64,000 nt of DNA from Chryseobacterium gleum (GTDB lineage: Bacteria; Bacteroidota; Bacteroidia; Flavobacteriales_D; Crocinitomicaceae): contig CAMCWF010000002.1 of assembly GCA_945882095.1 (NCBI GenBank), positions 157,772 through 221,771 of the forward strand, given 5' to 3'. A program made the position numbers and the translations under genes. Below are positions 1 to 64,000 of the stretch, one piece after another. Within the stretch, counting starts at the first letter, position 1; each line of letters starts with the position of its first letter. The notes beneath the pieces are model-generated. The model saw nothing but the letters and a program-made list of their open reading frames with translations. It was not told the DNA's origin and searched no databases.

Positions 1-147
1 GGTTGTAAAAACCGTATCAAAAACCAAGGTGTCTACTGAAAAAGTAAGGTGCTCCTTGGAAAACGCACTGAATTTTTTACAACTGCTGTTAACGAGTAGG
101 GTGGAAAGCAATAAAGCGAAAAGTGAAATTTTGAAATATTTTTTCAT
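1..147 (-). CDS. Partial lipoprotein (N-terminal 49 residues only)
   Basis: Reading the reverse strand from the ATG at 147 gives 49 codons open to the window edge, so the gene is cut by the window and missing from the ORF track. The protein starts MKKYFKISLFALLLSTLLVN, a lysine-led hydrophobic signal, followed by SSCKK, which fits a loose Bacteroidota lipobox. The next residues (TFSVDTLVFDTVFTT) resemble a motif I associate with Bacteroidota surface lipoproteins, just before the mature domain. Function cannot be given because the body of the protein lies outside. The plus-strand ORF at 29-241 is its shadow. Confidence 0.72.
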   Translation of the reverse strand, partial: MKKYFKISLFALLLSTLLVNSSCKKFSAFSKEHLTFSVDTLVFDTVFTT

Positions 148-263
148 CGGCTGGCTAACGTGTAAAGCTAAAGATTATTTAATTAAGGACAATGCGGATG
201 TTTATTCATATTTTAGATATAGAATTGAACCCTTTTCCTAGATGGATGTATACGAGAAAAAAA

Positions 264-1394
264 ATGTTAAAAATGAAAGCACTTATTGGCTTGTTTTTCC
301 TTCTTTCGTTTCAAATCAACGCCCAGCCGCCACAAATTTCGACCAATAATGCCCCACTTAACGGGACCTTTAACCAACTCTTAGAGGTAAATATGGATTC
401 CTTGCAATTCCGTGAGGAAATCAATCCTTCAGATGATGCCAATGAGAAATTGGAAATAAGGAACTTGGAAAAAGATATAAACGACTATAAAACGATTCGA
501 ACGCAAACGAAATCAAATGCCTATGCGCGAAGTCCCTCCGAAGGAGCGCAACGGTTGTTAGATAAAAATGTACAAGAAATACAAACCATTGCGCCTGAAA
601 GCATTGAAGCAGATATTTTATACTACGATGCAGGAAACTACAATGCGGACCGGGCAAGTGCTCTTCAATCATCCCTCGAAAAAGCCGCTGAAAATGAGGA
701 GGCTTTAACCCTTTGGGTTGCGAATTCCTTGGTGGTTGGAGATACTACCGAAGCCTTTGCAACTTTGAAAAAAATGGAGGCGCTTAATTACATTCCGAGG
801 GAGGTATTGTGTTATGCAAAGGACTTGTACGCCTCCGTTCCTAAAAACGCCATACTCATTACCCATGGAAAATGGGATACCTATGGCTTTGTGTATGAAC
901 AAATGTATGGACGCGACAACCAGCAAATACTCAATGTCTCTTTGGATTTACTTCAAAGTCCGCAATATCGAAAATTGCTAAAGCGTAATGGCCTTATGCT
1001 TCCAGAGGGAAAGCGAATTGACGTAGAATACTTCAAGGCACTGTGTGAAATCAATGACGAGAGACAATTTGCATTTTCTATGACCATACCAAAGGAATAC
1101 CTAGTGTCCTTTGCGAAGCAAATGATTCCCAATGGGTTGGTATTTCTCTATCCCTCATCAAATGAAGTCGACCAGGTTGTAGCCAACAATGAAGCTTACC
1201 TCGATTCCTTCTTGTTCATGGATTGCGGTCAAATGGAGAACAATTCCTTGGTAGGTTTGAACGCAAATTATTTACCGATGCTCATGCTTTTGGAACAGCA
1301 ATATGAGAGTGACAAAGGAAGCAATGTTAAATTGACCCAAATCCAAAAACACAGGGAAAAATTAAAAAGAAGGATCGATAAATCTCCGAAATAG
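264..1394 (+). CDS. Secreted protein of unknown function, upstream of ECF sigma factor
   Basis: The ORF opens at 192, but a signal peptide only appears from the ATG at 264 or 273 (MLKMKALIGLFFLLSFQINA, then QPP), so I choose 264, giving 376 residues. The middle part reads like a helical, TPR-like segment (EKAAENEEALTLWVANSLV). It is followed by a stretch, NAILITHGKWDTYGFVYEQM, that resembles the GDNDTYPLWY motif found in the soluble part of DUF2723-type Bacteroidota membrane proteins. No catalytic motif is recognised. The stop is 5 nt before the sigma factor ATG, so the two are probably co-transcribed and the protein may be periplasmic. Confidence 0.75.
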   Translation: MLKMKALIGLFFLLSFQINAQPPQISTNNAPLNGTFNQLLEVNMDSLQFREEINPSDDANEKLEIRNLEKDINDYKTIRTQTKSNAYARSPSEGAQRLLDKNVQEIQTIAPESIEADILYYDAGNYNADRASALQSSLEKAAENEEALTLWVANSLVVGDTTEAFATLKKMEALNYIPREVLCYAKDLYASVPKNAILITHGKWDTYGFVYEQMYGRDNQQILNVSLDLLQSPQYRKLLKRNGLMLPEGKRIDVEYFKALCEINDERQFAFSMTIPKEYLVSFAKQMIPNGLVFLYPSSNEVDQVVANNEAYLDSFLFMDCGQMENNSLVGLNANYLPMLMLLEQQYESDKGSNVKLTQIQKHREKLKRRIDKSPK

Positions 1395-1399
1395 CATTC

Positions 1400-1978
1400 A
1401 TGCGAAGATTGAAAAGTAGTTTTTTAGAATATACGGATGAAGCGCTCATGAAAGCCCTTACCCAAGGGGAGAAATCAGCGTTCGATGAATTGTATGCGAG
1501 ATATTCTTCGAAATTATTTGGGTATTTTATGAAAATGTTGTGGAACAATAGGATCAGGTCTGAAGATTTGTTACAAGATTTATTTGCCAAAATCATATCT
1601 CAACCGCACCTTTTTGATCCTTCCAGAAATTTTAAAACGTGGGTATATGCGGTGGCGGCGAACATGTGCAAAAATGAATACAAACGTAACGAGGTAAGAA
1701 GCAACACGAGCAATGGAATTGACCAACATTATTCTTTAAGTTCTTCCGAAGATGTAGGTAAAACGGTGGAAGAAAAAATGTTTAAAGAAGCCTTGGGACA
1801 TGAATTAGACAACCTTGACCACAAACATCGGGAGGTTTTTATCTTGCGTCACATCGATGGATTGTCCATTAAAGAAATTGCTGAAGTCATCGACATCAAT
1901 GAGGGAACGGTGAAATCCAGGTTGTTTTACGCCATTAAAAAACTAGCGAACGAATTAAAAATGTTTGAAATATCATAA
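1400..1978 (+). CDS. ECF-type RNA polymerase sigma-70 factor
   Basis: This 192-residue protein has the two-domain layout of extracytoplasmic-function sigma factors. Region 2 spans roughly residues 20-95 (FDELYARYSSKLFGYF, SEDLLQDLFAKI, FKTWVYAVAANMCKNEYKR). Region 4 spans roughly 130-185, with the helix-turn-helix LSIKEIAEVIDINEGTVKSR. There is no region 1.1 or 3. It would direct RNA polymerase to a small regulon. The downstream gene begins 1 nt after its stop and encodes a single-pass membrane protein, the usual position of an anti-sigma factor, so an envelope-signal role is inferred. Confidence 0.93.
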   Translation: MRRLKSSFLEYTDEALMKALTQGEKSAFDELYARYSSKLFGYFMKMLWNNRIRSEDLLQDLFAKIISQPHLFDPSRNFKTWVYAVAANMCKNEYKRNEVRSNTSNGIDQHYSLSSSEDVGKTVEEKMFKEALGHELDNLDHKHREVFILRHIDGLSIKEIAEVIDINEGTVKSRLFYAIKKLANELKMFEIS

Positions 1979-1979
1979 T

Positions 1980-2753
1980 ATGGAAGCCCTAGAGATCATT
2001 GAAAAATACAATTCCTACGGAATGATAACGCCCGAAGAGAAAATCGAATTGGGAGATTTTTGTCCGGATGAAGCATCCTTTGATGCCATTAAATTTCTTT
2101 TGAATCAATCGCTGGATATGCAAAAGGAGGAACCCTCTAAGCATGTCAAGGCAAACTTGGATCATTTGTTTGCAAGCCAATTTCCTGTAAAAAGCAATCC
2201 GCCTACCTACCGAAAATTGACTTTGTATGCCACCATCGGTATCGCAGCATCGTTGGGATTTATTCTGACCATGAGGATTTTCAATTTCGAGAACGTTACG
2301 CCAAAGCAATTGGCTTCTGCGGAAAAGCAAAGACCAAAAGTGGATGGCAGAAAGAAGGAGGAGTTGCCTGTAATCCCTAACAAAACAGAACCCAAACCCA
2401 TGGAACAGAACCTTCCTGAAATAAAAAGGGTAGCGATGGATGAAATGAATACGGCGATGTACGATGCACCTGTGCCCACAAATGAATGGCATCCTGAAGA
2501 AGTTCATGAACCGGCCGTCGTGGAATACAAGGCAAGCGACATGGAAGATGTAAAAGCCACCTTCAAAATGGATTCTGACAACCGTTCAGATGAATTGGGT
2601 TATGAAGTAGCAACCGTCGCTCAAAAAAATAATAAAATCAAGGCAAAAACACTGAGCGAGGTCGATGTAAAAAGTAGGAAAAACAAGAAAGAAGAAAGCC
2701 AAACCGAGGTTCAAACGGATGAAATGTTGAATGCTATTTTCGCCTTGTATTAA
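1980..2753 (+). CDS. Single-pass membrane protein, candidate anti-sigma factor
   Basis: I take the ATG at 1980, directly after the sigma factor stop, instead of the track start at 1965 inside that gene; this gives 257 residues. About 75 cytosolic residues (MEALEIIEKYNSYGMITPEE onward) precede one membrane segment (LYATIGIAASLGFILTMRIF), followed by a lysine- and proline-rich outer part. The topology and the coupling to the ECF sigma gene fit an anti-sigma or regulatory partner, but no zinc-binding ZAS motif or FecR domain is visible, so the role is inferred from context. The stop codon overlaps by 4 nt the stop of the convergent methyltransferase gene. Confidence 0.75.
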   Translation: MEALEIIEKYNSYGMITPEEKIELGDFCPDEASFDAIKFLLNQSLDMQKEEPSKHVKANLDHLFASQFPVKSNPPTYRKLTLYATIGIAASLGFILTMRIFNFENVTPKQLASAEKQRPKVDGRKKEELPVIPNKTEPKPMEQNLPEIKRVAMDEMNTAMYDAPVPTNEWHPEEVHEPAVVEYKASDMEDVKATFKMDSDNRSDELGYEVATVAQKNNKIKAKTLSEVDVKSRKNKKEESQTEVQTDEMLNAIFALY

Positions 2754-3538
2754 TATCGAATTACGAAGTGTTGCTTTTCTTGCTCACTACGCGGAATTAA
2801 GAGGCCAAAAGAGAACAAGTCGAGGGTCACATGAAATTCAGTTTGTTTTATGCATTCTTTCCAAGCATCGAACATAGAATCACTCCAGCGGATGTCGTCC
2901 AAAACAATGACCGTTTGGTTATGGATGAAGGGACGAAGTTTTGAAAGGTAGTGCAGCATTGCCTTCCCATCGTGATGCCCGTCAATGAAAATTAAATCAT
3001 ATTTCTTCGCCAAATGGGTATCAATAAAGCCATCAAATGTGGCATGGTAAAAGTGAATGTTTTCTTTATTTTCCGAGAAGCCATTGATGTTGTTTTTTGC
3101 AAACTCACAAATGTCGTTATTTGCTTCCACGGTATCGATTTTAGCCTTTGAATTTCCTAAATGCATGCTCAATGTCCCCACGCCAAGGGATGTGCCGAAT
3201 TCCAAGATGTTTTTTGGTTGATAATGTTTGGAAATCGCATATAAGAGCCTTCCGTTCCTTTTTGAAGTTGCACTTTGTAAATAGATTTCCCGAATGCTTC
3301 TGTTTATACCCAAACGTTTTGATCCGGCCCCAAAATCCTGAAAAGCGATTTGTTGGGTGTTGTTTTTTAGCGATGTTCTGTACCCATGTAACAAAGCTTG
3401 ATGACTTGGCAAACATTGGGTTACAAGTACTTTTGAGGCAAATTCGTAGACGAAAGGAGAATGAATGCGGTATCTTCCTTTGGCTTCTAGTTGATATTTT
3501 ATAAATTCGAACGCTAAATTCACCCTACAAAGTAACAT
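2750..3538 (-). CDS. Class I SAM-dependent methyltransferase
   Basis: The track ORF starts at 3676, which would run into the divergent gene; the ATG at 3538 (MLLCRVNLAFEFIKYQLEAK) is the better start and gives 262 residues. A Rossmann SAM-binding motif, ILEFGTSLGVGTL, is followed by an acidic ribose-binding strand (IDTVEANNDI) and by DLIFIDGHHDGKAM and VIVLDDIRWSD. These match O-methyltransferase-like (Methyltransf_24 type) proteins. The substrate is unknown. Its start codon is only 11 nt from the divergent DUF4301 start, so each promoter must lie inside or very near the other gene. Confidence 0.87.
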   Translation of the reverse strand: MLLCRVNLAFEFIKYQLEAKGRYRIHSPFVYEFASKVLVTQCLPSHQALLHGYRTSLKNNTQQIAFQDFGAGSKRLGINRSIREIYLQSATSKRNGRLLYAISKHYQPKNILEFGTSLGVGTLSMHLGNSKAKIDTVEANNDICEFAKNNINGFSENKENIHFYHATFDGFIDTHLAKKYDLIFIDGHHDGKAMLHYLSKLRPFIHNQTVIVLDDIRWSDSMFDAWKECIKQTEFHVTLDLFSFGLLIPRSEQEKQHFVIRY

Positions 3539-3549
3539 TTTTCTACCGA

Positions 3550-4932
3550 ATGAAATCCCAAATTTTACAAGCAATCGATGAACAAAGAAAATTGGTTTTT
3601 CAAGACGTTGCAGAACTACAAATTGAAGGTCCTTGTCTTTCGGGACATGGCATCTATGTGTGGACCCCAGAAACATTACAATTCCACCAATCCCTTTTCA
3701 AAGAATTCAACGGAAAGTTGACATTTTTTATCCCTTCCTCCGGTTCTGGCTCTAGAATGTTTGCTTTCTTACAACAATATTTGCGAAATCCAAGCAATGA
3801 AAGTTTACCTGAGATTGAGCGGTTTTTTAAGCACTTGTCAGAATTCGCCTTTTACGATGTCATAAGTAAGGACTGGAAACATCAATTGGAAACCTCACGA
3901 GTTGACCCCCTTGCTTTTCTAACGTATTTAATGGAACCCGAAGGACTTAATTTTTCCAATTTACCGAAGGCAATATTTCCGTTCCACCGCACTTCACAAG
4001 GCATTCAAACGCCAATTGAAGGGCACCTAAGACAAGGAGATGGGTTTGAGAAAGCAAATATTGCGTATCATTTTACCATTCAACATGGATTTGAGTCCCT
4101 AATTCGAGAGATCATAGGAAGTCACGACTCCCATATTCAATTTTCATATCAATCGCTGGCTTCTGATGCTTTTGTATTCAATGATTCTCAAGAGGCCATG
4201 GTGGATGCTTCAGGGGAATTGATTCGTCGGCCAGCTGGCCATGGCGCTTTGCTTGAGAACCTTAATCATTTGGATTCGGACATGATTTTGGTAAAAAACA
4301 TTGACAACATTCAATGCCATGCTGAACAGGACTTGTCGCTAGACATTTGGTCGGGACTGTGCGGATTGATGTTGGAAATTCAGTCGCAATTTAAAGCTGT
4401 ATTGGCGACGAAGGACATAGGTTTACTGGAGGTTTTGAATCAGAAATACAACGTTTTCTCCCAAAGTCAATTGGAAGAAAATACCTCTTGGGAAGCATTG
4501 CAATTGCTTTTAAACCGTCCTTTGCGAATCTGTGGCATGGTACTGAATGAAGGCCAGCCCGGAGGTGGACCGTTTTGGGTGAACCACAATGGGGTGAGTT
4601 CGAAGCAAATCATTGAAAAGTCTCAGCTTACGTCATCGGCTCATTTTTCATGTTTATTGAACAGCACCCATTTTAACCCCGTAATGATGGTGGTTTGCAC
4701 GAGAGATTTATCAGGTGAAACCCTTGACCTCGAGAATTTTGTTAGAAAAGACTTAGGCATCATTGTCCAAAAAAATCATTTTGGTGAGCACATTAAATAT
4801 GTTGAAAAACCAGGGTTATGGAACGGTGGGATGTATGATTGGAATTCTGTATTTGTTGAAATTCCTTCCGCTGTATTCAGTCCCGTTAAAAATGTAATGG
4901 ATCTCCTTAACCCAGTGCATGCAGGGAATTAG
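3550..4932 (+). CDS. DUF4301 family protein
   Basis: This 460-residue cytosolic protein fits the DUF4301 family, which is common in Bacteroidota and has no proven function as far as I know. The family hallmarks are near the N-terminus (FFIPSSGSGSRMFAFLQ, a glycine/serine-rich loop followed by Arg) and near residue 335 (NEGQPGGGPFWV). The N-terminal glycine-rich loop resembles the nucleotide-binding loop of sugar nucleotidyltransferases, so a nucleotide-sugar reaction is conceivable, but this is only inference. No signal peptide or membrane segment is present. It is transcribed divergently from the methyltransferase gene. Confidence 0.88.
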   Translation: MKSQILQAIDEQRKLVFQDVAELQIEGPCLSGHGIYVWTPETLQFHQSLFKEFNGKLTFFIPSSGSGSRMFAFLQQYLRNPSNESLPEIERFFKHLSEFAFYDVISKDWKHQLETSRVDPLAFLTYLMEPEGLNFSNLPKAIFPFHRTSQGIQTPIEGHLRQGDGFEKANIAYHFTIQHGFESLIREIIGSHDSHIQFSYQSLASDAFVFNDSQEAMVDASGELIRRPAGHGALLENLNHLDSDMILVKNIDNIQCHAEQDLSLDIWSGLCGLMLEIQSQFKAVLATKDIGLLEVLNQKYNVFSQSQLEENTSWEALQLLLNRPLRICGMVLNEGQPGGGPFWVNHNGVSSKQIIEKSQLTSSAHFSCLLNSTHFNPVMMVVCTRDLSGETLDLENFVRKDLGIIVQKNHFGEHIKYVEKPGLWNGGMYDWNSVFVEIPSAVFSPVKNVMDLLNPVHAGN

Positions 4933-5008
4933 CATTGTTGTCTCAATAACTAAAGTATCTCTATAAGTCGCCCAATTTGTCTTTTTTCTTGCTTAATTTT
5001 ACTTCACG

Positions 5009-7222
5009 ATGAAATTTCTTGTAAGAAAGCTGGTTTTTTTTTTGCTGATCTTCCTACCTGTACATGGATGGTCGCAATTTCAATTTGATTTTAACGATTC
5101 GATTCCTGTGGTTAAATTGGGGAATACACTTGAAAACCCATGGGCAGGGGGGTTAAATTACCCGCAATTTACCGACCTTGATTATGATTTCGATGGAGAT
5201 TTAGACTTGATGGTTTTTGACCGAAGCAATGACCAGATTCGTGTTTTTCGCAACGATCTTATTGTTGGGGTTCGTTCCTACCATTTTGATCCATACGCTG
5301 AATACAAATTCCCTTCTGATGTACGTTACCGAGCCTTTTGTTATGATTATGACTTGGATGGTAAAAAGGACTTGTTTACGTATGGAATTGGAGGGATCAA
5401 AGCGTATCGCAACGTAGGAAATGGTGCCGTAGGTCTTCAGTGGGCACTCGCGAAGAACTTAATCTACTCAAACTACAATGGTACTTTTATGGGACTGTAT
5501 GTCAGTTCTGCGGATGTGCCAGCTTTGGTGGATGTTGACGGAGATAATGATATGGATATCCTCACTTTTTCAATCTCAGGAGACCATGTTGAATACCATA
5601 AAAATATCTCCCAAGAACTGTATGGTCACGCAGACAGTTTGGTATTCGTATTGAAAAACAAATGTTGGGGTGGGTTTCGTGAAGATGTAACTTCCAATGC
5701 AATCACACTCTTTGACAATTCATCCGTTTGCACTGGATCCAATGTGCCTAACCCTGAATTCCCAACGCATCCATCGCCCGAGGAAAAAGCGCATACAGGG
5801 TCAACCCTTTTAGCATTCGATATTGACAACAGTGGTGTTCTCGATGCGGTAATTGGCGATGTATCGCATTCAAATTTAACTTTACTTATCAACGGAGGGG
5901 CCTTACCAAATGCCAATTCTCAGATGATATCAACGAATGCCTCCTTTCCTTCAAATTCGATTGCCGCAAATCTGCAAATTTTTCCTGCGGCCTATTACTT
6001 GGATGTAGACTTTGATGGAAAAAAAGACATCGTTGTGAGCCCAAATGCCAGGGGAACTTCGGAAAATGAGTCAAGTGCATGGAAATATAAAAACCAAGGA
6101 ACGGTTGCAAATCCTGTTTTCATTCATCAAACCAATGCATTTTTACAGGAAGAGATGATTGAACATGGCATTGGCAGTGTTCCTGTTTTTGCAGATGTTA
6201 CGAATGACGGTTTACCTGACCTCTTTGTTTCAAACTATTTTGCATATAAACCAACGCTGCAAAAGGAGACCCGGATAGCTTACTACAAAAACACAGGAAC
6301 CTTGAACGCACCTGTTTATACTTTTATAGATGATGATTTCTTGAATTTAAGTCAACAAAATCTCGGATTTAGAATGATTCCAACATTTGGAGACCTCACG
6401 GGTGACGGTAAGCCTGAATTGTTGATTGGATTGGAAAACGGTTCAATTTTATATTTTCAAAATACAACGATGGGAAGTTCTCCAACCTTTTCCGCAAGTC
6501 AATCCAATTATGCGGGGATACAAATTGGACAATATGCAGCGCCACAGCTTTTTGATTTAAATAAAGATGGGCTTTTGGATTTGGTGGTGGGAGAAAAAAC
6601 AGGGAAACTTTTGTATTTCCAGAATGCAGGAACGTCGAGCACTCCTGTTTTTACGCAAGTTTCAGCTTTGTTGGGAGGAATAGACATTGAAACGGCGACA
6701 CCAGATGGTTTTCCTCAACCACATTTTTTTACGCATTTAGATACGACGTATTTAATGGTTGGTGGATACGATGGTAAAATTAGGTTTTATGACAGCATCG
6801 ATGTTAATCCTTTGGGAAATTACCACCTTCGTTCTTTTCCATTTTTAGGATTACAAGTGGGTGCTTTTTCTGCTGTATTTGTTGCGGACATCGACAATGA
6901 TTCGCAATTGGATTTATATGTTGGACAAGATTTGGGGGGGGTGTTTCGCTTGGAGCATAAAACAGGCGCGAACCTGGGAATTTTTGAAAATCAATCTGTT
7001 ACCTTGGAGTTGTTTCCAAATCCTTTGTTTGATGGCATCCTTACGGTTCGGTCTACCCAAAACATTGGATGGGTGACAGTTTACGATGTCTATGGAAAAT
7101 TGAAAAAGGAAATCCAAAGCGACACGATGTTGTTAGACATTGACCTTTCGGATTTGGAGAAAGGGGTTTATTTCTTGAGGACATCGAATGGAAAATCCCT
7201 CCATCGTTTCGTGAAATTGTAG
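5009..7222 (+). CDS. Secreted VCBS/FG-GAP repeat protein with T9SS sorting domain
   Basis: This 737-residue protein begins with a signal peptide (MKFLVRKLVFFLLIFLPVHGWSQ). Its body carries repeated acidic calcium-type loops of VCBS/FG-GAP repeats, for example DLDYDFDGDLDLMVFD, DVDGDNDMDILTF, DLTGDGKPELLIG and DLNKDGLLDLVVG, expected to fold as a beta-propeller. The last ~75 residues are a type-A Por sorting domain (LELFPNPLFDGILTVRS, VTVYDVYGKL, LEKGVYFLRT, HRFVKL), which directs export and surface attachment through the type IX secretion system. An adhesive role is likely. The stop codon directly abuts the stop of the convergent FAH gene. Confidence 0.93.
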   Translation: MKFLVRKLVFFLLIFLPVHGWSQFQFDFNDSIPVVKLGNTLENPWAGGLNYPQFTDLDYDFDGDLDLMVFDRSNDQIRVFRNDLIVGVRSYHFDPYAEYKFPSDVRYRAFCYDYDLDGKKDLFTYGIGGIKAYRNVGNGAVGLQWALAKNLIYSNYNGTFMGLYVSSADVPALVDVDGDNDMDILTFSISGDHVEYHKNISQELYGHADSLVFVLKNKCWGGFREDVTSNAITLFDNSSVCTGSNVPNPEFPTHPSPEEKAHTGSTLLAFDIDNSGVLDAVIGDVSHSNLTLLINGGALPNANSQMISTNASFPSNSIAANLQIFPAAYYLDVDFDGKKDIVVSPNARGTSENESSAWKYKNQGTVANPVFIHQTNAFLQEEMIEHGIGSVPVFADVTNDGLPDLFVSNYFAYKPTLQKETRIAYYKNTGTLNAPVYTFIDDDFLNLSQQNLGFRMIPTFGDLTGDGKPELLIGLENGSILYFQNTTMGSSPTFSASQSNYAGIQIGQYAAPQLFDLNKDGLLDLVVGEKTGKLLYFQNAGTSSTPVFTQVSALLGGIDIETATPDGFPQPHFFTHLDTTYLMVGGYDGKIRFYDSIDVNPLGNYHLRSFPFLGLQVGAFSAVFVADIDNDSQLDLYVGQDLGGVFRLEHKTGANLGIFENQSVTLELFPNPLFDGILTVRSTQNIGWVTVYDVYGKLKKEIQSDTMLLDIDLSDLEKGVYFLRTSNGKSLHRFVKL

Positions 7223-7831
7223 TTATTTGATGTTTACTTCAAACATCGTATGTCCATTTAACGTTCCTACCAAGGTATCACCAATTTGAATTGGAGCTAC
7301 ACCGGCTGGAGTCCCTGTAAAAATCAAATCCCCCGTTTTTAAAGTAAAGAATTTTGAGGCGTAAGCTATGATTTGATTCACATTGAAAATCATATCTTTT
7401 GTAAGGCCAACTTGTCTTTTTTCTTTGTTTTGGAAAAATTCAAAGGTGAGCGCTTCCCAAGGATGTTCTTCTAAGGATAACCATAGATTGGAAAGTACCG
7501 CGCTGTGGTCAAATGCTTTTGAGATTTCCCATGGCGCACCCTTTTGTTTACATTCGTCTTGCAGGTCTCGGGCCGTGAAATCGATGCCTAAACTGACAGA
7601 TGAATAGTATTTGTGAGCAAATTTTTCATCGATGTGTTTTCCTACTTTATCAATTTTTATGACCAGTTCACATTCAAAATGAATGTTATTAGAGAAAGAT
7701 GGGTAATAAAAATCAGGTTCACGCAGCAACGCTGTATCTGGTTTAAGAAAAAGCAAGGGAACAGAGGCAATGTCCGCATTCATTTCTTTCGCGTGCGCTG
7801 AAAAGTTTCTGCCTACACAGATGATTTTCAT
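7223..7831 (-). CDS. Fumarylacetoacetate hydrolase (FAH) family protein
   Basis: At 202 residues this is the short, single-domain FAH form (FAHD1/YcgM-like). The metal-binding acids sit in HFECELVIKI and GIDFTARDLQ, and the family signatures GAPWEISKAFD and FTGTPAGVAPIQIGD are intact. Such enzymes cleave or decarboxylate acylpyruvates and oxaloacetate, or act as isomerases in aromatic catabolism; the exact substrate cannot be told from sequence. Its ATG overlaps the stop of the upstream exonuclease gene by 4 nt, so translation is probably coupled. Confidence 0.92.
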   Translation of the reverse strand: MKIICVGRNFSAHAKEMNADIASVPLLFLKPDTALLREPDFYYPSFSNNIHFECELVIKIDKVGKHIDEKFAHKYYSSVSLGIDFTARDLQDECKQKGAPWEISKAFDHSAVLSNLWLSLEEHPWEALTFEFFQNKEKRQVGLTKDMIFNVNQIIAYASKFFTLKTGDLIFTGTPAGVAPIQIGDTLVGTLNGHTMFEVNIK

Positions 7832-8670
7832 TTTTTATTGAATTTTGTCGCCAAGGAATCCAGTTTACTTTGAAGCTCTTGGGTTTTTCCTTTTTCTCGA
7901 TTCCCTTTGATCCTCGCAACCTCAACCCGTAAACAATCTTTGGTTTGGAAAGGAAAATCAGCCTCAAGCATCCAACCGTAATAACCAGGTTCTATTTTCA
8001 GAATTTCCTCGACGGTTTTTCCTTTGTGTTTACCGAAGTTGTACATCACTTCATTTTTAGCATTGCGAGCCAGGCGTCCGGCAAAGTCAACCATGCCGAG
8101 AGGAGAATTTCGTGTGAAATCCGATAAGGGTGCTACGTCGCTTGGAAGCGTTGGGTATTTGTCCATTTGTGAAACAAAGACTTCCATGGTTACTTCTGCA
8201 TCGTAAAGCGCGTTGTGTGCATTTTCCATGGTTTTGCCACAATAGAATTGATAAGCTGCAGCCAAGGTTCTTTGTTCCATTTTGTGGAAGATGTTTTGTA
8301 CGTCAACAAAAGAGCGGTTTTCCATTGGAAAGGGCGTTCCAACTCGGTAAAATTCCTCTACTAAGAATGGAATGTCGAATTTATTAGAATTGTAACCTGC
8401 TAAATCTGCGTCTCCAAAGAACGCGATGATTTCTTCTGCGTAGGCATCTAAGGTCGGGCATTCACGTACCATTTCATCTGTAATTCCGTGAATTTCAGAA
8501 ATTTCTTTTGGAATCGAAATCCCTGGATTGACTAGGTAATTACATTTTTGTTGGGTGCCATCAGTGGACAACTTTACAACCGCAATTTGTACAATTCTAT
8601 CCTTTGTGATTTGTATGCCCGTTGTTTCTAAGTCGAAAAAACAAAGGGGTTTCGTTAGGTTTAGACGCAT
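7828..8670 (-). CDS. DEDDh-type 3'-5' exonuclease (DnaQ/PolIII epsilon-like)
   Basis: This 280-residue protein has the RNase T/DnaQ exonuclease fold in its N-terminal ~175 residues: FFDLETTGI (first D and E), HGITDEM, AGYNSNKFDIPFL (second D), and HNALYDAEVTMEV (final H and D). The C-terminal ~70 residues (FGKHKGKTVEEILKIEPGYYGWML) form the small extra domain seen in related Bacteroidota exonucleases. It is too short and too diverged to call the replicative epsilon subunit with certainty; a proofreading or repair nuclease is the safe call. It lies 14 nt after the PorE-like gene in a minus-strand run. Confidence 0.92.
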   Translation of the reverse strand: MRLNLTKPLCFFDLETTGIQITKDRIVQIAVVKLSTDGTQQKCNYLVNPGISIPKEISEIHGITDEMVRECPTLDAYAEEIIAFFGDADLAGYNSNKFDIPFLVEEFYRVGTPFPMENRSFVDVQNIFHKMEQRTLAAAYQFYCGKTMENAHNALYDAEVTMEVFVSQMDKYPTLPSDVAPLSDFTRNSPLGMVDFAGRLARNAKNEVMYNFGKHKGKTVEEILKIEPGYYGWMLEADFPFQTKDCLRVEVARIKGNREKGKTQELQSKLDSLATKFNKK

Positions 8671-8684
8671 TATGTAGCACTAAA

Positions 8685-10985
8685 TTATTTAAGGATGATG
8701 AATTCTGTCCTTCTGTTTTGTAAATGATCTTGTTCAGTGCAACTTACGCCGTCTCCACAAGGTTTTAGCAATTCGCTCTCACCAAATCCTTTGCTCGTCA
8801 CACGATTGGGATTCACAATGTTTGCTTGGATGTACTCTCTAGCTACTTTGGCGCGCATGTCAGAAAGCCATTGGTTGTAGATGGCAGGTCCACGGCTGTC
8901 GGTATGTGAACGAATTTCAATTTTCAGGTTTGGATTGTCGTTCATGATCTTGATTGCTTCCTTCAATTTGTTTTTAGAGTAATCTGTCAAAAACGATTTG
9001 TCAAATTGGTAATTCACAAAGTAGGGCCCTAGAATTCCTTTGGAGGTAGCGTCCAATTGGAAGTTCACCGTAACCACAGAGTCTGCGAGGAGTAAACGAT
9101 CAACATTTGTGGTGACTGCTAAATAGCCTTCTGCCTCTGCGCGAATGGTACCCGAAATTTTTGAATCGAACGCATATTCAGAAATCATTTCGGAGTTGTA
9201 AACGCCATTTTCTTTAGCATTTTTCGCGTCGTTTTTACCGTCAATTAAGAGTTTAATGGAGGAATTGGCAATCGGCGCACCTGTATTAATGTCAGTAACA
9301 ACCCCTCTAATTTCATAGGTTGGGAAAGGAACAATTTTGTTTTCGTCTTCAAGGATGAGCACTCTTTTGGTTATTACCTCGAAAGCACCATCACAACTTG
9401 TTTTGAAAGTATTTCGATATGGATTTTTTGTAAGGGCACCATAGTAATATGTTAATTCGTATTCTTTGCACTTTTCAAGGGAGGCCATAAAGACACCATC
9501 GCGTATTCTTGGGGTAAGTAGGTTTTCAGAGGTCGTTGCGCAATCCAAACATTTAAGTGTCATGTAAGATTGTTCAGGTAGTTGAAAGTTTTTCAAACTG
9601 ATGATTCTTCCGTCCAACAATGACATTCCTGAGGGTGTTTCGTTTATTTCTGCAGAAAAAATATCGTTCATTCCAGTACTGCCTATGCGGTTTGAGCTGA
9701 TGAATCCTTCTTTGCCATTTGCAGTCATGCTGAATGCGATGTCATCTGAAAAAGAGTTGGTTGGATAACCAATGTTTTGAGGTTTTGACCACATTCCGTT
9801 TTCGTCCTTGATGGATTTAAAAATGTCGAAACCACCGATGCTTTCTGTTGAATTACTTGCGAAGTACAAGGTTTTACCATCCAAAGAAACGTAAGGAGCT
9901 ATTTCATCGGAAACGGTATTGACCATAGAAAGGTTTTTGGCGGCAGACCAGTTTCCGTCTATGTTTTCTGACATAAAAATATCCCAACCACCTTTGCCAG
10001 TAATTGCGTTGGAAACAAAGTAGGCTGTTTTTCCGTCGGTACTTACGTTGAAGTGCATGTTAAAGGGAACTTCTTTCGATTTACCGTTGTCAACTGCAAC
10101 CTTAATGGTTTTAGGTGTATTAAATTGACCGTCTACAAATTCGCTACTCGAAAAAGCGCTTACATTCCAACTTGAATAGGTAAGTTTTCTTTCATCCATG
10201 GATAAGGTCGCTAGACGTTCATCGACTTTTGGGTCGTTCATTTGGAATAACTCCAATGAACTCCATTCGTTTCGATTGTTTTTTGTTTGTTGGTATATGT
10301 CCGCTGGTAATTCATTATACATGGGTTCGATGCTAATCTTTGATAAGTTGTCCTTGCGGTTGCGTGTGGAAGAAACCAAAAGCGATTTACCGTCACCGGA
10401 GATCATTGGGTTTATTTCATCGTAACTTGTATTTACTTCACCACCCATGGCAACAGGTGCTGGTATGATGGGGTTTTGCAATACCTTTTTTGCATTGGCA
10501 ACTTGTGCAACCCGGATTTTCGCTGGCGCAATTAAATTAGATTGTTTGTTGCTTTCTTCAATAAATTTCTGATAATATTCCAATGCCTTGTCCAAATTCC
10601 CAAGTCTATGATAGCAAATACCCATGTGGTAATAAACATCAATAGGAGCTGATTTTTCGGAGGGGGAGTAGATGTCGTAATTGATTTTAACATCTTTAGA
10701 AGCAATCAACAAGTGGTTGAGGGCTTGTTCTGGATCCATGTTCATTTCGAGCAGTATGAATCCTTTTCTATAATTGTAATTACCGTTTTTGTTGTCGTAT
10801 TTCAATAATTTGTCAGTAACCATGTTTGCGAAATGGACAAAGTTCTCTTGAAGGAACCGCGAAGATTCTCCGACCAACTTTTCTTCATTAGCATTTTCAA
10901 TCATCGTTTTCACTTCCGATTCAATCATTTGAGCACCAACGCTTAATGAGGTGAAAATAAAGGCTATAAGTATAATTTTGCTCAT
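8685..10985 (-). CDS. PorE-like outer-membrane/periplasmic protein (TPR, PD40, CRD, OmpA)
   Basis: The 766-residue product starts with a signal peptide (MSKIILIAFIFTSLSVGAQ). It then has TPR-type helices (about 70-160, with YHMGICYHRLGNLDKALEYY), WD40-like PD40 propeller blades (about 185-460, repeating DGKTLYFASNS and DGKTAYFVSNA), a carboxypeptidase-regulatory-like beta domain (about 565-640) and an OmpA peptidoglycan-binding domain (KIEIRSHTDSRG to NRRTEFIIL). This order is that described for Porphyromonas gingivalis PorE, which anchors the type IX secretion machine to peptidoglycan. Several paralogues with this layout usually occur per genome, so the specific role is unproven. It is likely co-transcribed with the E2 gene 13 nt upstream. 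Confidence 0.9.
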   Translation of the reverse strand: MSKIILIAFIFTSLSVGAQMIESEVKTMIENANEEKLVGESSRFLQENFVHFANMVTDKLLKYDNKNGNYNYRKGFILLEMNMDPEQALNHLLIASKDVKINYDIYSPSEKSAPIDVYYHMGICYHRLGNLDKALEYYQKFIEESNKQSNLIAPAKIRVAQVANAKKVLQNPIIPAPVAMGGEVNTSYDEINPMISGDGKSLLVSSTRNRKDNLSKISIEPMYNELPADIYQQTKNNRNEWSSLELFQMNDPKVDERLATLSMDERKLTYSSWNVSAFSSSEFVDGQFNTPKTIKVAVDNGKSKEVPFNMHFNVSTDGKTAYFVSNAITGKGGWDIFMSENIDGNWSAAKNLSMVNTVSDEIAPYVSLDGKTLYFASNSTESIGGFDIFKSIKDENGMWSKPQNIGYPTNSFSDDIAFSMTANGKEGFISSNRIGSTGMNDIFSAEINETPSGMSLLDGRIISLKNFQLPEQSYMTLKCLDCATTSENLLTPRIRDGVFMASLEKCKEYELTYYYGALTKNPYRNTFKTSCDGAFEVITKRVLILEDENKIVPFPTYEIRGVVTDINTGAPIANSSIKLLIDGKNDAKNAKENGVYNSEMISEYAFDSKISGTIRAEAEGYLAVTTNVDRLLLADSVVTVNFQLDATSKGILGPYFVNYQFDKSFLTDYSKNKLKEAIKIMNDNPNLKIEIRSHTDSRGPAIYNQWLSDMRAKVAREYIQANIVNPNRVTSKGFGESELLKPCGDGVSCTEQDHLQNRRTEFIILK

Positions 10986-10998
10986 GTGACTAAGTTAG

Positions 10999-12294
10999 TT
11001 AAAATTTTCGATTTACATCAAATTGCTCGAGATAATCAGCAACACGTTTTACAAATTGCCCTCCCAAAGCACCATCGACAACGCGGTGATCGTAGGAGTG
11101 AGACAGGAACATTTTTTGTCGAATTCCGATGAAATCACCTTCGGGTGTTTCCACAACCGCGGGCACTTTACGAATGGCACCCAGTGCTAAAATGGCGACT
11201 TGAGGTTGGTTGATAATGGGGGTTCCCATCACATTTCCGAAAGTACCTACATTGGTAATGGTGTAAGTCCCACCTTGAATGTCTTCAGGTTTTAGCTTAT
11301 TGTTTCGGGCATTGTTTGCCAATTCATTTACCGCTTTTGTAAGTCCTACTAGGTTCAAGCGATCGGCATTTTTAATAACCGGAACAATTAAATTCCCAGA
11401 AGGAAGGGCAGTGGCCATTCCAAGGTTAATGTCTTTCTTTTTGATGATGGTGGTGCCATTTACCGAAACGTTGATCATTGGAAAGTCAACGATGGCTTTA
11501 ACTACGGCTTCCATGAAAATAGGTGTAAAGGTGATGTTTTCACCAATTTTCGCCATGAAGTCTTTTTTCACTTTGTTTCTCCAATTTACGATGTTGGTCA
11601 CATCTGCTTCTACGAAGGAGGTAACATGTGGCGAAACGCTTTTAGACATAACCATATGCTCAGAAATAAGCTTACGCATCCGGTCCATTTCAATGATTTC
11701 GTCACCAGGACTTGGAATCACTACAGGCGCTTGAATTACGGGCTTGGCTTCTGTTTTCACAACCGGAGCGGCGATGATAGGTGCGGTCGTTTTATTTTGC
11801 AAAAATGTTAAAAGGTCTTTTTTGGTAACGCGACCTTCGGCACCTGTTCCAGTAATTTGGTCCAATTGGCTTTGCGTGATGCCCTCGCTGGCAGCTATGC
11901 TTTTCACCAAAGGAGAATAAAATCGGTCGTTCGAATGGATGGTTTCTTGAGAAATCGAATTGCCGACATGGGTTGGCACTGCATTCACAACGTTCGAAGG
12001 AACGGAGGTCGGTGTTGAATTCGTTTTTGATTCAGGGGAGGGTGCCGATTCTCCTCCAGAAGAAAGTATGGCAATAACGTCTCCCACTTTCGCCACTTGG
12101 TCTTTTTCGAACAATTGTTTGATCAAGATTCCTGATGCTTCGGAGGGAAGTTCATTGTCTACTTTGTCGGTAGCAACTTCCACCAAAGGTTCGTCTAAAG
12201 CAACGCTGTCACCCACTTGTTTCAACCAGTTTGTAATGGTTGCTTCAGTAACACTTTCTCCCATTTTGGGCAATCTGATTTCTATTTCCGCCAT
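10999..12294 (-). CDS. 2-oxoacid dehydrogenase E2 (dihydrolipoamide acyltransferase)
   Basis: I prefer the ATG at 12294 (MAEIEIRLPKMGESVTE) over the track start at 12315; it gives 431 residues. The N-terminal lipoyl domain carries the lipoylated lysine in VATDKVDNELPSE. A linker is followed by a peripheral-subunit-binding domain (YSPLVKSIAASEGI to EGRVTKKDLL), and a C-terminal catalytic domain with SHSYDHRVVDGALGG, which holds the active-site His and Asp. The DKVD lipoyl motif is typical of branched-chain 2-oxoacid dehydrogenase E2 in this phylum. No E1 gene is nearby; an E3 gene (lpdA) lies 40 kb away. A TATTTTTG box (12313-12320, minus strand) may be its own promoter. Confidence 0.94.
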   Translation of the reverse strand: MAEIEIRLPKMGESVTEATITNWLKQVGDSVALDEPLVEVATDKVDNELPSEASGILIKQLFEKDQVAKVGDVIAILSSGGESAPSPESKTNSTPTSVPSNVVNAVPTHVGNSISQETIHSNDRFYSPLVKSIAASEGITQSQLDQITGTGAEGRVTKKDLLTFLQNKTTAPIIAAPVVKTEAKPVIQAPVVIPSPGDEIIEMDRMRKLISEHMVMSKSVSPHVTSFVEADVTNIVNWRNKVKKDFMAKIGENITFTPIFMEAVVKAIVDFPMINVSVNGTTIIKKKDINLGMATALPSGNLIVPVIKNADRLNLVGLTKAVNELANNARNNKLKPEDIQGGTYTITNVGTFGNVMGTPIINQPQVAILALGAIRKVPAVVETPEGDFIGIRQKMFLSHSYDHRVVDGALGGQFVKRVADYLEQFDVNRKF

Positions 12295-12348
12295 TCCTCT
12301 TATATAATGATGCAAAAATAATAAAAAAGCCCGAATAAGAAAGGGTAT

Positions 12349-14310
12349 TTACACTTTACGGTCCAAATGTCGGAAGCCTTCTGCAATTATTTTGGCGTCT
12401 TTGAGAATGCTAAAATCTCGGGCATAGATTAAATTCAATTTGTCGGATTGGTGGCTGGTGATGTTTTCCATACCATCCAATGGGTTTAAGATGCCTTGTT
12501 TTAGCCTCGGTAATTGCGGGTCGACGTAGCCAGTGCTTTTAGCATAAAACCCTACCCAAGTCCGCTTAGACAGGATTACCGCATAAATATTCTTGTAAAA
12601 TTGCCATTTGGAACCATAAAGCCAAAGTAACACCGGACTCAAAATTAAAAGGAGAGCCCCTAAAATGAGGTCAAAAAATCTTTTGGAACGAAGGTTTTCG
12701 GGTTTTGCGAGGTTGTTGATGTTAACACGGTAGGTTTCTCCTGTGGTTTCAATGGAGTTGCTGCCAATGATAAAATCTGTATCCGGTTGGGCAATTTTGA
12801 AATCCAAGTGTGCAGCATTGATTTGGCTCATCCAAGAAATGATTTGCGCTGCATCGAGGTCCTTTGCACTGAAAATGATTTCATTGTAGTCTGAAAAATC
12901 AATTTTCTCGGGAAATTCCTCCAAATTACATTTGGCTTCGGGATAACTTTCAGTCTTGTACACCCCATGAATGTAGGCTATGGGTTTGATGTTTTGGATT
13001 AGGAGGTTTTTTAACCTTTTAAATTCCTGTTGGTCTCCTAAAATCAAGAATTTCTTTTTTGGGTTTAGCAACCATCCCATGGAATTTTTTAGCAACAAGC
13101 CTTGCAGCAGTTTGTCTGTTACCACCCAAGCAAAGTACCACGCCGCACCCGCCAAAATATAAAGTCTTGAAAACTGAAAGTCCTTCGGCATAAGCGCATA
13201 AATCACCAAGATTACCAAGGTGCCTATCACAGTTGATTTGGCAAACTTTCCGATTTTAAAAGGTGCGTCAAAAGCCCCCATGATTAAATTTACGCAGGTC
13301 CAGGTTAAAAAATAGAACGGAATGACAATGTCGTACGCAATTTCTGGAAAGGTGACATCGTGCATGCGCCAACGATGGGTCAATGCAAACAAACCCAGTA
13401 ATAAAACGCCTCCACTCCATAGGACAGGAACCACTTTTTCTAACATTCTTCTAACAAGAGCCAAAGTCGCTCTGAGGTAGATTCCCAAATAAATAGCGAA
13501 GGAAAAAAAAGCTGCGTTGTTTTGGGTAAAATGCTTTTTTGCAAAAATGATCATCGCTTTGTAAAAGACAAAGACATAATTTACCGAGCTTTTTTTCGTG
13601 CTTTCGCCTTTGTAATGAATGATGGTAGTCTCGGGAAAATACACATTTTTGTAACTACCTTTCAAGATTCTATAAGACAAATCGATGTCCTCTCCATACA
13701 TGAAAAAGGTTTCGTCCAGTAAGCCCACTTCATTCAACGTTGAAGCACGCATGCACATGAATGCTCCGCTTAGAATTTCAACTTCATTCGTTGCAAATTC
13801 ATTTAAATAAGTGAGGTGGTATTTACCGAATTTCTTTGATTTTTTAAACAAGGATGCCAAGCCAAAAATCTTATAGAAAGCAACAGCCGGTGTTGGAAGT
13901 CCTCGTTTTGATTCGGGTAAAAAATTCCCTTTTCCGTCCACCATTCGAACCCCTAATCCACCAATTTTCGGATCGGATTCCATGTGTGAAACAATTTTTT
14001 CAAATGTACTTTCTTCCACTACGGTGTCTGGATTCAATAACAAGACGTACTTGCCTTTCGCGATTCGCATGGCTTGGTTGTTTGCGCGAGAAAAACCAAC
14101 ATTCTCCTTGTTTTGAATTAAAATCACTGAGGGAAATTTTTCCAATACCATTTCATTGGAATTATCGCTGCTTCGGTTGTCAACAACAAAAACTTCTACA
14201 GAAATGCTTTGGGCACTCTTGTAAACAGCATTTAAGCATTGCTCTAAAAAGTAGGCAACGTTATAATTTACAATAATTACCGAAAGGGTTATTTCGTTTG
14301 AGGGATTCAA
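12349..14310 (-). CDS. Glycosyltransferase family 2 fused to membrane sugar-phosphotransferase-like region
   Basis: Residues ~10-250 are a GT-A family 2 domain of the rhamnosyltransferase type (LSVIIVNYNVAYFLEQCLNA, VDNRSSDNS, LLNPDTVV, FMYGEDIDLSYR). Several membrane segments follow, then a nucleotide-binding-like stretch (FLILGDQQEFKRL). The C-terminal ~130 residues start with KRFFDLILGALLLILSPVLL, the hallmark of bacterial sugar transferases (PF02397), but the usual catalytic GRP motif is not evident. It probably works in cell-surface polysaccharide assembly. The track start (TTG, 14328) overlaps ridA by 22 nt; the TTG at 14310 overlaps the ridA TGA as TTGA and is my preferred start. Confidence 0.85.
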   Translation of the reverse strand: MNPSNEITLSVIIVNYNVAYFLEQCLNAVYKSAQSISVEVFVVDNRSSDNSNEMVLEKFPSVILIQNKENVGFSRANNQAMRIAKGKYVLLLNPDTVVEESTFEKIVSHMESDPKIGGLGVRMVDGKGNFLPESKRGLPTPAVAFYKIFGLASLFKKSKKFGKYHLTYLNEFATNEVEILSGAFMCMRASTLNEVGLLDETFFMYGEDIDLSYRILKGSYKNVYFPETTIIHYKGESTKKSSVNYVFVFYKAMIIFAKKHFTQNNAAFFSFAIYLGIYLRATLALVRRMLEKVVPVLWSGGVLLLGLFALTHRWRMHDVTFPEIAYDIVIPFYFLTWTCVNLIMGAFDAPFKIGKFAKSTVIGTLVILVIYALMPKDFQFSRLYILAGAAWYFAWVVTDKLLQGLLLKNSMGWLLNPKKKFLILGDQQEFKRLKNLLIQNIKPIAYIHGVYKTESYPEAKCNLEEFPEKIDFSDYNEIIFSAKDLDAAQIISWMSQINAAHLDFKIAQPDTDFIIGSNSIETTGETYRVNINNLAKPENLRSKRFFDLILGALLLILSPVLLWLYGSKWQFYKNIYAVILSKRTWVGFYAKSTGYVDPQLPRLKQGILNPLDGMENITSHQSDKLNLIYARDFSILKDAKIIAEGFRHLDRKV

Positions 14311-14687
14311 GCTTTTATGGCAATACAAGAAATTTCTACAATGGCATCCATCGGAAGTCTACTAATTTCAATGGTTTCCCTGGCAGGAGGGGTTTCAGGA
14401 AAGTAGGTTCCATAGGCTTTGTTTACCTTTTCAAAATCGTTCAAATCTTTTAAAAAGAGGGTACATTTTACGACGTCGGCGAGGGTAAATCCGGCGGCAA
14501 GAACAAGTGATTTTAGGTTTTCCATAACCTGAATTGTTGCCAACTCTATGTCATCCTTAACCAACGATTGGGTAAGAGGATTCATTGGGATTTGACCACT
14601 TACAAACAATTGATTGCCAATGCGAATGGCCGGGGAGTATGGGCCAATGGGTTTGGGTGCATTTGGAATGCTAATGCTTTCTTTCAT
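14307..14687 (-). CDS. RidA family reactive intermediate deaminase
   Basis: This 126-residue protein matches the RidA/YjgF/TdcF family over its full length: PIGPYSPAIRIGNQLFVSGQ at the N-terminus, VKCTLFLKDLNDFEKVN in the middle and PARETIEISRLPMDAIVEI near the end. The arginine of PARETIE corresponds to the residue that binds the substrate carboxylate, so it is likely an active enamine/imine deaminase that removes 2-aminoacrylate-type intermediates. It works as a cytosolic trimer in known cases. Its stop overlaps the proposed start of the glycosyltransferase gene. Confidence 0.94.
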   Translation of the reverse strand: MKESISIPNAPKPIGPYSPAIRIGNQLFVSGQIPMNPLTQSLVKDDIELATIQVMENLKSLVLAAGFTLADVVKCTLFLKDLNDFEKVNKAYGTYFPETPPARETIEISRLPMDAIVEISCIAIKA

Positions 14688-14689
14688 GT

Positions 14690-14723
14690 TTTGTCGCTTG
14701 AATGTTTGTACTGACTACTTTTG
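14690..14723 (+). promoter_or_regulatory. Predicted Bacteroidota-type promoter of the pabA-like gene
   Basis: TTTG at 14690-14693 and TACTTTTG at 14716-14723 match the Bacteroidota primary-sigma consensus (TTTG at -33, TANNTTTG at -7) with a 22-bp spacer. The -7 element ends 24 nt before the ATG at 14748. Confidence 0.55.
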
Positions 14724-14747
14724 TAAAATTAAAAACAATTGACGCAA

Positions 14748-15320
14748 ATGCGCATTCTTGTTATAGATTTTTACGATTCCTTTGTGTTTAACTTGGTCCA
14801 TTATTTTGAGGAGCATGCGGCGGAGGTTGTGGTTTTATCAGACCTAGAAATCGAGTTGAGTCAGTTGGATTTTTTGTTGGGATTTAATGGGATTGTCCTT
14901 TCACCTGGCCCTGGATTGCCTCAAGAAACGCTTTCAATGATGCGTGTTCTTACTTTTGTAAAAGGAAAAGTACCCGTTCTAGGGGTTTGTCTCGGCATGC
15001 AAGGAATCGCCTTGGCTCTGGGTGGAAATTTGTATAACCTAAACGAAGTGCGACATGGTTTTGCTGTGAATCTCATTCAAAAACCTACATCAACCATAGG
15101 TAAAGGGATAGACTCCAATGTAAAAGTAGGACTCTACCACAGTTGGGCAGTGGAGAATTTGCCCGAAGAATGGATTGGAAGTTTGGACGAGAAAGGCGTG
15201 GTTATGTCGTTGGAATGTCCGGAATTTAAATGGTATGGCGTACAATTTCATCCCGAATCAGTTTTGACGCCTGATGGAAAAAAAATGATTAAAAACGTGA
15301 TTGAACATATTTTTACATAA
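14748..15320 (+). CDS. pabA: Aminodeoxychorismate/anthranilate synthase glutaminase subunit
   Basis: The protein is a class I glutamine amidotransferase of 190 residues from the ATG at 14748; the track start at 14739 is a TTG and less likely. It opens with MRILVIDFYDSFVFNLVHYF. The catalytic cysteine is in VLGVCLGMQGIALALGG and the His-Glu pair in QFHPES near the C-terminus; SPGPGLP forms the oxyanion region. It provides ammonia to the chorismate-amination subunit. Without trpE or pabB alongside, PabA (folate) and TrpG (tryptophan) cannot be separated; many bacteria use one protein for both. The gene has a good promoter and stands alone. Confidence 0.88.
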   Translation: MRILVIDFYDSFVFNLVHYFEEHAAEVVVLSDLEIELSQLDFLLGFNGIVLSPGPGLPQETLSMMRVLTFVKGKVPVLGVCLGMQGIALALGGNLYNLNEVRHGFAVNLIQKPTSTIGKGIDSNVKVGLYHSWAVENLPEEWIGSLDEKGVVMSLECPEFKWYGVQFHPESVLTPDGKKMIKNVIEHIFT

Positions 15321-15346
15321 CTTTAGGACTTATAAATTTTAATCCG

Positions 15347-15907
15347 ATGAAAAAATTTCTGTTAATCTTCTGCCTATTTGTCTTTTTAAACACAGGGTTT
15401 GCACAAACGAAAAAGTACCACGGGGTAACCTTTTACACGGAAACCAAAGTGGGTGATACGCCCGTTGTAATCAATGGAGCAGGGTTGCGTACGAAATACT
15501 TTATGGACATGTATGTCGTAGCCTTGTACCTTAAGAAAAAATCAACCGATGCAGTGAAGGTGATAAACGCCAACGAAGAAATGGCGATGCATATTAAAAT
15601 TACATCAAGCATGGTAACGCGTGATCGTTTTAAAGAAGCGGTTACCGAAGGATTTGCGAATGCCACCCAGGGAAAGGCAACGAAAGAGGACCAGAAAAAA
15701 TTTATGGGATACCTAAGCGAATCCTTTTCGGTGGGAGATAAAATTTATTTGGATTACATCCCTGAAAAAGGCGTGAAAGTGACCAAAAACGGCGAGTACA
15801 AAGGGTTGATCTCAGGCTTGGATTTCAAAAAAGCATTGTTCTCCATTTGGCTTGGAGGGGAACCTGCCCAGGAAAGTTTAAAGGCAGAGCTCTTAGGGAA
15901 AGATTAA
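15347..15907 (+). CDS. Periplasmic chalcone-isomerase-like domain protein
   Basis: The 186-residue product has a clear signal peptide (MKKFLLIFCLFVFLNTGFAQ). The remainder fits the chalcone isomerase-like family: VTFYTETKVGDTPVVINGAG, then a segment (MDMYVVALYLKKKS) where family members carry the strand after the first turn, and a C-terminal GLDFKKALFSIWLGGEPAQESLK. Bacterial members are not known to isomerise chalcones and probably bind fatty-acid-like ligands, so no reaction is assigned. It lies 26 nt after the pabA stop and could be read from the same promoter. Confidence 0.88.
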   Translation: MKKFLLIFCLFVFLNTGFAQTKKYHGVTFYTETKVGDTPVVINGAGLRTKYFMDMYVVALYLKKKSTDAVKVINANEEMAMHIKITSSMVTRDRFKEAVTEGFANATQGKATKEDQKKFMGYLSESFSVGDKIYLDYIPEKGVKVTKNGEYKGLISGLDFKKALFSIWLGGEPAQESLKAELLGKD

Positions 15908-15957
15908 GAAATTCCTGAACAAATTGCTAAGTTTGGTGTTTTTTTCTAAAACATTGC

Positions 15958-18402
15958 ATGCGTAATTTTCTACTTTTTTCCTTTTTGCTTTCTGGATTTT
16001 CTTTAATGGCCCAATCGGGTTTGGTCCGAGGTAAAACGTTCAGCATCTCCAACAACGCGGTAATTTCCGACGTAAAAATTCAAATCATAGAACTTAGCAA
16101 AGGGGTGAAATCCGATTCTTTGGGCGCTTATGAAATTGGCGCAATTCCTCCTGGGATTTATACTTTTAAAGCCGTAGCAACCGGATTTAAGCCCGCATTT
16201 CAAAATGAAATTACGGTCACCAATGCAAGAACGGTTACATTGGATTTTTACCTCGAAGAAATCATATCTGGGAAGGATGCTTCTGAGGTTGTGGTAAAAG
16301 GGCCCAAATTTGTCCGAAGCACAGAGTCTCCGGTATCCTTGAAAACGTTGAATGCGACAGAAATCGAAAGACTTCCAGGTGCGAATCGCGATGTGAGCAA
16401 GGTTATTGCTGCGCTTCCAGGGGTTGCTTCCCGAGCGACCTTCAGAAACGACATCATCATTCGAGGTGGTTCTCCAGGGGAAAATAAGTTTTACCTAGAC
16501 GGTATTGAAGTCCCCAACATCAATCACTTTGCAACACAAGGGTCAAGCGGCGGTCCCGTTGGTTTGTTGAATGTCAATTTTATCAGTGAAGTTGATTTCT
16601 ATTCAGGGGCATTTCCATCCAATCGTGCAAATGCATTGAGCAGTGTGCTTGCGTTTAAGCAAAAAGAAGGCAATGAAGATGGCTTAATTGTCAATTTCGC
16701 GTTAGGTTCCAGTGATGCAGCACTTACCCTCGATGGTCCCATTGGAAAAAAGGCAAATTTTATTTTTTCAGCCAGAAGATCCTATTTGCAACTCTTGTTC
16801 GCGGCTTTGAAGTTACCTATTTTGCCTACGTACAATGACTTTCAATATAAGGTTAACGTGGACCTTAATGCAAAGAATAGAATTTCCTTTATTGGGTTGG
16901 GTGCCGTCGATCAGTTCGGGCTAAACGCCAAGGTAAACGATGGAATTACCGATACAGCAACCTTGGAATATAACAACTTTTTATTGGGCAACATACCGAT
17001 GCAAAATCAGTGGAATTACGCCATGGGTGTCAATTACCAACACTCTGGAGAACACTCTTTTCAAAACATTGTGGTGAGTAGAAACATGTTGAACAATGAA
17101 GCCTATCGCTACAAGGATCTCATTGAAATTCCGTCCAATTTACTGCAAAACTACAGTTCATTCGAAGCAGAAAACAAGGTGAGAATCGAACATACCTACC
17201 GAAAAAATGGTTTTCGTTGGAATGTGGGAGCAGCGTATGAATATGCACGTTATCACAATGAAAGCTATTTGAACATAACAGTACAAGGCTTTCCAGTGGT
17301 TGTTGATTTTCAGTCAGATATTTTTCTCAGTAAATACGGTGTTTTCTCCCAAGTAAGTCAATCCTTCTTTAAAGAACACCTGAACGTATCGCTTGGGATT
17401 CGCATGGATGGTTCCAACTATTCAAAGTCGCTTTCAAATCTATTAGAACAAAGCTCCCCTTCATTGTCCATTAACTATCGAATCAATGATAATTTTGCCT
17501 TGAATGCAAACATTGCTCGCTACCATCAATTGCCTTCCTACACAATTTTAGGTTTTAGAAATGGTCAGGGAGAATTGGTGAACAAGACCAACAACGTCAA
17601 ATACATTCGTGCGGACCACTTCGTTTTTGGTGCTGAATACCGAACAAAGTCGAGTTCGAGGTTTACCTTGGAAGGATTTTATAAAAATTACACCAGGTAT
17701 CCCTTCTCGCTGAAAGATTCAATCTCCCTTGCAAACATTGGTTCAGACTTTGGCGTGGTGGGAAATGAAGCCGTACAAAGCTCTTCTTCCGGTAGATCCT
17801 ATGGTGGCGAGTTCTTATTTCAACAAAAATTGTTCAAAGGCTTTTACGCCGTTGTGGCCTACACGTATGTGATTTCTGAGTTTAAGGATAAAAATAACAA
17901 ATATGTACCGACTGCTTGGGACAGTAGGCACATCGTTTCACTTACCGGTGGTAAAAGGTTCAAAAAAGGATGGGAATTGGGAATGCGTTGGTTGTTTTCA
18001 GGAGGCTCTCCTTACACACCTTATGATGTACCCACCTCAAGTCTGATTTCAAATTGGAACATCAATGGGTTTGGCTTGTTGAATTACAACCAATTGAATA
18101 CCCAAAGGGAATCGAGTTTTCATCAATTAAACCTACGTGTGGATAAGAAATTGTTCTTGGATAAATTCAATTTGAATTTTTACCTAGACATCCAAAATGC
18201 CTATGCGTACAAAGCCAAACTTGCCCCGATTTTATTGGTTGAAACAGATGCAAATGGTGCGCCCGTGGTAGACCCAAATGACCCAACGCGGTACAAAACC
18301 AAATTTGTAGAAAACAGTTCTGGAATTGTTCAGCCCACGATTGGGATCATTATTGAATTTGCTACGAAGAAAAAAAGGCTTCCACAAGTTACCAACCCGT
18401 AA
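15958..18402 (+). CDS. TonB-dependent outer-membrane receptor
   Basis: This 814-residue protein has a signal peptide (MRNFLLFSFLLSGFSLMAQ), a carboxypeptidase-regulatory-like domain (about 22-105), a plug domain (about 120-240, with DVSKVIAALPGVA, IIIRGGSPGENKFYLDGIEVP) and a C-terminal beta-barrel rich in aromatic-ended strands. No SusD-like lipoprotein gene follows, so it is not a typical Sus polysaccharide system; the substrate is unknown. It ends with VGII-type barrel strands and a short basic tail. It overlaps the convergent lipoprotein gene by 14 nt. Confidence 0.93.
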   Translation: MRNFLLFSFLLSGFSLMAQSGLVRGKTFSISNNAVISDVKIQIIELSKGVKSDSLGAYEIGAIPPGIYTFKAVATGFKPAFQNEITVTNARTVTLDFYLEEIISGKDASEVVVKGPKFVRSTESPVSLKTLNATEIERLPGANRDVSKVIAALPGVASRATFRNDIIIRGGSPGENKFYLDGIEVPNINHFATQGSSGGPVGLLNVNFISEVDFYSGAFPSNRANALSSVLAFKQKEGNEDGLIVNFALGSSDAALTLDGPIGKKANFIFSARRSYLQLLFAALKLPILPTYNDFQYKVNVDLNAKNRISFIGLGAVDQFGLNAKVNDGITDTATLEYNNFLLGNIPMQNQWNYAMGVNYQHSGEHSFQNIVVSRNMLNNEAYRYKDLIEIPSNLLQNYSSFEAENKVRIEHTYRKNGFRWNVGAAYEYARYHNESYLNITVQGFPVVVDFQSDIFLSKYGVFSQVSQSFFKEHLNVSLGIRMDGSNYSKSLSNLLEQSSPSLSINYRINDNFALNANIARYHQLPSYTILGFRNGQGELVNKTNNVKYIRADHFVFGAEYRTKSSSRFTLEGFYKNYTRYPFSLKDSISLANIGSDFGVVGNEAVQSSSSGRSYGGEFLFQQKLFKGFYAVVAYTYVISEFKDKNNKYVPTAWDSRHIVSLTGGKRFKKGWELGMRWLFSGGSPYTPYDVPTSSLISNWNINGFGLLNYNQLNTQRESSFHQLNLRVDKKLFLDKFNLNFYLDIQNAYAYKAKLAPILLVETDANGAPVVDPNDPTRYKTKFVENSSGIVQPTIGIIIEFATKKKRLPQVTNP

Positions 18403-18967
18403 CCCTTCCGCTGTTCTTACGGATGAAGTTTTGTAGTTCAAGAGACTTTTCAAACTTCATTTTACAAAATTCGCCGAATTCAGGTGTAAGAAAAAAGGTG
18501 TTGTACATTTTTTCTGCGTAGGCGTGAACCACTGTTTCCTTTTCCATCGTAAGGCTTGGTTTTGAATCAAGGTTGTTTTGACATCCTACCAAAAAGTGAT
18601 ACACACTTTCATTGTAGACAGACATCCATTTTGAATCGTTCCCAAAGGTTTCGTCCCATTTTGTTTGGTTTGGATTGACATAGGGAACATCAAGGTCAGG
18701 AATTGCAACTTCTATCGCTGACGAATTTTTCTTGGCTTCCCTGTTTTTAACTACCTTCTTTACGGGTTTTGTCTTTGGATTCGAGGCGGGTACTTCCTTT
18801 CTTTTTTCTTGTCGAAGGGGAGGTTTTGCATTTTGGGATACCGAAGCAACTTCCTTTTTTCGGAGAATCAATGTGGGAGATGCATCTTCATTTTTAGGTT
18901 CATTCGAACACTGTAAAAGCAAAAAAGAAAAGAGTCCAAGAAATGTGCAGAGGTAATATTTCTTCAT
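18389..18967 (-). CDS. Lipoprotein of unknown function
   Basis: The track ORF extends to 19162, but a lipoprotein signal starts only at the ATG at 18967: MKKYYLCTFLGLFSFLLLQC, giving 192 residues. After the lipidated Cys comes a ~80-residue low-complexity stretch rich in Lys, Pro and Arg (for example KTKPVKKVVKNREAKKN), then a compact C-terminal domain (DETFGNDSKWMSVYNESVYH, LTPEFGEFCKMKFEKSLELQ). No family is recognised. The basic linker could span the periplasm or contact peptidoglycan, which is inference. Its 3' end overlaps the TonB receptor gene by 14 nt. Confidence 0.8.
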   Translation of the reverse strand: MKKYYLCTFLGLFSFLLLQCSNEPKNEDASPTLILRKKEVASVSQNAKPPLRQEKRKEVPASNPKTKPVKKVVKNREAKKNSSAIEVAIPDLDVPYVNPNQTKWDETFGNDSKWMSVYNESVYHFLVGCQNNLDSKPSLTMEKETVVHAYAEKMYNTFFLTPEFGEFCKMKFEKSLELQNFIRKNSGRVTGW

Positions 18968-18992
18968 ACGTTGGTGAATGACATGTGCAGGA

Positions 18993-19023
18993 TTCGTTAC
19001 AAAGAAAAGAATATCTATCTTTG
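18993..19023 (+). promoter_or_regulatory. Predicted promoter of ndk
   Basis: A perfect TANNTTTG element (TATCTTTG, 19016-19023) lies 20 nt upstream of the ndk ATG. TTCG at 18993-18996, 19 bp upstream, is one mismatch from the -33 TTTG. Confidence 0.55.
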
Positions 19024-19043
19024 AGCCGAAAAAAATATACAAA

Positions 19044-19463
19044 ATGACGACAAATAGAACTTTTACAATGTTAAAACCCGATGCCATTGAAAATGGAAAC
19101 ATGGGTAAAATTATTGACATGATTTTGAACGCTGGTTTTGAAATTAAAGCCATGAAATACACTCAATTGACAGAGGATCAAGCAAAAAAGTTTTATGAAG
19201 TTCACAGCGAACGTCCTTTTTACGGAGAGTTGGTTGAATACATGACATCAGGACCTATCGTTGCAGCGATTTTAGAAAAAGACAATGCAGTGGCAGATTT
19301 CAGAGCGTTGATTGGTGCGACAGATCCAATGGAAGCAGCGGAAGGTACCATTCGTAAATCCTATGCTGAAAGCAAAGCAAAAAATGCAGTGCACGGTTCT
19401 GACTCTGATGAAAATGCAGAAATTGAAGGCAAATTTCATTTTGCACCTTCCGAGATATTTTAA
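19044..19463 (+). CDS. ndk: Nucleoside diphosphate kinase
   Basis: The enzyme transfers the gamma phosphate of ATP to other nucleoside diphosphates. The true start is the ATG at 19044 ([21 protein letters not shown]), not the track start at 18978; the result is 139 residues, the usual length. TMLKPDA, the ATP-binding basic segment [16 protein letters not shown] and the active-site histidine in [12 protein letters not shown] are all present. It is followed by an intrinsic terminator and then prfC on the same strand. Confidence 0.97.
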
Positions 19464-19483
19464 GCTTAGCGACCCATTATATG

Positions 19484-19514
19484 AAAGACTGCCCTCGGGC
19501 GGTCTTTGTTTTTT
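19484..19514 (+). terminator. Intrinsic terminator between ndk and prfC
   Basis: AAAGACTGCC and GGCGGTCTTT form a 10-bp stem (one G-U pair) around a short loop, followed by TGTTTTTT. The T-run ends only 6 nt before the prfC ATG at 19521. Confidence 0.85.
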
Positions 19515-19520
19515 AGGAAT

Positions 19521-21119
19521 ATGAAAAATCAAGAAGCCGTTGAAAAACGCAGAACGTTTGGCATCATCTCTCACCCGGATGCTGGAAAAACTACCCTTAC
19601 AGAAAAACTATTGTTGTTTGGAGGAGCCATTCAAACTGCGGGTGCGGTAAAGAACAATAAAATCAAGAAGTCCGCCACCTCGGATTTCATGGAGATTGAA
19701 AAGCAAAGAGGGATCTCGGTTGCTACGTCGGTTATGGCATTTCAATACAAAGGAAAACAGATTAACATCCTTGATACACCTGGACATAAGGATTTTGCCG
19801 AAGATACCTTCCGCACCCTTACCGCTGTAGATTCAGTGATTTTAGTAATTGACTGCGCAAATGGGGTGGAGGAACAGACCAAGCGCTTGATGGAAGTATG
19901 TCGAATGCGTATGACCCCGGTGATTATTTTCATCAACAAAATGGACCGAGAGGGAAAGGATGCGTTTGACCTTTTGGACGAGTTGGAAAAAGTGTTGGAC
20001 ATCAAAGTCTGTCCCTTGACTTGGCCCATTGGAATGGGTGACCGTTTTCAGGGGGTTTACAACATTTACCAAAAAGGATTGAATCTTTTTTCGGCGAATA
20101 AAACCAAAATTTCTAACGATTCTGTACATATACAGGACATCAATGCCCAGGAATTGGATGAAATCATTGGAGAAAAGCCTGCACAAGAATTAAGAGAAGA
20201 GCTGGACATTATCGATGGGGTTTATGATGCTTTTAATAGGGAAAGCTACCTTTCCGGTGAAGTTGCCCCTGTGTTTTTTGGCTCTGCAGTAAATAATTTT
20301 GGCGTTCGTGAGCTGTTGGATACCTTTTGTGAGATTTCTCCTTCCCCTAGGGGTAGGGAAACAGACCTTCGCTTTATAAAACCGGAGGAGGATAAGTTTA
20401 GTGGGTTTGTATTTAAAATTCACGCCAACCTAGATCCAAAACATCGGGACCGAATCGCCTTCCTACGCGTGGTTTCAGGTAAGTTTGAAAGGAATCAATT
20501 TTACCACCATGTTAGGAACAATAAGAAAATGAAGTTCCCCAATCCTACATCTTTTATGGCGCAGGACAAAAGTATTATTGACGATGCTTACCCTGGCGAT
20601 GTGATTGGTTTGTACGACTCTGGAAATTTTAAGATTGGAGACACCTTAACCGAAGGGGAAAAGATGATGTTTCAAGGAATCCCAAGCTTTTCACCTGAAA
20701 TCTTTCAAGAATTGGAAAACCTCGATCCACTTAAATCCAAACAATTGGAGAAAGGCATACGTCAGCTCATCGATGAAGGGGTAGCCCAATTGTTCATCCA
20801 ACAACCCGGAAATCGTAAAATTGTAGGAACCGTTGGTCAGCTTCAGTTTGAGGTGATTACCCACCGATTGATCAACGAGTATGGGGCAAATTGTCGATTT
20901 GTTCCTCGGAATTACGCCAAAGCGTGTTGGATTACGTCAGAAAATCCCGAAGAAATTGAAAGGTTTAAAAAATCAAAAGTCAACCACATGGCGATGGACA
21001 AAGATGATAATTGGGTGTTTATGGCAGAGACGCCTTTTCTATTAAGCATGGCAGAAAAGGATTATCCAGAAATCACCTTTCATACATCTTCTGAATTTAA
21101 ACTTAAACGAGCTGAGTAA
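19521..21119 (+). CDS. prfC: Peptide chain release factor 3 (RF3)
   Basis: RF3 is the translational GTPase that recycles RF1/RF2 from the ribosome after termination. From the ATG at 19521 ([20 protein letters not shown]) it has 532 residues, the normal size; the track start at 19506 is a TTG within the terminator T-run. G-motifs are G1 [13 protein letters not shown]2 region [12 protein letters not shown]3 [12 protein letters not shown] and G4 NKMDREGKD. The RF3-specific C-terminal domain ([16 protein letters not shown]) is complete. An intrinsic terminator sits immediately upstream, leaving almost no room for a leader. Confidence 0.97.
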
Positions 21120-21121
21120 AC

Positions 21122-21745
21122 CTAAATCGAAAGAAGTATTATTCTATTTCGTTTGATGTCAATGATTCCTTTAATTTCCAACTGTTTAAGGAGCCTAGAA
21201 ATAGCTACCCTTGAAGAATGTAAGTCGTCGGCAATTTGTTGGTGTGTATGATGTAATTCTAAAGATCCTAACAGTTTCGCCTGGTCTTTCAAGTATTTCA
21301 ACAATCTTTCATCCAAGCGCATGAAGGCAATCGCATCAATGGTTTCCATAAGTTCCAACATTCTCGTATGGTAGGATTGCATAATGAACGCACGCCAAGA
21401 AGCGTATTTGTCCATCCAAATCTGCATGTATTCACTTGGAAACATAAGCAGCAAGGAAGGCTCCATGGATGTCGCTTTAATTTGAGAATCAGATTTTTGA
21501 ACACAACACTGCAAGGTCATAGCACATGTGTCACCTCCTTCTATGTAATAAAGCAATAATTCTTCACCCTCTGTATTTTCCCTGGAAATTTTTATGGATC
21601 CGGATATTACGATCGGAATCATTCGTAAAGGATCTCCTACGTTGATTATGGTTTCTCCAGGAATGGTTTCACGTATCTTGGCTAATTTGCTCATTTCATC
21701 CATTAGCGCGTCTTCAAGAAGATAACCGATGGTGCTTTGAAGCAT
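21122..21745 (-). CDS. Crp/Fnr family transcriptional regulator
   Basis: An N-terminal cyclic-nucleotide-binding-like beta-roll (IPGETIINVGDPLRMIPIVI, GEELLLYYIEGGDTCAM) is followed by a C-terminal winged helix (HTHQQIADDLHSSRVAISRL). The start is uncertain: the ATG at 21745 (MLQSTIGYLLEDALMDEMSK, 207 residues) lies 7 nt after the upstream DUF983 stop, while ATGs at 21772 and 21781 overlap that gene. The segment CAMTLQCCVQ holds three cysteines, as in a Bacteroidota subgroup of Crp/Fnr proteins; a redox, sulfur or metal signal is possible but not shown. It lacks the N-terminal Cys cluster of oxygen-sensing FNR. Confidence 0.9.
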   Translation of the reverse strand: MLQSTIGYLLEDALMDEMSKLAKIRETIPGETIINVGDPLRMIPIVISGSIKISRENTEGEELLLYYIEGGDTCAMTLQCCVQKSDSQIKATSMEPSLLLMFPSEYMQIWMDKYASWRAFIMQSYHTRMLELMETIDAIAFMRLDERLLKYLKDQAKLLGSLELHHTHQQIADDLHSSRVAISRLLKQLEIKGIIDIKRNRIILLSI

Positions 21746-21752
21746 TTGTCTC

Positions 21753-22136
21753 TTATTTGATGACTGGAGCATTCTTATCATATTTAATGAACAAATTTGC
21801 CCATATAATTTTTGAAAGTGCATACAAATAAGGTCCCAAACCAATTAAAGCAATCAAAACCAATGTGATTTGTGTCCACACACCCACATTGGAGAAAAAC
21901 CAGTTGCAAGATGCCCAAATGGCCACGAAAATGGCCACACCTAAGCCATAAGAAACATACATGGCTCCGTAGTAAAACCCCGGTTCAGGCATGTAGTTCA
22001 AACCACAATTAGGACAATGGTCATAAATTTCACCTGGTTTCGATAAATTGTAAGGATGCGTAACCAAGAATTTTCCTTCTTGACACTTGGGACATCTCAT
22101 TTTTAAAATGCTATAGAGTTTCGTTCCTTTTTTCAT
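21753..22136 (-). CDS. DUF983 family membrane protein with zinc ribbon
   Basis: This 127-residue protein starts MKKGTKLYSILKMRCPKCQE and has two CxxC pairs (CPKC, CPNC) forming a zinc-ribbon-like head. Two membrane segments follow (YGLGVAIFVAIWASCNWFFS and ITLVLIALIGLGPYLYALSK), fitting DUF983. In other phyla DUF983 genes sit near cytochrome oxidase assembly genes, but here it is followed 7 nt later by the Crp/Fnr regulator, so a common operon is probable. Function is unknown. Confidence 0.9.
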   Translation of the reverse strand: MKKGTKLYSILKMRCPKCQEGKFLVTHPYNLSKPGEIYDHCPNCGLNYMPEPGFYYGAMYVSYGLGVAIFVAIWASCNWFFSNVGVWTQITLVLIALIGLGPYLYALSKIIWANLFIKYDKNAPVIK

Positions 22137-22192
22137 CTCAACTTTTTACAAAGGTACCAACACTTGCGCATCTAAAATGTAACATAGGTTAC

Positions 22193-22894
22193 CTAAATTA
22201 ATGTTCCGTGGTAGTTTTGGGTGATTTCTCGGTATTTTTGGGTGTAAGCCCCGTTTTCATCCCTGATTTTAAGCTGTTCGATATGAGGTTTTGCTGTTTG
22301 GGTAGGACTGTAATTCCCAATCGTTCTGACGGGAACATTGCTTTTGCCAAGGATTTCGTATTGAGCTACGTTGTGGAATCCCGTTTCAAAAAGCAATCTA
22401 TGGTAGGTTTTCGTTTCGTTGCTGGGAAAAATAATCCAAAAATTTCCGTTCGGATCAAGTTTGTTAAATATCACTTGAAACCATCCCTGTAGGGCCTCGA
22501 TGCTGGTGTGTTTTTCGCGTTCGTTAGCATGGGTTGAAGGATTGTTGCTCAGGTAGTACGGGGGATTTGTAATGATTAGGTCGTATGTGACTCCCGAGTA
22601 AAACGACAATATATTTTCATGAAAGCACTTGATTTGAGGGGAAAAGGGAGACTTTTTGACATTGTTTAATCCTTCCAAAAAGGCATTTTCCTCAATTTCA
22701 ACGGCGTGAATGGTAAGTGTCTCACTTTTCTGAGCCATCATGAGACTCAAAACACCTGAACCAGATCCAATATCCAGTGCGAAGGTTTTACATTCTACAT
22801 CCACGAGGGCACCCAGAAGCATGGAATCAGTGCCAATGCGGTGGGAATTCGTGTTTTCAAAGATGGTAAAAGCCTTGAAATGAAAGGGTTTCAC
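22193..22894 (-). CDS. trmN6: tRNA1(Val) adenine-37 N6-methyltransferase
   Basis: The enzyme transfers a methyl group from SAM to N6 of A37 in tRNA1(Val). The SAM motif is ALDIGSGSGVLSLMMAQ and the N6-adenine catalytic motif is NPPYY. I choose the GTG at 22894, giving VKPFHFKAFTIFENTNSHRI, because family members usually begin M-K-P-F-x-F-K and because it lies 1 nt after the proS stop; the track start at 22930 would place 35 nt inside proS. The resulting length is 233 residues. Related methyltransferases also modify rRNA or protein, but the RIGTDSMLLGA stretch fits the TrmN6/YfiC group. Confidence 0.88.
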   Translation of the reverse strand: MKPFHFKAFTIFENTNSHRIGTDSMLLGALVDVECKTFALDIGSGSGVLSLMMAQKSETLTIHAVEIEENAFLEGLNNVKKSPFSPQIKCFHENILSFYSGVTYDLIITNPPYYLSNNPSTHANEREKHTSIEALQGWFQVIFNKLDPNGNFWIIFPSNETKTYHRLLFETGFHNVAQYEILGKSNVPVRTIGNYSPTQTAKPHIEQLKIRDENGAYTQKYREITQNYHGTLI

Positions 22895-22895
22895 A

Positions 22896-24368
22896 TCAAT
22901 ATGCTTTGGCAAAAATAACCCGGCAAGCACTGGGTTTACCTGTTACCATGCATTTTCCTTCTTCGGGCTCTGTGTCTAAAGGAATGCAGCGAATGGTCGC
23001 TTTGGTTTCGTTTTTTACCAAGGTTTCGGTTTCAGCGGTACCATCCCAATGGGCCAGAAAAAAACCTCCACTGTCAATTTTGGATTTAAACTCTTCGTAC
23101 GTATCGACCTTAAATGTATTTGCAGCGCGGTGCGCAAGGGCTTTCTCAAACATCGCTTGTTGAATCGTTTCGAGCAACGTCGCAATTTTCGCTTGAATTC
23201 CCTCAAATGGAACGACTTCCTTTGTTTTTGTATCCCTGCGGGCGACTTCAACGTGACCGTTTTCTAGGTCTCTTGGACCCATTGCGAGTCTGATGGGCAC
23301 GCCTTTCACTTCATATTCGTTGAATTTCCATCCGGGACGCTTGTTGTCGTCTGCGTCAAATTTGAAAGAAATGCCTGCCAACTTGAGTTGTTTACCAAGT
23401 TCAATAAACTTTTCAGAGATCGAATCCAATTCCTCCTGCGTTTTGTATATCGGAATCGCTACCACTTGGATGGGTGCCAATTTTGGCGGAACAATCAATC
23501 CTTGGTCATCTGAATGCGTCATTACCAAAGCACCCATAAGTCGGGTAGAAACCCCCCATGAGCTGGCCCAAACGAAATCCATTTTTCCGTTTTTATCGGT
23601 GAATTTCACTTCAAAAGCCTTGGCGAAATTTTGTCCTAAGAAATGTGAGGTCCCTGCTTGAAGTGCTTTTCCGTCTTGCATCATTGCCTCAATACACAAG
23701 GTGTCCTCTGCACCTGCGAATCGTTCACTTTGGGTTTTTCTTCCTTTGATCACGGGCATTGCCATGTAATGTTCTGCAAAATCCGAATAAACTTGAAGCA
23801 TTTGCTCCGTTTCTGCGATTGCTTCTGCCTTGGTTGCATGGGCGGTATGACCTTCTTGCCAAAGAAATTCAGAGGTTCGCAAGAATAAACGTGTACGCAT
23901 TTCCCAACGAACGACATTCGCCCACTGGTTGATGAGTATGGGTAAATCTCGGTAGGACTGGATCCAATTTCGATAGGAATTCCAAATAATGGTTTCAGAC
24001 GTTGGGCGCACGATAAGTTCTTCTTGAAGTTTCGCATCGGGATCCACGACGACGCTTTTACCATCTTCCGAAGCTTTTAAGCGGTAATGGGTTACAACAG
24101 CACATTCTTTGGCGAATCCTTCAATATGGCTTGCTTCTTTACTTAGGTAAGATTTTGGGATAAACAGTGGGAAATAGGCATTGGAATGTCCGGTATCTTT
24201 GAATTTTCTATCCAGTACATCGCGCATGTTTTCCCAAATAGCGTATCCATAGGGTTTGATGATCATGCATCCCTTTACATCGGAATGTTCTGCCAGGTCA
24301 GCGTCGTAGACCAAATCATTGTACCATTTAGAATAATCTTCTGCTCGAGTGGTGGTTTGTTTTGCCAT
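22896..24368 (-). CDS. proS: Proline--tRNA ligase
   Basis: This class II synthetase charges tRNA(Pro). It is 490 residues, the short (archaeal/eukaryotic-like, ProS type 3) form without the bacterial INS editing insert. It starts [20 protein letters not shown] and has motif 1 ([20 protein letters not shown]), motif 2 ([20 protein letters not shown]) and the anticodon-binding domain ([26 protein letters not shown]). A perfect TAAATTTG box lies on its strand at 24385-24392, 16 nt before the ATG. The next gene, trmN6, starts 1 nt past its stop, so both tRNA genes likely form one unit. Confidence 0.97.
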
Positions 24369-24424
24369 GTTGTGTTATTGGTGGCAAATTTAAGGAAAGC
24401 TAAGAAAAGATTGAATTTTTTCTT

Positions 24425-24787
24425 TTAGAACAGGAACTCTTGCTTTGTGGTTTTGAAGCCTTCAACAAAAACCGTTTTGATGGTATCGGATGTTGGGGAA
24501 TTTTTAATCAAAAACACAGTAACATCTAAAGTTGCACCCCCATAAGATCCTGGTTTGATGTATTGTTCAAGGTTAAATTCAGCCAATCCATTTACGTCGG
24601 TGTATTCTGTCATCACCAAGGGCGTGTAAGGCGCGTTTTGGGTTACGCCATTGATGATCACTTTTGCGCTTAATTTAGGTTGACCATTGTAGCCAACATA
24701 TACCCTTAGAATGGTTTCGTTTTTTTTATTGCAACCGTTTAAGGAAAACAATAAAATCAGCAATGCAAAAGGAAGAAATATTTTCAT
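24425..24787 (-). CDS. Small lipoprotein with beta-sandwich-like domain
   Basis: The 120-residue product begins MKIFLPFALLILLFSLNGCN, a good lipobox with Cys19 (LNGC). The rest (ILRVYVGYNGQPKLSAKVII, YTDVNGLAEFNLEQYIKPG) reads as alternating beta-strands similar to a carboxypeptidase-regulatory or transthyretin-like fold, a common envelope module in this phylum. No enzymatic motif is seen. It has one of the best promoters of the window and could be co-transcribed with proS 56 nt downstream. Confidence 0.85.
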   Translation of the reverse strand: MKIFLPFALLILLFSLNGCNKKNETILRVYVGYNGQPKLSAKVIINGVTQNAPYTPLVMTEYTDVNGLAEFNLEQYIKPGSYGGATLDVTVFLIKNSPTSDTIKTVFVEGFKTTKQEFLF

Positions 24788-24803
24788 AGTTAAAATCTTG
24801 ATT

Positions 24804-24835
24804 CAAATATACTGAATTCAAAGTTTACCGACAAA
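24804..24835 (-). promoter_or_regulatory. Strong Bacteroidota-type promoter of the 24787 lipoprotein
   Basis: On the minus strand TTTG (24832-24835), 20 bp, then TATATTTG (24804-24811) fully match the TTTG / TANNTTTG consensus. Confidence 0.72.
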
Positions 24836-24857
24836 AATTCCCTAAATTAGCTTCAAT

Positions 24858-25679
24858 ATGACGCTTGAGCAATTTTTTGGGAGCATTCATCCCGTAGCCG
24901 CCGCACTAATTGCTACCGTTTTTACTTGGTTGGTCACCGCCGCAGGAGCCGCCTTGGTCTTGTTTTTCAAAACCATGCACCGAGGGGTTTTAGATGCCAT
25001 GTTGGGTTTTACAGGTGGGGTAATGGTAGCGGCAAGTTTTTGGTCCTTGCTAAATCCTGCCATTGAAATGTCGGAAAAATTTTACCCTGGTTATTCTTGG
25101 ATGCCTGCCGCTGTTGGGTTTTTGACGGGCGCACTTTTCTTATACTTTTTAGATAAAAAACTCCCCCATTTACATCTCAATTTTAACGACGATGAATCGG
25201 AGGGAATGAAAACGCAGTTGCATAAAACCACCTTGTTGGTTTTAGCCATTACCTTGCACAACATCCCAGAAGGACTTGCCGTTGGCGTGTTATTCGGTGC
25301 AGCTGCGAATGGAATGGAAGGCGCAACCATTGGAGGAGCCATTGCCTTAGCGATTGGAATCGCAATCCAGAATTTCCCGGAAGGATTTGCCGTTGCTATG
25401 CCGCTCAGAAGGGCAGGTGCAAGTAGGTTTAAGGCTTTTTGGTACGGTCAACTTTCCGCCATTGTTGAACCCATTGCCGGGGTAATCGGGGCGGTTGCTG
25501 TCATTTACATCCAACCCATTCTACCCTTTGCTTTGTCTTTTGCCGCTGGCGCAATGATTTTTGTGGTCGTCGAAGAAGTGATTCCCGAAACGCAAAGGGA
25601 TAAATATACCGATTTAGCGGTACTGGGATTTATCGCAGGATTTGTGGTGATGATGGTCTTAGACGTAGCCTTGGGTTAG
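24858..25679 (+). CDS. ZIP family divalent metal transporter
   Basis: This 273-residue inner-membrane protein has about eight membrane segments and the two metal-site motifs of the ZIP family: HNIPEGLAVGV and QNFPEGFAVAM. The histidine of the first and the glutamates of both normally coordinate zinc or other divalent ions during uptake. The overall length and the ZupT/GufA-like subfamily fit. The stop codon overlaps that of the convergent phosphohexomutase gene by 4 nt (TTAG). Whether zinc controls it is not visible in the short divergent promoter region. Confidence 0.94.
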   Translation: MTLEQFFGSIHPVAAALIATVFTWLVTAAGAALVLFFKTMHRGVLDAMLGFTGGVMVAASFWSLLNPAIEMSEKFYPGYSWMPAAVGFLTGALFLYFLDKKLPHLHLNFNDDESEGMKTQLHKTTLLVLAITLHNIPEGLAVGVLFGAAANGMEGATIGGAIALAIGIAIQNFPEGFAVAMPLRRAGASRFKAFWYGQLSAIVEPIAGVIGAVAVIYIQPILPFALSFAAGAMIFVVVEEVIPETQRDKYTDLAVLGFIAGFVVMMVLDVALG

Positions 25680-27085
25680 GCACCAATCGTCTCCTGGGTG
25701 ATTTTCAGTATTTCTCTTACTTCTTCCAGTGTTGGTGCTTCTGCATAGGTTCTTAATACAGGTTCCGTTCCCGAAGGACGAATCATTACCCATCTTTCGT
25801 CGTCGAAGAAAAATTTGAATCCATCCATCGTTTGAACTTCCCGTACTTTGTAAGGACCAAATTCGGTATAGCGATTGGCTTTACAATTTGCAATTATCTC
25901 GTTTTTCAAGGCGTCTGTAATGTGTAAATCGTTTCTTTCAAATTTGAATTCACCGACGATTTCATATACTTCTGCGATGAGGGCATCCAAGCTTTTTCCT
26001 GATTTTGCCATGAATTCCCAAATGATCATACCCATCCAAATTCCATCTCGTTCAGGAATATGTCCTTTCACGGCGATGCCTCCAGACTCTTCACCACCCA
26101 ATAAAACATCCTCTTTAACCATGATGGCAGCGATGTCTTTAAATCCAATCTTCGTCGTAACGTGCTCAAGTCCGTAATGCGCGCACATGATGTACACACG
26201 AGGCGTTACACTGAATGCAATGGCTACTTTTCCGCTTAATCCTTTGTATTTTACGAGGTAATGGATCAGCAAGAGAATGATGTGGTGTGAATCGATGAAT
26301 TCCCCATGACTGTCATACAATCCAATGCGATCTGCATCGCCATCTGTAGCCAAAGCGCAATCCACATTTTTTTCCTTTTTAATGTAATTGGCTAATTCCT
26401 GTAAATTTTTGGCGATGGGTTCAGGGGCCTGGCCATAGAAACTTGGATTGTTTTCGCAATGCATAAGTTTTGCCTCGGGTAGGATTTGTGGGAGCACACG
26501 TTGTCCTGCGCCATACATTGCATCGTACATCAAGCGCAGTCCTGATTTCCGAATCGCATCGAGGTCAAAATAATTTTTAACATGGTCAATGTATTCTTTT
26601 TCCAAAGGGATTACTTGAATTTCTCCTGATTGAATGGCTTTTTTTACATCCAATGATTTGTAATCAATGCTACAAACATCTGGAATCAAGGCTTCAATTT
26701 CATTGATTTTTTCGGGTTGTAAAGGTCCTCCAAATTTTGCTTTAAGTTTAAATCCATTGTAGGCTGGGGGGTTGTGACTTGCGGTGATGATGATGCCGAT
26801 TTCACAATCGTGTTTGAAGGCGCCGAAAGAAATCATAGGGGTAGAAACAAATCCTTCACTGATGGTAACTTCAATGCCTTGTTGCAACAATACTGAAGCT
26901 GCGGTATGCATAAACAGTTCTCCAGCAAACCTACAATCGTGACCGATGATTACTTTGGGATTTTGGAAATGGGCTTTCAACCAATTTCCAGTGGATTCGG
27001 TAACGCGGGCAACGTTTTCTACGGTAAATTCCTCTGCGATAATGGCTCTCCAACCATCGGTTCCAAATTTTATTTTATTTGCCAA
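25676..27085 (-). CDS. Phosphoglucomutase/phosphomannomutase family enzyme
   Basis: The enzyme interconverts hexose 1- and 6-phosphates through a phosphoserine. The 469-residue alpha-D-phosphohexomutase is complete: active serine loop IITASHNPPAYNGFK, metal loop ATDGDADRIG, sugar-binding loop LGGEESGGIAVKG and phosphate-binding loop MIRPSGTEPVLRTYAE. Whether glucose, mannose or glucosamine phosphate is preferred cannot be decided from sequence. It lies 4 nt after rocD on the same strand, so co-transcription is likely. Confidence 0.95.
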   Translation of the reverse strand: MANKIKFGTDGWRAIIAEEFTVENVARVTESTGNWLKAHFQNPKVIIGHDCRFAGELFMHTAASVLLQQGIEVTISEGFVSTPMISFGAFKHDCEIGIIITASHNPPAYNGFKLKAKFGGPLQPEKINEIEALIPDVCSIDYKSLDVKKAIQSGEIQVIPLEKEYIDHVKNYFDLDAIRKSGLRLMYDAMYGAGQRVLPQILPEAKLMHCENNPSFYGQAPEPIAKNLQELANYIKKEKNVDCALATDGDADRIGLYDSHGEFIDSHHIILLLIHYLVKYKGLSGKVAIAFSVTPRVYIMCAHYGLEHVTTKIGFKDIAAIMVKEDVLLGGEESGGIAVKGHIPERDGIWMGMIIWEFMAKSGKSLDALIAEVYEIVGEFKFERNDLHITDALKNEIIANCKANRYTEFGPYKVREVQTMDGFKFFFDDERWVMIRPSGTEPVLRTYAEAPTLEEVREILKITQETIGA

Positions 27086-27089
27086 AATC

Positions 27090-28340
27090 TTATTTTTTAA
27101 AATGGGTAAAAGTATTGCGAATAATGTCTATGCACTCCATCAATTGGGTCTCGGTCATGACCAATGGAGGTGCGAAGCGAATGATGTTTCCGTGGGTGGG
27201 TTTTGCCAACAAACCATTTTCTGCAAGCGACATACAAAAGTTCCAAGCCGTTTCACTTTCAGGGGAATCATCGATTACAACGGCATTGAGTAAACCTTTT
27301 CCGCGTACCGTTTTGAACAGTCCATTTTGGTCTACTAATTTTTGCATCTCTTCGCGAAACAGTTTTCCTAACACCCGTGCATTTTGCATCAATTTTTCAT
27401 TCTGAATCACATCTAAAGACGCCATTGCGACCTTTGCTGCCAAAGGATTTCCTCCGAAGGTAGAACCATGCTGTCCCGGTTTTATCACGTCCATGATTTC
27501 ATTGTCAGCCAACACAGCAGAAACGGGATATACACCTCCGCCCAATGCTTTTCCGAGTACCAAAATGTCTGGTTTTACATAAGATGCTGCACGTTCACAA
27601 GCGTTGTCACATTGGCAATTTCCACAAACCGCCAACAGGGATCCGGTTCGGGCCAAACCTGTTTGTATTTCATCGGCAATAAACAACACCTGGTTTTTGT
27701 CACAGCTTTTTCGAGCTTTGAACAAATAGTCGGAATCCGGTACCACTACGCCAGCTTCACCTTGTATCGGTTCCACCAAGAATCCAATCACATTTGGAAG
27801 GGCCAGTGCATTTTCTAGGGCATCAAGGTCATTGTATGGAACGCTTACAAATCCCGGTGTGTAAGGCCCGAAGTTGTTTTTTGCATCTGCGTCTGAAGAA
27901 AAAGAAATGATGGTGGTTGTTCTTCCGTGAAAATTTCCGTCACAAACGACAATGGTTCCTAAGTTGGTGGGTATTCCTTTTTTCTCATAACCCCATTTTC
28001 TGCAAAGTTTAATGGCGGTTTCTACGGCTTCCGCGCCTGTATTCATCGGCAAAACTTTATCGAAACCAAACAAATTCGTGATGTAGGCTTCAAAAGGCCC
28101 TAACACATTGTTGTAGAAGGCTCTTGAAGTAAGGGATAAGGTCTGTGACTGCTGCACAAGCGCGTCTATAATGTCAGGGTGGCAATGGCCTTGGTTTACG
28201 GCAGAGTAGGCCGATAAAAAGTCAAAATATTGTTTGCCGTTGATGTCCCAAAGGTAAACACCTTCTCCTCGTTCGAGTACGACCGGTAGTGGGTGATAAT
28301 TGTGTGCGCCATGCACATTTTCTAATTCAATAAAGTCCAT
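27090..28340 (-). CDS. rocD: Ornithine--oxo-acid transaminase
   Basis: This PLP enzyme converts ornithine and 2-oxoglutarate to glutamate semialdehyde and glutamate in arginine/proline metabolism. From the ATG at 28340 ([20 protein letters not shown]) it has 416 residues, normal for the family; the track start at 28358 adds 6. The PLP lysine is in [12 protein letters not shown], with Asp in [14 protein letters not shown] and the substrate loop [11 protein letters not shown]. Between the Asp and Lys is a cysteine-rich insert, [14 protein letters not shown], discussed in the findings. A -7 box TATCTTTG lies on its strand at 28378-28385. Confidence 0.94.
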
Positions 28341-28377
28341 GAGTATGTCTACTTGCATTGCGCTTTGGTTCTGGGTT

Positions 28378-28408
28378 CAAAGATAGGGTTTTGCGTTATT
28401 TAATAAAA
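28378..28408 (-). promoter_or_regulatory. Predicted promoter of rocD
   Basis: TATCTTTG (28378-28385, minus strand) is a perfect -7 box, with TTTT (28405-28408) 19 bp upstream as a one-mismatch -33 element. It would drive the rocD-phosphohexomutase pair. Confidence 0.5.
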
Positions 28409-28509
28409 ATCCAAGCAACAAAGATACACGTGATAAATTTACCAACCCTTAGCTTTCAGGATTGGCGTATTTGCCTTTGTTGAGAAAGGAATTTCATGAG
28501 AAAGGGGTA

Positions 28510-28539
28510 TTTCGGAAATCGTTGGAATTGATACATTTG
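28510..28539 (+). promoter_or_regulatory. Predicted promoter of the DUF2490 gene
   Basis: TACATTTG (28532-28539) is a perfect -7 box; TTTC (28510-28513), 18 bp upstream, is a weak -33 match. The remaining ~250 bp between rocD and this gene contains no ORF or hairpin I can support. Confidence 0.45.
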
Positions 28540-28594
28540 TGAATGTGGCGAGTTTCAAACACCCTTAGTCAGCCAAATAAAATAAAAAACAACT

Positions 28595-29356
28595 ATGAAA
28601 AATCTAGTTTTCTCCCTTTGTATTTTGTTGATTTTTTCTTCGGCTTTTACCCAAAAAAACATAAGCAATCAGTTTCACGGTTGGGCTTTGTATACGGGTA
28701 CCCATAAAATCACTTCTAAATGGAATGTTTTAACGGAATACCAATGGCGACGTTCCGATGGTTTTCAACAGTGGCAACAATCCCTTATGAGACTGGGGCT
28801 AGAATACAACCTACATCCAAAAGTTTCCGTAATGGCTGGCTATGGTTGGATTCGAACCTTTCCTTATGGAACACAACCCATCGTCGCCGTGTTTGATGAA
28901 AACAGGATATTTGAACAGGTAAATTTCAAAGACAACATAGGCCGTTTTGAGTTGCAACATCGCTATCGCTTTGAGCAAAGGTTTTTAGAACAATTTGCGA
29001 AAAATTCACAGGGTGAAATCATCCAAGTAGATCCGGTTTTTAGAAATCGAATCCGCTACCGAGCCTTGATGATGGTCCCCCTCTCCAGAAAGGAAATGGT
29101 GGATCAGACACTGTTTTTTAGCCTAAGCAATGAGTTGTTTGTAGGGTTCGGGAAAGGCATTGCGAAAAACCCAATTGACCAAAATAGGTTTATCGCCGCG
29201 CTTGGATGGCGTTTTAACTCGCATGCAAACATTTCATTGGGTTACTTAAACCAATTTGTGATCAAAACCAATGCGATAGACATGGAACGAAATCACACAT
29301 TGTGGGTTAGTACCGTATATAATTTCGATTTAACGAAGTTATTTGATGCGAAATGA
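28595..29356 (+). CDS. DUF2490 outer-membrane protein
   Basis: The 253-residue protein has a signal peptide (MKNLVFSLCILLIFSSAFTQ) and a body of amphipathic, aromatic-rich strands ending in a beta-strand (VSTVYNFDLTKLF), as expected for a beta-barrel. It contains the DUF2490 features W-x-x-Y-x-G (GWALYTGTHK), EYQWRRSDGFQQWQQSLMRL and LQHRYRFEQRF. Function in the family is unknown. A fairly long 5' leader (about 48 nt) separates the predicted start point from the ATG. Confidence 0.88.
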   Translation: MKNLVFSLCILLIFSSAFTQKNISNQFHGWALYTGTHKITSKWNVLTEYQWRRSDGFQQWQQSLMRLGLEYNLHPKVSVMAGYGWIRTFPYGTQPIVAVFDENRIFEQVNFKDNIGRFELQHRYRFEQRFLEQFAKNSQGEIIQVDPVFRNRIRYRALMMVPLSRKEMVDQTLFFSLSNELFVGFGKGIAKNPIDQNRFIAALGWRFNSHANISLGYLNQFVIKTNAIDMERNHTLWVSTVYNFDLTKLFDAK

Positions 29357-29361
29357 GTGCG

Positions 29362-29396
29362 AAAAAGCGAAGCTTTCGATTCTGAAAGTTACGCTT
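29362..29396 (-). terminator. Intrinsic terminator overlapping the fabI stop codon
   Basis: On the minus strand AAGCG and CTTTC pair with GAAAG and CGCTT across a 6-nt loop (with a symmetric 3-nt internal loop at the TAA stop), followed by a run of T. It falls between fabI and the convergent DUF2490 gene. Confidence 0.55.
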
Positions 29397-30213
29397 CCTC
29401 GGTGCTTCCGAATTTGTCTATCACTTGTTGGGTAACCCCTGTATTTGAAAACCCTCCGTCGTGGAAAAGGTTTTGCATGGTTACGTACCTAGTGTAATCT
29501 GAGAACATTGAGATACAGTAATTTGCACAAGCCTCAGCGGGCGCATTTCCAAGAGGTGACATCTGTTCGGAAAAATTAATGAATTCCTTGAATCCTTTGA
29601 TGCCTTGTCCTGCGGTCGTAACCGTTGGCGACTGAGAAATGGTGTTTACTCGTACTTTTTTTGCGATGCCATAATGGTAACCAAATGACCTTGAAATGGA
29701 TTCTAACAGTGATTTTGCATCCGCCATGTCATTGTAATCAGGGAAAATTCTTTGGGCAGCAATGTAGGTTAGGGCAACAATGGAACCCCATTCATTCATT
29801 GCATCGTGTTTGTACAACGAAGCAAGTGTTTTGTGAAGCGACATGGCCGAAACATCCATTGTTTGTTGATAATACTGGTAATTGTTCTCTGTGTAATGCT
29901 TTCCTTTTCGAACATTGGGTGACATGCCAATGGAATGTAAAACAAAATCAATTTTCCCACCCAAAATTTCCATGGATTGCGTGATTAGGTTGTCCAATTC
30001 TTCCACATTCGTGGCATCTGCGGGTATGATTTGACTGCCTGTCTTCGCGGCTAATCCATTGATCTCTCCCATACGCATTGCGATCGGGGCATTGGTTAAT
30101 ACAAATTCAGCACCTTCTGCATGGGCAGCCTCGGCAACTTTCCAAGCGATGGATTGGTCGTTCAGAGCACCGAAAATAATTCCTTTTTTACCTTTTAATA
30201 CGTTATGTGACAT
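29389..30213 (-). CDS. fabI: Enoyl-[acyl-carrier-protein] reductase (NADH)
   Basis: FabI performs the last reduction of each fatty-acid elongation cycle. I choose the ATG at 30213 (MSHNVLKGKKGIIFGALNDQ), giving 274 residues, because the track's extra 9 residues are upstream of the family start. The FabI-type NAD loop GALNDQSIAWKVAEAA and the Tyr-x6-Lys catalytic pair in YNDMADAK are present; LHSIGMSP is the substrate-pocket loop. This is the usual triclosan-type target family. A TAACTTTG -7 box lies 15 nt upstream on its strand. Confidence 0.96.
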   Translation of the reverse strand: MSHNVLKGKKGIIFGALNDQSIAWKVAEAAHAEGAEFVLTNAPIAMRMGEINGLAAKTGSQIIPADATNVEELDNLITQSMEILGGKIDFVLHSIGMSPNVRKGKHYTENNYQYYQQTMDVSAMSLHKTLASLYKHDAMNEWGSIVALTYIAAQRIFPDYNDMADAKSLLESISRSFGYHYGIAKKVRVNTISQSPTVTTAGQGIKGFKEFINFSEQMSPLGNAPAEACANYCISMFSDYTRYVTMQNLFHDGGFSNTGVTQQVIDKFGSTEEA

Positions 30214-30337
30214 TTCGAATGGTTTTGACAAAGTTAGCAAAACAATTGAAAATGCTTTTTAGTGATAAAAATCCTTAAATTTTCTAAATTTGAATCGTTA
30301 GATTTTAATAAAGCATAACTTCGATAAAAAAATACAA

Positions 30338-30727
30338 ATGTCCGTTTCTGTACAAGAACTCAAAAAGAAATTCGAATCCGAAAAGCAATTCAAATTGTTC
30401 ATTGCCATTGGCATCGATTTAGTGGGATGTATATCCTACGTTATTCCTGGCATTGGAGAATTGTTTGATGCTTTTTTAGCACCGTTGTCCGCCATCTTGG
30501 TGTACATCTTTTTTAAGAAAAAGTTAAAATGGGCGGCATTCAACTTTATTGAAGAAATCATTCCGGGCATTGACATCATTCCCTCTGCGACCATTGCATG
30601 GTATTCCATGTACGTAAAAGACCAAGAGGCCACCATACAGGAAATGGTTAGGGATGAGCAAAGGAAAGAGGCAGCTTTCCACAAGGCTGCCGGTGAAAAA
30701 AAAGAACTTCCCAACGAGACGGTATAA
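30338..30727 (+). CDS. Small membrane protein of unknown function
   Basis: This 129-residue protein has a charged N-terminus (MSVSVQELKKKFESEKQFKL), two hydrophobic stretches (FIAIGIDLVGCISYVIPGIG and DAFLAPLSAILVYIFF) plus a third weaker one around IIPGIDIIPSATIAWYSMY, and a charged C-terminal helix. The repeated IPGIG/IIPGID pattern suggests two related half-units that each dip into the membrane. I recognise no family. It is followed 39 nt later by a small lipoprotein on the same strand. Confidence 0.78.
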   Translation: MSVSVQELKKKFESEKQFKLFIAIGIDLVGCISYVIPGIGELFDAFLAPLSAILVYIFFKKKLKWAAFNFIEEIIPGIDIIPSATIAWYSMYVKDQEATIQEMVRDEQRKEAAFHKAAGEKKELPNETV

Positions 30728-30766
30728 ATAAATTTATAAATTTGATAAACTTTAAAAATTAATAAG

Positions 30767-30979
30767 ATGAAAAAATTAGCGATTGTTTTTGGTGCAGCGT
30801 TGTTCTTAACAGCTTCTTGCGCAAAGGATTATTCTTGTAAATGTACAACCACAGATTCAGGCGTAGCGGTAGGTTCAACCACCTCTACTGTAACAGGTAA
30901 AAAGAAAGATGCTGAAGCAGCTTGTAATGCTGGAGATGCTTCTGTTGGAACATTGTCTGTAAACTGCGAAATTCAATAA
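30767..30979 (+). CDS. Small Cys-containing lipoprotein
   Basis: Only 70 residues, but well supported: MKKLAIVFGAALFLTASC is a clean lipoprotein signal, a Bacteroidota-style ATG follows a purine-rich leader, and a terminator follows the stop. The mature part is AKDYSCKCTTTDSG, a lysine-rich middle with AEAAC, and an end SVNC, giving four Cys besides the lipidated one, likely two disulfides or a small metal site. Its layout resembles the Cys/His-rich lipoprotein at 57599. Function is unknown. Confidence 0.85.
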   Translation: MKKLAIVFGAALFLTASCAKDYSCKCTTTDSGVAVGSTTSTVTGKKKDAEAACNAGDASVGTLSVNCEIQ

Positions 30980-30998
30980 TTTCCGAAACAAACATTCG

Positions 30999-31024
30999 AG
31001 GGGGATCATTCCCCCTTTTTTTTT
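30999..31024 (+). terminator. Intrinsic terminator after the small lipoprotein gene
   Basis: AGGGGGA and TCCCCCT form a 7-bp stem with a TCAT loop, followed directly by nine T. The T-run touches the ATG of the next gene at 31025. Confidence 0.85.
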
Positions 31025-31606
31025 ATGAATACTTTGGAAATTTTTTTAAGTGATCTGGGTTTATCCTTCACATTGGCTCGAATGCTTCCTTATTTAGCCA
31101 TGGTTGGTATCGGCGGCGTTCTTGGTGGCTTGATTTTGAAATATTCAAAAATGAATGGCTGGAAACTTTGGACGGTGGTTTTACTCGTTTTGGTTCATCC
31201 GTTTACCATTTACTTTGCGTTGTTCCCTATATATCAAGGGGATTTGATGGACTTGAGTTATACACAATCCTCCAAAGTGATTTTTCCTGAAAGTAAAACA
31301 TTGATCGTAGTCGCATTGCCAGGTTGTCAATATTGTGTGGAATCTACCCAGCAGATGAAATACATTCGAAAACACACGGACATCCAAATGGCATATTGGG
31401 TCATCTCCAATGACCAGAACGATTTAAAATTCTTTAGCAATCGGGTAGGGCGTGGCGTTCTTTGTCAATTTGCAACAGACATTCCAGGCGTTATGCGTCT
31501 CACACATGGAAGTTTTCCTACGTATCTTTTGGTAGAAAATGGAAAATTAATAAAGGCTTGGCACAATGATACCTTTGGTGTTCGCGCAATAGCAGATTTG
31601 GACTAA
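31025..31606 (+). CDS. Membrane-anchored thioredoxin-like protein
   Basis: The 193-residue product has two N-terminal membrane segments (LPYLAMVGIGGVLGGLILKY and LWTVVLLVLVHPFTIYFALF) and then a soluble domain with a thioredoxin-type active site, VALPGCQYCVEST, and the cis-proline region GSFPTYLLVENGKLIKAW. This predicts a thiol-disulfide or redox role at the membrane, with the domain probably on the periplasmic face. The family is not one I can name. The ATG abuts the upstream terminator, so its transcript may be leaderless or start inside the hairpin. Confidence 0.8.
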   Translation: MNTLEIFLSDLGLSFTLARMLPYLAMVGIGGVLGGLILKYSKMNGWKLWTVVLLVLVHPFTIYFALFPIYQGDLMDLSYTQSSKVIFPESKTLIVVALPGCQYCVESTQQMKYIRKHTDIQMAYWVISNDQNDLKFFSNRVGRGVLCQFATDIPGVMRLTHGSFPTYLLVENGKLIKAWHNDTFGVRAIADLD

Positions 31607-33126
31607 TCAAGTTTGATTTTATTGAAGAAGAACACTGTACGCTTGCGTTCTACGTCTTTATCTTTTCGGTTGATTATTCGCTGAATCCCATAGGATAAGA
31701 AATAGTTGTCATACCAATGAATGATTTCAGCATAACTCAATCGGGTTTTGTCGTTCTCTTCGTTCGTCTCAAGGGGCTCAGATTGTTTATCGCTCAACAC
31801 ATTTCCGTCAAAATCAAATACCTTGCTTGTAATTCTATTGCCATTCGCATAGACCAATTTTAAGTTTGTTTGTTGTTGGTCTCCAATATGTATGAATCTT
31901 CGAACCGTCATTGGTTTTTTCGCCAACCACATTGGAAACGTTTGGTCCCAGATCAGCTTTCCGTTTTTATCGAATTTTGCTATGAATGCATGTGTGTATT
32001 GATAGCCGTCGAAGACTTGTACATACGTAGTGGTGGTTACCGCTTTACCATTTACATAGGAGGTTGAAGTACGCGCTTCGGTTCGGTACGTTGCATAATA
32101 AGCTTCACCAATATAGATAAAGTCCTCGTTTACTTTGATGGGACTGTGTGCGGCAATGTTGTATGAAATGTTAAGTTCTTGACCGTTATTCGCTTTGCGT
32201 TGTTTTTTCTTTTCAATTTTACGTTTCTGATTCTCAGGGAGGTAGCTTAAAAAGTTTTTGAGATCGGTGAAATTATAAAAATTCAAAGGTTCGAGTTGAC
32301 CTTGCGCCAAACGCGATATGAAAAATCCGTTTGACCCGGCTGAACTGGGAACGGAATACGTACCGGAAAGTATGAACTCATTGTTGCCGATGTCATAGGC
32401 TCTTGCATTTCGCAGGTTGTTATCTGTTCCAATGCTGATGTCTGTTGTTGCGGCTATTTGGCCTGTTTGTTCCAACCTAACGATGTATAATTCGGTGCGT
32501 TTTTTACTGATGGTTGCATTGATGCTCAACAAAATGTTCTTGCTTTCTGGCATTGTTTCCATATTCGACAGACTCAATTTTTTGGGTTTAAATCCTTCGA
32601 TGCCAATGGGTGTGAGGGTTTCAGCACCTGATCCTGAATTCATGTCAATGGAAACAATGGAAATCCCGTAATTTTTTCCGATGACTGCCATGACTGCGCG
32701 GTCATCCATGCAAGCGGTGAATTTTATAAAACTTCGATTGGGCAAAGATCCGGAAACCTCCTTGAAAGTTTCAGTGATAAAATCATACTTCACCACTCGG
32801 TATTCGGTTCGTCGCGTTTTGAAGAAGAAATACACGTAATTCCCCGTTTGGTAAATTTCGTCTACATAGAATTTGTTTTCTATCGTGTAGTTTACCTCAT
32901 GGGTTGCAACCAAGTCCGTATTGTATTTTTCAAACCTGTAGGTACTCATTTGCGCCTCATCTTTGTCTTGCTTGGAGAAAATAAGCATCCCGTTCGCATT
33001 AAATTCGAAGACGCGTTCATTGCTGTAACCGTCTTTCAAATCAAATTCTACGCGTTTTTCTGTGGTAGTTTGTCCATGTCCTAGGACCGCGAAAGTTAAA
33101 AACAGGGGTAAGATTAGGTATTTCAT
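31603..33126 (-). CDS. Secreted protein of unknown function (507 aa)
   Basis: It carries a signal peptide (MKYLILPLFLTFAVLGHGQ) and a long mature part with repeated strand-rich motifs such as YRFEKYNTDLVATHEVNYT, GNYVYFFFKTRRTEYRVVKY and GNEFILSGTYSVPSSAGSNG, which look like blades of a beta-propeller-like repeat. A lysine-rich piece (QKRKIEKKKQRKANNGQ) splits the two halves. No enzymatic motif is visible, and no C-terminal sorting domain is evident. Its stop overlaps by 4 nt the convergent thioredoxin-like gene. Confidence 0.8.
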   Translation of the reverse strand: MKYLILPLFLTFAVLGHGQTTTEKRVEFDLKDGYSNERVFEFNANGMLIFSKQDKDEAQMSTYRFEKYNTDLVATHEVNYTIENKFYVDEIYQTGNYVYFFFKTRRTEYRVVKYDFITETFKEVSGSLPNRSFIKFTACMDDRAVMAVIGKNYGISIVSIDMNSGSGAETLTPIGIEGFKPKKLSLSNMETMPESKNILLSINATISKKRTELYIVRLEQTGQIAATTDISIGTDNNLRNARAYDIGNNEFILSGTYSVPSSAGSNGFFISRLAQGQLEPLNFYNFTDLKNFLSYLPENQKRKIEKKKQRKANNGQELNISYNIAAHSPIKVNEDFIYIGEAYYATYRTEARTSTSYVNGKAVTTTTYVQVFDGYQYTHAFIAKFDKNGKLIWDQTFPMWLAKKPMTVRRFIHIGDQQQTNLKLVYANGNRITSKVFDFDGNVLSDKQSEPLETNEENDKTRLSYAEIIHWYDNYFLSYGIQRIINRKDKDVERKRTVFFFNKIKLD

Positions 33127-33142
33127 AGGTAAAAATTAAAAG

Positions 33143-33170
33143 AAAAAAACCCTAACAATGTCAGGGTTTT
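33143..33170 (-). terminator. Intrinsic terminator of the rpsF-rpsR-rplI operon
   Basis: On the minus strand AAAACCCT pairs with AGGGTTTT around a 9-nt loop, followed by a T-run (TTTTTTTCTTTT). It lies just downstream of the rplI stop. Confidence 0.82.
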
Positions 33171-33191
33171 AAAAATAAGGTGGGCGGTTTC

Positions 33192-33638
33192 TTATTCTGA
33201 AACCACTTCAAATTTAAATGATTGTTTTACGCCTTTGTAAAGGTTGGCTTCCGCTTCATACGTTCCCAATTCTTTAATTTGGTCTTCTTTAATTTTTAAA
33301 GATTTACGGTCAACATCACAACCGGCTTTCTTAAGTTCATCAGACAACTGAATGGTATTGATGGAACCGAAGATTTTACCATTTTCTCCTGCTTTGGTAG
33401 CAATTACAACGGTTAATTCAGCGATTTTAGCAGCCAATTCTTGTGCTTCGGCCAATTGTTTTGTTTCCTTGTGTGCTTTTTGACGCATCACTTCTTCGTG
33501 CGCTTTGCGTGCACTTGGTGTTGCCAATACGGCGTATCCTTGAGGGATCAAGAAATTTCGTCCATATCCAGGTTTTACAGAAACGATTTCGTTTGCATAA
33601 CCCAATTTATCTACGTTTTTAACTAGAATTACATCCAT
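33192..33638 (-). CDS. rplI: 50S ribosomal protein L9
   Basis: The 148-residue protein is full length. It shows the L9 N-terminal signature MDVILVKNVDKLGYANEIVS and VKPGYGRNFLIPQGYAV, then the long central helix rich in Ala, Glu and Lys (RKAHEEVMRQKAHKETKQLA) and the C-terminal domain. L9 binds 23S rRNA near the L1 stalk base and affects frame maintenance. It is the last gene of rpsF-rpsR-rplI and is followed by a terminator. Confidence 0.97.
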   Translation of the reverse strand: MDVILVKNVDKLGYANEIVSVKPGYGRNFLIPQGYAVLATPSARKAHEEVMRQKAHKETKQLAEAQELAAKIAELTVVIATKAGENGKIFGSINTIQLSDELKKAGCDVDRKSLKIKEDQIKELGTYEAEANLYKGVKQSFKFEVVSE

Positions 33639-33658
33639 GATTTAATTTTTTTTATCGA

Positions 33659-33919
33659 TTATTTCAACATATCTCCTACATAAGGCAAAATGGCAAGGTG
33701 TCTTGCGCGCTTGATTGCCTTGTTTACTCGAATTTGGTATTTCGCAGACGTACCTGTGAGTCGTCTCGGTAAAATTTTACCTTGCTCGTTTACCAGTTTC
33801 AACAAGAAACTTGCATCCTTGTAATCGATGAATTTAATTCCCGTCTTTTTGAAACGGCAGTATTTGTCCTTTTTAATATCAATATTAATAGGCGTTAGGT
33901 ATCTTATATCGTTTGACAT
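33659..33919 (-). CDS. rpsR: 30S ribosomal protein S18
   Basis: At 86 residues S18 is the normal bacterial length. It has [20 protein letters not shown] and the RNA-binding [20 protein letters not shown] segment, typical of S18, which pairs with S6 on the 30S platform. The ATG at 33919 lies 21 nt after the rpsF stop. No CxxC zinc pair is seen in this copy, as expected of the main S18. Confidence 0.97.
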
Positions 33920-33940
33920 GATTTATTTTTTAATGGGTGA

Positions 33941-34282
33941 TTAATTGGATGCGATTTTGTTTTTTGTTCGACGTCTTTCTGCATAGGTGACGTGGTCTAC
34001 GTCCATCTTTACAGTTAGAAAGCGCAACACACGTTCGTCGCGTTTCATCATCAGTTCATAATCAGCAATCACAGTACCTTCCCCTTGAAATTCAATCAAG
34101 TAGTAAAATCCAGTGGATTTTTTTTGGATTGGGTATGCCAATTTTCGCAGGCCCCAGTTTTCCGAATGTTTGATTTGTGCGCCAGAAGCGGTAATCTCAC
34201 TTTCGAATTTCTGTACTGCTTCCTTTGCCTGATCGTCAGACAAAACGGGAGTTAAAATGAAAACAGTTTCGTAAGAATTCAT
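33941..34282 (-). CDS. rpsF: 30S ribosomal protein S6
   Basis: S6 (113 residues) starts [20 protein letters not shown] and has the S6 core [21 protein letters not shown]6 binds S18 and 16S rRNA on the platform. Unlike many bacteria, no ssb gene sits between rpsF and rpsR; this is the usual Bacteroidota order. A strong promoter lies 35 nt upstream. Confidence 0.97.
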
Positions 34283-34317
34283 AAGTTTATCAATTGGTTA
34301 ATAAAATTTTAAGGGTG

Positions 34318-34349
34318 CAAAGATAGTATTATTTTACTTTCTACCCAAA
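34318..34349 (-). promoter_or_regulatory. Strong Bacteroidota-type promoter of rpsF operon
   Basis: On the minus strand TTTG (34346-34349), 20 bp, then TATCTTTG (34318-34325) match both consensus boxes exactly. It would start transcription about 28 nt upstream of rpsF. Confidence 0.78.
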
Positions 34350-34518
34350 GGAAGTGTTGTGATTTCCTTGCGATTGCTCGTTTCCATCACTTTCGTAGGC
34401 TTTTTTGGCGCTGCAGATGCATTTTCTTTCCATTACGCAGAGACCTTTATCCCGTGAAAACACCAATTATGGCCTGTTTTTCATCTATGGAATGAGAATA
34501 TTAACTATTTTCGGTGCG

Positions 34519-35193
34519 ATGAAGTTCTTCAACCCAGATTTTATAGATTTTTTCAAAGAACTCGCTGCCAACAATCACAAAGATTGGTTTGATTTGAATC
34601 GCAAACGCTACGAGCAGTCCGTAAAGAAACCCTTTGCAGCCTTTACCCAATACATGATTGACATCATTGCCAAGGAAAATTCCGATTTCAATGACCTTTT
34701 GGCCAAAGATTGCATTTTCCGAATCAACCGTGACATCCGATTTTCAAACGATAAAACCCCATACAAAACCATGTGCTCTGCGGTGATCGCCACCGGTGGA
34801 AAGAAAAGCACTGCCATCAATGGAATTTACTTTGAATTTTCTGCCGAACACGTTCGGGTGTATGGAGGGATTTATGAAATCAACAAAGAAGATTTATTAA
34901 CGCTTCGCCATGGGATTGCCGAAAACCTCGATGCCTTTAAAAGTTGTTACCAACATACTGATTTTGTTGAATTTTTCGGAGAAATCAAAGGGGATAAGAA
35001 CAAGGTCCTCCCCGCAGAATTGAAAACTGTGGCAGCTGCCGAACCCTTACTCCTAAACAAGCAATTTTATTTTTACACGACCTTTCCTTCCGAAACCGTT
35101 TTGCGTGAAGACCTCGACACCTTATTGTTGAAAGCTTACCACGTCGGCAAGCCATTGGAAGATTTTTTTAACCAACTCATTCATCGTTTATGA
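34519..35193 (+). CDS. DUF2461 family protein
   Basis: I place the start at the ATG at 34519 (MKFFNPDFIDFFKELAANNH), not at 34405, which would add a poorly conserved, hydrophobic-poor leader; this gives 224 residues. The family traits LAANNHKDWFDLNRKRYEQ, RINRDIRFSNDKTPYKT and YFEFSAEHVRVYGGIY are present. DUF2461 proteins occur widely in Bacteroidota with no known activity. Its stop overlaps the ATG of the S9 peptidase gene by 4 nt. Confidence 0.9.
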   Translation: MKFFNPDFIDFFKELAANNHKDWFDLNRKRYEQSVKKPFAAFTQYMIDIIAKENSDFNDLLAKDCIFRINRDIRFSNDKTPYKTMCSAVIATGGKKSTAINGIYFEFSAEHVRVYGGIYEINKEDLLTLRHGIAENLDAFKSCYQHTDFVEFFGEIKGDKNKVLPAELKTVAAAEPLLLNKQFYFYTTFPSETVLREDLDTLLLKAYHVGKPLEDFFNQLIHRL

Positions 35194-37370
35194 AAAACCA
35201 TTTTTTAATTATTTTAACCTTAGTAAGCGTCTCGCTTTTTGCCCAAACCAAAAGTTTAACCGTAACAGAATCTGTCCTTAAACAGCGGGCACTTTCCCCA
35301 CAGCGAACCTTTGGCTTTTCTTGGATGAAAAATAAATCAGAATATACTTTGCTTTCAGAAGATTATAAGTCCATAGTAGCGTATGGATTAACCCAAGACG
35401 CAGAACGTACGGTTTGTACGGTTGACCAACTGAATAAGCTTTTGCCGGAAGATGCAAAAGTTTCAAACCTTGCAGGTTATGAATGGTTGTCTTCAGAAGA
35501 GCTTCTGTTTAATTCTGGGGTTATGATTTTTACGTACAACGTAACTTCAAATACTTTGTCGATTAAACAGCGTGGCCTCGAACAAGTAGAAAATGTGACG
35601 TACCATGCAGCTTCTAATAAGTGTGCTTTTACCAAAGAAAATAATGTCTGTATTTCTTCCAATTCATCTAAATTTTTCCTTCCCATTACAAAAAACAAGG
35701 ATAAAAACATCGTCTCCGGGCAGTCAATTGCGCGCAACGAATTTGGCATCGAAAAGGGAATTTTTTGGTCGGAGATGGGGAATTACTTGGCGTTTTACCA
35801 AAAAGATGAGAGCGAAGTCGCAGATTATCCACTTCTTGACATCACCACTACTCCAGGGTCTCTGATCTCTATTAAATACCCAATGGCAGGACAAAAATCT
35901 GAAAAGCCCCGCGTAGGAATCTACAATTGCAAGACGAAGAAAACCATATACATCAAGCCAAGTGGTAATTCTGACGATTACTTGACCAATTTTGCGTTTA
36001 CGCCGGATGAGAAATACTGTATCATTGCCGAGGTCAACCGTGGGCAAAACGAGCTGTGGCTGAATGTTTTCGAGGTTAAAACGGGTAAGAAAATCAAAAC
36101 CCTTTGGCATGAAAAAAATCAAAAATGGGTAGAACCAGAACATCCTGCCTATTTTATTGGCGAAGGAAATGACTTCATTTGGATGTCAGAAAAAGATGGA
36201 TTTATGAACTTGTACTTGGTTGATTTCGATCAACTGGGAAAAGAAGTGTTGTTTGAAGGTAAAAAATTGGAAGTCCTTCCCAATGGAATCAAACAACTAA
36301 CGAACCATCAATTTGTTGTCAAGGAAATCCTTGAAGTAGACGCAGCCAAAAAATTGATTTACTATGCCGCCACGGGTGAAAATCCATGCAATACCATGGT
36401 GTACAGCACGAATCTTTTGGGAGAGTCCACTTTGATGACCAAGAACGAAGGGGTACACCGCTTTGACCTTTCGGATGATGGGATTTATTTCTACGATGGT
36501 TATTCAAGTCTGATTATGCCCAACCATGAAATGATCTATACGACCAATGGAAAAATGGCTAAATTGATAAAAGAATCTGCCGACCCATTGTCCGATTATT
36601 CGATGGGTAAATCTGAACTTGGAAAAATTAAAGGAAAAGACGGGAGTGACCTCTATTACCGAATGGTGAAACCTGCCGATTTCAATCCCAATCAAAAATA
36701 CCCGGTGCTTGTTTATGTCTATGGCGGTCCACATGCACAAATGGTTACCAACAGCTATAACGCAGGTGCGAATCTTTGGATGAATTGGCTGGCGTCAAAA
36801 GGATACATTGTTTACACACTCGACAATCGTGGCTCTGGAGAACGTGGTTTTGCCTTTGAATCTCAAATTCATCGCCAGTTAGGAACGGTAGAAATGGAAG
36901 ATCAAATGACAGGGGTAGCGTTTCTTAAATCCCTTCCGTATGTAGATTCAAACCGCATGGCCATTCACGGATGGTCTTTTGGTGGGTTCATGACCACTTC
37001 CATGATGTTGCGAAATCCCGGCGTTTTTAATGTTGGGGTAGCGGGCGGTCCTGTCACCGATTGGAAATTTTACGAAGTGATGTATGGCGAAAGATACATG
37101 GATCAACCCCAAGAAAATCCAGAAGGCTATGAGAACAATGCATTAACCAAGTATACCAGAAATTTAATTGGCAAACTCCTGTTGATTCATGGTACGGTTG
37201 ATGACGTTGTGGTAATGCAGCATAATTATTCGCTCGTAAAGAAATTTGTAGAGGACGGAAAACAAATGGACTTTTTTCCGTATCCGATGCATAAGCACAA
37301 TGTGACGGGTAAAGATCGTGCCCACTTGATGGAGAAAGTGTTGACCTATGTCATTGAAAACAATCAATAG
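35190..37370 (+). CDS. S9 family peptidase (dipeptidyl-peptidase IV-like)
   Basis: This 726-residue protein has a signal peptide (MKNHFLIILTLVSVSLFAQ), an N-terminal beta-propeller (DPPIV_N type, about residues 90-480) and a C-terminal alpha/beta hydrolase domain. The nucleophile serine is in GWSFGGFMTT, the catalytic Asp in HGTVDDVV, and a candidate His in KDRAHLMEKVL. It likely cleaves X-Pro-type dipeptides in the periplasm or outside. It is translationally coupled to the DUF2461 gene by a 4-nt overlap. Confidence 0.93.
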   Translation: MKNHFLIILTLVSVSLFAQTKSLTVTESVLKQRALSPQRTFGFSWMKNKSEYTLLSEDYKSIVAYGLTQDAERTVCTVDQLNKLLPEDAKVSNLAGYEWLSSEELLFNSGVMIFTYNVTSNTLSIKQRGLEQVENVTYHAASNKCAFTKENNVCISSNSSKFFLPITKNKDKNIVSGQSIARNEFGIEKGIFWSEMGNYLAFYQKDESEVADYPLLDITTTPGSLISIKYPMAGQKSEKPRVGIYNCKTKKTIYIKPSGNSDDYLTNFAFTPDEKYCIIAEVNRGQNELWLNVFEVKTGKKIKTLWHEKNQKWVEPEHPAYFIGEGNDFIWMSEKDGFMNLYLVDFDQLGKEVLFEGKKLEVLPNGIKQLTNHQFVVKEILEVDAAKKLIYYAATGENPCNTMVYSTNLLGESTLMTKNEGVHRFDLSDDGIYFYDGYSSLIMPNHEMIYTTNGKMAKLIKESADPLSDYSMGKSELGKIKGKDGSDLYYRMVKPADFNPNQKYPVLVYVYGGPHAQMVTNSYNAGANLWMNWLASKGYIVYTLDNRGSGERGFAFESQIHRQLGTVEMEDQMTGVAFLKSLPYVDSNRMAIHGWSFGGFMTTSMMLRNPGVFNVGVAGGPVTDWKFYEVMYGERYMDQPQENPEGYENNALTKYTRNLIGKLLLIHGTVDDVVVMQHNYSLVKKFVEDGKQMDFFPYPMHKHNVTGKDRAHLMEKVLTYVIENNQ

Positions 37371-37386
37371 CTTTCGCTTTTCTTTG

Positions 37387-38769
37387 ATGCAGTATAAAAA
37401 GCTTTTTGGTCGCGTTGAAAGTTGGATCTTTCTTTTCTTCCTTTTGCATCTATGGGGAATTGCATGGCCACCGATTGAAGCTACCCACAGTTGGCGTCAA
37501 GCCACGGGATTGATGGTCGCCCGCAATTATTTGGAAGGCAATACGGGATTTTTTTACCCAATGACCGATGAGACCAATGGGGCATCAGGCATTGTGGGAA
37601 TGGAGTTCCCGATTCTGTACTACCTTCAAGCCGGACTAACGTATGTTTTTGAAGGATTTCACGGATGGGGGAGAGGGATGCATTTGGCAATTACCACCCT
37701 TGGTTTTTTCTATTTCTTCGCCTTCGTAAGGCATTTTTCAAGTTACAAATTTGCGTTTACCGCCACGATTTTCTTGTTGCTTTCGGCCTTTTTCACTTAT
37801 GCGAGAAAAACCATGCCCGACACTGCTTGTCTTTCTTTGATGTTTATAGGGTGCTATTATTTTCTGCAGGCATTTCGGTTTGCAAAATGGCATCACGTCA
37901 TCCTCGCGTTTGTATTTTTAAGTTTGGGTCTTTTGGTGAAAATTGCTGCGGTTCCCATGTTGGCAGTGTGTGTTTTCTGTTTCTTGGCATATAGAAATAA
38001 ACCGAAATATGCATGGGTATTGTGCGTTCCTTTTTTGGCCATGTTGCCGATGTTTTACTGGTACTTTGTGTGGAATCCTCACCTTCAAAATGCATTTGGA
38101 AATTGGTACAATTTAGGGGTAGGTTTGACAACGGGCATCAAAGGATGGGCAGGGAATGGTGGGGTAATTTTACATCATTTTGCCTTTCACCCCTTTTTCA
38201 GTTTCATAGCGATGGCTTGTGTAATTTGGGGAGTCGTTAGGTGGTTTCGCCATGATTTTCGAATGAATTATTGGATTCCCTTGGGATTGTTTGTACTTGC
38301 TTTTGTATTGTACGCTTTTAAATCAGGCCCCATTTTTTACACCCATGATTACTACATTCTTCCTTTGGTCCCTGTGCTCTGTCTTTTTGCTGCTTATACA
38401 CTCAATCATGTAAAACGTTTTTACCTGCTTATTTTGGCTTTCGTTGCCATCGAAAGCATCGCCAATCAACAACATGATTTCCACTGGAATAAGGGAGAGG
38501 CGTATAAATTGGCATTGACGTCTCTTGCGGATAAAAACATCCCCAAAAATGCCTCGGTAGCGATTAATGGGAATAGCAATCCACAAGAATTGTATTTTTT
38601 GCATCGCAAAGGTTGGAACCTAAGCGATGCGGATTTGAATGTAGAAAAGGTGCTTGAAATCAAAAAGAAAGGATGTAAGTACCTAATCATAGGGAAAAAC
38701 CACTTTGATCAGCGGTTTGATTTTGAAATCACCTTTGAAAATCAAGCGTACCTGGTGTATCGCTTGTAG
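37387..38769 (+). CDS. ArnT/GT39-like membrane glycosyltransferase
   Basis: From the ATG at 37387 (MQYKKLFGRVESWIFLFFLL) it has 460 residues; the track start at 37348 would overlap the peptidase gene. About ten membrane segments follow. An early loop with EATHSWRQATGLMVARNYLE and TDETNGASGIVGMEFP fits the GT-C fold of ArnT/PMT-like transferases, in which a first-loop acidic residue binds polyprenyl-phosphate sugar. The C-terminal ~90 residues are a soluble domain (NIPKNASVAINGNSNPQELY). The donor and acceptor are unknown. Confidence 0.82.
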   Translation: MQYKKLFGRVESWIFLFFLLHLWGIAWPPIEATHSWRQATGLMVARNYLEGNTGFFYPMTDETNGASGIVGMEFPILYYLQAGLTYVFEGFHGWGRGMHLAITTLGFFYFFAFVRHFSSYKFAFTATIFLLLSAFFTYARKTMPDTACLSLMFIGCYYFLQAFRFAKWHHVILAFVFLSLGLLVKIAAVPMLAVCVFCFLAYRNKPKYAWVLCVPFLAMLPMFYWYFVWNPHLQNAFGNWYNLGVGLTTGIKGWAGNGGVILHHFAFHPFFSFIAMACVIWGVVRWFRHDFRMNYWIPLGLFVLAFVLYAFKSGPIFYTHDYYILPLVPVLCLFAAYTLNHVKRFYLLILAFVAIESIANQQHDFHWNKGEAYKLALTSLADKNIPKNASVAINGNSNPQELYFLHRKGWNLSDADLNVEKVLEIKKKGCKYLIIGKNHFDQRFDFEITFENQAYLVYRL

Positions 38770-38835
38770 GTTCATTTTTCAAAATAATTGCCCCTTTCGA
38801 ATTTAATACATACTTTCATACAAACTTTACCTACC

Positions 38836-39387
38836 ATGAGAATACTCCTTTTTTCACTGCTGTTTTTGCCATTCATTGCGAAAAGTCAAACCACAAATTA
38901 CCACCTTGGGCAGCATGCGGAAGGGGGAATCATTTACCAGATTTATTACGATTCCATCGGAAAACAACATGGTTTGGTGCTTTCTACCACCAACGTATCC
39001 GACACCGCGCAATGGGGGAGTAAAGACAAGGATTTGGAAAATTGTGAAAGTACCTGGGATGGTAAGTCCAACACCAATGCGATCCTTTTTGCGAGCAGAG
39101 ATACTTTATGTGCAGCCGGACTCTGCGATGCCTTTGTTTCAGAGAATTACGACGATTGGTACCTTCCAGCTTTGTACGAACTCATCGGTGTGTACAGCAA
39201 TCTATTTTTAATAGACAAGGCCTTGAGTGATGTTAAAGGAAGTGACCCAATTACGTTGAACCTATATTGGTCGTCAACAGAATCCAACGGAGCATCTGCT
39301 TGGTTTTTCAGTTTTTTTGATGGTAAACCGAGTAATTATTACGACAAAACCAGCATCACCATGGTTAGGGCTGTGCGCAGTTTCTAA
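38836..39387 (+). CDS. Secreted DUF1566 domain protein
   Basis: The start at the ATG 38836 gives a signal peptide (MRILLFSLLFLPFIAKSQ) and 183 residues; the track start 38788 lacks one. The domain has the Lcl/DUF1566 features YDDWYLPALYELIGVYSN and YWSSTESNGASAWFFSFFDG, which are found in bacterial surface and phage-related proteins. The role is unknown; a binding or adhesion function is possible. The stop codon overlaps by 4 nt that of the convergent membrane protein. Confidence 0.85.
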   Translation: MRILLFSLLFLPFIAKSQTTNYHLGQHAEGGIIYQIYYDSIGKQHGLVLSTTNVSDTAQWGSKDKDLENCESTWDGKSNTNAILFASRDTLCAAGLCDAFVSENYDDWYLPALYELIGVYSNLFLIDKALSDVKGSDPITLNLYWSSTESNGASAWFFSFFDGKPSNYYDKTSITMVRAVRSF

Positions 39388-39947
39388 TGGGCGGTAAACA
39401 AAACACTGTATCCCTCGATTAGGTCAAAGATTCCTGTAAGTAACAAAAGGTAAAACGTAGGTTTTTTTGTACCATACACATACGCGTAGGTTAAGGTCAT
39501 CGCCATGAAAAACGCATAGTTCATCATCGAAAACGGAGGTATCAACGAGAGAATGTGCAGCGAAACAAGTGCAACGGCAGTCACTTTTTCACGGATGTCC
39601 TTAAACCTAAACAGGATAAAAATGAAAGGGATCATGAGCAAAGCTTCCGACAATCGTATCCAAACAATGGTCATGCTGTCCAAGAAAATGTAAAGGGATG
39701 CCCCCGAAAGGAAGAAAGTCCAGGCAAAAGAATCTCCAAAAATTCGAAGCAAACAAATGCCCGCGAACAGAGCGAAAAGGGTGCGTTGTTCTTTGTTCCA
39801 AATCGCAAAAAGGATAGCTACAACAAAGAGGATGTAATCAAACATTGGGAATGGGAAGATCCAAGTTCCGAATTCAATAAATAGGCTTGAACTGTAGGCA
39901 AATACAATCAATACAGAAATGAGTATGGCCCTGGATTCTTTGGTCAT
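39384..39947 (-). CDS. Multi-pass membrane protein of unknown function
   Basis: The 187-residue protein has about five to six hydrophobic segments (for example AILISVLIVFAYSSSLFIEF, DYILFVVAILFAIW, LLMIPFIFILFRF, YAFFMAMTLTYAYVY) and few charged residues. No family is recognised. Its ATG overlaps the map stop by 1 nt (TAATG), so it is probably translated with map. Confidence 0.75.
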   Translation of the reverse strand: MTKESRAILISVLIVFAYSSSLFIEFGTWIFPFPMFDYILFVVAILFAIWNKEQRTLFALFAGICLLRIFGDSFAWTFFLSGASLYIFLDSMTIVWIRLSEALLMIPFIFILFRFKDIREKVTAVALVSLHILSLIPPFSMMNYAFFMAMTLTYAYVYGTKKPTFYLLLLTGIFDLIEGYSVLFTAH

Positions 39948-40738
39948 TATAATTTTAAAACTTCGTAAATGTAATCGAAGGTTGACAAGATCACCGCTTT
40001 TCCGTCAACTACAGCTACATTGTGTTCAAAATGTGCACTTGGCAATCCGTCTTCGGTGACAATGGTCCATTTATCTTCTAAGGTCCGTATGTTTTTTGTG
40101 CCCCGATTGATCATGGGTTCAATGGCGATGGTGAGACCATCCTTGATTTGTTTCCCCTTACCACGTCTGCCATAATTGGGGATTTGAGGTTCCTCGTGAA
40201 GTTTTTTTCCAATCCCATGACCGACAAGGTCACGTACCACCCCATATCCATGCGCTTCGGCGTGTTGTTGAATGGCGAAACCAATGTCTTCCATTCGGTT
40301 TTGGATGTTGCACGCTTCAATTCCTAAATACAGACATTCTTTGGTGACTTTGCACAAGGCTCGGTTTTCATCACTAACCTCTCCAACCTCAAACGTATAG
40401 GCATGGTCACCGTAATACCCTTTGTAGAGCGAACCGCAATCCACGGAGACGATGTCGCCTTCTTGAATGGGCTTTTCGGTGGGTAAACCATGCACAACTT
40501 GTTCGTTTACGGAAATCAACAAAGTACTTGGACAACCATAGAGACCTTTAAATCCGGGAATGGCATTTTGAGACTTGATGAAATCTTCAGCCATTTGGTC
40601 CAAAAATTTTGGCGTGATGCCGGGTTGCATGTGTTTGGCAACTTCGCCAAGGGTTCTGCTGACAATCAATGCTGCTTCGCGCATGATCGAAATTTCTTCC
40701 GGTGTCTTATAAATGATGCTGTCTGAGAAAATGGCCAT
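39947..40738 (-). CDS. map: Methionine aminopeptidase, type I
   Basis: The enzyme removes N-terminal Met from new proteins. It is 263 residues, the type Ia length without an N-terminal zinc extension. Metal ligands are visible: Asp in IVSVDCGSLY, Asp in GYYGDHAYTF, His in LVGHGIGKKL, Glu in IEPMINRG and Glu in AHFEHNV. Upstream, on the same strand, a TATTTTTG -7 box ends 4 nt before the ATG, so its mRNA may be leaderless. Confidence 0.97.
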   Translation of the reverse strand: MAIFSDSIIYKTPEEISIMREAALIVSRTLGEVAKHMQPGITPKFLDQMAEDFIKSQNAIPGFKGLYGCPSTLLISVNEQVVHGLPTEKPIQEGDIVSVDCGSLYKGYYGDHAYTFEVGEVSDENRALCKVTKECLYLGIEACNIQNRMEDIGFAIQQHAEAHGYGVVRDLVGHGIGKKLHEEPQIPNYGRRGKGKQIKDGLTIAIEPMINRGTKNIRTLEDKWTIVTEDGLPSAHFEHNVAVVDGKAVILSTFDYIYEVLKL

Positions 40739-40761
40739 TGTACAAAAATAGGCAAAGCAAA

Positions 40762-41808
40762 TTAATTTTTGGGTTCACCTAGCCACATCATCGTATTAAT
40801 GTTGTCGGCATAGTCTGTTAGGGAAGGCGTTTGCGCAGAACCAAAAGGCATGTAATCCTTGCCCACGAGGCATTGGATTTTTTCTTCGTGATTTTCCAGA
40901 TAGTTTTGCACCTCTTGTTCAGAGGCGTATGTGTGGTAGTTGATGACCGCCAATGGAGGCTGAAGTGTTTCGGTTTCTACCAAGAGGAGGAAACCATTTT
41001 CAAGAAAGACCCCGCGGTTCATTAAATAGATGGTTCGGTAGTAATCGTAGTTGTTGCCATACTTCTTGTTTTGAAACAGGTTTTGAAAAGGCTGTATCGC
41101 CCTAAAAAAGGAATCAAATGAATAGGATTCTGGCACCAAGAGGTGCGTAACATTGCGACAACCCCTGCCAAAGTAATCAAACACATCGTTTCCCAGCAAG
41201 GTCAATTCTTCCGTAGTTTCTTCGCCCGTTAAAATGGCAATGGACGTTCTGTTTCCGCGGAGTAGGTGGGGAATTTCTTTGAAGTAGGATTTGAAATGCA
41301 AGAGTGAAGCATCGGAGCCGGTTCCAATGACGGCATCAAAACCTGAGAGTTTTAAGGGATTCAATACAATCAGTTCGCGGTAGGCTACATTCAATTCACA
41401 CAATGCTTCCAACACCAAGGTCAACAGTCTGCTGTCCTCTGAACTCATTTTTACCTGAAGGCGGTAACCGGAAACCAGTCCGCATAAAAAATCGTGGAAG
41501 CCAACCAAGGGGATATTTCCCGCCATGATGATGCCGAGGTTTTTCTGGAAGCCATGAAAAGGGTATGGGGCACTCCAATTGGATAAGGCAACAGATTCAA
41601 GCCATGTTGAAATTCCCAAAAGTGATTTTTTAATGAATTCAACTTCAAACCAACCGTTGTAATGGATTTCCCGTTCAACCGTATGCTTAAATTTCTCAAG
41701 GAAGGCGTCTGAAAAAACCGAGGGTTTTGGATCCGTTTTCGAGTCAGCTACTTGCTGAAACAAGACTCCGATTTCGGTAAAATGTTCAATGATTTGCGTT
41801 CTGTTCAC
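40762..41808 (-). CDS. LuxC-like acyl-CoA reductase
   Basis: The 348-residue protein matches the acyl-CoA reductase (LuxC/PF05893) family: LGIIMAGNIPLVGFHDFLCG near the middle, VIGTGSDASLLHFKSYF and GDEETT-like strand, and a candidate active-site cysteine in FDYFGRGCRNVTHLLVP. LuxC enzymes reduce acyl-CoA to aldehyde. There is no luciferase-type partner, so a fatty-aldehyde or long-chain metabolite role is inferred. The start codon is GTG, with TAAATTTG 4 nt upstream. A ferredoxin gene is divergent. Confidence 0.9.
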   Translation of the reverse strand: MNRTQIIEHFTEIGVLFQQVADSKTDPKPSVFSDAFLEKFKHTVEREIHYNGWFEVEFIKKSLLGISTWLESVALSNWSAPYPFHGFQKNLGIIMAGNIPLVGFHDFLCGLVSGYRLQVKMSSEDSRLLTLVLEALCELNVAYRELIVLNPLKLSGFDAVIGTGSDASLLHFKSYFKEIPHLLRGNRTSIAILTGEETTEELTLLGNDVFDYFGRGCRNVTHLLVPESYSFDSFFRAIQPFQNLFQNKKYGNNYDYYRTIYLMNRGVFLENGFLLLVETETLQPPLAVINYHTYASEQEVQNYLENHEEKIQCLVGKDYMPFGSAQTPSLTDYADNINTMMWLGEPKN

Positions 41809-41897
41809 AGAACAAATTTACAAGTAAGTTTGTTTTCTAGGGGAATGTTACTTAACTTTTACGGTTAGGTACGTATATTTGCAAAAACGATCGCGCA

Positions 41898-42245
41898 ATG
41901 GCAATAATGATTACGGATGAGTGTATAAATTGTGGGGCATGTGAACCGGAATGTCCAAACAACGCAATTTATGAAGGGGGAGCCGAATGGAAGTATGCGG
42001 ATGGAACTTCGCTGAAAGGCATGTTAACCTCTTTAAATGGAGTCGCAGTGGATGCTGACAAGTCCAACGATCCCTTGAGCATGGAAGTGTATTACATTAC
42101 CCATGATAAATGTACAGAATGTGTTGGATTTCATGATGAGCCCCAATGCGCTGCGGTTTGTCCAGTTGATTGTTGCGTAGATGACCCTAATTACCGTGAA
42201 AGCAATGATGAACTATTGGCTAAAAAAGCCTTCCTGCATTTGTAA
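41898..42245 (+). CDS. 4Fe-4S dicluster ferredoxin
   Basis: This 115-residue ferredoxin starts [20 protein letters not shown], a full CxxCxxCxxxCP cluster motif. The second motif ([20 protein letters not shown]) has the longer gap between the second and third Cys typical of the YfhL/Alvin-type ferredoxin, with an extra Cys at the end (CPVDCC). It would carry two low-potential 4Fe-4S clusters. A TATATTTG -7 box (41874-41881) lies 16 nt upstream. It is divergent from the acyl-CoA reductase and overlaps the next gene by 38 nt. Confidence 0.93.
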
Positions 42246-44427
42246 GTTAATCCTTTTTTTACTGCTCTGTACGAAAGTTTATGGACAAAATACAGGCAAG
42301 TTAAATTCCCTTCGCATCCACTTTGTCTCTACCCATAAGGAGGCGACGCTTTCTCCAGAGACCGAAATTGTGCTCAATCAATTCTTTCGAGCACAAGGCA
42401 TTCAAGCGAAAATCGACCAATTCATCCATCCCTTACAAGGAAAGTTAAACCAAATTCACCTTCAGGATACCCTTCCTTTTTACGCTGAAGAAATGCGCAA
42501 TTGTCGGGATGCTTTCTTTAATTCCATTCACCCTAAAACCGAAATTGATTACTATGTCTTTCTGACACAAGATAAAATCGACACAAATGGAAAGGGATTT
42601 TCAATTTTTGGTAAAAACATTTTATTCCTGGCCGCTCAACCTGAAGCACTGTTCCTGAAAAATTTTTCAAAGTACTTTCTGAAAACCATTGGAAACGTTA
42701 ACACCGATGCCAATTATTCGATGGATTCTTTGGCGTCCTACCTCAAACAAAGAGAATCTTTAAAAATAGAAAACGAATCCTATTTTTTCTTTCACGATGA
42801 TTCAGAAAATACGGACTCCAAAAATGGCCTTGTCGCCTATTATTTCTGGAATTTAAATGATAAAGGGCAGCTGGAGCCTATGAATAACCGTTATTTCTTG
42901 ACGCCTTTTAAACGAAACGTTGGTAAGGTCAACATTGATGTGGACAATTATTGGATTCGACCTTTTTACATTAAAAACAACCGTTTTATAGCGCCCATTC
43001 ATGTTGGATTGGTTGTCTTGGCGCTTTTTATTATGTTGATTTTTCGAAAGAAAGTGAATCAACGCGCGGAAAAGGCCATTCATAATAAGTATAAGTTTGG
43101 GTATTTTCTCGTACATATTGGTTTATGGATCTTGTTTTTGGCAATCGGAATCTTGGTGTTTTTTACCACGGATACTTTCTATAAACGCGTATTTTTTAAT
43201 TCGACTGATTTTACAAAATTTGGAAACCAAGGGGTACAAAATTTTAAACGCTTCCTGGATTTAAGTCCAACAGTGGTAGACCAACCGGCCAAAAAAACCT
43301 ATTCCGAAGTTTATGTTAAATCGAAAGGAAAGTGGCACATGCGAAGGATGAAAAAAGTGCTTTATTTCAAAGTGAAATCCATCGATGGGAAGGAAGTGTA
43401 TCATTTTCTTTTTTCATCAAACATGTTATCGATCAAAGGATACAAACAAGAAGCAAATACGCATTTGGTGGTACTGTCCTACGAAAATGAGGAAGGCAAA
43501 CCGATGGGCGAAAAAGTATTGAATTACGCAGGGTTTGACATCACCCAAAAATTGCTGGAGGAAAACCCACCGAAGCGAATATTGGTCCTTGTCAATGGCT
43601 ACCGTCCCGTATCAACCAGTGAATCCTTTGATGAAAGTATGATGCAGATTGGTAAGAATGGGGTTGAGTATCCAAATTCCATGAATATACTGTATGAAAA
43701 GGACCGGTTTAATTACTGGACGCCATGGAAAAGACTGAACCAGCAATTTATTGAACGCATCCACCCAAACGAAGTTTACTACGCCGATGGTCACCACGAA
43801 GTTTCTACCTCAAATTATGAGTCTGTTTTGACTTTTGCCCAAACGGCAAAAGATTACCCAAAACCCTGCAAAGGAAAACATCATTGTTATCGCTATAAAG
43901 ACGACAATGGGATGCTCATTTCTACACTGCGCCGATTGCCTTTTAGGTCAAACCAGAAAGGGTTTAGTGAGCGAAGAAAAAATGGCAGAATCGCAGGCAG
44001 AAACCTCTATCAACTGCTGAATGAAATCCCTGGTGCTTCAGCGAACGACACCCTTTATTTGGTCGCGCACAGTATGGGTTATGCCTATGCACTTGGAATG
44101 GTGGATGTATTGAAAAGGAAATGTGTGTTCGGGAGTTTCTACATCATAGCCCCTGAGAATGCTTCCGCGGGAGGGGTGCAGCCAAGTCAATGGCAGGAGG
44201 TGTTTCAATACGGAAGCATACCCTTTGGAAAGAACAAGCAAGCGCCTTGCCTACAAGATGGGGTAGCGCCTCAGAAACGGGTAAGTGGTTTGCCTGCACA
44301 ATACAGGGTTACCTTTCCGCAAAAATACCAATACCGAATGGGTTATACCGAGAGTCATTTTATTGGGTATTACGAGTGGATTTTTGACATCCCAAAAGGA
44401 AAGGTAGGTGCGGTTAGGCAGCACTAG
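42208..44427 (+). CDS. Large two-TM protein with C-terminal hydrolase-like domain
   Basis: I start at the ATG 42208 ([20 protein letters not shown]), giving 739 residues; a signal or anchor precedes QNTGKL. The N-terminal ~230 residues are a soluble domain, then two membrane segments ([20 protein letters not shown] and [20 protein letters not shown]) flank a basic loop ([12 protein letters not shown]), so both large domains should be periplasmic. The C-terminal half has [11 protein letters not shown] and a lipase-like nucleophile elbow, [14 protein letters not shown], with late His candidates ([11 protein letters not shown]). An alpha/beta-hydrolase role is inferred; no named family. It overlaps the ferredoxin gene by 38 nt. 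Confidence 0.75.
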
Positions 44428-44936
44428 AGTCGCTCAGCCGAATTCACTTGAATTTCTACCAAGGTACTCCCAACGCCTTTTTGAGAATAATTTGCATCGT
44501 GGCAACGGTATCCTTTTTTACCTTTTAGCATGGCACGAATGGAGTCGCGCAAAACACCTTCGCCTACGCCATGAATGATCAAAACTTTTGGGATGCGCTT
44601 TTGAATGGCGTCGTTTAAGAACCGCTTGCAATGGGCCAACTGTTCTTCGAGTAAGCGATGTGGAGGCAAATGATCTAGGTTTAATGCATCAGCATGAAGG
44701 TCGATGCTAGGCATAGAACTGTTTGGACTGCCCGTATTTTTTTTGATTTGTAAAGGGAGGTCCTTGGCGTGTACCTTTCCAGGAATGGGATTTCGTTTGA
44801 CTAGAAATTTGACGTCTACCTTTTGTTGAAACCCGTGTTCATCTTCCACGATGGCACGGAAACCTTCAATCTGCAGCAATTTAAAAGCGCCAGACTCATG
44901 TAACAAGGAAACCCATTCGCCAATACTGAATTGCAT
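44424..44936 (-). CDS. Smr/MutS2 C-terminal domain protein
   Basis: The 170-residue protein ends with a Smr domain: DLHADALNLDHLPPHRLLEE, then KVLIIHGVGEGVLRDSIRAM and a final GVGSTLVEI strand. Smr domains are nucleases acting on DNA branches or stalled-ribosome mRNA. The first ~70 residues form a small beta-rich domain (LLQIEGFRAIVEDEHGFQQK) seen in Bacteroidota Smr proteins. A TACCTTTG box ends 4 nt before its ATG. The 176-bp region between it and the mutase gene holds two kinds of direct repeat. Confidence 0.9.
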   Translation of the reverse strand: MQFSIGEWVSLLHESGAFKLLQIEGFRAIVEDEHGFQQKVDVKFLVKRNPIPGKVHAKDLPLQIKKNTGSPNSSMPSIDLHADALNLDHLPPHRLLEEQLAHCKRFLNDAIQKRIPKVLIIHGVGEGVLRDSIRAMLKGKKGYRCHDANYSQKGVGSTLVEIQVNSAERL

Positions 44937-44947
44937 GTTACAAAGGT

Positions 44948-45093
44948 AAGGTTAAAACAACTTCTAGCAGCTTAAGGTTAAAACTACAGTAGCTAACAAA
45001 ACCATTTAGGAATTAAATCTTTAATAAAATTTCTTCCACGGACGAAAAAAAAGCATATTATTTAATAAAGTTTCTTCCACAGACGAAAAAAAA
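44948..45093. repeat. Two short direct-repeat pairs in a 176-bp intergenic region
   Basis: AAGGTTAAAAC occurs at 44948-44958 and again at 44974-44984 (period 26). A 33-bp unit beginning TTTAATAAA and containing TTTCTTCCAC, GACG and A8 occurs at 45020-45052 and 45061-45093 (period 41) with two mismatches. No ORF overlaps them. Confidence 0.85.
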
Positions 45094-45112
45094 TGAAACA
45101 ATGAAGGTGCAC

Positions 45113-48100
45113 TTACATATTCCTTCGGTACTGCCCACCGACTTCAAACAATGCTTCAGTAATTTGACCCAAGGAGGCATTTTTACTGGTTTCCATCAAT
45201 ACTTCAAACATGTTTTTATTCAATATGGCTGCATTCTGAATGTTTCTCAACCCTTCTTTGGTGAGTGCAGGATTGGCATTCTGCAAGGCACTTAACATTT
45301 GAATTTGGTATTGTTTTTCCTCTTCCGTGGCGCGAATCACTTCTTTAGGAAGCATGGTCGGAGATCCTTTTGAACTTAAGAAAGTGTTCACTCCGATGAT
45401 TGGGAAATCTCCGTTGTGTTTCAGGGTTTCATAATACAAAGATTCTTCTTGGATTTTTGACCTTTGGTACATGGTTTCCATCGCGCCCAAAACCCCTCCG
45501 CGTTCTGTGATTCTGTCAAACTCTGTGAGTACCGCTTGTTCCACCAAATCGGTCATTTCTTCAATGATGAACGAACCTTGTAAAGGATTTTCATTTTTTG
45601 CCAATCCTAACTCGCGGTTGATGATCAATTGAATGGCCATGGCCCTTCTTACCGATTCTTCGGTGGGGGTTGTTATCGCTTCATCATACGCATTGGTATG
45701 TAATGAATTGCAATTGTCATAAATGGCATAAAGCGCTTGAAGGGTCGTTCGGATGTCGTTAAAATCAATCTCTTGCGCATGAAGGGACCTTCCAGAAGTT
45801 TGGATGTGGTATTTCAACATTTGCGCCCGTGGATTTGCCCCGTATTTTTTAGCCAAGGCTTTTGCCCAAATTCTCCGGGCAACACGTCCGATGACAGCAT
45901 ATTCAGGGTCGATGCCATTGGAAAAGAAGAAAGATAAATTCGGTCCGAAGTCATTGATGTCCATTCCCCTGCTCAGGTAATACTCAACGTAGGTAAAACC
46001 ATTTGCGAGGGTAAAGGCCAATTGTGTAATCGGATTCGCACCCGCTTCAGCGATATGGTAACCGGAAATAGATACAGAATAGAAATTACGGACGCCTTGG
46101 GCTATGAAATATTGTTGCACGTCGCCCATCAGTCGCAATGCGAATTCAGTGGAGAAAATACAGGTGTTTTGTGCCTGGTCTTCCTTTAGAATGTCCGCCT
46201 GTACCGTTCCCCTTACTTGTTTAAGGGTGTCGGATTTAATTTGGTTGTAGGTATCTAGGGGTAAGACTTTGTCTCCGGTAACGCCCAAAAGCATCAGTCC
46301 CAATCCGTCATTTCCTTCGGGTAACGCGCCTTGGTATTTTGGTCGCGCAGTGCCAAGTTCCGCGTAGATTGCGGAGATTTTAGCTTCGGTTTCCTCCTCC
46401 AAACCATGGGCTCGAATGTACTTCTCACAATTTTGGTCGATGGCAGCATTCATGAAATAGGCGAGGAGCATTGGAGCCGGACCGTTGATGGTCATTGAAA
46501 CCGAGGTCGCTGGGTGGCTCAAGTCGAAACCTGAGTACAATTTTTTGGCGTCGTCTAAGCAACAAATCGACACACCCGAATTCCCGATTTTACCGTAAAT
46601 ATCAGGTCGAATGGCAGGATCGTTGCCGTAAAGGGTAACGGAGTCAAACGCAGTAGAAAGCCTTTTAGCCGGCATGCCTAAACTGACATAATGGAAGCGT
46701 TTGTTGGTGCGTTCGGGACCTCCCTCGCCTGCAAACATACGCGTAGGATCCTCACCTTCCCGTTTAAATGGAAACAAACCAGCGGTGTAAGGAAACTCAC
46801 CCGGGTAATTTTCTTGTAAAACCCATCGCAAAACATCGCCCCAGCTGTTGTATTTTGGGGTTGCAACTTTGGGGATTTGCGAATGTGAAAGTGATTCTGT
46901 GTGGGTTTGTATGCTGAGTACTTTGTCCCGTACCTTGAATTCATACAAAGGATTCTTGAACGTTTGTTTCTTGGCTTCCCAATGTTGGATGATTTCCCAG
47001 TTTTTAGGGTCGAAATTCAATTTTTCAGCTGCAAAGGCTTCGGTGAGTCCTTTTACCAATCGGTCTTTGTCCTCCAATGCAGAATTCGAAATAGAATCGA
47101 TGGAGCGTTGCAAGCCATATAGGTTTTCAGCGACTTTCACTTGTCGATTTACCCAAACGTCATAGGATCGGTTGCTTTCTGAAATTTCCGATAGGTATCG
47201 CGTTCTGTCCGGTGGGATAACGAAAATTTTCTCAGACATCTCCTGCGTAATTTCAAAAGTGCTGTTAAGGTTGGTTCCCGTTTTCTCGACCACTTTATCC
47301 ATGAGGACTTTGTACAAGGTATTCATACCGGGGTCATTGAATTGGGAGGCAATGGTACCATGGACGGGCATTTGGTCTACATTAAGGTCCCACAAGTTGT
47401 GGTTTCTTTGGTATTGTTTTCGAACGTCACGCAAGGCATCAAGGGCACCTCGTTTATCGAATTTGTTCAAGGCAATGACGTCGGCAAAGTCCAACATGTC
47501 GATTTTCTCAAGTTGTGTAGCAGCACCGTATTCAGGGGTCATTACATACAAGGAAACATCACTGTGGTCCAAGATTTCTGTATCGGACTGTCCAATGCCT
47601 GAGGTTTCCAAGATGATGAGGTCGTAGTTTGCTACTTTTAAAATCCCAATGGCTTCGGCAACGTGCTTGGAAAGCGCCAAATTAGATTGACGCGTGGCCA
47701 AGGATCGCATGTAGACACGGTCATTTTTAATGGAATTCATTCGGATGCGGTCACCCAATAAGGCACCACCCGTCTTACGTTTGGAAGGATCCACGGATAC
47801 GACCGCAATCTGTTTGTCTTTAAAATCGATGAGGAATCGGCGGACCAATTCATCAACCAAGGATGATTTTCCAGAACCTCCGGTTCCTGTAATGCCAAGA
47901 ACGGGTATTTTTTTCAGTGCGGCTTCGGTCCGGATGTTTGTTAAAAGTTCTGTGTTTTCTGTGGCAAAATTTTCGGCTGCGGAAATCAATCGCGCGATGG
48001 CAGGTACATCTTTGTGTTTAATTTTTTCTGCTTCGTCGCTCAAATGATCCCCAACAGGGAAGTCACATTGTTCAATGAGGTCATTGATCATTCCTTGTAA

Positions 48101-48493
48101 TCCCATCGTTCTGCCGTCGTCTGGATGGTAAATTCTGGTGATTCCGTAATCTTGTAATTCTTTGATTTCCGAAGGCAGAATGGTACCGCCGCCTCCGCCA
48201 AATATTTTAATTTGTGGCGCGCCTTTTTCCGCCAAAAGATCGTGCATGAATTTGAAATATTCCATGTGTCCCCCTTGATAAGAGGTCATGGCAATCGCTT
48301 GGGCATCCTCTTGAATGGCACAGTTAACCACTTCTTCTACAGAGCGATCGTGGCCTAGGTGAATGACTTCGCATCCCGTCGCTTGAATGATCCTTCGCAT
48401 GATGTTAATGGCTGCATCGTGTCCATCAAAAAGGGATGCCGCTGTAACTATTCTTATTTTGTTTTTGGGAATGTAAGGTGTAGCTGTTTCCAT
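45113..48493 (-). CDS. icmF: Fused isobutyryl-CoA mutase (IcmF)
   Basis: At 1126 residues it has the IcmF order: N-terminal B12 domain with the DGHD motif (His25 as lower axial ligand), a central MeaI-type GTPase chaperone with P-loop GTGGSGKSS (about 203-211) and [14 protein letters not shown], and a C-terminal mutase barrel (about 560 on, [20 protein letters not shown]). The C-terminus ends [11 protein letters not shown], a hallmark of this family. It interconverts isobutyryl-CoA and n-butyryl-CoA with adenosylcobalamin; some family members act on pivalyl-CoA. Two small genes lie directly upstream on the same strand. Confidence 0.96.
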
Positions 48494-48524
48494 GATATAA
48501 TTTAACCGTGTAAAAGTAAGAATT

Positions 48525-48749
48525 TTAGCCTTTCAAATGCTTCTGCATTTCGTCTTCGGTACAAAGTAGGTAGGGTGGGTGACAAGCAATCATGTCTTGT
48601 ATTTGCACCTTTTCAAAATACGTCTTGGCTTGTAGGGTATGTCTTAAGGTTTTCTGACCCATGATTTGAATTTCTTCAAAATCGGTTAGGGAATGGAGGG
48701 TGTAGAAATTTTTACCGGATTGGTGTTTCCTGAATTGCGGAAAAATCAT
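48525..48749 (-). CDS. Small protein between hydrolase and icmF
   Basis: A 74-residue soluble protein ([20 protein letters not shown]) whose start overlaps the alpha/beta hydrolase stop by 4 nt and which ends 31 nt before icmF. It is mostly charged and helical, with [19 protein letters not shown] near the end. It looks like a conserved small protein of this phylum, but I cannot name it. The tight placement supports expression as one unit with the hydrolase and mutase. Confidence 0.78.
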
Positions 48750-49522
48750 TTAGCGAGGTCGTAAATAAATGCGATGGAGACACGGTTAAAGGCTTCCGCG
48801 CGCTCTACATTTACCACATGACCGCAATTGGGAACCACTTCTAAGACAAAATTTTCGTTTCTTTCCACGATTTCTCGTGCAGGTCCAAGAAACAAGTGGT
48901 CCTCGCTGCCCATGACATAAAGTCCTTTCGTTTGGACTTCTTGGGATTGAAGATGATTCAGGTATTTCGTAAGCCTAGCTGTCAATTTAAACCAGCGGTT
49001 AAATTCATGGTGCATCAAGGATTTCGCCTCGTTAATGAACAGCATGCGTGAATTTTTGTGGTTTTTTTTAGGCATCAATATTTGCGCAAGCAAACGGTAC
49101 AGTGCCATGTAAGGTAAAATTGGATTTAGGATGCGTCCCATGCGAAGCAACAAGCGCGATTTGATGTTAAGACGTGTGATGGCACCTGAAAAAATCATGG
49201 ATTTAACCAGTTGTGGGTACAATACATGGATTTGGTTGATGACAATGGTTCCCATAGATACGCCAACAAAATGTGCTTCAGAGATGTTGTTGTGCTTAAC
49301 CACTTGGACGACATCATTGGCAATCATTTCAAAGGAATAATTGGAAGGACTTTTCAATTCTTTGGATTTCCCGTGTCCTCGTAGGTCGAGTAGCAACACA
49401 TTGAAATGTTCTGAGAATTCTTTGATTTGCTTAAACCATACGGCAGAGCTTCCGCCTGCACCGTGCACAAAAACAGTCCATTCCTGGCTGCTCTCGTGGC
49501 GTATAATCTTGTGGTAAAGCAT
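48746..49522 (-). CDS. Alpha/beta hydrolase fold protein
   Basis: The 258-residue protein has the canonical hydrolase pattern: FVHGAGGSSAVWFKQIKEF (oxyanion loop), LLLDLRGHGKSKEL, nucleophile elbow VGVSMGTIVINQIHVL, an Asp in VMGSEDHLFLG and a His in VVPNCGHVVNVERAEAF. The Ser-Asp-His triad is complete. The substrate is unknown, but placement just before icmF suggests a thioesterase-like step in branched-chain acyl-CoA metabolism, which is inference. A dnaK terminator lies upstream. Confidence 0.9.
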   Translation of the reverse strand: MLYHKIIRHESSQEWTVFVHGAGGSSAVWFKQIKEFSEHFNVLLLDLRGHGKSKELKSPSNYSFEMIANDVVQVVKHNNISEAHFVGVSMGTIVINQIHVLYPQLVKSMIFSGAITRLNIKSRLLLRMGRILNPILPYMALYRLLAQILMPKKNHKNSRMLFINEAKSLMHHEFNRWFKLTARLTKYLNHLQSQEVQTKGLYVMGSEDHLFLGPAREIVERNENFVLEVVPNCGHVVNVERAEAFNRVSIAFIYDLAK

Positions 49523-49549
49523 ACGCGAAGATAAGAATTTCTGCGAAAT

Positions 49550-49575
49550 AAAAAAGGGCCCGATTTGGGCCCTTT
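49550..49575 (-). terminator. Intrinsic terminator of dnaK
   Basis: AAAGGGCCC pairs with GGGCCCTTT around a 5-nt loop, followed by T-run (TTTTTTATTTCG) on the minus strand. It separates dnaK from the hydrolase gene. Confidence 0.9.
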
Positions 49576-49597
49576 AAGAATGCGTCAAACGCGACAC

Positions 49598-51502
49598 TTA
49601 TTTTTTATCATTCACTTCCTCAAAGTCAACGTCTGTTACCTCGTCTTGTGAATTTGTATCCGCTTGCGTTTCATTGCCGGCAGGGTTTTCACCTTGCGTA
49701 TTTGCGGCATTGTACATTTCTTGTGAAGCATCTTGGAAAACCTTATTTAATTTCTCAATCGCTGGGTCAAGATTTTCGATGTTTTTCGCTTCAAATTCTT
49801 TTTTCAATTCTTCAAGCGCATCTTCAATCAATTGCTTTTTGTTCGCAGGAATTTTGTCGCCATATTCCTTCAATTGTCTTTCCGTTTGGAAAATGGTTGA
49901 ATCGGCTTTGTTGATCAATTCCACTTCTTCGCGTTTCTTCTTGTCGGATTCAGCGTTCGCTTGCGCTTCAGCCTTCATTTTTTCGATTTCCTCATCGGTA
50001 AGACCAGATTTAGATTCAATTTTAATGGATTGAACTTTTCCGGTTCCTTTGTCTTTTGCAGAAATGTTCATGATACCATTTGCATCGATGTCAAAAGACA
50101 CCTCAATTTGAGGAACGCCTCGCGGTGAAGGTGGAATGTCAGAAAGTTGGAACCTACCTAGGGTTTTGTTGTCACCTGCCATGGAGCGTTCTCCTTGTAG
50201 TACATGGATTTCAACCGAAGGTTGGTTGTCCGCTGCGGTAGAGAAAACCTCTGATTTCTTGGTAGGAATGGTGGTATTCGCTTCAATTAATTTTGTGAAG
50301 ACACCTCCCATGGTTTCAATTCCCAAAGACAATGGAATCACGTCTAAAAGCAATACATCTTTCACTTCTCCTGTCAAAACGCCTCCTTGGATGGCAGCAC
50401 CTACGGCAACTACTTCATCTGGATTCACACCTTTGGAAGGTGCTTTTCCGAAAAATCTTTCAACCGCGTCTTGAATAACAGGGATTCTTGTGGAACCACC
50501 AACCAAGATAACTTCATCGATGTCTTTTGCACTCAACCCTGCATTTTTCAACGCGGTACGGCAAGGTGCGATGGTTCTTTCCACGATGTCAGAAATCAAT
50601 TGTTCAAATTTTGAACGTTGAAGGGTTCTTACAAGGTGTTTTGGAATGCCATTTACCGGCATGATGTAAGGCAAGTTGATTTCACTTGACGTTGTTGAAG
50701 ACAATTCGATTTTGGCTTTTTCAGCGGCTTCTTTTAAACGTTGAAGTGCCATTGGGTCTTTACGAAGGTCAAGGTTCTCTTCTTTCTCAAACTCTTCTGC
50801 CAACCAGTTGATGATTGCATTGTCGACGTCGTCTCCACCTAAGTGCGTGTCTCCATCTGTGGACAATACTTCAAAAACGCCATCTCCAAGTTCCAAGATG
50901 GAAACGTCATGGGTTCCACCACCAAAGTCAAATACTACGATTTTCTGGTCGACGCCTTTTTTGTCAAGTCCGTATGCCAAAGCAGCAGCGGTTGGCTCGT
51001 TGATGATTCTTTTGATGGTAAGTCCAGCAATTTCACCCGCTTCTTTGGTCGCTTGTCTTTGTGCATCATTAAAGTATGCCGGTACGGTAACCACCGCTTC
51101 CGTTACCTCTTGTCCTAAGTAGTCTTCGGCCGTTTTCTTCATTTTTTGAAGGATGATGGCTGAGATTTCTTGAGGAGAATACAAACGGTCGTCTATTTTT
51201 ACCCTTGGGGTGTTGTTTTCACCTTTCACCACTTGGTAAGGTACACGTGTTGCTTCTGTTTTACTCTCATCAAAGCTTGTTCCCATGAAACGCTTGATAG
51301 AATAGATGGTTTTTGTAGGATTCGTGATTGCCTGTCTTTTTGCAGGGTCACCTACTTTTCTTTCTCCGCCTTCAACAAATGCTACGATGGAGGGAGTTGT
51401 TCTTTTTCCTTCTGCATTTGTAATTACTACGGGTTCGTTTCCTTCCATGACCGATACACAAGAGTTTGTTGTACCTAAATCAATTCCAATAATTTTTGCC
51501 AT
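49598..51502 (-). CDS. dnaK: Hsp70 chaperone DnaK
   Basis: DnaK (634 residues) starts [20 protein letters not shown] and has the ATPase signatures [12 protein letters not shown] and [15 protein letters not shown], followed by the substrate-binding domain and an acidic, Asp/Glu-rich C-terminal tail. It folds nascent and stressed proteins with DnaJ and GrpE, neither of which is nearby. The 5' region (51503-51600) has no clear heat-shock operator or consensus promoter that I can support. A good terminator follows the gene. Confidence 0.98.
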
Positions 51503-51643
51503 TGTTAATATTTTTGTAATTCGACGTCCCCCGAAGTCAATTTATATGCCACGCGGATGTGAGGCATTTCTACTGACAAAATAATTGAATAGGGGCTTTT
51601 TATCGTGACTTAATGTCAGTTTTCAGGCCTTTCCTGAGGTAAA

Positions 51644-52054
51644 TTATGCCTTTCTAGCACGTTTCATCCGATACGCCAAGAATCCCATCGGGAAATAAGC
51701 CAAGGTAAGGTCGGTTAGGTTAAACCACTGCGGGGCATCCAGGGATAACACCATACTGAGTCCGCCCAGGAAAAACAAGGTAGAGATAATGAAGGTTAAA
51801 AACAGCCTGAATCGTTTCGAAATGAAAAGGGCTATCAAAACGCCAGTAAAGGTGCCGATTGCATGGGCTAAGAAAGGAAAGAGGAAATGAATGGGTTTGA
51901 GGTACTGAAAATTGTGTTTTCCTTCAGCGGTCTCGAAATTCACACCTTTTGGCAGGGGGATTAAATCCAATCCCCAGGTGATGATAAGTCCATTCAGGAC
52001 GGCACCTACAGCCAATCCAATGAGGATACCTAAAATCAGTCGGAGTATTTTCAC
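51644..52054 (-). CDS. Four-TM membrane protein of unknown function
   Basis: This 136-residue protein has four hydrophobic segments (LRLILGILIGLAVGAVLNGL, HFLFPFLAHAIGTFTGVLIA, RLFLTFIISTLFFLGGLSMV, LTDLTLAYFPMGFLAYRMKR) and a positively charged end (RMKRARKA). It resembles a conserved hypothetical membrane family of Bacteroidota, with no named function. Its ATG overlaps the lpdA stop by 1 nt, so it is probably expressed with the dehydrogenase. Confidence 0.82.
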   Translation of the reverse strand: MKILRLILGILIGLAVGAVLNGLIITWGLDLIPLPKGVNFETAEGKHNFQYLKPIHFLFPFLAHAIGTFTGVLIALFISKRFRLFLTFIISTLFFLGGLSMVLSLDAPQWFNLTDLTLAYFPMGFLAYRMKRARKA

Positions 52055-53445
52055 TATAAGTGAATCACTTCTCCATAGGCTGCTGCTGCAGCTTCCATGA
52101 TCGCTTCAGACATGGTTGGGTGTGGGTGAACGGTTTTAATTAAATCCATACCCGTGGTCTCTAATTTGCGCACTGCGACAATTTCCGCAATCATTTCAGT
52201 AACATTTGCGCCAATCATGTGTGCACCCAACAATTCGCCATATTTGGCATCAAAAATCAATTTTACAAATCCATCTTTCGCTCCTGCAGCACTTGCTTTA
52301 CCTGAGGCAGAGAAAGGAAATTTACCTACTTTGATGTCGTGACCGGCATCTTTGGCCGCTTTTTCGGTCATTCCTACAGAGGCAACTTCAGGGTTGCAAT
52401 ACGTACAACCTGGTATGTTTCCGTAATCTAAAGGTTCAGGGTGATGTCCTGCAATTTTTTCAACACAGATGATTCCTTCTGCCGAAGCAACGTGTGCCAA
52501 AGCAGGTCCTGGAACGATGTCGCCAATGGCGAAATAACCTGGAATGTTCGTTTGGTAAAAGTCATCTACCATGATCTTTCCTTTGTCTTGAATGATTCCG
52601 ATTTCCTCCAAACCTATATGCTCTAGGTTGGCTTGTATTCCTGCCGCAGACAAAACAACGTCACACTCAATTTTCTCTTCGCCTTTTGCCGATTTAACGG
52701 TAACAATGCATCCTTTACCTGTCGTGTCAACATGTTCCACGGTGGCTTCTGTCATAATTTTGATCCCTGATTTTTTGAATGATTTTTCCAATTGCTTGGA
52801 TACCTCGATGTCTTCAACCGGAACAATGTTAGGCATGAATTCAACGATGGTAACTTCCGTTCCCATGGCATTGTAGAAATAAGCGAACTCAACGCCAATG
52901 GCTCCTGATCCAACCACTACCAATTTTTTTGGAAGTTTAGGCAATGTCATCGCTTGACGGTATCCAAAGACTTTAACGCCATCTTGAGGTACGTTTGGCA
53001 ATTCCCTGGAGCGTGCACCTGTAGCGATGATTAACCCTTTGGTTGCAGTGTAGACCGTAGAAACACCTGAAGCGTCCTTAACAGAAACTTTTTTTCCGGC
53101 TTGAAGAATCGCATCACCTTGAATGACATCGATTTTATTCTTTTTCATTAGGTATTGAATGCCTGAGCTCATACCTTGCGCAACATCACGGGATCTTTTC
53201 ACGACGGAGTCAAAATCTGCAGTGGCTTCTTTTACTTGAATGCCGTACTCAGCTGCGTGGTTTATGTATTCAAAAACCTGCGCGCTTTTTAATAAGGCTT
53301 TTGTAGGTATACAGCCCCAATTGAGACAAATACCCCCCAAAGATTCGCGTTCAATTACCGCGGTTTTTAACCCCATTTGAGAAGCGCGAATGGCTGCTAC
53401 GTATCCACCAGGACCGGTTCCAATGATAATGATGTCGTATGTCAT
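52054..53445 (-). CDS. lpdA: Dihydrolipoyl dehydrogenase (E3)
   Basis: E3 reoxidises dihydrolipoamide of the 2-oxoacid dehydrogenase complexes using FAD and NAD. The 463-residue protein shows IIGTGPGGYVAAIRASQMGL (FAD), the redox disulfide in GGICLNWGCIPTKALLKS, VVGSGAIGVEFAYFYNAMGT (NAD) and the C-terminal HPHPTMSEAIMEAA segment with the catalytic His-Glu. An E2 gene is in this window (10999-12294), but not adjacent. Upstream, TAATTTCG is a one-mismatch -7 box. Confidence 0.97.
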   Translation of the reverse strand: MTYDIIIIGTGPGGYVAAIRASQMGLKTAVIERESLGGICLNWGCIPTKALLKSAQVFEYINHAAEYGIQVKEATADFDSVVKRSRDVAQGMSSGIQYLMKKNKIDVIQGDAILQAGKKVSVKDASGVSTVYTATKGLIIATGARSRELPNVPQDGVKVFGYRQAMTLPKLPKKLVVVGSGAIGVEFAYFYNAMGTEVTIVEFMPNIVPVEDIEVSKQLEKSFKKSGIKIMTEATVEHVDTTGKGCIVTVKSAKGEEKIECDVVLSAAGIQANLEHIGLEEIGIIQDKGKIMVDDFYQTNIPGYFAIGDIVPGPALAHVASAEGIICVEKIAGHHPEPLDYGNIPGCTYCNPEVASVGMTEKAAKDAGHDIKVGKFPFSASGKASAAGAKDGFVKLIFDAKYGELLGAHMIGANVTEMIAEIVAVRKLETTGMDLIKTVHPHPTMSEAIMEAAAAAYGEVIHL

Positions 53446-53653
53446 AGTTGAAATTTTGTCACGAAATTAGGTAAAATTCTCAGTTCAATTGTACATTTCA
53501 AACATTGTCCCTTAGGAAAATTCATTTGTCTCGGTTTCTTCGACGGGCAGAATATGTAACAAGCGATGGGTTGTGCATGCGAATAAAACCGCTGTGATGC
53601 TGCTTTAGGTCTCGTTAATTAGAGGCTTAGAAAGATTTTTTTAGGTTCCCTAC

Positions 53654-54349
53654 CTATTTTGATTTTGATTTCATCAAGTCGGAAAGATAATCGATTTGCA
53701 CTTCTTGAATTTCAAGTAATTTTTTGTTTTGATGAATGATGAGGTGGTCAATTTTTTCACTTAACAACTTGATTTCCAATTCAGCTTTTAAGTTGATTTT
53801 ATAGTCGTTCTCTGCCCGACCCCGGTCTTTCTGTTCCTGACGGTTTTGGCTCATCATAATGATAGGGGCTTGGATTGCAGCCAGACAAGATAAAATGAGG
53901 TTAAGTAAAATAAACGGATAAGGATCGTATTGTTTTTGGCCTAAAATCCACGCGTTGAGGACAATCCATAACATTAAAAAAGAAAAGAAGATGATGATGA
54001 AGGTCCAGCTACCTCCAAAAGTTGCGATGGCATCAGCCATTCTTTGCCCGAGGGTCAGTTCCTCTTCATTCGTTACCTCAAGGTTTTCGGTTAAAACGGA
54101 ATTGTTTTGAATCGCTTCCAGTACATCCAAATCCACCTTTGCCAATTCTCCCTTTTCCTCCAAGACCAGTTGGGTGATGTATTTTCTTCGAAACGAATTT
54201 AATTCTTCAATGCTAATGATACTGCTTTCCGTAAAATTTGGATGCGCTTTCTGAATGAAACGAAACAAGCTTTCCCGGATATCCTCTGCTTTAACAGATT
54301 CGTTTTGACGGATTTCTTTGCCCGAAACGCTGCTTGTGGTTTTAGTCAT
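53654..54349 (-). CDS. DUF1003 family membrane protein
   Basis: The 231-residue protein has a soluble N-terminal ~95 residues, then two membrane segments in the DUF1003 pattern (TFGGSWTFIIIFFSFLMLWI and DPYPFILLNLILSCLAAIQA) and the family signature PIIMMSQNRQEQKDRGRAEN. A coiled-coil-like C-terminus (LKAELEIKLLSEKIDHLI) follows. The function of DUF1003 is unknown. Its start overlaps by 8 nt the end of the lipoprotein gene upstream; with the Fur-type regulator gene it may form one unit. Confidence 0.92.
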   Translation of the reverse strand: MTKTTSSVSGKEIRQNESVKAEDIRESLFRFIQKAHPNFTESSIISIEELNSFRRKYITQLVLEEKGELAKVDLDVLEAIQNNSVLTENLEVTNEEELTLGQRMADAIATFGGSWTFIIIFFSFLMLWIVLNAWILGQKQYDPYPFILLNLILSCLAAIQAPIIMMSQNRQEQKDRGRAENDYKINLKAELEIKLLSEKIDHLIIHQNKKLLEIQEVQIDYLSDLMKSKSK

Positions 54350-54863
54350 TTTTCAAAGGGCGCTTTAACGGGTATGATGGATTGTAAACGAGAGAATCTT
54401 TTTCCCATCGGTTGTTACGCTTTTGCAAGTGAATATGACCATAGGGTAAGTATTGCTTGGCATACAGAGAATCATGTGAATGTAGGAATATTTTTCCCAA
54501 GGTGAGGTTAACGTCAGCCCCTTTTGCTTCTAGGCGGATGATGCGCGTGGAATCTGATTCGATTTCCTGCTTCCATTTTCGAAGGCTTTGGATGTATTTC
54601 CTAGGTTTTCGAGCACGAATGATGGTTTCCGTCTTGTCGCGAAATTGTAAGATTACAATGCGTTTCAAGGATTGCTTAGCACATTGATTTTTTGAGTCTT
54701 TTGAAACGTAGGAAAGGGAAAAGCCACGGTGACTTTCGGTTTTAACATCTTTTTGATACACCATGCATTCGCTTTCAAGCATAAACCGGGGGTCTAAATT
54801 CTCTTTGGTGGCGCAACCAAACAACAGGAATGACAATAACAAGAAGTGATAAAATGCTTTCAT
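54342..54863 (-). CDS. Lipoprotein of unknown function
   Basis: From the ATG at 54863 (MKAFYHFLLLSFLLFGCATK) it has 173 residues and a good lipobox (LLFGC). The mature protein is basic, with the pattern RIVILQFRDKTETIIRARKP and HDSLYAKQYLPYGHIHLQKR. No family is known to me. It lies 26 nt after the Fur-type regulator and overlaps the DUF1003 gene by 8 nt, so it may be co-transcribed with the regulator. Confidence 0.78.
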   Translation of the reverse strand: MKAFYHFLLLSFLLFGCATKENLDPRFMLESECMVYQKDVKTESHRGFSLSYVSKDSKNQCAKQSLKRIVILQFRDKTETIIRARKPRKYIQSLRKWKQEIESDSTRIIRLEAKGADVNLTLGKIFLHSHDSLYAKQYLPYGHIHLQKRNNRWEKDSLVYNPSYPLKRPLKND

Positions 54864-54889
54864 CGATTTCAAATGTACAAATTAGCGTT

Positions 54890-55282
54890 TCATTTTAAGG
54901 TCATACAACCTGGACAAATACCTGATACAGTGAGATACAGTTCTTGAACCTGATAATTGAAGGGTAAATTCACCTGAATCTGGTTCTCTTCTAAACATTC
55001 GATACGCTTGCATTGGGTACAACTGAAGTGAAAATGGTCGTGGGAATGTGCTGCAAGTTCGTCGCATGTTTGACACAAGGCATAATTCAAAACCCCATCT
55101 ATGTTAACGATTTTATGTATTTTTTTCTCAGAAATCAACCGGTCCAAAATGCGGTAAACCGTTACGCGATCACAAATACCATTTAAACGTTCAAACAATT
55201 CGGGTTGACTCAAGGCGCGATTCGCTCGGCTCATCTCGTCTAAGACGGCTTGTTTTGCTTTTGTATTCCGAACGACAGGCAT
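54890..55282 (-). CDS. Fur family regulator, probably Zur-like
   Basis: From the ATG at 55282 (MPVVRNTKAKQAVLDEMSRA) it has 130 residues; the track start at 55336 falls inside the operator region. It has the Fur winged helix (ALSQPELFERLNGICDRVTV, YRILDRLISEKKIHKI) and a dimer domain with CQTCDELAAHSHDHFHFSC, CTQCKRIEC and CPGC, giving the Cys and His ligands of a structural zinc site. The specificity (Fe, Zn, Mn or peroxide) cannot be proven from sequence; proximity to a TonB receptor suggests metal uptake control. It is divergent from that receptor. Confidence 0.88.
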   Translation of the reverse strand: MPVVRNTKAKQAVLDEMSRANRALSQPELFERLNGICDRVTVYRILDRLISEKKIHKIVNIDGVLNYALCQTCDELAAHSHDHFHFSCTQCKRIECLEENQIQVNLPFNYQVQELYLTVSGICPGCMTLK

Positions 55283-55292
55283 TAATGATTTT

Positions 55293-55352
55293 TTAATGCA
55301 ACAAAATTGCAATAATTTTTTACATTTGCAAAACACAATGTTGTTGCATTAA
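55293..55352. promoter_or_regulatory. Candidate Fur/Zur operator with overlapping -7 box
   Basis: TTAATGCAACA (55293-55303) and TGTTGCATTAA (55342-55352) form an 11-bp perfect inverted repeat. Between them are TGCAA-N5-TTGCA (55297-55311) and TGCAA-N12-TTGCA (55327-55348), which share half-sites. The TonB-receptor -7 box TACATTTG (55321-55328) overlaps the TGCAA half-site. Confidence 0.65.
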
Positions 55353-55362
55353 TATTTTTTTA

Positions 55363-57609
55363 ATGAAGTGTTTCTTTGTTTTGAGCTTACTTTTCTCTGT
55401 GTTCGCCTCTTTTTATGGCCAACAAGTTACCGTAGAAGTATTTGATTCAATTCGCGGTATGCCCTTGGTTGATGCGACCGTTTACTGCGTTGAATACGAC
55501 CAGACGGTGCTTACAAACAAAGAGGGACGAAGTGTGTTTGCGTTGAGTAAGCATAACTCGCTAACGATAAAAGTTGTTTCCCTAGGATATAGAAGTGCTT
55601 TTTTTACGGTGAATGCAGGACAAAATTCTGTCACGGTAAACTTAATGCCTGTTCACTTAGACATGCACGAGGTAACTGTCTCTTCAGGGGCGCTTATTCA
55701 ATCCAACAAGAATCCGTTCCACATTGAATCACAGAAAATGTCATCACTTGGCGTAATTGCAAATTTAACCCTCGGGGAGGCTTTGGCAAGAATACCGGGT
55801 GTATACAATGCGGCTTTAGGGAATGGGATTTCAAAACCTGTGATTCGTGGAATGCAAGGAATGCGTGTCATTACCTTGTTGAATGGGTTGCGATTAGAAG
55901 GGCAACAATGGGGCGGCGATCACGGCATTGGCATAACGAGCTTAGGTGTTTCTGCGGTTGAGGTAATTAAGGGTCCAGCAAGTTTGTTATATGGTGCAGA
56001 TGCATTGGGAGGGGTTGTTTATCTGGTTGATGCTCCGTTTGCAGCGTCAAATGCACGTTCTCTGGAAGTTCAATCGGAAGGATTTTCCAATACCTTGGGA
56101 GGGAGGGCTCAATTTATTTACAAGGAATCTTACCATAAATTTAGGTGGTTCGTTGCCTCGACGTATGCTAATCATGCCGATTTTCAACTCCCTTCCGGAA
56201 AATTCGCGAAGAACGCTCGATTTAACGACCTCGGCGCGAAAATAAACATGTCATACACAGGGAAGAACAGTTTGTATGCATTGCGTTATACCAACAGTCA
56301 TTCCGTGGCGGGAATTCCGGGACATACCTATGACACCTTAGCCACGCCCATGACTTTTCAGGTAGAGGAACGTGCTCGGACTTATGAATTACCTGCACAG
56401 TTTTTTCAAAATCACCTATTGCAAGCAACCGCAAACTTCTATCGGGATAAATATGATTTCTTGGTAATGTACGGCGCCACTGTCAATCGATTAATTGAAT
56501 TTGACGAGAAGGTAACCATTCCTTCGCTTAGCATGAACCTGCTGAATCATTTGGCGCAATTGAAATGGCAAATTAAATGTAATAAATCAACAAAAATCAC
56601 TGCAGGATTACAGTCGATGATACAAAAAAACACCAATGCGGAAAACGCCTCAGACACACTGATACCTAATGCGAAATCGGTTGATGTGGGTGGTTATTTC
56701 AACATCAATCATGAACGAAATCGATGGAATATACAGGCAGGTTTTCGTTTTGATCGAAGAACTTTATTTGGGATAGACTTACCGAACCAGGGTGTGGTGA
56801 ATTACAATGGTCTAAATGGAAGTATTGGCGCAGTGCGTAGTTCACAGCGAATGGTATTTAGGACCGCTTTGTCAACGGGGTTTCGGGCACCCCATTTAAC
56901 AGAATTGTTTTCAAATGGATATCATCATGGAGCCCTTAGGTATGAGGTAGGGGATGCTAAGTTATCACCAGAAAAAGCTGCGCAATTGGATGTAACCTTG
57001 GAGTGGAATCAAGCGCATAGCTCGTTTGCAATGAATCCATTTACGAGCTACATTATTGATTATATCTACTTGGAGCCATTGGGGGTGCTTTTTGACGGTA
57101 TACCAGGATATCGATATGTACAAAACAATGAAGTTTTGTTCTCAGGACTTGATTTGTCATATCATGTACATCCGCATTTTGCACACGGGTTACATTGGGA
57201 AGTTTCATTGTCCTATCTTTATGTTAGCGCCTTGGGAGACAGCGCTGTTTCCATGATTCCGCAACCTAGAATGCAAAATGTTTTTCGCTACGAATTTGAA
57301 TCGGTGAATAAGGTTAGAATTAAAGAAGTGAATGTTCAATCAACCTTAATGGGACCCCAAAACCAGGTGGCATATTTGGAAAGCCCGTCAAAAGCCTATC
57401 ATGTCCTTGATTTTTCTTTGGTATTTGTTCTCGGTAAATCAAATCAATTTAGTTTTAAAGCAGGCGGTCGAAACATCCTTAATGCCACCTATATAGATCA
57501 TTTATCACGATTAAAAAACATTCAAATGCCTTTTCCCGGAAGGAATTTCTTTCTTGGTCTTGGGTATAATTTCAACGGTAAACTTAAAAACGAATCAAAT
57601 GAAAAGTAA
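55363..57609 (+). CDS. TonB-dependent receptor, candidate metal importer
   Basis: The 748-residue protein has a signal peptide (MKCFFVLSLLFSVFASFYGQ), a carboxypeptidase-regulatory-like domain (about 22-100), a plug (LGEALARIPGVYNAALGNGI, KPVIRGMQGMRVITLLNGLR, GPASLLYGADALGGVVYLVD) and a barrel. The plug loop RLEGQQWGGDHGIGI and barrel loops such as GYHHGALRYEVGD are His-rich, which would suit a metal ligand. Location next to a Fur-type gene and its operator supports regulated metal uptake, perhaps zinc (ZnuD-like), but the substrate is inferred. The next gene overlaps its end by 11 nt. Confidence 0.88.
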   Translation: MKCFFVLSLLFSVFASFYGQQVTVEVFDSIRGMPLVDATVYCVEYDQTVLTNKEGRSVFALSKHNSLTIKVVSLGYRSAFFTVNAGQNSVTVNLMPVHLDMHEVTVSSGALIQSNKNPFHIESQKMSSLGVIANLTLGEALARIPGVYNAALGNGISKPVIRGMQGMRVITLLNGLRLEGQQWGGDHGIGITSLGVSAVEVIKGPASLLYGADALGGVVYLVDAPFAASNARSLEVQSEGFSNTLGGRAQFIYKESYHKFRWFVASTYANHADFQLPSGKFAKNARFNDLGAKINMSYTGKNSLYALRYTNSHSVAGIPGHTYDTLATPMTFQVEERARTYELPAQFFQNHLLQATANFYRDKYDFLVMYGATVNRLIEFDEKVTIPSLSMNLLNHLAQLKWQIKCNKSTKITAGLQSMIQKNTNAENASDTLIPNAKSVDVGGYFNINHERNRWNIQAGFRFDRRTLFGIDLPNQGVVNYNGLNGSIGAVRSSQRMVFRTALSTGFRAPHLTELFSNGYHHGALRYEVGDAKLSPEKAAQLDVTLEWNQAHSSFAMNPFTSYIIDYIYLEPLGVLFDGIPGYRYVQNNEVLFSGLDLSYHVHPHFAHGLHWEVSLSYLYVSALGDSAVSMIPQPRMQNVFRYEFESVNKVRIKEVNVQSTLMGPQNQVAYLESPSKAYHVLDFSLVFVLGKSNQFSFKAGGRNILNATYIDHLSRLKNIQMPFPGRNFFLGLGYNFNGKLKNESNEK

Positions 57610-57808
57610 ACAATTGTTTATAACGTCCTTGTGCCTATTTGCGCTTACTTTCGTGTCTTGCAAAAAGAATCAATGTTCGAATTGTCATTATGACAAGGCC
57701 GGTGCTGAAATTGAGCTGGGTGAAAAATGCGGAACTGAAATGGAGGCTTTGGAAGCGAATGGCTATACGGATACGACAGGGACTTACACCGTTCATTGTG
57801 CCCATTGA
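57599..57808 (+). CDS. Cys/His-rich small lipoprotein
   Basis: From the ATG at 57599 (MKSKQLFITSLCLFALTFVS, then CKKN) it has 69 residues; the track start at 57554 lacks a signal. The mature part has CKKNQCSNCHYDKAG, ELGEKCGTEMEAL and an HCAH end: five cysteines and three histidines in 49 residues. This strongly suggests metal binding or disulfides. Its ATG overlaps the receptor stop by 11 nt, so it is likely co-translated with the TonB receptor and controlled by the same operator. No named family. Confidence 0.85.
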   Translation: MKSKQLFITSLCLFALTFVSCKKNQCSNCHYDKAGAEIELGEKCGTEMEALEANGYTDTTGTYTVHCAH

Positions 57809-57830
57809 TATAGGTTTTTTGTGAAGTTAA

Positions 57831-57856
57831 AAAATCCGGTTTCCTGGATTTTTTTT
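57831..57856 (+). terminator. Intrinsic terminator of the receptor-lipoprotein operon
   Basis: AAAATCCGG and CTGGATTTT form a 9-bp stem (one G-U pair) with a TTTC loop, followed by a T-run. It lies 23 nt after the lipoprotein stop. Confidence 0.85.
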
Positions 57857-57937
57857 GTTAATAAAGTTGGTTTTGTTTGTTGTGTTAGCACCTGATTGGC
57901 TAAAAGATATTCCTTACTTTTGTCTTTGAAAATTATC

Positions 57938-60178
57938 ATGGAAAATACTTTACAAAAAGAAGCTACGCTTGCACAAGCCATTGAACTTGGCCTAAGAGCC
58001 GATGAATTTGAGCAAATCAAAGACATTCTAGGTCGAACCCCCAATTTTACAGAAACTGCCGTATATTCAGTGATGTGGTCAGAGCATTGCTCTTACAAAA
58101 ACTCCATTCTTTGGTTAAAAACCTTACCGAAAGACGGTCCCCATATGTTGGTCAAAGCGGGTGAGGAAAATGCGGGAATGGTAGACATCGGCGATGGACT
58201 GGGCTGCGTTTTTAAAATTGAATCACACAATCACCCAAGTGCGTTAGAACCTTATCAAGGTGCAGCAACAGGGGTAGGAGGAATCAACCGAGATATTTTT
58301 ACCATGGGTGCACGTCCCATTGCGCAGCTGAATTCGTTGCGTTTTGGTAACCTTGACCTACCAAGAACAAAGTGGCTCGTTAAAGGCGTCGTAAAAGGAA
58401 TTGGTGATTATGGAAATGCTTTTGGAATTCCCATCGTGGGAGGAGAAGTGTTCTTTGACGATTCATTCAACACCAATCCACTTGTAAATGCATTTTCAGC
58501 AGGTATCATTGACAGCAATAAAACCATCTCTGCCACTGCAAAAGGAAAAGGAAATCCAGTATTTATTGTAGGTTCTTCAACCGGTAAAGACGGAATTGCG
58601 GGCGCAGCGTTCGCATCCAAAGACATCACTGAAGATTCTGTAAATGACTTGCCCTCTGTGCAAGTAGGCGATCCTTTTATGGAAAAGTTACTCTTGGAAG
58701 CCACACTCGAACTCTCGCATACAGACGCCATCGTGGGTATGCAAGACATGGGAGCTGCAGGCATTACCTGCTCCACCTGTGAGATGTCTGCCGCAGGAAA
58801 GGTTGGTATGGATATTTTCTTGGATAAAGTCCCTACCAGACAAGAAAACATGCTCCCATATGAAATCTTACTTTCTGAAAGTCAAGAACGAATGCTCGTG
58901 GTCGTTCACAAAGGAAAAGAATCTGTGGTAAAAGCAATCTTTGACAAGTGGGACCTCAACGCAGAAGAAATAGGTTTTGTCACCGAAACCGGAAGGGTAC
59001 GCTATTTTATGAACGATGAAATGGTTGGAGATGTACCTGCGGAATCCTTGGTATTGGGAGGAGGTGCGCCACAAAATAAAAGGGAATACAAAGAACCTGC
59101 ATCCTTTCAAGAAGCTAAGCGATTTGACCCTTCTAAAATTGAAATTCCCAAGAACCTTTATGAAGTAGGTTTTAAGCTTTTATCCTTTCCAAACATTGCC
59201 TCCAAACGTTGGATCTATGAACAATATGATTCAATGGTAGGCACCGTTAACATGTCTACCAATGCACCATCCGATGCGGCCATCGTAAACGTTAAAGGAA
59301 CCGACAAAGCCCTGGCGATGACCGTTGATTGTAATTCTCGATATGTCGCTGCTGACCCAGAAGTGGGTACCATGATTGCCGTTTCTGAAGCCGCGCGTAA
59401 CATCTCAGTGTCAGGAGGGATTCCCTCTGCGATTACCAATTGTTTGAATTTCGGAAATCCGTACAACCCGGAATGCTATTGGCAATTTGTGCGCGCCATC
59501 AAAGGCATGACAACCGCATGTCTAAAATTTGGTACGCCTGTTACAGGCGGAAATGTATCCTTTTACAACCAAACCGTGAGCAATGGCAAGGAGGTTCCCG
59601 TTTTTCCTACCCCAACCATTGGAATGATTGGGATTTTGGCCGATAAAACCAATAAAATGACCCTTGATTTTAAGGAGAAAGGTGACTTGATTTTCCTTAT
59701 TGGAGAATACAACGACGACATTGCCTCTTCAGAATATTTAGCCACCTATCATGGGGTAAAAAATACACCCGCTCCTTATTTCAATTTGGAAGAGGAATTT
59801 CAAATGCAGCAAGCCGTGCAAACTTTGATAAAAGACAAACTGATCAATGCTGCACACGATGTTTCGGATGGAGGGCTTTTTGTCACCTTGGTGGAAATGT
59901 CACTGCCCCGCGGACTTGGATTTGACATCGTTACAGATTCAGAAATTCGCATGGATGCATTCTTATTTGGCGAAGGACAGGGAAGGGTAGTGGTGACACT
60001 CTCTGATGAAACCGAAGAAAGTTTCATAGAATTTATGGTAAGTAGCGGAGTTAACATAACTTTGTTAGGACATGTGACCAAAGGAAAACTCCAAATTGAT
60101 GAAATGCCGTTTGGATTTATCGACGATGCTCGGGACATTTACATGAACGCATTAGGGTTGAAAATCGAAGAAAATTAA
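57938..60178 (+). CDS. purL: Phosphoribosylformylglycinamidine synthase subunit PurL
   Basis: This purine-synthesis subunit makes FGAM from FGAR with ammonia delivered by PurQ. The ATG at 57938 (MENTLQKEATLAQAIELGLR) gives 746 residues, the small-type PurL that works with PurQ and PurS; the track start at 57896 is upstream of the predicted -7 box TACTTTTG (57915-57922). The ATP/FGAR site shows SEHCSYKNS, ESHNHPSALEPYQGAATGVG and HDVSDGGLFVTLVEM. Neither purQ nor purS is in the window. Its stop overlaps the DUF4290 ATG by 1 nt. Confidence 0.96.
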   Translation: MENTLQKEATLAQAIELGLRADEFEQIKDILGRTPNFTETAVYSVMWSEHCSYKNSILWLKTLPKDGPHMLVKAGEENAGMVDIGDGLGCVFKIESHNHPSALEPYQGAATGVGGINRDIFTMGARPIAQLNSLRFGNLDLPRTKWLVKGVVKGIGDYGNAFGIPIVGGEVFFDDSFNTNPLVNAFSAGIIDSNKTISATAKGKGNPVFIVGSSTGKDGIAGAAFASKDITEDSVNDLPSVQVGDPFMEKLLLEATLELSHTDAIVGMQDMGAAGITCSTCEMSAAGKVGMDIFLDKVPTRQENMLPYEILLSESQERMLVVVHKGKESVVKAIFDKWDLNAEEIGFVTETGRVRYFMNDEMVGDVPAESLVLGGGAPQNKREYKEPASFQEAKRFDPSKIEIPKNLYEVGFKLLSFPNIASKRWIYEQYDSMVGTVNMSTNAPSDAAIVNVKGTDKALAMTVDCNSRYVAADPEVGTMIAVSEAARNISVSGGIPSAITNCLNFGNPYNPECYWQFVRAIKGMTTACLKFGTPVTGGNVSFYNQTVSNGKEVPVFPTPTIGMIGILADKTNKMTLDFKEKGDLIFLIGEYNDDIASSEYLATYHGVKNTPAPYFNLEEEFQMQQAVQTLIKDKLINAAHDVSDGGLFVTLVEMSLPRGLGFDIVTDSEIRMDAFLFGEGQGRVVVTLSDETEESFIEFMVSSGVNITLLGHVTKGKLQIDEMPFGFIDDARDIYMNALGLKIEEN

Positions 60179-60813
60179 TGGAATACAATACAACAAGAGG
60201 AAGGCTTATCCTTCCAGAATACGGAAGGAATGTTCAGAATATGATTGCACATGCAATGGAAATTCAAGAAAAAAAAGAACGAAACCGAGCCGCCCAAGCC
60301 ATTATTGAAGTGATGGGACAACTAAATCCCCATCTTCGTGACGTGGATGATTTTAGACATAAACTTTGGACGCACTTGTTTGTGATGTCAGATTTTAAAT
60401 TGGATGTGGACTCCCCGTATGAAATTCCTAAGCCTGAAGTACTCAATGAGAGACCTAAAATCATGAGCTACCCCAAAAGCAAGATTCGCTACGGCCATTA
60501 TGGAAAATATACCCAAAACATCTTGGAATCTTCTACATTGGTTACCGATCCAGATGAACGTAACTACTTGAAAAATACCATGGCTAATTTTATGAAGAAA
60601 CAATACCTTTCTCATAACAATGATACCGTTGAAAATCAAGTCATAACCGAACATTTAAGAGAGCTTTCCCATGGCGATTTGGTATTGGATAATCCGGATG
60701 AATTGGTCAACACCAATACCCTGCTAAGGTCAATGGGTATGGGTAACAACAATAACAACAAAAAATACAACAAGAATTTTAAACAAAAACAAAAGAAAAA
60801 ATTTAAAAAGTAA
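60178..60813 (+). CDS. DUF4290 family protein
   Basis: The 211-residue protein begins MEYNTTRGRLILPEYGRNVQ, the typical DUF4290 start, and has QEKKERNRAAQAIIEVMGQL and HLRDVDDFRHKLWTHLFVMS. The C-terminal ~35 residues are very rich in Asn and Lys (NNNNNKKYNKNFKQKQKKKF), a positively charged tail that could bind nucleic acid. The family is common in Bacteroidota and usually precedes murA, as here. Function is unknown. Both ends are coupled by TAATG overlaps. Confidence 0.92.
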   Translation: MEYNTTRGRLILPEYGRNVQNMIAHAMEIQEKKERNRAAQAIIEVMGQLNPHLRDVDDFRHKLWTHLFVMSDFKLDVDSPYEIPKPEVLNERPKIMSYPKSKIRYGHYGKYTQNILESSTLVTDPDERNYLKNTMANFMKKQYLSHNNDTVENQVITEHLRELSHGDLVLDNPDELVNTNTLLRSMGMGNNNNNKKYNKNFKQKQKKKFKK

Positions 60814-62120
60814 TGGCATCTTTTGAAATTTATGGTGGAAAACCACTAAAAGGGGACCTTTATCCTCAAGGCGCAAAAAATGAAGCACTTCAAGTTCTTT
60901 GTGCTCCTTTGTTAACCTCCGAAAAAGTCACAATTTCCAACGTACCCGATATTGTTGATGTGAACAAACTTATAGGATTGCTCCAAACCATGGGTGTGAA
61001 GGTGGAGAAAGTCGAGAAGGGAACCTATATTTTTCAAGCCAAAGAAATTGATTTAAGTTACCTAGAAACGGAGGATTTTAAGAAAAGAGCCTCCTCGCTT
61101 CGCGGTTCAATTATGATTGTTGGACCTTTGCTCGCACGCTTTGGGAAAGGTTTTATCCCAAAACCAGGGGGAGATAAAATTGGTCGAAGAAGGCTAGATA
61201 CCCATTTTGAAGGTTTCACCCTGCTTGGCGCAAAATTTAACTACGACGCGGGAGAACATTTTTATTCCATCGAAGCAAAACAATTGAAAGGAACCTACAT
61301 CCATTTGGACGAGGCTTCTGTAACGGGTACAGCCAACATACTCATGGCTGCTGTTATGGCGAAAGGTAAAACGACTTTCTACAATGCGGCTTGTGAACCC
61401 TATATTCAGCAGTTATGTAAGATGTTGAATTCGATGGGCGCTAAAATAGAAGGCATTGGTTCCAACTTACTTCACATTGAAGGTGTGTCTGAACTTAAAG
61501 GTTGCTTTCATAGAATTCTTCCCGATATGATCGAAATTGGAAGTTTTATTGGATTGGCTGCCATGACACAATCTGAAATTACCATTAAAGATGTGAGTTG
61601 GGATAACTTGGGAATTATCCCGAATGTGTTCAAACGTCTGGGTGTTAAACTCGAAAGACGAGGGGATGACATCTACATTCCTGCACAAGAAAATTATGAA
61701 ATTGATACGTTTATTGATGGCTCTATCCTTACCGTTTACGATGCACCATGGCCAGGATTTACCCCAGATTTATTGTCCATTATCCTTGTCATTGCAACCC
61801 AAGCCAAAGGTTCTGTGTTGATTCACCAAAAAATGTTCGAGTCAAGGTTGTTTTTTGTCGATAAATTAATTGACATGGGCGCACAAATCATCCTTTGCGA
61901 TCCACACCGTGCGACCGTAATTGGTTTGAATCGAGAATTTCAATTGCGCGGAATTTCCATGACCTCACCGGACATTCGTGCAGGGGTTTCACTCCTGATT
62001 GCTGCCTTGTCCGCCAAAGGAAAAAGCGTAATCCATAACATTGAACAAATTGACCGCGGATACCAAGACATTGAAATACGTCTCAATAACATTGGTGCCG
62101 ACATCAGAAGAATTGGATGA
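60813..62120 (+). CDS. murA: UDP-N-acetylglucosamine 1-carboxyvinyltransferase
   Basis: MurA adds enolpyruvate to UDP-GlcNAc, the first committed step of peptidoglycan synthesis. The 435-residue protein has the Lys22-Asn23 pair (GAKNEALQVLC) and the EPSP-synthase fold throughout. The loop that normally reads PGGCxIG reads PGGDKIG here, so the catalytic Cys115 (E. coli number) is replaced by Asp121. Asp at this position keeps activity in other bacteria and removes the fosfomycin target thiol. It is coupled to DUF4290 (TAATG) and to the TlpA-like gene (4-nt overlap). Confidence 0.96.
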   Translation: MASFEIYGGKPLKGDLYPQGAKNEALQVLCAPLLTSEKVTISNVPDIVDVNKLIGLLQTMGVKVEKVEKGTYIFQAKEIDLSYLETEDFKKRASSLRGSIMIVGPLLARFGKGFIPKPGGDKIGRRRLDTHFEGFTLLGAKFNYDAGEHFYSIEAKQLKGTYIHLDEASVTGTANILMAAVMAKGKTTFYNAACEPYIQQLCKMLNSMGAKIEGIGSNLLHIEGVSELKGCFHRILPDMIEIGSFIGLAAMTQSEITIKDVSWDNLGIIPNVFKRLGVKLERRGDDIYIPAQENYEIDTFIDGSILTVYDAPWPGFTPDLLSIILVIATQAKGSVLIHQKMFESRLFFVDKLIDMGAQIILCDPHRATVIGLNREFQLRGISMTSPDIRAGVSLLIAALSAKGKSVIHNIEQIDRGYQDIEIRLNNIGADIRRIG

Positions 62121-62647
62121 TGAAAAACAAAACAATTTTCCTTCCTTTTATGATGCTTGCCGTCATTCTTTGTGCTGCATTTTGCTTCAACCAGAAGGAA
62201 GTATCGTCACCGCCTAAAGGAAAAGCACCCGAAATTAGCTTGGTGTCCCACAAAGGAAAAAAAATAAAACTGTCCAAATTGAAAGGAAAATATGTTCTCA
62301 TTGATTTTTGGGCATCTTGGTGCGGACCCTGTAGAAAGGAAATCCCCAATGTCGTTGAGGCTTATTCAAAATACAAAAACAAAAAATTCATTGAAGGCAA
62401 AGGATTGGTGGTTTTTAGTGTTTCGCTTGATAAAGACGAAGCAGCTTGGAAATCTGCCATTCAATCTGATCATATGAATTGGAGTTACCATGGATTGGAT
62501 GCCGATGGAAAGGCCTCAGAAAGATATGGTGTATTCAGCATCCCAAGTGCTTTTCTTGTCAATGGTAAAGGGGAAATTGTGGCACAAGGTCAAGAACTTC
62601 GAGGATTGAATCTTCACATTACCCTAGATAAATACCTAGCGCCTTAA
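62117..62647 (+). CDS. TlpA-like thiol-disulfide protein
   Basis: The 176-residue protein has an N-terminal signal or anchor (MMKNKTIFLPFMMLAVILCA) and then a thioredoxin domain with the WCGPC active site (FWASWCGPCRKEI) and the cis-proline region FSIPSAFLVNGKG. It belongs to the AhpC/TSA-Redoxin or TlpA family and likely reduces or forms disulfides in the periplasm. It overlaps the murA stop by 4 nt (ATGA) and ends 4 nt inside the convergent nucleoside phosphorylase gene. Confidence 0.93.
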   Translation: MMKNKTIFLPFMMLAVILCAAFCFNQKEVSSPPKGKAPEISLVSHKGKKIKLSKLKGKYVLIDFWASWCGPCRKEIPNVVEAYSKYKNKKFIEGKGLVVFSVSLDKDEAAWKSAIQSDHMNWSYHGLDADGKASERYGVFSIPSAFLVNGKGEIVAQGQELRGLNLHITLDKYLAP

Positions 62648-63510
62648 ATACGGTCCAATACGTATGCGATCAAACCCTGCATATGCTCCTTGTAACCATC
62701 TGAAAATGTTTCTGTAGGACGATTTGCCACACCCAAACAAATGGTTGCGCACTGATGACCTAAGGCCCTTCCTAACGCGAATAACGCAGAACTTTCCATT
62801 TCAAAGTTCAAAAGCCTTAGCGAATTTTCCTCGAAATACTGTGATTTCATTTGGATGTCGGCGATTTTTGTATTGAGTCGCAATTGTCTTCCTTGTGGAC
62901 CGTAGAAACCAGAACTTGTAATCGTAATGCCCGGAAAAGCCCGGTCGCTCGTAAGTAAATAGGTCAATGAAGGGTCTGCAGATACAAAGTATGGGCTGAT
63001 GCGTTCTGGAAGATTTAAAAATGTTTTCAGCTTATCGTTCATAAAAACCTCGTGGTCTAAAAAATCAATGTCGTAGAAATGAGCAACGTTGTCTAAACCA
63101 AAGGCATGAGAAGAAACGATGTAGCTGTGAATGGGTATTTGTGGTTGCAAGATTCCGCAAGTCCCTATGCGTATCAGTTTAAGTTTCTTTTTTTCAGCGA
63201 TTTCAGTACGATTGTGTAAATCAATGTTGACCAAGGCATCGAGTTCATTAACCGTAATGTCGATGTTGTCTGTACCAATTCCTGTTGACAATGCACTGAT
63301 TCTTTTGCCATGATAGATACCTGTGTGGCAAACAAATTCTCTGTGATTGCTTTTATGAGTGATTTCATCAAAAAAATCGGAAATTAAAGATACCCTGTCT
63401 TGATCACCGACCAATAAAATGGTATCCGCAATATCCTCAGGCGACAACCCTAAATGATATACTTGCTGACAAGCATTTAAAGCCAATTCTGTAGGGGGGA
63501 AATGTTTCAA
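62644..63510 (-). CDS. Nucleoside phosphorylase family protein (uridine phosphorylase-like)
   Basis: The 288-residue protein matches the PNP/UDP phosphorylase family: LVGDQDRVSLISDFFDEI near the N-terminus, STGIGTDNIDITVNELDALV (phosphate and ribose binding), RIGTCGILQPQIP and FEMESSALFALGRALGHQCA near the C-terminus. It would split nucleosides with phosphate to base and ribose 1-phosphate; uridine-type is favoured but not certain. It lies 12 nt after the DUF4197 gene on the same strand. Confidence 0.9.
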   Translation of the reverse strand: MKHFPPTELALNACQQVYHLGLSPEDIADTILLVGDQDRVSLISDFFDEITHKSNHREFVCHTGIYHGKRISALSTGIGTDNIDITVNELDALVNIDLHNRTEIAEKKKLKLIRIGTCGILQPQIPIHSYIVSSHAFGLDNVAHFYDIDFLDHEVFMNDKLKTFLNLPERISPYFVSADPSLTYLLTSDRAFPGITITSSGFYGPQGRQLRLNTKIADIQMKSQYFEENSLRLLNFEMESSALFALGRALGHQCATICLGVANRPTETFSDGYKEHMQGLIAYVLDRI

Positions 63511-63522
63511 GTAGAAAGGGGA

Positions 63523-63920
63523 CTATAGACTGCCGAATACTTTGCTTAACAAATCGGTCACCCGAGCAACAGGATCCTTCCGAATTTTATTCTCTTCCTT
63601 TTCAACCATCTTGAAAAGACCTTGAATGGCCAACTCTGTTACATAAGCATCCAAGTCTGGATTGATTTTTTCACCTCCTGACAATGCTGTTACTGTATTG
63701 TATTTGGTAATAATTGGGTTCCAATAGTTTGTAAGTTGCACCTTTGAAGTTGCGGCTTTAACCTTTGGTAAAAAAGCTGTTTTAAGATTGGCGGTAGTGT
63801 TATCCTTCAAAAATTTTGTAGCTGCGCCATCTCCCCCTTTCAAAATTGAAAATCCATCTTGTATGGACATACCCAAAATGGCCTCTTTAAAAATTGGCAA
63901 AGCTTCTTTTACAGCTTCCC
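63523..63920 (-). CDS. Partial DUF4197 family protein (N-terminus lost)
   Basis: The track ORF (125 residues) begins at a TTG inside the gene. Upstream codons continue in frame as GEAVKEALPIFKEAILGM up to about 63920, then the sequence switches to a GC-rich stretch that does not match the family. DUF4197 proteins normally have an N-terminal signal and about 80 more residues. Visible family traits are SILKGGDGAATKFLKDNT, NPDLDAYVTELAIQGLFKM and RKDPVARVTDLLSKVFGSL. The gene is therefore truncated by the junction near 63920, not by a stop codon. Confidence 0.85.
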
Positions 63921-64000
63921 CACGAGGCCGCGGCCGAGTCCGAGCTCGGCGTGGCGTGCTCGGGACAGCTCTCGCACACCGCGCTGCCCGCGGCGGGCTT
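63921..64000. other. GC-rich foreign tail (probable chimeric junction)
   Basis: These 80 bases contain 62 G+C (77.5%), far above the AT-rich remainder. On the plus strand from 63924 they read as an open frame EAAAESELGVACSGQLSHTA (and on) in which 24 of 25 complete codons end in G or C, typical of a high-GC genome. The sequence breaks the DUF4197 gene at about 63920. Assembly or concatenation artefact is the leading explanation. Confidence 0.85.

Follow-up and report, generated by a model that had tools for sequence, protein, structure and literature searches.

Genes and features at the end of contig C2

The window, that is, the whole stretch of DNA that was analysed (64,000 nucleotides), corresponds to positions 157772-221771 of contig C2, and its final base is also the final base of that contig (221771 of 221771). 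The GC-rich tail with which the window closes is therefore a contig end. The draft genome to which C2 belongs comprises 2.35 Mb in 44 contigs and is 96.7% complete with a contamination of 0.01. The features found at this end of C2, together with a gene part on a second contig of 4167 bases (C42), are as follows.

62644..63510, minus strand: gene of the nucleoside phosphorylase superfamily, conserved directly downstream of DUF4197 (PF01048, E 3e-25)
63523..63919, minus strand: DUF4197 gene, C-terminal part, profile positions 75-199 (PF13852, E 2e-42; alignment with relatives)
63917..63919, no strand: TCC (GGA in the sense direction), common to C2 and the start of C42, the true contig junction (comparison with C42)
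63920..64000, no strand: foreign high-GC tail with which C2 closes, 81 bases with 78% G+C (composition break; no other copy in the genome; no convincing database match)
C42 bases 1-332, minus strand: DUF4197 gene, N-terminal part (profile match at C42:3-221; alignment with relatives)

Examination of all 88 contig ends of the genome revealed ten pairs of ends that each have exactly 149 bases in common (C4/C30, C7/C29, C28/C32, C6/C25, C7/C21, C5/C18, C17/C23, C9/C15, C11/C41 and C10/C38), an overlap that we take to be a trace of the assembly graph. Each pair could represent two adjacent contigs or a branching point of that graph. Additionally, the start of C3 and the end of C10 have 43 bases in common.

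Composition of the tail

The 81 bases from 63920 to 64000 contain 77.8% G+C as compared with 41.1% across the window, and recomputation over the last 80 bases returned exactly the 77.5% given in a first-pass annotation of this DNA. A two-segment likelihood split of the final kilobase places the break near 63917, while the first base that departs from the continuation on C42 is 63920, so that the break falls after 63919. Among the 88 contig ends tested, the end of C2 yields a log-likelihood gain of 25.4, the runner-up being a change toward low GC with a gain of 11.8, and a GC-rich tail is present at the end of C2 alone. The first-pass annotation had also described an open frame on the plus strand with GC-rich third codon positions. 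The third positions are indeed GC-rich, with a GC3 of 0.96 in the plus frame. The in-register antisense frame scores the same, however, because the two share their third positions, so GC3 does not tell which strand or frame of the tail might be coding.

A single comparable 81-mer (76.5% G+C) occurs in approximately 0.83 Mb of the genome. It lies on C17 and was rejected as a tail-like sequence, since it encodes a poly-glycine stretch within a giant protein of 4001 aa. The 4001-aa open frame (C17, L042, 7195-19200) contains many glycine-rich stretches as well as repeated similar segments, its poly-glycine stretches locally reach up to 76% G+C, and it probably encodes a giant surface or secreted protein.

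Searches for a source of the tail

The tail is foreign to this genome, which contains no second copy of it. Among 396 genomes of the phylum the sole match was the window itself, with none in the other 395. Searches against phages and plasmids, under both strict and loose limits, gave chance-level matches alone (best E 0.05 among the matches listed). The weak plasmid matches were mostly to Streptomyces, Rhizobium and other GC-rich bacteria, taxa that speak only to the compositional type of the tail. No match to the tail peptide was found in plasmids by tblastn, and neither an exact 29-mer nor a degenerate codon pattern of the tail was found in GTDB genomes. Exact and degenerate scans of viral contigs for the tail were likewise negative. 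No Pfam or NCBIfam match was obtained with the three tail frames, out of six, that were compared (plus 0, minus 0 and minus 2), a weak test at a length of 81 bases, and the final 500 bases of the window gave no Rfam match. Thus, the search for a high-GC source that the first-pass annotation had proposed, carried out here with plasmids, phages and pattern scans of GTDB, provided no convincing match.

The DUF4197 gene is divided between C2 and C42

On the minus strand, the open frame between the end of the window and 63523 matches DUF4197 (PF13852) with an E value of 2e-42 and a score of 145 bits, well above the curated cut-off of 24.9. Of the 199 profile positions the match covers 75-199, and it does not extend past the break, in agreement with the earlier observation that the family match is lost at about 63920. 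A profile search of the genome for DUF4197 found two pieces, one comprising positions 75-199 at C2:221303-221689 and the other comprising positions 2-74 on the minus strand at C42:3-221 (E 7e-19, 70 bits). The missing N-terminus, for which a search of the assembly had been suggested, is therefore present right at the beginning of C42, where it supplies precisely the residues that C2 lacks and stands in a conserved gene order. When C42 and C2 are overlapped by the shared GGA (sense), the join is in frame and reads NKAAEEAVKEALPIF, as compared with NRAAEEAVKEALPIF in the nearest relatives; the alignment with relatives is alike column for column, with zero residues missing or doubled.

Gene order is in accord with this join. 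In members of the same genus the order is a large, putatively gliding/T9SS-like protein, DUF4197 and the nucleoside phosphorylase, with the phosphorylase beside DUF4197 in 18 of 19 loci from relatives and the large protein beside it in 14 of 19. The draft genome carries the large-protein gene on C42 (901 aa), where its product has a putative C-terminal end of the gliding/T9SS type. Two complementary DUF4197 pieces and a conserved gene order therefore make C2 and C42 neighbours and the tail foreign to their junction; as judged from sequence, there is no place for the tail between them.

The part of the gene closest to the junction on C42 is unusual. Within the last 11 codons of C42, three of eight near-invariant columns are altered relative to relatives, whereas none of 20 such columns is altered before these codons and none of six after the junction (one-sided Fisher p ~0.009 for 3/8 versus 0/26, computed by hand). 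One of the alterations is an in-frame TAG at C42 (L025) 27-29, where relatives have a glutamate codon, and two more odd residues are close by. These oddities are likely to be errors of a contig end with few or poor reads, and both contig ends, that of C2 and that of C42, look poorly supported. Decay of the DUF4197 gene is a possible alternative.

Another reading is that the tail marks a genuine insertion or the boundary of a transfer. A very GC-rich element would recently have entered DUF4197 in part of the population, between what are now C2 and C42, with TCC as the target duplication and with a drop in coverage within the insert, of which only 81 bases would have been assembled. The stop codon and two other odd residues on C42 are what a decaying gene might show, and the two flanks join precisely at a repeat of 3 bases. 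However, a 3-base match arises by chance once in 64, and any overlap of one to three bases would have drawn notice. Furthermore, C42 starts exactly at the flank with zero bases of an insert, even though reads straddling the far boundary should leave some; mobile-element sequence at both flanks was accordingly not found, the start of C42 being without a foreign base. The tail is also 81 bases long rather than the 149-base overlap that shared repeats leave in this assembly, it has no second copy in the genome and no match to known plasmid or phage elements, the three tail frames and the final 500 bases contain no recognisable mobile-element gene or known RNA, and DUF4197 is intact at the same place in relatives. 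We consider such an insertion highly improbable.

Probable origin of the tail as an assembly artefact

The tail is in all probability an assembly artefact, most likely caused by a chimeric read or by a wrong extension at a point no longer covered by genuine reads. An assembly join or a contaminating high-GC read was also the explanation put forward in the first-pass annotation, and it is supported by the location of the N-terminus at the start of C42 and by the conserved gene order. The true end of C2 would be at about 63919, inside DUF4197, with C42 as its true continuation. We infer that coverage was low at this spot, where the assembler would have added 81 bases to C2 that came from either a chimeric library molecule or a wrong local extension, events that may have fused the genome with DNA from a GC-rich organism that was sampled together with it.

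The overlap between C2 and C42 is 3 bases, as compared with 149 at the ten other pairs, and the true junction is therefore missing from the final graph, in keeping with such an origin. One observation fits less well with a chimeric read. Once trimmed, C2 and C42 meet to within 3 bases, a closeness seldom expected of a coverage gap placed at random. The abutment would be better explained by a cutting step performed on one sequence at the break, or by physical breakage of the DNA that was sampled. A less favoured possibility, to which we assign a small but appreciable probability, is accordingly that the artefact arose at a later stage. C2 and C42 may once have been parts of one sequence or scaffold, with the tail as wrong filler between them, and a subsequent split or trim, such as screening for contamination or errors might impose, would have left C42 with a clean start and C2 with 81 bases of filler. 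This would account for the near-perfect abutment without a 149-base graph overlap, but the sequence examined shows no sign of such processing elsewhere, and weak read support at the end of C42 is suggested by its odd codons. Whether by chimeric extension, which we prefer, or by a later cut, the tail is an artefact either way.

We therefore regard the tail of C2 as an ordinary assembly artefact and not as a real feature or a matter of biology. Its significance is for data hygiene alone: the 81 tail bases call for masking, C42 can be set next to C2, and the terminal gene call of C2 (158 aa, with a foreign N-terminus) is a false fusion. The tail should not be taken as horizontal transfer.

Comparison with known systems

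Metagenome assemblies are known to contain, if rarely, sequences that wrongly combine two organisms (PMC7111523). The end of C2 resembles the chimeric contigs and local errors described for metagenome-assembled genomes in that two genomes are joined where the true continuation is missing, and in the abrupt change of composition inside a gene (PMC7111523). It differs from these in that the foreign part is merely 81 bases at a contig end, for which coverage and phylogenetic profile on the far side are not assessable. The change occurs close to the contig end (break at 63919, end at 64000), and the true continuation is present elsewhere in the assembly. With regard to DUF4197 (PF13852), the gene on C2 is an ordinary member of the family, its C-terminal part being 67-82% identical to same-genus relatives. 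The genes of those relatives are intact, with open frames of 241-275 aa save for copies cut by contig ends. Unlike such intact members, the gene described here is spread over two contigs and has one in-frame TAG near the end of C42.
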